The notes under the pieces: model-generated
The model's database searches: none
The model's input: the letters and a program-made list of their open reading frames with translations, nothing else
What the model was told of the DNA's origin: nothing
Shown here: piece after piece, positions 1 through 22,315 of the stretch
How positions within the stretch are numbered: the first letter of the stretch is position 1
Layout of the letters: every line of letters starts with the position of its first letter
Virus record (IMG/VR): IMGVR_UViG_3300017963_000786
Span: 1-22,315 of that record
DNA length: 22,315 nucleotides
DNA from: a virus
Direction: 5' to 3' (one strand)
Translations under genes and position numbers: made by a program

Positions 1-231
1 GAAAAGCTCGAACTCCGAAAATGGTGGAGGCAAGTAGCGAAAGCCGCTCGGAACTCAGAAAACGCTTTCGCTATTCCCGTTGTTATTTACCGGCGTAATC
101 GTCAACCATGGCGGATCTTAATTTCGGCGGCGTTCGTCGGCCTAGATTACGGCTTTCTCCGGTTAGACGAACCCGAAGCGGTCAAGTGGTTAAAAATGAA
201 ATACGATGAATTTAAATGTTTACCGATTTAA
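1..231 (+). CDS. C-terminal part of PDDEXK / Holliday-junction-type phage nuclease (5' end outside window)
   Basis: Frame 1 is open from the first base to a TAA at 229-231 and gives 76 residues with no start, so the gene begins upstream. The fragment has a WWRQ segment followed about 20 residues later by IPVVIYRRNRQPW. From memory this resembles the C-terminal half of small phage nucleases of the PDDEXK/Hjc type, where a catalytic 'vEvKr' strand is followed by a helix with a W-R-Q pattern and then a strand ending in R-x-x-R-x-P-W. The catalytic acidic residues would lie upstream of the window and cannot be checked. If correct, the enzyme would resolve branched DNA or process concatemers before packaging. 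The assignment rests on motif resemblance only. Confidence 0.5.
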   Translation, partial: EKLELRKWWRQVAKAARNSENAFAIPVVIYRRNRQPWRILISAAFVGLDYGFLRLDEPEAVKWLKMKYDEFKCLPI

Positions 232-246
232 AGAAGGGCGGAAAGT

Positions 247-348
247 ATGGCTAAGATTTTAGAATACGTAGGGAATAAGAAAGGCGTACCAGAAGAGGTT
301 TTACTCATTATAATTTTAGGGGCGAGCGATGATTTTAAAAATTGTTGA
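247..348 (+). CDS. 33-residue hypothetical protein
   Basis: ATG at 247 opens a 33-codon frame ending in TGA at 346-348. A purine-rich AAGGGCGGAAAG lies just upstream and could act as a ribosome binding site. It starts 15 bases after the nuclease stop and overlaps the next gene by 20 bases, as expected in a compact phage operon. The middle is hydrophobic (LLIII around residues 19-23) but too short to be a clear membrane span. No family is recognised. It may be a leader that couples translation of the next gene rather than a functional protein. Confidence 0.4.
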   Translation: MAKILEYVGNKKGVPEEVLLIIILGASDDFKNC

Positions 349-517
349 GAACAAACCCATTATTAGTAAATTTATAGACGGGATCGTGTTGACGAGTTTA
401 AACGGGGATTATGTCGAAATCGATTTAGACTATACCGGAATTGTTTTTACCGTGATTAAAACCGGGCAACGGTACCGCATCGACAACCAAGGCGATGTTA
501 AACCGTTGCCCGAATAG
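329..517 (+). CDS. Small hypothetical protein (62 aa)
   Basis: This 62-residue frame has alternating hydrophobic and polar residues, which suggests a small beta-rich protein. A purine-rich TTAGGGGCGAGCG precedes the ATG. It is the last rightward gene before the strand switch: its TAG ends at 517 and the convergent leftward gene ends at 519, so the two stops are one base apart. No obvious hairpin-plus-T-run terminator lies between them. No family is recognised. Confidence 0.55.
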   Translation: MILKIVENKPIISKFIDGIVLTSLNGDYVEIDLDYTGIVFTVIKTGQRYRIDNQGDVKPLPE

Positions 518-518
518 C

Positions 519-956
519 TTACCGGAAAAGGTCCCGGACCGCTTCAAAAAGAGCTATTCGCTTTTTGCGGTTGGGGCCTAAAATGTCTATTAGCCCGTCG
601 ATTCGAGAGATAACGCGTAAAACCGTAGTAGCGGCGACCCATGCTTTAAACTCGGGGCTACCCATTTTGAATATGATTAAATTTAAAACTTCGTCCGCTT
701 CGGTTTTAACGTAACAATTAACTTGACCCCTGTCCCGGTAGTCGGGACCGTAAATGGCGTAATTGTTTTCCATTAGATGATTAAAAGTTTCTTCGGGGTC
801 TTTTACTTCTAAGAGTAAATCAATATCAGACTCGGCGGTCGGTTGACCGAAGGCGACGGACCCGGTAACAAACCCGGCGGTCATAAAATCCATGGACATT
901 TTGTGTGTAATAGGGTCACACTTTTTAAGGCGCTTAAGGGCTTTTGATTTCTTCAT
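519..956 (-). CDS. Nucleotidyltransferase-fold protein (MNT/pol-beta superfamily)
   Basis: The 145-residue product carries a nucleotidyltransferase signature near residues 32-50: GSVAFG, then SDIDLLLEV. This is the G-S loop followed by the D-x-D metal-binding pair of minimal nucleotidyltransferases. Family members transfer NMP to a protein, RNA or small molecule, and phages often carry uncharacterised ones. The third carboxylate of the family may be missing: the candidate strand reads VLNLIIF, with Asn where Asp would be expected, so activity is uncertain. The C-terminal third is helical and ends basic. A strong ribosome binding site (AAAAAGGAGAA) precedes the ATG at 956. It is the last gene of the leftward operon. 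Confidence 0.75.
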   Translation of the reverse strand: MKKSKALKRLKKCDPITHKMSMDFMTAGFVTGSVAFGQPTAESDIDLLLEVKDPEETFNHLMENNYAIYGPDYRDRGQVNCYVKTEADEVLNLIIFKMGSPEFKAWVAATTVLRVISRIDGLIDILGPNRKKRIALFEAVRDLFR

Positions 957-973
957 GTATGCAGTTCTCCTTT

Positions 974-1147
974 TTAGTTGAGTAGGTCAATCCAGTAAAT
1001 AAACGGGCATTGGTTTATATCGTCGCAAAGCGCACCAAACGTGTGGTCGGTCTTAGCTGTACAGGTTCCTAATTCATAACACGGACAATCAGTTCGCCCA
1101 TTTTTCCAAATATCTTTTTGTCTTTGCTCTTTGTGTCTTGGGTCCAT
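974..1147 (-). CDS. 57-residue Cys-rich small protein
   Basis: The leftward frame opens with ATG at 1145-1147 and ends with TAA at 974-976. It has a near-ideal ribosome binding site (AAAAAAAGGAGAA) eight bases upstream. The product has five cysteines (residues 21, 23, 29, 41, 48) in a CPC...C...C...C pattern, after a very polar, basic N-terminus and before an aromatic C-terminus. The spacing could bind a metal, but no named zinc-finger family is recognised. It lies between a membrane micro-protein and the nucleotidyltransferase, with gaps of only 4 and 17 bases. Confidence 0.6.
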   Translation of the reverse strand: MDPRHKEQRQKDIWKNGRTDCPCYELGTCTAKTDHTFGALCDDINQCPFIYWIDLLN

Positions 1148-1151
1148 TTAT

Positions 1152-1268
1152 TTATTCTCCTTTTTTTAAGGGTATAGCCCAAACATAAACTAAGATAGCG
1201 AAGATTCCGACGCCGAACGTAACCCCGCCCCATATCGCTATTAAACAAAGTATCTCGTAAAAAGTCAT
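1152..1268 (-). CDS. 38-residue single-span membrane peptide
   Basis: ATG at 1266-1268 is preceded by AGAGGGA and opens a 38-codon frame ending in TAA at 1152-1154. Residues 6-32 are continuously hydrophobic and rich in I, L, V, G and W, followed by a KK-containing tail. This is a standard single transmembrane helix with a short positive tail. Spacing to its neighbours is 4 and 8 bases. Such phage peptides may be holin-like, regulatory or exclusion factors, and nothing here distinguishes these. The existence of the gene is better supported than any function. Confidence 0.6.
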   Translation of the reverse strand: MTFYEILCLIAIWGGVTFGVGIFAILVYVWAIPLKKGE

Positions 1269-1276
1269 AATTCCCT

Positions 1277-1495
1277 CTACCAATTTTGTGAATCGGTTTC
1301 ACTTATAACGTGTAAATAGTCGTGCTTATCCACTTCGCCGATAGCATATATTTTTAAGTCGTCGCCGAACCATTCGATTAATTCTTCCGACGCTTCAATT
1401 TCAAAACATAGCGTACGGGTCTTATTGTACGCTAACACTTTAACCACGCCGTCGGAAGCGTACAGACTTCGCTGTAATTTAAATATCTCTTTCAT
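1277..1495 (-). CDS. Small hypothetical protein (72 aa)
   Basis: This 72-residue acidic protein alternates beta-like hydrophobic stretches with charged turns. Its start overlaps the end of the upstream leftward gene by 17 bases, indicating translational coupling. The only ribosome-binding-like element is a weak GGGG about ten bases upstream. No cysteine cluster, membrane span or known motif is seen. The layout fits the run of small phage accessory proteins. Function unknown. Confidence 0.6.
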   Translation of the reverse strand: MKEIFKLQRSLYASDGVVKVLAYNKTRTLCFEIEASEELIEWFGDDLKIYAIGEVDKHDYLHVISETDSQNW

Positions 1496-1916
1496 TATGC
1501 AAGCCCCATTGGTCGATTAAGTATGTGTGTCCATCGTGGTAGCCGTCACCGGGTTTTCTAATGCGGTCGTCCAAGCCGTAAAACCATTCGACGTCGTCGC
1601 GCTCTTTTAACTCCTGTATTTTATCGTCGCTTGGTAAGTGGGTAGTGATATACGCACCGTCGTGATAAACGGTGAACTTCGATTGACCGTCGGTGTCGGT
1701 ATCCTCATAGACGCGAAAGCGCTTTCGTTTATGGGTCGATGTCTTGAGCGGCGGGCGTTTTAGCGTTTCGGTAGTGTCTGACGAATCGACAATCTCGACT
1801 TGAACTCTACAAAGCCCACTATCATTTAACGCTTTAGTTATACTCTTTAGGGCTTGACCGATGGTTGCATTGTTGGGTACTTTCACCCGGATATCTAATT
1901 CGATTGATTTACTCAT
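1479..1916 (-). CDS. Hypothetical protein (145 aa)
   Basis: The ATG at 1916 is preceded by GAGGAA at good spacing. The first 45 residues look like a small alpha/beta unit (strand, helix, strand). A basic, Thr/Lys-rich linker near residues 53-66 follows. The second half is Asp-rich with aromatic residues (VEWFYGLDD, then GDGYHDG). It could be a two-domain protein. No family is recognised. It starts 5 bases after the ribbon-helix-helix gene and overlaps the next gene by 17 bases. Confidence 0.6.
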   Translation of the reverse strand: MSKSIELDIRVKVPNNATIGQALKSITKALNDSGLCRVQVEIVDSSDTTETLKRPPLKTSTHKRKRFRVYEDTDTDGQSKFTVYHDGAYITTHLPSDDKIQELKERDDVEWFYGLDDRIRKPGDGYHDGHTYLIDQWGLHNERDI

Positions 1917-1921
1917 AGGTA

Positions 1922-2083
1922 TTATTCCTCTTCATTTTCTGCTACAAAATCGTTGATTAATTGGCGGACTTGCTCAACCGCTGTTACTTGATTTTCGAGA
2001 CAAATCATTCGAAACCGTTTCCACATATTCCGGTTGATTCCGCGTAATAAAAAATTAATAGTTGTACTCTTTGGTTTAGCCAT
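1922..2083 (-). CDS. 53-residue ribbon-helix-helix-like protein
   Basis: ATG at 2081-2083, preceded by AAAGGAGAAACGG, opens a 53-codon frame ending in TAA at 1922-1924. The product has a basic N-terminal strand (residues 5-13, STTINFLLR), a helix with W and R (about 18-30), a turn (NQVT) and a second helix (about 34-48). This is the ribbon-helix-helix layout of Arc/CopG-type DNA-binding proteins, which dimerise through the strand. A protein of this kind in an accessory operon could regulate it. An RHH-like fold without repressor activity is also possible. The frame overlaps the upstream gene by 8 bases. Confidence 0.6.
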   Translation of the reverse strand: MAKPKSTTINFLLRGINRNMWKRFRMICLENQVTAVEQVRQLINDFVAENEEE

Positions 2084-2300
2084 TTTTCCGTTTCTCCTTT
2101 ATAGTGTTTATACCGTAAACATAGATAGTGTCGATGTGTTCCCCCATCGCACGGAGCGACGAGAATGACCAACATTTATGAAATTCTTTACACGACACGC
2201 GGTAGTAAAATTTTTGGACGGCGTAGAGGGTTTCAATGGTGCATGGGGTCAAGCGACCGTCGATCATAAGGGACATTTTATTTTTATAGGGCTTTGGCAT
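2076..2300 (-). CDS. Small hypothetical protein (74 aa)
   Basis: The 74-residue product is basic, with aromatic residues (FYYRV, WSF) and three cysteines. AAGGA precedes the ATG at slightly long spacing (about 11 bases). A downstream Met at residue 9 has no better ribosome binding site, so the first start is kept. It overlaps the ribbon-helix-helix gene by 8 bases. The fold could be a small beta unit with a C-terminal helix. No family is recognised. Confidence 0.55.
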   Translation of the reverse strand: MPKPYKNKMSLMIDGRLTPCTIETLYAVQKFYYRVSCKEFHKCWSFSSLRAMGEHIDTIYVYGINTIKEKRKNG

Positions 2301-2325
2301 GGGTTTCGGTTTCCTTAGCTATGAG

Positions 2326-2544
2326 TTAAAGGCGGTCATAAATGCTATAGGTCTCCGCGTCACCTGAACACATATCGATTGCGTTTTTGCAGATGTCGCA
2401 AAAGTAAAATGTTTTACCGCCCATTATAAGGGCGCGGCGCTCCACTTTGTATTGGTGCCCGTCTGCATTAAAATACCACGACCGTTGGTCGCTTCTAACG
2501 AGTATGTGAGCGGCGCACTTCTTATTCGCGCAAAATTTTTCCAT
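2326..2544 (-). CDS. Small putative zinc-binding protein (72 aa)
   Basis: The product has a C-x4-C pair (residues 5 and 10) and a C-x2-C pair (about 49 and 52), with one more Cys near 59. The two knuckle-like pairs are separated by a region of apparent beta character. This resembles a treble-clef or zinc-ribbon arrangement, although the first pair has unusual spacing. AAAGGGGAT upstream of the ATG serves as ribosome binding site. Phages often encode such small zinc proteins, with DNA, RNA or protein partners. The function here is unknown. Confidence 0.55.
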   Translation of the reverse strand: MEKFCANKKCAAHILVRSDQRSWYFNADGHQYKVERRALIMGGKTFYFCDICKNAIDMCSGDAETYSIYDRL

Positions 2545-2559
2545 TTTTAATTATCCCCT

Positions 2560-2802
2560 TTATAAAGTTTTCCATTCGCCGTTTTCAAAATATTGTAGGG
2601 TAGTACACCCGTAATGAATACCGAAGTTGTCCAAGGGCGCGAAATTGTAGTCCGACATAAGGCCCTTGAAATAGGTTATGTTATCGTCGTCAAGTAGCTT
2701 GAACTTAATAGCGGGCTTTACCTCTTCATCCGTGGGCATGTTTTTAACCCCGGTATGGAATCCGTTTTCGATAATGTCTTTAGTGATAGTCCAATGATTC
2801 AT
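2560..2802 (-). CDS. Hypothetical protein (80 aa)
   Basis: The start was placed at the ATG of MNHWTITKD (2800-2802) because AAAAGGGGG lies just upstream. The longer frame to 2868 would run deep into the preceding gene and has no such site. The 80-residue product reads as a mixed alpha/beta protein with many aromatic residues and ends in WKTL. No signature motif, membrane span or cysteine pair is seen. It sits 14 bases after the neighbouring gene. Confidence 0.6.
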   Translation of the reverse strand: MNHWTITKDIIENGFHTGVKNMPTDEEVKPAIKFKLLDDDNITYFKGLMSDYNFAPLDNFGIHYGCTTLQYFENGEWKTL

Positions 2803-2816
2803 GGTTAGCCCCCTTT

Positions 2817-3218
2817 TTAGCAAACATCGATTAATCGGGTTTCGATTTCGTCGGCTTCCGGGTAGCATTTTTCTCCGTCCGCTTCCGCCATTTCGCGAGC
2901 GTCTTCGGTGTCTTCCGCTTCAAATGACTCAGTGTACCGTTCGATTAAATAGCCGTCTTCGTCGAGCGCTACGATTTCAAACTCAAATATGCTCATGTCA
3001 GCTTCCTTTTTCTCTATTGATATGATGGTAGTACTTGAGGCGGTAATCAAACCCCGGATAGCGGCTTCGGGTGTCGGGTAATTCTTACCGCAACCGAAAA
3101 CACCGTCGGCGTAAAACGTTTTATAAGACACGTCTTGATTAACCTTTATTTCGAAAACGCCCGTGTATTTTTCTAATTCAACGTGCTTAGTTTCTATCTT
3201 AAAAATTTGTTCGGTCAT
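2817..3218 (-). CDS. Hypothetical two-part acidic protein (133 aa), possible internal start
   Basis: TAGGAGACTAAATAAA precedes the ATG at 3218 and supports this start. Residues 1-70 look like a small beta-rich domain. Residues 75-133 form a second, highly acidic unit (IFEFEIVALDEDGYL followed by Glu/Asp-rich helices). Between them an ATG at 2996 (Met75) has its own AAGGA seven bases upstream, so a separate 59-residue C-terminal product could also be made. No family is recognised. The acidity could reflect DNA mimicry or simply a soluble phage protein. Only the charge and the internal site are visible. Confidence 0.6.
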   Translation of the reverse strand: MTEQIFKIETKHVELEKYTGVFEIKVNQDVSYKTFYADGVFGCGKNYPTPEAAIRGLITASSTTIISIEKKEADMSIFEFEIVALDEDGYLIERYTESFEAEDTEDAREMAEADGEKCYPEADEIETRLIDVC

Positions 3219-3231
3219 TTTATTTAGTCTC

Positions 3232-4578
3232 CTATAAGATTATTCTGTTTTGAGTAATTCCGTGAGCGGTACGGGAAGCAAGACATACGCGCCTTTCTCC
3301 TGTTCGGTAAAGCCGGTATTCCGCGTATTTATGCAAGAAAACGTTAGCTCGATTTTTAAGAAAGTCGTAGGCGTATTCAAGGTCAACGGTCCGTAAGATT
3401 ACTTGGCGGTTTTCGTTCGTTATCGCGTAAGTAATGCAATGCTTTTCGATTGCGGGAATTAACCACGCCAAGTTGTCGAAGGATTCGCTTTTATCCCTAA
3501 TGTGAGATATGTACTTTTTGGGGATCGCGTTAATAAAATCCGCTTCCGTATGGATTGTACGACCGTATGTATTTGATTGATAGTCGGGGTCTTTGGAAAC
3601 GGCTTCGAACTCTTCCGCTTCGAATTCTTGGACGGATAAGTAATCGACGCCGAACAGCCACGCAAGCGCCCGATGGTTGTCGCGATACTCTTTAGTGACG
3701 CGGTAAAACTTGTCGTTCAAGTCCAGTATAAAAACCGGGTCCGGCTTTATCTTATAAAGAGAGTTCGCGCCCATACCGCCTTTGACCGATACGAGTTGAA
3801 CTAAGGTGTATTCCCCGTTCTTGATTTCGTGCCCGCAATCTCGACATTCTTTATCGTTCCAATGTCGGTCCGACCCACGGGCGCTTAGCATGGCGTTTCC
3901 ATTTCCACATTTGGGGCATACCGGAGCGGAGCCGTCCACTTGGATTACTTCCCCGTCTTCCTTCCCTTTAATAAATTCGCGAAGTGTGGCGACGTCTTCA
4001 ACAACCGGGGCGGCTTCCTTTTGAAAGTGGCGTTTAACGGTTTTTCGGGACCATATTTTCGGAGCGTGTCCGTCTTCTTTTAATTCGGCGGCGTGTTCTT
4101 GGGCGTCTTCTCTATATTCCCAACCGCTTTCCAATTTATCGTCAACAACGATGAAGGCGGTATATGCAGCATTGTCGATTATTGCGTCGCGGTCGGCTTG
4201 TTCGTAAGCTTTCGGATCGTAGGCCCGTTCGTTTTCCTTAGCGAACCATTTCGGAACGGCGATTTTATCGGTTTGTTCGTCGATCATATCGCGGACCCTG
4301 TCGACCCACTGTTTAAATGCATACCGCTCATTGAACGATTTGAAAGTCATTTTAGTTTCTTCGTCTTCTAAGTCTTCCGTCCAGTAAAGCGCGCCCTTTA
4401 CGCTATCCGTAAAGAATGCATGAAAAGAGCCGAACTTACGGTCGCCGTTGTCGAGCGTGTTCTCGGCGTACTTGTTAATGTAGTATCGGGCGACATCTTG
4501 TATAGTGTCACCTATATTGTAGCTCATTAAACGCTTTTCCATTTGTTCTTTAGTGGCGTTCGTTAGTCTAAATCCCAT
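3232..4578 (-). CDS. Large zinc-ribbon protein of unknown function (448 aa)
   Basis: This is the first and longest leftward gene. The start was chosen at 4578 (MGFRLTN) because GGGGGG lies seven bases upstream. An ATG at 4593 has no ribosome binding site. A central CPKC...CRDCG pair of knuckles (about residues 221, 224, 245, 248) marks a zinc ribbon that would bind nucleic acid or protein. The flanking regions are helical, charged and rich in W and Y. No polymerase, primase or helicase motif was recognised. Its position next to the strong leftward promoter suggests early, abundant expression. It could be a DNA-metabolism or host-takeover protein, but this is not shown. Confidence 0.65.
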   Translation of the reverse strand: MGFRLTNATKEQMEKRLMSYNIGDTIQDVARYYINKYAENTLDNGDRKFGSFHAFFTDSVKGALYWTEDLEDEETKMTFKSFNERYAFKQWVDRVRDMIDEQTDKIAVPKWFAKENERAYDPKAYEQADRDAIIDNAAYTAFIVVDDKLESGWEYREDAQEHAAELKEDGHAPKIWSRKTVKRHFQKEAAPVVEDVATLREFIKGKEDGEVIQVDGSAPVCPKCGNGNAMLSARGSDRHWNDKECRDCGHEIKNGEYTLVQLVSVKGGMGANSLYKIKPDPVFILDLNDKFYRVTKEYRDNHRALAWLFGVDYLSVQEFEAEEFEAVSKDPDYQSNTYGRTIHTEADFINAIPKKYISHIRDKSESFDNLAWLIPAIEKHCITYAITNENRQVILRTVDLEYAYDFLKNRANVFLHKYAEYRLYRTGERRVCLASRTAHGITQNRIIL

Positions 4579-4616
4579 TTTGCGGCCCCCCATCAGTTAA
4601 AGGTTAAAATAAAAAG

Positions 4617-4645
4617 ATCGTATATTAAAATATGCAGTGTGTCAA
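4617..4645 (-). promoter_or_regulatory. Sigma70-type promoter for the leftward operon
   Basis: Read on the minus strand, TTGACA (4645-4640) is followed after exactly 17 bases by TACGAT (4622-4617). This is a perfect -35 box and a 4-of-6 -10 box at ideal spacing. The predicted start, near 4610, leaves about 30 bases of leader with the GGGGGG ribosome binding site ahead of the ATG at 4578. This is the best promoter match noticed in the window. Confidence 0.7.
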
Positions 4646-4756
4646 TGCGTATCATGTATATTTTTACACCAATATTAGCGCAAATTCCATGCCACGCTTT
4701 TTTAATTTTAACTCCGAATTTTATAAACTATTGAATATACAGGGGGAATAATAAAG

Positions 4757-4793
4757 TTGACTTTGGCGTTTTAACTCAATAAAACTATATAAT
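4757..4793 (+). promoter_or_regulatory. Candidate rightward (late) promoter upstream of terS
   Basis: Several overlapping part-matches exist: TTGACT (4757-4762) with TAAAAC 17 bases on, and TTGGCG (4763-4768) with TATATA 17 bases on or TATAAT (4788-4793) 19 bases on. None is perfect on both boxes. The site is placed correctly for the long rightward operon, leaving a leader of about 50 bases. Late phage promoters often need an activator, which would suit imperfect boxes. Confidence 0.35.
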
Positions 4794-4851
4794 AAGATAT
4801 TAATATTTTTTATTTTGAGGGACCCAATTTGACGTTTTTTAAGGATTTGAC

Positions 4852-5250
4852 ATGCTAAGGTACGCTTACGGCTCCGAATGCGATAAAATCGCCTTTGATA
4901 CGCTTTCCGAAAAAGCGTTAAGATCGAAGGCGGACGCGTGTTCGGCGCTTAAGTGTTCTTTAGAAACCTTTGAAAAATGGATGCGGGACAACCAAAGTTT
5001 TCACGACGCCGTTGTTTCCGGGCTTCTTGAGGGCGAAAAGAAGTTTCGAAAAAAGATAAATCGAATGGCGTTTCGGTCCCCCAAGACCGCAAACACAAAA
5101 TTACTCTTGGCGTTGGCTCAAGACGTCTACGGGATCGGCGACCCCCTAAGCGACAAACACGACCCGTTTAAATCGCCGGAAGACGCGGATAAGATAAACG
5201 ATCAAGATGCAATTGATATCTATTATGAAGTTATGAAAGGCGAAAAGTGA
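4852..5250 (+). CDS. terS: Small terminase subunit
   Basis: The 132-residue product precedes the large terminase gene and has the usual size and layout. A helix-turn-helix-like N-terminus (about residues 22-50, with ACSALKCSLETFEKWM) would recognise DNA. A basic helical middle and an acidic C-terminal tail, likely to contact the large subunit, follow. Small subunits bind the packaging start site and regulate the motor. TTTTTAAGGA stands seven bases before the ATG. The stop overlaps the next start as GTGA. Sequence similarity in this family is weak, so the call relies largely on position. Confidence 0.75.
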   Translation: MLRYAYGSECDKIAFDTLSEKALRSKADACSALKCSLETFEKWMRDNQSFHDAVVSGLLEGEKKFRKKINRMAFRSPKTANTKLLLALAQDVYGIGDPLSDKHDPFKSPEDADKINDQDAIDIYYEVMKGEK

Positions 5251-6749
5251 CCCCGGAAGGCGTTTTAAAATCAAGGATAGCTGTCTTGCAACGGGTTCGT
5301 AAAGACGTTACTGGAAAATTTTTAAAGGGGTTAAAGGCGTACTATAAAACACGACCGGCGGAATTTATAACCGACTGGATGATTACATACGACCCGCGCG
5401 TTACAAAGACGCCGCTTTTACCTTTTACTCTCTTCCCGAAGCAAGTGGAATTAGTTAATTGGATACAAGACCGGGTCGAGAAAAAAGAAGACGGGATAAT
5501 CGAAAAAACGCGCGACTTCGGGGTTTCTTATATTGCGATAGCTTGGGCGGTCCATGCTCTCATTTTTAAACCCGGCTTAAAAGTCGGGATAGGTAGTCGT
5601 AAGGAAAAGTTAGTCGACGAAATCGGAAACCCCGATTCACTCTTTGAAAAAGCCCGGTTAATTTTGGAATACCTACCGGCGGAGTTCCGCCCGCCTTATC
5701 TTTCTTTGTCTCATATGCGGATCGTGAATCGGGCGACGAATAGCTCAATAACCGGCGAAGCCGGGGACAACATCGGGCGGGGCGGTAGGAATACGGTTTA
5801 TTTTAAAGATGAGTCCGCGTTTTATGAGAGACCGCAAAAAATCGAAGCGGCTTTGTCTATGAACTCGGACGTTAAGATCGACATATCGACGCCCAACGGA
5901 GCCGGAAACCCGTTTTTTCTTAAGCGCATGTCAAAGAAATTCGAGGTTTTTATTTGTGATTGGCGCGACGATCCTCGAAAAAATCAAGCGTGGTACGAAA
6001 AGCAATTAGATCTTTTCGACCCGTGGATTGTAGCGCAAGAAATCGACCGGGATTACTACGCATCGATAGAGGGGATTTGTATCCCGGCGAAGTATGTTCG
6101 GGCGGCTATTGATTTCCCATTAGCGGCGGAAGGCGCTAAAAAGGCGGGTTTGGATATAGCCGACGAAGGCAAAGACGCGAATGCGCTTTGTTTGCGACAC
6201 GGATCGGTTATAACAAAAATCGACTCTTGGAAAGTGGGGACTACGACCGAGACCGCCCGGAAAGCCTATTCGATATGCAAGGCGCGCGGCGTAGAAAGTT
6301 TAACTTACGAGTCAAACGGTGTGGGCGCGGGCGTTAAAGGGGAAATGAGGTCGATAAAAGAAAAAGAAGAGAGTGATTATAAATTACATGTAGCCGGGAT
6401 AAACCCCGGATCGCCTGATTTACCGGGCATATGGGCGGAAGGGAAGTTAGAAAAAGATATGTTTGTAAACATTCGGGCTAAACTTTGGTGGACTCTTCGC
6501 CGAAGATTTAAACGAACGTATCAAAAACGAACCGGCGCTCGTAATTGGCCTGACGATAAGTGTATTTCGATTCCTAATAATCATCAATTAATTTTGGAAC
6601 TATCGCAACCAAAAATATCACAAAACGACGCGGGTAAATTGCTCGTTGAGTCAAAGAAAGCAATGGCGAAGAGGGGCGTTAAATCCGGTAATTTAGCTGA
6701 TTGTCTTATGTTAAGCGAACATAAACCGACACGGGTTTTCGCTGCGTGA
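5247..6749 (+). CDS. terL: Large terminase subunit (packaging ATPase and nuclease)
   Basis: This 500-residue protein shows the two-domain terminase layout. The ATPase part has a deviant Walker A loop EKTRDFGVSY (86-95) in place of GxxGxGKT, as in related terminases. It also has a Walker B strand ending in D188-E189 (VYFKDESA) and a coupling motif STPNG (214-218). The RNase H-like nuclease part has GLDIADEGKDANA (301-313, with D303 as likely metal ligand) and a late Asp in LADCLML. It powers DNA entry through the portal and cuts concatemers. It starts at GTG, overlapping the small-subunit stop, with AAAGGCG upstream. Its own TGA overlaps the GTG of a micro-gene. Confidence 0.92.
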   Translation: MTPEGVLKSRIAVLQRVRKDVTGKFLKGLKAYYKTRPAEFITDWMITYDPRVTKTPLLPFTLFPKQVELVNWIQDRVEKKEDGIIEKTRDFGVSYIAIAWAVHALIFKPGLKVGIGSRKEKLVDEIGNPDSLFEKARLILEYLPAEFRPPYLSLSHMRIVNRATNSSITGEAGDNIGRGGRNTVYFKDESAFYERPQKIEAALSMNSDVKIDISTPNGAGNPFFLKRMSKKFEVFICDWRDDPRKNQAWYEKQLDLFDPWIVAQEIDRDYYASIEGICIPAKYVRAAIDFPLAAEGAKKAGLDIADEGKDANALCLRHGSVITKIDSWKVGTTTETARKAYSICKARGVESLTYESNGVGAGVKGEMRSIKEKEESDYKLHVAGINPGSPDLPGIWAEGKLEKDMFVNIRAKLWWTLRRRFKRTYQKRTGARNWPDDKCISIPNNHQLILELSQPKISQNDAGKLLVESKKAMAKRGVKSGNLADCLMLSEHKPTRVFAA

Positions 6750-6856
6750 TAAAAAACTTTTTATATTTACTTGTCTTAAGCGTCGACCTCTTGTTTTTAA
6801 CGGTGTGGGTTATGTTTCTTGAGCAAGTATTAAAATCGATAGGGTGGATAAACTAA
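6746..6856 (+). CDS. 36-residue single-span membrane micro-protein between terL and portal
   Basis: GTG at 6746-6748 overlaps the terminase TGA (GTGA) and opens a 36-codon frame. Its TAA at 6854-6856 overlaps the portal ATG (TAATG). Residues 5-25 are strongly hydrophobic (LYLLVL, then LLFLTVWVMFL) with one Asp at residue 14, and an amphipathic C-terminal segment follows. The double overlap, matching the GTGA junction used by terS and terL, argues that it is translated by coupling. No strong ribosome binding site is seen. Holin, membrane-linked assembly factor or pure coupling leader are all possible. Confidence 0.6.
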   Translation: MIKNFLYLLVLSVDLLFLTVWVMFLEQVLKSIGWIN

Positions 6857-8844
6857 TGTTAAAATACATAGCTAAAAAGTTTTTTAATGCTCGTAATTAT
6901 GCCATTTCGACGGTCACAAATATAAAAACACCGACCGCCGTTTATAATAATTGGACAGTCGAAAAAGCGGTCAAAGAGGGTTATGGTTTCAATACGTGGG
7001 TTTACCGGTCCGTTAACTTGGTTGTTAAAAACCTTGCGAGCATACCTTGGGTAGTACGGGACGAAAACGAAGTAAAGCCCGAACATCATATCAGTAAAGT
7101 ACTTTCCAAACCTAACCCGTCGGTGTCTTCTAATGATTTGTGGGAATTACTCATTTCTTGGTTAGAACTCGCTGGTAATGGGTATGCAGTTAAGGTCAAA
7201 GTCGCCGGGGAAACCCAAGAACTTTGGCCCGTATCCCCGGATAGGATACACCCGGTACAATCTCCGACCGTGACGGAATGGATGCAAGGCTACGTCGTGG
7301 ACCCTAACCAAAAAGGTGAGCAAAAGTTCGAGCCGGAAGCGGTTTTACACCTAAAGTTTTTTAATCCGGCGAACCCCCTTTTAGGGATCGGGCCTTTACA
7401 GGCGGTCGCTAAAACCGTGGATATTGACAACGATCAACAAAATTGGTCAAAGTCTACTATGCAAAATAGAGGGGTTATTGACGGCGTTATGACGTTCGAA
7501 CGCCCGTTTGACAACGAAGACGACGCCGACGCAATCTCAAAGCGAATTAACAAGAAGTACGGCGGAAGCGATAACGCTCGTAAGATTGCGGTACTCGGGG
7601 GAAATGCAAAGTATCATCGAACCGCCATCACGCCCCAAGAGTCGGATTTTTCCGCGTCCCGGAAGGATAACCGAGACGAAATATTTATTGCTTTTGGGGT
7701 CCCGCCCCAATTGGGCGGGAGTCAAGAAGCGTCTACTTATAATAATTATGAGACGTCCATTTTAATTTTTTGGTTTTCGACTTTAATCCCGATTTTAGAT
7801 GATATTAAAGCGACGTTGAACTTTAATTTCGAGGATGAATTGGCCCCGGATGAAACGATTTGTTACGACTTATCTAACGTCAAAGCGATTCGAAAAGCTA
7901 TGCTTGACCAAGCGGAAACCGCCAACATTCTTTTTTCTATGGGCGTTCCATTTGAGAAAGTAAATCGTATTTTCGAATTTGGCGTCGAAGAGTTCGACGG
8001 GTGGAATAAATCATATATTAAGACCGCTGGTTCTAAGATCGCGGAAGAGGTTAACCCGGAGACCGAAGAGGAAGAAAGGGCGGAGCCGAACCCGTTTAAG
8101 TTAGTTCATAAGCGCGCGGCGGGGGACACCGAAACCGCTATCGAAAAAGCGGCGGAAGAAAACGCCCCGACGTTTGAAGTACTTCTAAAAGAATGGCAAG
8201 ATAAAATTTTTGACGCTATTGACCGGGGCGAAGCCCAAGACGCGACTAAGATTTTAGACGAGACGAAGGACGAGTGGTTGAAGGCTATCGGAAGTCTTTA
8301 TATTGAAACCGGAACCGTTTTCGGTATGGACATAGTCGAACCGCCCCGGAGTAATCCGGTTAAAATGAGTTATCGAGCGGCGGAAGATGTACTTTCCCAA
8401 TCGATTTTAAATTACTTGGAAGCCGAAACCGCTGTGTTAATCGAGTTTAGCCATATCGCATCGACAACCGCCGCTTTAATTACTCAACACGTGGCGGAAG
8501 GCTTAGTCGAAGGGTACACAGCGACTCAAACTCAACAAGCCCTTATTGATTCCGGGATTTTTTCAGAGTCACGGGCTTTAATGCTTTCCCGGACAATTAC
8601 GGGGACCGCCGCGAACTTGGGCCAATGGCGGGCGGCTACTATCACCGGAGCGACACACAAAACTTGGATTACCGCCGGGTTCGAAGTGCGGGACACCCAT
8701 ATACCGATGAATAATGTTAAAAAACCTATAAATGAAGTCTTCACCGTTGGCGGGGAATTAGCGCGTTATCCCCTTGATAATGCCCTTTCGCCCAAGGAAA
8801 GGGTCAATTGTCGTTGCACCTTAGTTTATAGCATAGAAGACTAA
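6856..8844 (+). CDS. Portal protein fused to a Mu gpF-like minor head domain
   Basis: The 662-residue protein combines two roles. Residues 1 to about 420 fit the HK97/SPP1-like portal family (for example YGFNTWVYRSVNLVVKNLASIPW near the start and a long AGNGYAVKV core), which forms the dodecameric DNA channel. The last 200 residues end in the Mu gpF/SPP1 gp7 pattern: TWITAG..VRDTHI, then an NCRC box beside the C-terminus. Those proteins enter the head with the DNA. The ATG at 6856 was chosen because AGGGTGG lies eight bases upstream. A GTG at 6844 lies within that ribosome binding site. A Glu-rich linker (about residues 395-410) joins the domains. Confidence 0.88.
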   Translation: MLKYIAKKFFNARNYAISTVTNIKTPTAVYNNWTVEKAVKEGYGFNTWVYRSVNLVVKNLASIPWVVRDENEVKPEHHISKVLSKPNPSVSSNDLWELLISWLELAGNGYAVKVKVAGETQELWPVSPDRIHPVQSPTVTEWMQGYVVDPNQKGEQKFEPEAVLHLKFFNPANPLLGIGPLQAVAKTVDIDNDQQNWSKSTMQNRGVIDGVMTFERPFDNEDDADAISKRINKKYGGSDNARKIAVLGGNAKYHRTAITPQESDFSASRKDNRDEIFIAFGVPPQLGGSQEASTYNNYETSILIFWFSTLIPILDDIKATLNFNFEDELAPDETICYDLSNVKAIRKAMLDQAETANILFSMGVPFEKVNRIFEFGVEEFDGWNKSYIKTAGSKIAEEVNPETEEEERAEPNPFKLVHKRAAGDTETAIEKAAEENAPTFEVLLKEWQDKIFDAIDRGEAQDATKILDETKDEWLKAIGSLYIETGTVFGMDIVEPPRSNPVKMSYRAAEDVLSQSILNYLEAETAVLIEFSHIASTTAALITQHVAEGLVEGYTATQTQQALIDSGIFSESRALMLSRTITGTAANLGQWRAATITGATHKTWITAGFEVRDTHIPMNNVKKPINEVFTVGGELARYPLDNALSPKERVNCRCTLVYSIED

Positions 8845-8866
8845 CTAAAAAGAAGGAGAACAAAAA

Positions 8867-9919
8867 ATGCCGGGTAAATTAACGCATATTAAGGAAACGC
8901 GGGAGTGTAGCGATATTAGGGCGGACGGTCCCGAAGGCGTGGTAAAAGCGTATTTAACGAAGTGGGGGACGATTGATAGTTATAACTCGACCTTTATTCG
9001 CGGGAGTTTTAAGAAAACTTTTTCGGAACGCGGATCGAAGATTAAACTACTCTATAACCACGACCCTTTAGCCGGTAAAGTTTTAAGGACCGGAGAAGAC
9101 GAAGTCGGCCCGTGGGTCGAAGTACAATTTAATTTGGATACCCAAACCGGTTCCGATGCGTTCGCCCATATCCGCGCGAAAGATATCGATTGTTTTTCAT
9201 TTGGCTTTAACATTTTGCAAGCCCGAAAAAATGCGGACGGTGTGACCGAGATTTTAGAAGTACGATGTTTTGAAGTTAGCCCGGTAGTATTCGAAGCGAA
9301 CTCGGAAGCAAAAATCGTCGAGATACGCGCCGAAGATTTTAACGAAACTCTCGATATTTCGACCTTACGTGGCGAAGGTTGGCGGGCGTTCGACGCATTA
9401 GCGAACACTATTGACGACATAATGTGGAATGATAACACGCCCGACGAAGTACTTTCGAAAATAGATACCGCCATCGGCGATTTTCATATGATGTATATGC
9501 AATGGCTAAACGATTATTTAACTCAATTCCGTGACGACATCGACGCCGCTATGATGGAGTTGAGACACTCACCGGACGAAGTCAAGAATGAACTCCGGTC
9601 GGTCAATAAAGATGAATTAATAAGTAGTACTTCCTTAACTAAGGAAGAATTTGAAACCCTGCAAAGGGGCGATTTACTAAAAACCGAATCTCGAAAAAAG
9701 TTGTCGGATTTGCCGGACAATATCCGCGAAGCCCACCAACGAAAACGAGTCGAAGCCGTTTCGACACTTTGCGACGAGTTAAGAGAATCCGGTTTTACTG
9801 ACTTGGAACGCGAAAGGTTTAGGGCGCTTTTGGGAATCCCAACCGCTAAGGCAACCGCCAAACGGTCGGATGATAATGTAACCACGCTTTTAAACGCCAT
9901 CGATTCCTTGAAATTGTAA
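8867..9919 (+). CDS. HK97-type prohead protease with long C-terminal extension
   Basis: Residues 1 to about 155 match the U35/S78 prohead protease fold. His65 sits in LLYNHDP and Ser111 in DCFSFGF, the usual catalytic pair, and the FEVSPVVFEANSEAKI strand follows. It cleaves scaffold and capsid N-termini inside the prohead. At 350 residues it is longer than the usual 180-220. The extra 190 residues are charged and helical and could be a fused scaffold or an assembly-targeting domain. AAGGAGAAC precedes the ATG. It sits between portal and capsid, as in HK97-like modules. Confidence 0.88.
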   Translation: MPGKLTHIKETRECSDIRADGPEGVVKAYLTKWGTIDSYNSTFIRGSFKKTFSERGSKIKLLYNHDPLAGKVLRTGEDEVGPWVEVQFNLDTQTGSDAFAHIRAKDIDCFSFGFNILQARKNADGVTEILEVRCFEVSPVVFEANSEAKIVEIRAEDFNETLDISTLRGEGWRAFDALANTIDDIMWNDNTPDEVLSKIDTAIGDFHMMYMQWLNDYLTQFRDDIDAAMMELRHSPDEVKNELRSVNKDELISSTSLTKEEFETLQRGDLLKTESRKKLSDLPDNIREAHQRKRVEAVSTLCDELRESGFTDLERERFRALLGIPTAKATAKRSDDNVTTLLNAIDSLKL

Positions 9920-9961
9920 TAAGTAAAACTTAACTGTAAACCAAAGTGGAGGAAATTAAAA

Positions 9962-11179
9962 ATGCCGGATATTCAAGATTTAAATGAAGTTATTGAGGCG
10001 ATCAATAAAAAGTTTGTCGAGTTTAAAGAGACGAACGAAAAAGCTTTAGAAGAGCGGACCGCCCGCAACGGCGAAGCACTTTCGGAAACTCAAGAGAAGC
10101 TTGAAAAAATTAATGCGGATATTACCGAGATTCGCAAAATGCAAAATGAACTGGAAAAGCGCGCGGCGCGTCCGAATATCGAGTCCGGCGGTGTAATAGT
10201 TACGCCTGAAATGGAGTTACGAAACGCCGCGTATGTTAAGTACTTGCGTTACGGAATCGGCGAAACCGGAAGAGCAAAATTCACGCCCGACGAGTTACGC
10301 GCCTTGGCGGGTACTTCTGACGTCGACGGTCAATTCTTGGTCCCGATTGATTTCGAAAGCGAATTGATTATGAACGCTTACGACTTAGCGGCGGTTCGCC
10401 CTCTTTGTCAGGTAGGCACGACTTCGCGCGACACGGTCCAGTTAGGCGCATTGAGTAAACCGACGGTTGCTTGGGGAAAACGCGCGGTTGCTGTAAGTCA
10501 GCAAGACCTTGACGCGGGCGGTCTGAAGGTAAGCATTAAAAACCTTCGGGCTTTAACCCTGATTTCAAATGATACCCTTGACGACGCCGCCGCTGATATT
10601 ATGGCGGAACTTCGGTCTGCTTTCGAAATGGCGATTGCCGAAGCGGAAGACGACGCGTTCATCGCCGGGGCCGACGAAGACGCACCTCCCGGTATTATGG
10701 CTAATACTACTGTTCAAGCAAATTATGTTGCTTCCGGCGTAGCCGACGCCATCGCCGACGCTACTCATAACGGTATGGACGCTATCCAACAAATGTACTA
10801 CAAAGTGAAATCAGTTTATCGTCGTAACGGAACCTTTGCTATGAATTCAACTACCGAAGCCGCCGTCCGCGCATTGAAAGACGGTGAAGGCCGCTATTTG
10901 TGGGAACCGTCAAGCCAAGCGGGCGTTCCGGTTGCTCTCTTAGGTCGACCGGTAGTAAACCCGGAAGGTATGGCGGACATAGCCGCGAACTCATATCCGA
11001 TGGTTTTCGGAGACTTCCGAAGTGGTTACAAAATCCGTGACCGTGCGGGCCTTGTTATTACTCGCTTGCTTGAGCGATACGCCGAGTATGACCAAACCGG
11101 GTTCTTGGTCAAGAAACGAACCGGCGGTCAAGTGACCTTACCGGAAGCGTTCGCACCTATGAAAATCGCCGCTTCCTAA
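9962..11179 (+). CDS. HK97-fold major capsid protein
   Basis: The 405-residue protein starts with a charged coiled coil (about residues 5-72), the delta domain that acts as an internal scaffold and is removed by the protease. From about residue 85 it follows the phage major capsid pattern: RALAGTSDVDGQFLVP, then an N-arm to E-loop, a long spine helix (AMAEAEDDAFIAGADEDAPPGI in part) and a C-terminal P-domain with LLERYAEYDQTGFLVKKR. The ribosome binding site GTGGAGGAAAT is the strongest of the operon, as expected for the most abundant protein. It contains in-frame CTG and CAG codons that are nearly absent from neighbouring genes. Confidence 0.93.
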   Translation: MPDIQDLNEVIEAINKKFVEFKETNEKALEERTARNGEALSETQEKLEKINADITEIRKMQNELEKRAARPNIESGGVIVTPEMELRNAAYVKYLRYGIGETGRAKFTPDELRALAGTSDVDGQFLVPIDFESELIMNAYDLAAVRPLCQVGTTSRDTVQLGALSKPTVAWGKRAVAVSQQDLDAGGLKVSIKNLRALTLISNDTLDDAAADIMAELRSAFEMAIAEAEDDAFIAGADEDAPPGIMANTTVQANYVASGVADAIADATHNGMDAIQQMYYKVKSVYRRNGTFAMNSTTEAAVRALKDGEGRYLWEPSSQAGVPVALLGRPVVNPEGMADIAANSYPMVFGDFRSGYKIRDRAGLVITRLLERYAEYDQTGFLVKKRTGGQVTLPEAFAPMKIAAS

Positions 11180-11234
11180 GTAGCGCGCTTTTGAAGAGGT
11201 ATATTTTAAACTTTTAAGTGGAAAGGGCTTTAGT

Positions 11235-12293
11235 ATGAGACATAAATTTATAGGCTATTCGGTTATGGTCCTTTTGATTATTTTGACCGCTTCGTTTATC
11301 GGAGCGGCGGAATATAACCGACCGAGTGTGAAAACTCAAAAGCTTTATCTGAACAACGTGGAAGTTACGGCGACCGCTGCGGAACTTAATAAAACCGACG
11401 GGCTTGATTCGGGGGATATTGTCACAACGACCAGCACAAGTGTTATGACAAATAAAACCTTAACCAGTCCGGCAATCAATACGGGGACATTGACATCCCC
11501 TATAATTAATACGGCAGTATCTGGAACGGCAGTTCTGGATGAGGATAATATGACATCCAACTCCGCGACCCAATTGGCAACTCAGCAATCAATCAAGGCT
11601 TATGTGGATTCCGGGCGTCAATTATTAGTTCAAGGCGAGATTGTAGACGTCAGCACGGCGGCGAGTTCTTGGACGGTTTCGCCGGTTGCCGGGGACCTTG
11701 TCGGAGCGTATGTCGTGATTGACGGGGCCATAACCGTTGCCGACGCGTCGATTACTTTCGAGATTGGGGGCGTTGCCGCGACCGGCACGCTAACGGTTGC
11801 TTACTCGGGTTCGGCGGCGGGTAGTGCTTTTAGTCAAACAATTTCGGGCACGAATACCGTAACCGCCGGACAAGCCATCGAAATTATAACCGACGGCGGG
11901 AGTACGGACGCGGCTAAAGGGACGGTCGTTCTTGTTATCCAAGGCGTACCGTCAACACCGCTCCGGTATATCCAAGGTGAGATTGCCGATGTTAGCACCG
12001 CCGCAAGTTCTTGGACGGTTTCCCCTATCGCCGGGACGATTACAAATATTTGGACCGTGATTGACGGAGTAATCGCAACCGCCGACGACGCTATTACTTT
12101 TGAAATTGGGGGAACTGCTATTACCGGCGGGGCCATAACGATTGCCTATTCGGGATCGGCGGCGGGGGATGTAGACACCGCCGCGCCTACCGCGCTCAAC
12201 GTTGTTACGGCGGGCCAAGCAATCGAGATTATAACCGACGGCGCGAGTACCAATTCGGTAAAAGCGGAAGTTATATTCGAGATTACGCCCTAA
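11235..12293 (+). CDS. Signal-peptide-bearing head-fibre-like protein with duplicated domain
   Basis: Residues 1-25 look like a Sec signal: RHK, a hydrophobic core (VMVLLIILTASF) and a cut after GAA. The next part has motifs common in phage head-fibre or fibre proteins: VTATAAELNKTDGL, NKTLTSPAINTGTLTSP, then a QLATQQSIKAYVD helix. Residues 133-238 and 247-352 are two copies of a beta-rich domain (GEIVDVSTAASSWTVSP against GEIADVSTAASSWTVSP, both with AGQAIEIITDG). Its place after the capsid gene suggests a capsid fibre, but an export signal conflicts with cytoplasmic assembly. AAAGGG precedes the ATG. Confidence 0.7.
   Translation: MRHKFIGYSVMVLLIILTASFIGAAEYNRPSVKTQKLYLNNVEVTATAAELNKTDGLDSGDIVTTTSTSVMTNKTLTSPAINTGTLTSPIINTAVSGTAVLDEDNMTSNSATQLATQQSIKAYVDSGRQLLVQGEIVDVSTAASSWTVSPVAGDLVGAYVVIDGAITVADASITFEIGGVAATGTLTVAYSGSAAGSAFSQTISGTNTVTAGQAIEIITDGGSTDAAKGTVVLVIQGVPSTPLRYIQGEIADVSTAASSWTVSPIAGTITNIWTVIDGVIATADDAITFEIGGTAITGGAITIAYSGSAAGDVDTAAPTALNVVTAGQAIEIITDGASTNSVKAEVIFEITP
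11631..12290 (+). repeat. Tandem duplication of a 105-residue beta domain (period 342 bases)
   Basis: Two in-frame copies begin at 11631 and 11973 and run to about 11945 and 12290. They agree closely at SSWTVSP, ITFEIGG, AYSGSAAG and TAGQAIEIITDG. Their DNA has diverged at many third positions, so the duplication is not recent. Confidence 0.8.
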
Positions 12294-12365
12294 GTAGTTG
12301 AGCAATTCGGCCATTTGAAGTACAAGTAAATTATGTGAATTAAATTAATATATGGAGGATTAAAA

Positions 12366-12749
12366 ATGGATTTTGATATCGGAAGTAATTTTACCATAAG
12401 CGAAGGGTTAAGCGCTTTGTCTCGAACCGTGGACACGTATTACACCGCGTCCATTGACCATAAGGGCGGTATCCCGGCATCTTACTTTGTAAGCTGTGGA
12501 ACTTGGGCGACTTCATTTGTCGCTACACTTCAACACTCCGCCGACGGGTCAACTGATTGGACCGACGAAGCGGACACTACCTATAAAAATACCGTGTCGG
12601 TTACGTTGACCGAAGCCGGTTCCGGTCAAATTAATTGTCCGAATCCGCGTCGTCGTTATACGCGAGTCAAGGTCGCCGTTGGCGGGACTAACGTTTTTGG
12701 CGTAACTAATATGAAAGGGCCTTTGGACGCGATTTACCCCTCTTCTTAA
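12366..12749 (+). CDS. Phage structural protein, probably capsid-associated (127 aa)
   Basis: The 127-residue product is beta-rich, with SYFVSCGTWATSFVATLQHS and a WTDEADTTY strand. This resembles small immunoglobulin-like or beta-sandwich proteins found after capsid genes, where they decorate or stabilise the shell. GGAGGA lies nine bases before the ATG. A 72-base AT-rich gap precedes it, with only weak promoter-like matches. Its two cysteines could pair or bind a metal. The family is remembered as a general pattern rather than firmly recognised. Confidence 0.6.
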   Translation: MDFDIGSNFTISEGLSALSRTVDTYYTASIDHKGGIPASYFVSCGTWATSFVATLQHSADGSTDWTDEADTTYKNTVSVTLTEAGSGQINCPNPRRRYTRVKVAVGGTNVFGVTNMKGPLDAIYPSS

Positions 12750-12771
12750 GATTTGAAATCGTGTCTAATCA

Positions 12772-12801
12772 GTCGGGGCGTTGTTCGCCCTTCGCCCCGA
12801 C
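12772..12801. repeat. GC-rich inverted repeat with two mutually exclusive hairpins
   Basis: GTCGGGGCG (12772-12780) pairs perfectly with CGCCCCGAC (12793-12801) across a 12-base loop. A shorter stem, GGGCG (12776-12780) with CGCCC (12786-12790), forms around TTGTT and competes with it. No T-run follows on either strand, so it is not a standard intrinsic terminator. It may slow transcription, stabilise mRNA ends after the abundant head genes or act as a processing signal. Confidence 0.6.
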
Positions 12802-12833
12802 GCCCCTATTGAATTAAAAGGAGAATTAGTAAA

Positions 12834-13073
12834 ATGTTAAACCTTAAAATGAAAAAGACTGTAAAGGGATGCCCGGACGGATTAACGGTTATCGAATACC
12901 AGAAAGGCGAGACTTACCAAGTCCCGGAAGAGTTAGCTGATGTATTTTTAACTCAAATGAAAGTCGCCGTTAAAGTAAAAGAGAAGGGCGCGCCCATTAA
13001 AGTGGAAAAGTCCGAGATTGATAAAATTATTGAGACGACGGATTTAAAAACAAACCCGAACAACGATAAATAA
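12834..13073 (+). CDS. Small phage protein between head and connector genes (79 aa)
   Basis: The 79-residue basic protein has a beta-rich first half (KKTVKG...VIEYQKGETYQVPEELADVFL) and a charged, disordered-looking tail. Short proteins with this KGETYxVPEELAxxFL pattern occur between capsid and connector genes in other phages, with no agreed role. AAAAGGAGAATTAG gives a good ribosome binding site. It follows the GC-rich hairpin by 33 bases. Confidence 0.6.
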   Translation: MLNLKMKKTVKGCPDGLTVIEYQKGETYQVPEELADVFLTQMKVAVKVKEKGAPIKVEKSEIDKIIETTDLKTNPNNDK

Positions 13074-13085
13074 TAGGGGCGCGTT

Positions 13086-13652
13086 ATGGCTTGGGAACTA
13101 TGCACGTTTGCAGATTTAAAAAAATTTTTAGGGCTAACGGGAACGGCTATAGCCGATTATCCCGCTTTGGAGGTTATTAAACCATCGGTCGAGTACGCTA
13201 TCGAAAAGTATTTGGGGCGTCAATTAGAAACCACGGAGCGGACTGAAACTTTTTATTTAACCGGGCCGACGGCGATGGTTAGTTTAAAAGCCCTACCCGT
13301 AGCGAGCGTTAGTTCTTTGTCTATAACGATGCCCAACGGGTCGACCGGAACCTATACCGTAGATGATTATTATATTACTCAATACGGCTTGGCTACCTAT
13401 GTGGACCTTAACGACGCGAAGGTTGAAATAACATATACCGGCGGAATCGGAACCGATGTCGCGGACGTTTTCAATAATATTAACCGCGCCGCTGTTTTGC
13501 AAACATCTTTCGAATTTCAAACGAAAGATAACGTCGGAGCGGAAACAGTTTCGATGGAGGGCGGAAGTACGAGTCGTCCCGAATTAGGTTTATTAAAGGA
13601 AGTAAAACGCCTTTTAGCTGAACACTTACACCCGTTAAAAACGACCGGATAA
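13086..13652 (+). CDS. Head-tail connector (gp6-like adaptor)
   Basis: The 188-residue protein begins with a helical region (TFADLKKFLGL...PALEVIKPSVEYAIEKYLGR). A beta hairpin insert (ETFYLTG, then YTVDDYYITQYG) and a final helix follow. This is the HK97 gp6/SPP1 gp15 adaptor layout, a ring that sits under the portal. AGGGGCGCG precedes the ATG. The next gene begins 5 bases after the stop, and the gene order matches neck modules. Confidence 0.75.
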   Translation: MAWELCTFADLKKFLGLTGTAIADYPALEVIKPSVEYAIEKYLGRQLETTERTETFYLTGPTAMVSLKALPVASVSSLSITMPNGSTGTYTVDDYYITQYGLATYVDLNDAKVEITYTGGIGTDVADVFNNINRAAVLQTSFEFQTKDNVGAETVSMEGGSTSRPELGLLKEVKRLLAEHLHPLKTTG

Positions 13653-13657
13653 ACAAG

Positions 13658-14263
13658 ATGTCTAAAAGCCCGTTACAATTAAAAGTCGATTTAGGCGGTG
13701 TCCCGGAATATTTCGAACGCTTACCCGAATCGACGTATAAGCAAGCGCGGGAAGTGTTTGCAAAGTCCGTTTTAGCCGCCGACCGGAAGGTAAAGAGAAA
13801 TGCCACGGACTTAATAAAAGTACGAACCGGGCGCTTACGTCGGTCAATTCGGCATAGCGTTAGCGGTATGGACTTAGCTACTTTAAGGGCGTCAGTTTTT
13901 AGTGGACACGATGGCGGGGGAAAAACGGTTATATACGCACCAATTCACGAATTCGGCGGAACCGTAAAAGCCAAGAACGCCTATTTAAGAGTTCCCGGCG
14001 GACCCTATTTGAACGTTCCGATTGGCGAAAACTTAACCGCCGCCGGGGTTATGCGGTTGTCCGCCCAAATGGTATTCGCCCAAGGCGGCTATATATGGCG
14101 GGCTAAAAAGGGTAAACGTTGGTTAGTCATGTTAGGTGGCGAACCTATGTTCGTACTTATCAAGCAAACCAAGATTAAAGCCCAATTAGGTATGAGGAAA
14201 GCCGCCGACGACGAAGTCGACGTAATCTTAGCCGGACTAAAGAAAGTATTAGGAGAAGAATAA
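13658..14263 (+). CDS. HK97 gp10-like neck/tail-completion protein
   Basis: The 201-residue protein has the gp10 family marks: a basic VRTGRLRRSIRH segment (55-66) and YAPIHEFGG (93-101), with helices before and a beta-rich C-terminus. In HK97-like phages this protein belongs to the neck or tail-completion set between the connector and the tail terminator. The last third is basic and aromatic (YIWRAKKGKRWLVML). It starts five bases after the connector stop, and the next gene starts two bases after its own stop. Confidence 0.75.
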   Translation: MSKSPLQLKVDLGGVPEYFERLPESTYKQAREVFAKSVLAADRKVKRNATDLIKVRTGRLRRSIRHSVSGMDLATLRASVFSGHDGGGKTVIYAPIHEFGGTVKAKNAYLRVPGGPYLNVPIGENLTAAGVMRLSAQMVFAQGGYIWRAKKGKRWLVMLGGEPMFVLIKQTKIKAQLGMRKAADDEVDVILAGLKKVLGEE

Positions 14264-14265
14264 TC

Positions 14266-14757
14266 ATGGCATACACGCCCGCCGAAACCGCGATATTAAA
14301 CGAAATAAAAGCCCGTTTGGAAAATATCACCGTTGCAAATGAGTATAATAACGAATTTAAAAAAATCGTACGCGGTCAAATGGAACCCTTTAAGGGCTAC
14401 GACTTACCGGCGGTCAATTATTATAAGCCGACCACGGAAGTGGAAAAAACCCCGTATGGAAAAAATAAAAATTTAATGTCGGTTGTTGTAGAAGTGCACT
14501 CGAAAACCCGCGACGATTATTTCGTCGACGTTGCGGATTCCTTAGCCGCCGATGTTGCAACCGGCTTATTTAGAGCAACGACCGCCCCCAAAGTGTCGGA
14601 CACGGAAAGTATAGCGTTAGGGGGAACGGTTCAAACTATAACGTATTTAGGTCATAGCCCATTTATTGGACCGGGCGAAAAGCCGTTTTGTGGTACGCTT
14701 ATACGCTTCGAAATACTCTTCGAAAGTAATATAGGCGATATGGAAAACTATAGTTAA
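14266..14757 (+). CDS. Tail terminator-like protein
   Basis: The 163-residue protein has an N-terminal helix (ETAILNEIKARLENI) and then beta strands including DLPAVNYYKP, SVVVEVHSKTRDDYF and GTLIRFEILFE. This is the gpU/gp17-type tail terminator layout, in which a hexameric ring caps the finished tail tube and docks to the head. Its place directly before the tail tube gene supports this. AGGAGAAGAAT precedes the ATG, inside the end of the previous gene. Confidence 0.7.
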   Translation: MAYTPAETAILNEIKARLENITVANEYNNEFKKIVRGQMEPFKGYDLPAVNYYKPTTEVEKTPYGKNKNLMSVVVEVHSKTRDDYFVDVADSLAADVATGLFRATTAPKVSDTESIALGGTVQTITYLGHSPFIGPGEKPFCGTLIRFEILFESNIGDMENYS

Positions 14758-14775
14758 AGAAAAGGAGAATACTTT

Positions 14776-15795
14776 ATGTCAACGTCGGAAAATGCAAAAA
14801 TTCAATTCGAAGCCGGTCAAACCCTTACCACATACGAGGCGATGACCGATTCGGGAGACCAACAAGTTTTTAATTCAACCGGGGCGGTATGGTCCGGTAA
14901 AGCAGGGACTACCCCTTCGGTTCGTCCTAACGGTATCGTAACCGGACGGACTCTTTTAACCGCGCAATCAACAAACGACGCGGTTAATATCGCGGCTTTT
15001 ACCGCGTATTCCAAAGGAGTATTACAAACCGTTTCCTCAACAAGTACAACCATAACAAGGACCGCGACGGCTACGAAATCCCAAGTTCATTCTGTTACAA
15101 TGGCGAGCGACGGTTCTATCGCGGTTGTAGAAGGGACAATAGGCGCGACACAAGCTTTTTCCGAAACCCGCGCCGCCGCCGGGGGACCTCCTTTGATTCC
15201 GGTCAACGATGTCGAACTCGGTCAAATTCGGGTAACAACCGCGACCGCCGCCGCCATTACCGCGAGCGAGATTTTTCAATTAGTCGGGACTCACACCGAA
15301 CGTTATGATTATCCCGGTTGGTCGGAAAACAACGTCGGCGACGGGATTAACTCCGACGAGTCCGGGAAAGTAAACGCCTATATTGAATTTGATTCGGCTT
15401 TACCTAACTCACATACGGGACCGGTTCCGAAAGCGGTTTATAATCAATATTATACTCCCGTTTACGCCGACTTGGGTCGGGCTTTGGACTTCGTCCCGGC
15501 GGAGAACACGCACTCGGTGTCCTCTTCTCAATACTACGGCGGGACTATCGGATCGAGGTCAACAACTTTGGGCCAAGCTTCATTTACCGCGCTTTTAGCT
15601 GACGGTGTAACGGATACGCTTGTGAGTTTAAAAGATGAAATTATAACAACAAAGATGTTCCCGGACCGCAATAAAACCCCGTATATCTTGACTCAAGGTA
15701 AATTGGGTTTGGCGCGGACTTTTCCGGTTGCCGATCAAAATCAAGCGGCGGCGACTCTCTCAAGTGAGACGGCTTCCGCCGAATTTTCAAGCTAA
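14776..15795 (+). CDS. Major tail (tube) protein
   Basis: The 339-residue protein is beta-rich and exceptionally rich in Ser, Thr and Ala (for example VSSTSTTITRTATATK). It follows the terminator and precedes the chaperone region, which is the tail tube position. No sheath gene is seen beside it, so a non-contractile tail is favoured. It is longer than many tube proteins and may hold an extra surface domain near the C-terminus. AAAGGAGAA precedes the ATG. It is the nearest upstream neighbour of the sulfotransferase-glycosyltransferase and has many possible O-linked sites. Confidence 0.7.
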   Translation: MSTSENAKIQFEAGQTLTTYEAMTDSGDQQVFNSTGAVWSGKAGTTPSVRPNGIVTGRTLLTAQSTNDAVNIAAFTAYSKGVLQTVSSTSTTITRTATATKSQVHSVTMASDGSIAVVEGTIGATQAFSETRAAAGGPPLIPVNDVELGQIRVTTATAAAITASEIFQLVGTHTERYDYPGWSENNVGDGINSDESGKVNAYIEFDSALPNSHTGPVPKAVYNQYYTPVYADLGRALDFVPAENTHSVSSSQYYGGTIGSRSTTLGQASFTALLADGVTDTLVSLKDEIITTKMFPDRNKTPYILTQGKLGLARTFPVADQNQAAATLSSETASAEFSS

Positions 15796-15831
15796 TTTAA
15801 TATTAACCAAATAGGGCGAAAAGAGTAAATT

Positions 15832-17556
15832 ATGATTTTAGTTACAGGTTATCCAAGATCGGGAACGGGCTACGCGGCGAAACTCCTTAACGGCGCGGGT
15901 GTGGGTGTGGGTCATGAAACCGTAAAAGAAGACGGGGCGGTTTCATGGCTTCACATTGCATCGGGGTCGGTCCCGTGGTTAGAGGGCGAAATCGAAACAA
16001 CCGAGTGGAGTAAAGTTATCCATTTGGTCCGTTGTCCCCTCGACGTTTTGTCATCCGCTCAAACCTTGAGCGATGCCGCGTTCGATTATATGTTTCGGTT
16101 TTTAGGAGAACATCCCGGCGGTGAACGCGGGCTACGTTGGTATATGTGGACGTTTTTAAAATGGACCGCATTAATTGAGGCGGAGCGCGATTATTATTTT
16201 AGGGTAGAGGATTTAAAAGACCCGGCGGTTTTAAAAATATTGTTGAGTATAACCGGCGGGACCCTTCCCGATTTATTTGTACTACCGCCGACAAATGTAA
16301 ATTCTCGGGCGCATCCACACTACACTTGGCTTGATTTAGAACTGGCGGACCCGGAACTATCAAAAGAGATTCTTGAATTGACCGCGAAGTATGGTTACTC
16401 AACTTTTAGATTCGGCGCGGTTATGATGGCTAAAGATGAGGCGCGTAATTTAGACCGTTGTCTTTCCTCTATTCGGGGAATCGTCGACGAGATTATTTTA
16501 ATTGATACCGGGTCGACGGACGACACGGTCGCAATTGCTCAATCGTACGGGGCGCGGATATTTCATTCGCCTTGGCGAGATAGTTTCAGTTTTCACCGTA
16601 ACGAAAGTTTAAATTATTCGTCGTGTGATTGGGTGATACAAATAGATTGCGACGAAGAATTAGTCGGCGATACTACCCAATTCCGAACATTTGTGGAAGC
16701 AGTTTCGAAGAGCAAATATAATGCGATGGCTGTTTTATTACGCGATATACACCAAGGCCGAACTACTATGCAATTTAACGCCGCCCGTATTTTTAAACGT
16801 GGGGCGGTCCACTTTGAGGACATCGTCCATAATCGCCCGGTATTTGTAGGCGATGCGGCTATGTCTTCGGACGAACCAGTTTTTTGGTTGCATCATTACG
16901 GGTACGACTTGACCCCGGAAAAGAAAGCGGCAAAATTAGACCGGACAAAAAGATTACTCCTTAAACGAATTACAGATAACCCGAAAGACGCCGACGCATA
17001 TTTTTATTTATCTCAAGTTGAAGGCGAATTAGGGAACACGGAAGAGGTTTTACACTTATGCGAAACCTATATTCAATATCGGGATATATGCACAAAGTTT
17101 AATCGGAGTGTTTTTTATACCCACTTGCAAGCTTTGGAAGCAATCAAGGGTTTGGGCGAAGAGTACGAAGCGGCGTTACATAAGTACATGAATGAACTAC
17201 CTAACGATTTAGATATAACATTTACCGCGATAGAGTACGCTGCAAAAGTTAAGAACATTAAACTCTTAAGGACCGCCGCCGAAAAATTCGTTGAATTGTA
17301 TTCGGTTTATTTAAAAGACTCACACACGCAAGCGAGCCGCTTTGTTTATACTTCCCGACCGGAATGTTTAGCAACGGCTTTGTTTTATGCGTCGACGTTG
17401 GCGTTTTCAACGGGGATAGAAGCACTAAAAAGTTTTAGCGCGGTACTACCTAAAACCATGGAAGGGTACAAGAATAGGGCGATAGAAGACATGCACACCG
17501 CATGTAATAATTTAGGAATAACTTGGAAGTACATACAAAGAGAAGAGGGGGTTTAA
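15832..17556 (+). CDS. Sulfotransferase-like / GT2 glycosyltransferase / helical-repeat fusion protein
   Basis: The 574-residue protein has three parts. Residues 1-190 look like a PAPS sulfotransferase: a GYPRSGTGY phosphate loop (6-14) and LVRCPLDVLSS (65-75) at the 3'-phosphate site. Residues 195-358 are a GT2 glycosyltransferase: MMAKDEARNL (198-207), IDTGSTDDT (224-232), the metal-binding DCD (272-274) and HHYGY (354-358). Residues 365-574 are helical, TPR-like and probably bind substrate. Such GT-TPR proteins glycosylate proteins in the cytoplasm. The gene lies 36 bases after the tube gene, abuts the chaperone ATG, and shares its neighbours' codon use. Confidence 0.85.
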   Translation: MILVTGYPRSGTGYAAKLLNGAGVGVGHETVKEDGAVSWLHIASGSVPWLEGEIETTEWSKVIHLVRCPLDVLSSAQTLSDAAFDYMFRFLGEHPGGERGLRWYMWTFLKWTALIEAERDYYFRVEDLKDPAVLKILLSITGGTLPDLFVLPPTNVNSRAHPHYTWLDLELADPELSKEILELTAKYGYSTFRFGAVMMAKDEARNLDRCLSSIRGIVDEIILIDTGSTDDTVAIAQSYGARIFHSPWRDSFSFHRNESLNYSSCDWVIQIDCDEELVGDTTQFRTFVEAVSKSKYNAMAVLLRDIHQGRTTMQFNAARIFKRGAVHFEDIVHNRPVFVGDAAMSSDEPVFWLHHYGYDLTPEKKAAKLDRTKRLLLKRITDNPKDADAYFYLSQVEGELGNTEEVLHLCETYIQYRDICTKFNRSVFYTHLQALEAIKGLGEEYEAALHKYMNELPNDLDITFTAIEYAAKVKNIKLLRTAAEKFVELYSVYLKDSHTQASRFVYTSRPECLATALFYASTLAFSTGIEALKSFSAVLPKTMEGYKNRAIEDMHTACNNLGITWKYIQREEGV

Positions 17557-17994
17557 ATGGGTTTTAATATTGATAAATTTAGGAATGCTAAAACGAAACC
17601 AAGAACCGATGAATTAGAAATAGAAGTATTAAAAAGCTTTTTCGAGGAAGGCGAAAAACCTATTTTTAAAATGCGGAACCTTACCGGGCATGAACTCGCC
17701 GAGTGTCGGGAAGCGGTTACCGCTAACAAACAATTAAGGGCTTTGGTTGAAAGTTTAATGTCGGAAAACGCTTTAGATAAGGCGAAAGCGATTTGTGAAA
17801 GTATGGGTTTGGGAAGCGACAAGACGCCGGGTGATTTGGTTAACCGAATAGGGATGTTAAAGCACGGGCTAATTGAACCCAAATTCACTAACGAGGATTC
17901 CGTCCGGCTCGCTTCACTTTTCCCGACTCAATTTTATCAATTAACAAACCGCATTGTTGAATTGACGGGACTCGGGGCGGAATTGGGGGAATAG
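17557..17994 (+). CDS. Tail assembly chaperone, short form (gpG-like)
   Basis: The 145-residue protein is helical, charged and placed just before the tape measure gene, which is the standard position of the lambda gpG-type chaperone. It should bind the tape measure during tail assembly. It begins directly after the stop of the glycosyltransferase gene, with GAGGGGG as ribosome binding site. Its TAG is preceded by GGGGGAA, and the -1 frame continues without stops to the tape measure start, as expected for the G/GT pair. Confidence 0.75.
   Translation: MGFNIDKFRNAKTKPRTDELEIEVLKSFFEEGEKPIFKMRNLTGHELAECREAVTANKQLRALVESLMSENALDKAKAICESMGLGSDKTPGDLVNRIGMLKHGLIEPKFTNEDSVRLASLFPTQFYQLTNRIVELTGLGAELGE
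17985..17991 (+). promoter_or_regulatory. Candidate -1 frameshift slippery site GGGGGAA
   Basis: Read as G GGG GAA in the G frame, the heptamer lies directly before the TAG at 17992. The P-site GGG re-pairs perfectly after a one-base backward slip and the A-site GAA re-pairs as GGA with one G-U. A weak hairpin (CGACC 18008-18012, GGTCG 18022-18026) lies 16 bases downstream, longer than the usual spacing. The -1 frame has a TGA at 17958-17960, so slippage must happen between there and the TAG. Confidence 0.55.
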
Positions 17995-18176
17995 ACCGCC
18001 TTTGGAACGACCCCGACGTTAGGTCGAGTATGGCTTTAGCGTATGGAGGCGGGTTAGGGGCACAACGTTTTTTATACGAAGTACGCCCGGATATTTTCCC
18101 CCAAGGGTTTTTGACGGTAGTAGAAACGGAATTATGGTCAAGGTTTATTACTTATATAAAAAGGAAAACTAAATAA
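17991..18176 (+). CDS. Frameshift extension of the tail chaperone (T frame of gpGT-like protein)
   Basis: The -1 frame after the slip encodes 61 residues (beginning IDRLWNDPD, with ALAYGGGLGAQRFLYEVRPD in the middle and ending YIKRKTK). It stops at TAA 18174-18176, overlapping the tape measure ATG as TAATG. No ribosome binding site precedes the internal ATG, so it is best read as a C-terminal extension of the 145-residue protein, giving about 206 residues. In lambda-like phages the extension recruits tube subunits to the chaperone-tape measure complex. Without it, 181 bases of this dense operon would be empty. Confidence 0.65.
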   Translation: MDRLWNDPDVRSSMALAYGGGLGAQRFLYEVRPDIFPQGFLTVVETELWSRFITYIKRKTK

Positions 18177-21058
18177 TGGCGAATGTACGAAAAACAATCG
18201 AGATTATTTTTCAAGGGGTCGACAATGTATCCGCGTCAATTAGTGATATATCCGATTCCCTTTCGGCTTTCGGGGGAAAAGTCGAAGCAATCGCCGAACC
18301 GTTTTCAAAATTAGCGGACGGAGTACTCGCAACCGATGCCGCTTTGCTCGCTTTAGCGGCGGGCGGTTTAACTTACGCTTTTTCGAAATCTAAAGAGTTT
18401 GAAAACGCTTTAATTGAATTGAAAAAAGTTACAGACGGGAATCAAGAGTCGGTAGAAACCGCCCGCCTAAATGCCTTAGCCCTTTCGGACCAATACGGGG
18501 AATCGTCGACGCGGATTTTAGATTCGACCTCAAGTTTTATCCAAGCCGGTTACAATATCGAAGAGGCTATGGGCTTGACTAAGTCGTCGATGGACTTAGT
18601 TATCGCGGGCGGTCTTGAGGCGTCCCAATCGAGCGAATTGCTTATCGCTACCCTAAAAGGGTTCGACGCGCCCGCCACGGACGCGGCGCGGGTTATCGAT
18701 ATTCTAAATTCGGTGAGTAATAAATATGCAACCGACGTTGAGCAATTAGCGCGCGGTATGAGTAAAATCGCGCCGATTGCTCAACTTATGGGTTTCTCTT
18801 TTGAAGAGACCGCCGGTTTATTAACTCCGGTTATCGAGGTTTTTCGTTCCGGGGACGAAGCCGCCGTCGCGCTTAAGACGGGCCTTTTAAAACTGATAGA
18901 CGACGCAAAGCCCGTTAAAGACGCGCTCGCCGCGATTGGGGTTTCTCAAACCGATTTAAACGGTAAACTTCGGTCCGGTAAAGATGTACTTTTAGATGTC
19001 GCGGAAGCCTTTAAAACGGCGGACGAGAATGATAAATTATTTTTAACTTCCCAATTAGTGGGGTTAGAGCAATCCGCTCGTATGGTTACGGTTTTTGATA
19101 ATCTCGCGAAGTATACCGGAATCGTAGGCGTGGCGCTCAACTCCGCCGGGTCCGCCGCCGCCGAAGTCGCTTTACGGTTAGAAAGCGCGGAAATAGCCGT
19201 CAATCGTTTTACTACCGGTTTCGAGAATCTCGGAATTGCCATCGGGGACGAATTCCGGGTCGCCGCCGTTGGCGCAATAAACGGAATGACAGATATCGAG
19301 AACGCTATCCGGGAAGGCGTAACAAGTGGAGCGTTCGAACCCCTATTCACTTTAATTAGTGACTTTGCAAACGAAGCGGGATTCCTTTTTAGAGACATCG
19401 CGAAGGCGTTACCCGAAGCATTTTTAAAATTAGACTATACTGGAATAGGCGAAAGCTTTTCCGCGATTCGGGAAACAATAAGCGGCTTATTCGATGGGTT
19501 AGACTTAGGGGACCCGGACGACTTAGCTGTCGCAATGCAAAAAGTTATCGATACAATCGAAGCCTTAATCCGCGTTACCGACGGAATGATAGAAGGTTTT
19601 AAACCCTTCTTTGACGCTATCGGGCAAGCGATAACGGAAGTAAATAGCTTAGACGATGAGACCGCGAAAGCCTTCGGACAATTACTCGCATCGGCTAAAC
19701 TCGTTACGGACGCGGGCGTCGCTATTGCCGGGGCTTTCTTTGCCATTCAACAAAGCGGCGCGCAAATGTCGAGCGTTTTTGATTTAGTTATCGGGGCAAT
19801 AACGACGGTTTGGAATACCGCGCAATTCGCGTTTTCCGCCATCGCTTCCACTATCGTGGATACCGTAGCGGCGATTTTAACCGGGGTTAACGTTCTCTTT
19901 GAAGGAATCCCGGATATAGCCGTCGAACTTGTACCGGGTTTAAAAGGCTTTAAAGAGGGTTTGCGGGACGTAACGCAAGAAGTACAAGCGTACGGAAGGG
20001 CTATCAAGGAAGACGCCACGAACCAATTTAAAGAGGGGATAGGCGGCGCGGCGCGGGCCTTAAGTGTTTTTACTGGCGGGGCTAAAGACGCCGCCGAAAG
20101 CGCGGATACCTTAAAGAACGCGGTTAACGGAGTTCCGACCGATAAAGTTTTAACCTTAGATGTATCGGTGTCTGACGAGTTTTTAGAAATCCCGGAAACG
20201 ATAGACGCAATACCACTTGAAAAGACCATCGTTTTTAGTGCGGACGGTACGCAGTTAACCGACACATATGACGCCTTGACGGACCTCGACGGGACAGAAT
20301 TAGAATTTATCATAACGGCGGACGATGAAGCCTTAATAAAAGCCGAAGCCGAAATTGATATACTCGCAAACCGCCCTTATGAAATTAACCTCGAAACCTC
20401 TTTAGGAATCGAAGACGCCAAAGAGCGATTAGAAGATTTAAAGCGCGCCGCTGCTACGCTTAAGAATGACCTCCAATTCCAATCGGCGGTGAGCGTTTCG
20501 GACCGGGAAGACCTAACTTCTTTAGAACGTCAAGCGGAAGAGTTAGAGAAAGCGCTCAAGATCAAAGCCAAGGTAGATAAGAGCGACGCAGTTAAAGAAA
20601 TTGACCGAATGAAATTAAGGGCCAAAGCTTTAGATTCTGCTTTTGAATACAAGGCTAAAGTGGATGTCGCCGAAATCGAAGCCGCCGCCGCCGTTACCCA
20701 AGCGGCGTTCGAGTCGATTGGTCAAGGGCTTGCAAGTTCCGGCGACATCTTCGGGTCGTTGGCGGGCGCGTATGCTACCGCTCGCTATGGGTCACAAAGG
20801 GACTTTTTAGAAAGACAAATGAGGGAAGAAAGCGACCGCCGAGAAGAGCAATTAGAATTACAACGGGACTTAATCGAACAACAAATCGCGTATTACGAAG
20901 CCAAGCGTGAAGCCGCCGAACGGGGCCAAGCGTTAATCGAGGTTAACGGGACAGGATTACAACCGCATTTAGAAGCAATTATGTGGGAAGTACTCGCCGC
21001 TATTCAAGTACGCGCAAATGAAGAGGGGCAAGCTGCCCTGTTAGGTTTAAGCTTATGA
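18176..21058 (+). CDS. Tape measure protein
   Basis: The 960-residue protein sets tail length and later helps DNA enter the cell. The N-terminal third follows the TP901-type tape measure pattern (SKSKEFENALIELKKV, SSTRILDSTSSFIQAG, LARGMSKIAPIAQLMGFSFEE). Residues about 500-590 are strongly hydrophobic, as expected for a membrane-inserting core. Coiled-coil segments follow (about 750-830 and 875-920). The end, VNGTGLQPHLEAIMWEVLAAI, may anchor it to the tail tip. At roughly 1.5 angstroms per residue it predicts a tail near 140 nm. It starts by TAATG coupling to the chaperone extension. Confidence 0.9.
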   Translation: MANVRKTIEIIFQGVDNVSASISDISDSLSAFGGKVEAIAEPFSKLADGVLATDAALLALAAGGLTYAFSKSKEFENALIELKKVTDGNQESVETARLNALALSDQYGESSTRILDSTSSFIQAGYNIEEAMGLTKSSMDLVIAGGLEASQSSELLIATLKGFDAPATDAARVIDILNSVSNKYATDVEQLARGMSKIAPIAQLMGFSFEETAGLLTPVIEVFRSGDEAAVALKTGLLKLIDDAKPVKDALAAIGVSQTDLNGKLRSGKDVLLDVAEAFKTADENDKLFLTSQLVGLEQSARMVTVFDNLAKYTGIVGVALNSAGSAAAEVALRLESAEIAVNRFTTGFENLGIAIGDEFRVAAVGAINGMTDIENAIREGVTSGAFEPLFTLISDFANEAGFLFRDIAKALPEAFLKLDYTGIGESFSAIRETISGLFDGLDLGDPDDLAVAMQKVIDTIEALIRVTDGMIEGFKPFFDAIGQAITEVNSLDDETAKAFGQLLASAKLVTDAGVAIAGAFFAIQQSGAQMSSVFDLVIGAITTVWNTAQFAFSAIASTIVDTVAAILTGVNVLFEGIPDIAVELVPGLKGFKEGLRDVTQEVQAYGRAIKEDATNQFKEGIGGAARALSVFTGGAKDAAESADTLKNAVNGVPTDKVLTLDVSVSDEFLEIPETIDAIPLEKTIVFSADGTQLTDTYDALTDLDGTELEFIITADDEALIKAEAEIDILANRPYEINLETSLGIEDAKERLEDLKRAAATLKNDLQFQSAVSVSDREDLTSLERQAEELEKALKIKAKVDKSDAVKEIDRMKLRAKALDSAFEYKAKVDVAEIEAAAAVTQAAFESIGQGLASSGDIFGSLAGAYATARYGSQRDFLERQMREESDRREEQLELQRDLIEQQIAYYEAKREAAERGQALIEVNGTGLQPHLEAIMWEVLAAIQVRANEEGQAALLGLSL

Positions 21059-21417
21059 AAAAACGCATAGGTATTTCAACAAGTGTTTTTGACGCGAACG
21101 GCGCGAAAGTGGTTTCCGTAACAGCGGAAACCCTTTTTAATATCGATAGCGGGTCCCGGCGAGTAACGCGGACCGCGACATTAGACGGCGGTAGTTCTAT
21201 TTATGATACGGGGTTCGCCGCTTCCGATAATACTATAAACGTGATATCGACCGACCCGGACCAAGCCATCGCGGAGTACTTCGCCTATTTAGTAAAGAAT
21301 TATAATACCGTAAACGTGGCGACCGCTAAGGGTTTTTACTACGCGGTCCCGTCCAAGTGGGAAGTTAAAAACAGTTTACCAATTTTAGTTTTACTCATTT
21401 CGGAACAAGTGGTTTAG
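21055..21417 (+). CDS. Distal tail-associated protein (120 aa)
   Basis: The 120-residue protein overlaps the tape measure stop by four bases (ATGA), so it is translationally coupled. It is beta-rich in the middle (RRVTRTATLDGGSSIYDTG) with a helix AIAEYFAYLVKNY and a hydrophobic C-terminus. Its place directly after the tape measure gene is that of distal tail or tail-tip proteins, but it is much shorter than typical Dit proteins. No family is recognised with confidence. Confidence 0.6.
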   Translation: MKKRIGISTSVFDANGAKVVSVTAETLFNIDSGSRRVTRTATLDGGSSIYDTGFAASDNTINVISTDPDQAIAEYFAYLVKNYNTVNVATAKGFYYAVPSKWEVKNSLPILVLLISEQVV

Positions 21418-21430
21418 GAGACCGGCACAA

Positions 21431-21820
21431 ATGGCTTTTAAAATAGACACGGATTTACGGAACGACATTTTAGATAACTCGGTCGTTAACCGGCTTGGTT
21501 CGGGGACGTTGAGCATTTATACCGGTTCCCAACCGTCAAGCCCAAATGACGCGGCAACGGGAACCTTACTTTGCGCGATAACGATATCATCGGGTTTTAA
21601 TACGGCGGTCGGCGGGTCCGTTTCTTTAGCAAGCCCGCCCGAAACCGGGACCGCGAGCGCCACGGGTTTAGCCGGGTGGGGAAGACTCGCAAGCGGTAAT
21701 TATAATATTGATGGTACAATCGCGACATCGGGTGGGGATTTTATTATTAATAATGTTTCTATAGCGTCAGGCGGAACCGTTAATTTGGTTTCGGCTACTA
21801 TATCAATGCCGGAATCGTAA
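21431..21820 (+). CDS. Small phage tail-region structural protein (129 aa)
   Basis: The 129-residue protein is Gly/Ser/Ala-rich and beta-like. It has a GTLSIYTGSQPSSPNDAATG segment near residue 24 and strands GWGRLASGNYN and GGDFIINNVSIASGGTV. This pattern recurs in small proteins beside phage tail fibre genes, probably structural. TTAGGAGACCGG precedes the ATG. It lies between the distal tail gene and the fibre. Confidence 0.65.
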   Translation: MAFKIDTDLRNDILDNSVVNRLGSGTLSIYTGSQPSSPNDAATGTLLCAITISSGFNTAVGGSVSLASPPETGTASATGLAGWGRLASGNYNIDGTIATSGGDFIINNVSIASGGTVNLVSATISMPES

Positions 21821-21837
21821 AATAAAAGGAATTTTTA

Positions 21838-22315
21838 ATGAGTAATTTATGGTATCCATTTAGTGTTTTAACGGGCGGCGGTAGTGGAGCGTTAGACTCG
21901 TTAGACGGTAATACCCTAAACGACGGGGACCGGGCGCTCGTTGTCACGGATTCAATAACTTATGCGTATACACTCGACGCGACGAGCGGCGCGACCGAAA
22001 GCATACCGGAAGTTATCGCGCCCGATACAAACCCCGGCACAAAACGGTGGATAAGAGTATTTATTGAGGGATTGCCGGATTTAATCCAATATGAAAATAC
22101 CGCACCTTCTACGGAATCGACCGCCACGCAAACGAGAGCCATTGCAATTGGCGATAATAACGCGGTTACTGGTACGGGTAATGATAGCAATATTTTAGGC
22201 GGTGAGGGTAACACTCTAACAAATGATAGTTTTAGTACTATCCTTAGCGGGGATTCCCATACATTAACGGGGACAGGTTCCGGTGAATACAATGCTATTT
22301 TAAGCGGAACGTTGC
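21838..22315 (+). CDS. Tail fibre/spike protein, N-terminal part (3' end outside window)
   Basis: ATG at 21838, preceded by AAAAGGAAT, opens a frame that stays open to the end of the window (159 codons). Residues 18-75 match a common fibre/spike start: LDSLDGNTLNDGDRALVV, then a Y-Y-L strand and IAPDTNPGTKRWIRV. From about residue 100 the sequence turns into short repeats with a [GN]-x-N-x-[IVL]-x-G rhythm (IGDNNAVTG, ILGGEGNTLTN, ILSGDSHTLTG), like the beta-roll heads of trimeric adhesins. It should bind the host surface. The receptor cannot be inferred. Confidence 0.75.
   Translation, partial: MSNLWYPFSVLTGGGSGALDSLDGNTLNDGDRALVVTDSITYAYTLDATSGATESIPEVIAPDTNPGTKRWIRVFIEGLPDLIQYENTAPSTESTATQTRAIAIGDNNAVTGTGNDSNILGGEGNTLTNDSFSTILSGDSHTLTGTGSGEYNAILSGTL
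22135..22315 (+). repeat. YadA-head-like short amino-acid repeats in the fibre gene
   Basis: From about 22135 to the window end the fibre frame encodes imperfect 12-15 residue repeats built on a small hydrophobic pair, Gly, then Asn or Asp, then Thr and a hydrophobic residue. The array runs off the window, so its copy number is unknown. Confidence 0.5.

Follow-up and report, generated by a model that had tools for sequence, protein, structure and literature searches.

In the present study, a single gene directly behind the tail-tube gene of a virus contig was found to join a sulfotransferase-like domain, a family-2 glycosyltransferase (GT2) and a helical repeat tail, and the same fusion adjoins the tube gene in five further distinct phage contigs. 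Sequence, predicted structure and gene context make it reasonably probable, in our judgement, that the product is a cytoplasmic two-step enzyme which attaches sugar to the tail-tube protein and completes the glycan through an exchangeable module, in this case a sulfating one. The occurrence of a tube-adjacent GT2 with an exchanged second enzyme in sister phages suggests that these phages provide their tails with sugar coats of variable kind. The DNA analysed, called the window below, is an IMG/VR virus contig of 22,315 bases and is probably a fragment.

Results

The fusion gene in the late operon

The open reading frame of the fusion is intact from ATG to TAA, and the features of the gene and its neighbours are collected in Table 1. 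The genes of the window run in the order terminase, portal, protease, major capsid, connectors, terminator, tube, fusion, chaperone and tape measure, and the chaperone gene begins one base past the fusion stop codon. The codon use of the fusion gene fits that of the operon (r 0.921 against the rest), and its GC content is 0.446 against 0.460 for the window. Homologues in Marinobacter phage PS3 and in phage ctUtU524 confirm the tail gene order; there the chaperone gene comes straight after the tube gene, with no enzyme gene in between, and the fusion is therefore an extra gene at a syntenic position. The first-pass annotation had described one 574-residue protein with a PAPS-type loop, a GT2 domain and a helical repeat tail, lying between tube and chaperone genes with operon-like codon use, and the coordinates, motifs, predicted fold and comparative gene order all bear this description out.

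Table 1. Features of the fusion gene and its neighbours, with positions in the window
Feature	Position	Strand	Basis
Tail terminator	14266..14757	+	phrog_5078, 0.0018; conserved order
Tail-tube (major tail) protein, 339 aa, proposed acceptor	14776..15795	+	Gene order terminator-tube-chaperone-TMP; phrog_30644 (unknown function)
Sulfotransferase-GT2-helical repeat fusion protein, 574 aa	15832..17556	+	Open reading frame; AlphaFold pLDDT 93.4; five further distinct homologous fusions
Sulfotransferase-like domain, residues 1-190	15832..16401	+	Conserved motifs; model pLDDT 93.9; top Foldseek PDB matches are sulfotransferases
5'-phosphosulfate loop GYPRSGTGY (residues 6-14), Arg9 at the PSB Lys/Arg position	15847..15873	+	Motif definition PMC11625862
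GHE motif (residues 27-29)	15910..15918	+	H28 and E29 invariant
3'-phosphate motif RCPLDVLSS (residues 67-75), fits RXXXDXXXS	16030..16056	+	Motif definition PMC11625862
GT-A family-2 glycosyltransferase domain (residues ~193-360)	16408..16911	+	PF00535, 3e-14; phmmer 7msk/22ao/7msp; Foldseek
DXD motif D272-C273-D274	16645..16653	+	D272, D274 and E275 invariant in six fusions
C-terminal helical repeat (TPR-like) tail	16912..17544	+	AlphaFold model; sequence TPR score below threshold
Tail assembly chaperone	17557..17994	+	XkdN-like, weak; homologues in related loci; own ribosome-binding site within the end of the fusion gene
Tape measure protein (TMP)	18176..21058	+	PF10145, 3e-36

Some further observations were made on the window itself. 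The chaperone gene ends in ...GGGGGAATAG (17980-18176), and from there the -1 frame runs on as far as a stop codon (18174-18176) lying across the beginning of the TMP gene. A -1 reading frame at the chaperone end is likewise present in five relatives (L191, L105, L175, L166 and L202), and the arrangement looks like the usual G/GT programmed frameshift of tail chaperones. Two genes lie on the strand opposite to the late operon, namely 3232-4593 (-), for a 453-aa protein with weak zinc-ribbon matches, and 519-956 (-), for a small nucleotidyltransferase-like protein slightly below the PF01909 cut-off.

The sulfotransferase-like domain

Sulfotransferases bind PAPS through a 5'-phosphosulfate loop (PSB) with a catalytic Lys or Arg after the first strand and through the pattern RXXXDXXXS for the 3'-phosphate (reviewed in PMC11625862). 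The N-terminal domain has both the loop, with Arg, and the RXXXDXXXS pattern, and its model presents an alpha/beta PAPS-binding fold. Against PF13469 (Sulfotransfer_3) it scored 14.2 bits, below the curated cut-off of 27, and the copy in the relative L191 reached 25.6 bits, also below this threshold. Related domains of 170-240 aa were recovered from about 40 viral loci, and they have in common a GxPR[ST]GTG[YF] loop, GHE, RxP...S, an [FY][KR]xE strand and NxR. Since the L191 copy scores 25.6 bits and the motifs recur in about 40 viral relatives, the likeness to sulfotransferases is not a matter of chance. Among 24 aligned relatives R9, H28, E29, R67, P69, E126, N157 and Y189 are invariant; in the six fusions R67 and S75 are invariant and D71 varies. 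E29 or H28 would be the candidate catalytic base.

Structure prediction had been named in the first-pass annotation as a check on both domains. When the model of the N-terminal domain alone was compared with the PDB by Foldseek, the seven best matches were sulfotransferases (best E 1.5e-3, probability up to 0.93), and the matches, of modest E-value, include SULT4A1, Teg14, SULT1C2, StaL, plant SOT18 and NDST1. Sequence profiles of the family gave weak sulfotransferase matches amid noise in the PDB, and in profile-profile comparison with the separate sulfotransferases that flank the tube gene in other phages the P-loop stretch alone matched (probability 73). On sequence and model we take the domain as a minimal member of the PAPS sulfotransferase superfamily that is presumably active. 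In five other loci (L016, L022, L024, L041 and L055) a sulfotransferase-like domain is fused behind an N-terminal region of about 200 aa, whose conserved KCHPD(K/R)L-like stretch recalls J domains; the one region checked had no Pfam match.

The glycosyltransferase domain and the helical tail

The GT2 domain passes the Pfam threshold of PF00535 with 53.7 bits against a cut-off of 23.3, carries the DXD motif and matched GT-A enzymes in Foldseek. The HHYGY motif lies at residues 354-358 (16891-16905). Behind the domain, the full-length model has helical hairpins over residues 362-560, and the TPR score of the tail is poor at the sequence level (PF13431, E 0.034). Foldseek of the full model against the PDB ranked 7msk, 7msn and 7msp (ThuS/SunS) first, which agrees with the SunS-type arrangement of glycosyltransferase and tail that had been noticed at the outset; membership in the SunS family proper (TIGR04195) was rejected, with 72.2 bits against an equivalog cut-off of 350. 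In addition, phmmer of the domain matched GmaR (22ao, 1.5e-20), in which a TPR-antirepressor part of about 460 residues stands against only about 210 residues after the GT domain here.

The same fusion and its exchanged modules in related phages

Single-sequence scans of viral and genome contigs gave no match, and alignment-based scans were required; the fusions were located with profiles built for this analysis. The survey took in 79 viral loci from the GT2-alignment scan and, from the tube scan, the best 80 of 251 tube relatives, a sample that leans to close kin. A plasmid search returned noise only, and an annotated phage collection yielded no fusion, only GT-only matches and one stand-alone sulfotransferase, in cyanophage C48C1. 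On bacterial chromosomes a pattern-based, non-exhaustive search found no fusion of this type.

A search for the same domain pair beside tube genes elsewhere, as the first-pass annotation had advised, was successful. The five further distinct contigs are L191, L162, L179, L105 (= L189) and L201 (= L202), and with the window they make six fusions, all of which adjoin the tube gene. Four of them follow it (window, L191, L162 and L179), and the other two precede it (L105 and L201). The L191 fusion is 58% identical to that of the window over its length, and its tube protein 71%. The pairing had been thought not usual in one gene, and in this phage group it is no one-off.

The second enzyme is exchanged in sister phages. 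At least nine distinct phages (L093, L095, L096, L102, L163, L169, L177, L181, L182-185) have a GT4-GT2 fusion just upstream of the tube gene; in L097, L111 and L117 such a fusion follows the terminator gene and the contig stretch ends before any tube gene. In three loci (L167, L195 and L205) the tube gene lies between a GT2 gene on its upstream side and a stand-alone sulfotransferase gene on its downstream side, and the sulfotransferases of L167 and L205 pass the PF13469 cut-off. A hexapeptide acyltransferase together with GT2 comes after the tube in L161, L186 and L192, and in some sister phages the tube-side GT2 stands alone. In the tube-centred loci (best 80 of 251 relatives) 23 of the 24 GT2 reading frames are tube-adjacent, and among the same loci a GT2 neighbour is present at 17 of the 44 distinct tube genes with both flanks visible. 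In phages without GT2 (L003, 18577-19982, and upstream of the tube in L209, L215, L218 and L227), a small methyltransferase and an MptE/DUF115-like protein are encoded between the capsid and tube genes, possibly as another decoration pair.

The tube protein and the history of the fusion

The tube protein was identified by its place among the tail genes; phrog_30644, the family to which it belongs, carries no annotation, and a PDB search with it gave no match. Ser and Thr make up 24% of the window tube, which the first-pass annotation had called Ser/Thr-rich; relatives without any GT are nearly as rich, with a mean of 20.8% against 21.7-22.0% with a GT. The richness is uninformative, and we rejected it as a sign of glycosylation. 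Two alignment columns with Ser, Thr or Tyr (T62 and T291 in the window protein) are conserved in 96-100% of GT-bearing tubes and in 24% of the others, a difference that is confounded by relatedness. In the wider tube family a GT is absent from most phages, so decoration of the tail would be dispensable, and on the tube tree the GT-bearing and GT-less states require two changes.

In the GT2 tree the GT4 fusions form one clade and the sulfotransferase fusions do not. A single origin of the fusion, with the GT2 domains of all six as one clade, was rejected (AU p 0.016); thus either sulfotransferase and GT2 were fused at least twice, or recombination replaced the GT2 part. The sulfotransferase-domain tree is compatible with single and with multiple fusion origins. 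Furthermore, pairwise distances of GT2 correlate with those of the tube protein at r 0.71, of the chaperone at 0.45 and of the TMP at 0.33.

The wider GT2 family

Outside the tube group, viral GT2 relatives have as neighbours either a gene of the major head protein (phrog_212, phrog_334) or another gene of the tail (phrog_290, phrog_1407), and sugar-nucleotide enzymes accompany some of them. In L092, L094 and L098 the phage GT2 adjoins the major head protein and L109 has a similar operon; these four loci include genes for a GFO/IDH oxidoreductase, an NAD epimerase or a hexapeptide transferase, as if the phages made their own sugar nucleotide. In bacteria, a flagellin gene comes directly after the GT2-TPR relative in 11 of 22 sampled loci (L243, L245, L247, L248, L250, L252, L253 and L256-L259), and Pfam confirmed the flagellin in the two loci tested. 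The hosts are Deltaproteobacteria, Syntrophales, Zixibacteria and KSB1 genomes, and some of the proteins have several GT2 matches. The family thus neighbours flagellin genes in bacterial genomes and tube or capsid genes in phage genomes, and the simplest reading is that it modifies abundant self-assembling proteins.

Discussion

Family and context point to the following order of events. The SunS/GmaR-like GT2 would add a sugar from a nucleotide sugar to the newly made tube protein before polymerisation, with the helical tail holding the acceptor, and the N-terminal domain would then cap this sugar with sulfate from host PAPS. The tail would thereby be covered along its length with negative charge. 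The second module that takes its place in sister phages is a GT4, which would extend the sugar chain, or a separate sulfotransferase, or else an acyltransferase of the hexapeptide type. As to the benefit for the phage, shielding of the tail and altered adsorption are our guesses. More tentatively, and somewhat short of an even chance in our view, the tails of this phage group consist of glycoprotein capped with sulfate or in some other way, and the flanks of the tube gene act as a swappable tail-glycan cassette, in which a constant GT2 initiator is combined with exchangeable finishers (sulfotransferase, GT4 or acyltransferase) and the chemistry of the tail surface is changed by recombination, much as bacteria switch their flagellin or O-antigen glycans.

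The first-pass annotation had left the target between a virion protein, tube or fibre, and a host surface protein. Phage glycosyltransferases often modify host surface molecules, and the enzyme may act on LPS, capsule or flagellin, causing superinfection exclusion or altered motility, at a spot beside the tube gene that tolerates extra genes. The GT2-tube adjacency could indeed stem from an insertion-tolerant site, the flagellin neighbours of the bacterial relatives make host flagellin a thinkable acceptor, and the gene is absent from many relatives, as expected for a moron. We nevertheless regard a host-surface target as unlikely, because the gene keeps with the tube gene though sides and partners switch, lies in the late operon abutting the chaperone gene, diverges in step with the tube protein and has distant viral relatives beside capsid genes. 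Gtr-type lysogenic conversion relies on a membrane-bound glycosyltransferase with a flippase partner; here the GT domain and the part behind it have no membrane or hydrophobic segment, and the window, itself an incomplete contig, has no recognised gene for a flippase or Gtr partner.

Decoration of another virion protein of the operon, such as the capsid, a fibre or another part of the tail, would agree with the homologues beside major head proteins (phrog_212, phrog_334), but every fusion in this phage group adjoins the tube and not the capsid gene, which makes this reading distinctly improbable. The adjacency in 23 of 24 cases, the distance correlation of r 0.71 and the capsid and flagellin neighbours give strong contextual support to a virion target, above all the tube, and a fibre, like the host surface, is less favoured. 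Hypermodification of the phage DNA with sugar and sulfate appears very improbable: nucleotide modification based on phage glycosyl- and sulfotransferases has been reported before, according to PMC10829341, but the closest solved relatives use peptide or protein substrates, family scans of the window proteins recognised no base-modification genes, and the gene has a late structural location.

If glycosylation and sulfation of the tube protein hold true, some tailed phages have sulfated glycoprotein tails, for which we found no phage report in the open-access papers searched. A constant glycosyltransferase with swappable finishers beside one structural gene would make the purpose of virion coats accessible to genetics, and phage tail decoration and bacterial flagellin glycosylation would be united in one enzyme family serving self-assembling tubes.

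Comparison with known systems

The sulfotransferase-like domain resembles the NodH-type sulfotransferases of PF13469 in the Arg of the PSB with RXG, the RXXXDXXXS pattern of the PB and the alpha/beta fold, but differs from them in being minimal (about 190 aa), below the family threshold, fused to a glycosyltransferase and endowed with additional conserved GHE and N-x-R motifs. The SunS/ThuS S-glycosyltransferases (7msk, 7msn, 7msp) likewise consist of a GT-A GT2 followed by a helical repeat region and act on peptide acceptors, and SunS itself is encoded by a phage (SPbeta); identity with them is 17-19%, they are without a sulfotransferase domain and they adjoin a bacteriocin rather than a tail gene. 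GmaR, which attaches GlcNAc to flagellin (PMC9638930), shares the GT2 and TPR parts and a protein acceptor that polymerises into a filament, whereas this flagellin O-GlcNAc transferase of 637 aa has a large C-terminal antirepressor part and is without a sulfotransferase domain (PMC9638930).

The closest precedent in phages is given by mycobacteriophages Che8, Corndog and Myrna, whose phage-coded glycosyltransferases glycosylate the tail tube and the capsid of the virion (Freeman et al. 2023, cited after PMC12363180, PMC12619734 and PMC11600133). A phage-coded glycosyltransferase is found here as well, and in addition it is genetically tied to the tube or capsid gene. The mycobacteriophage reports consulted mention neither a sulfotransferase nor a swappable fused module, and searches of open-access papers found no report of a sulfotransferase-glycosyltransferase fusion or a tube-flanking cassette. 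Virion glycosylation is thus already known, and what seems to be new is the sulfotransferase partner, its fusion to the glycosyltransferase and the exchangeable cassette around one structural gene.
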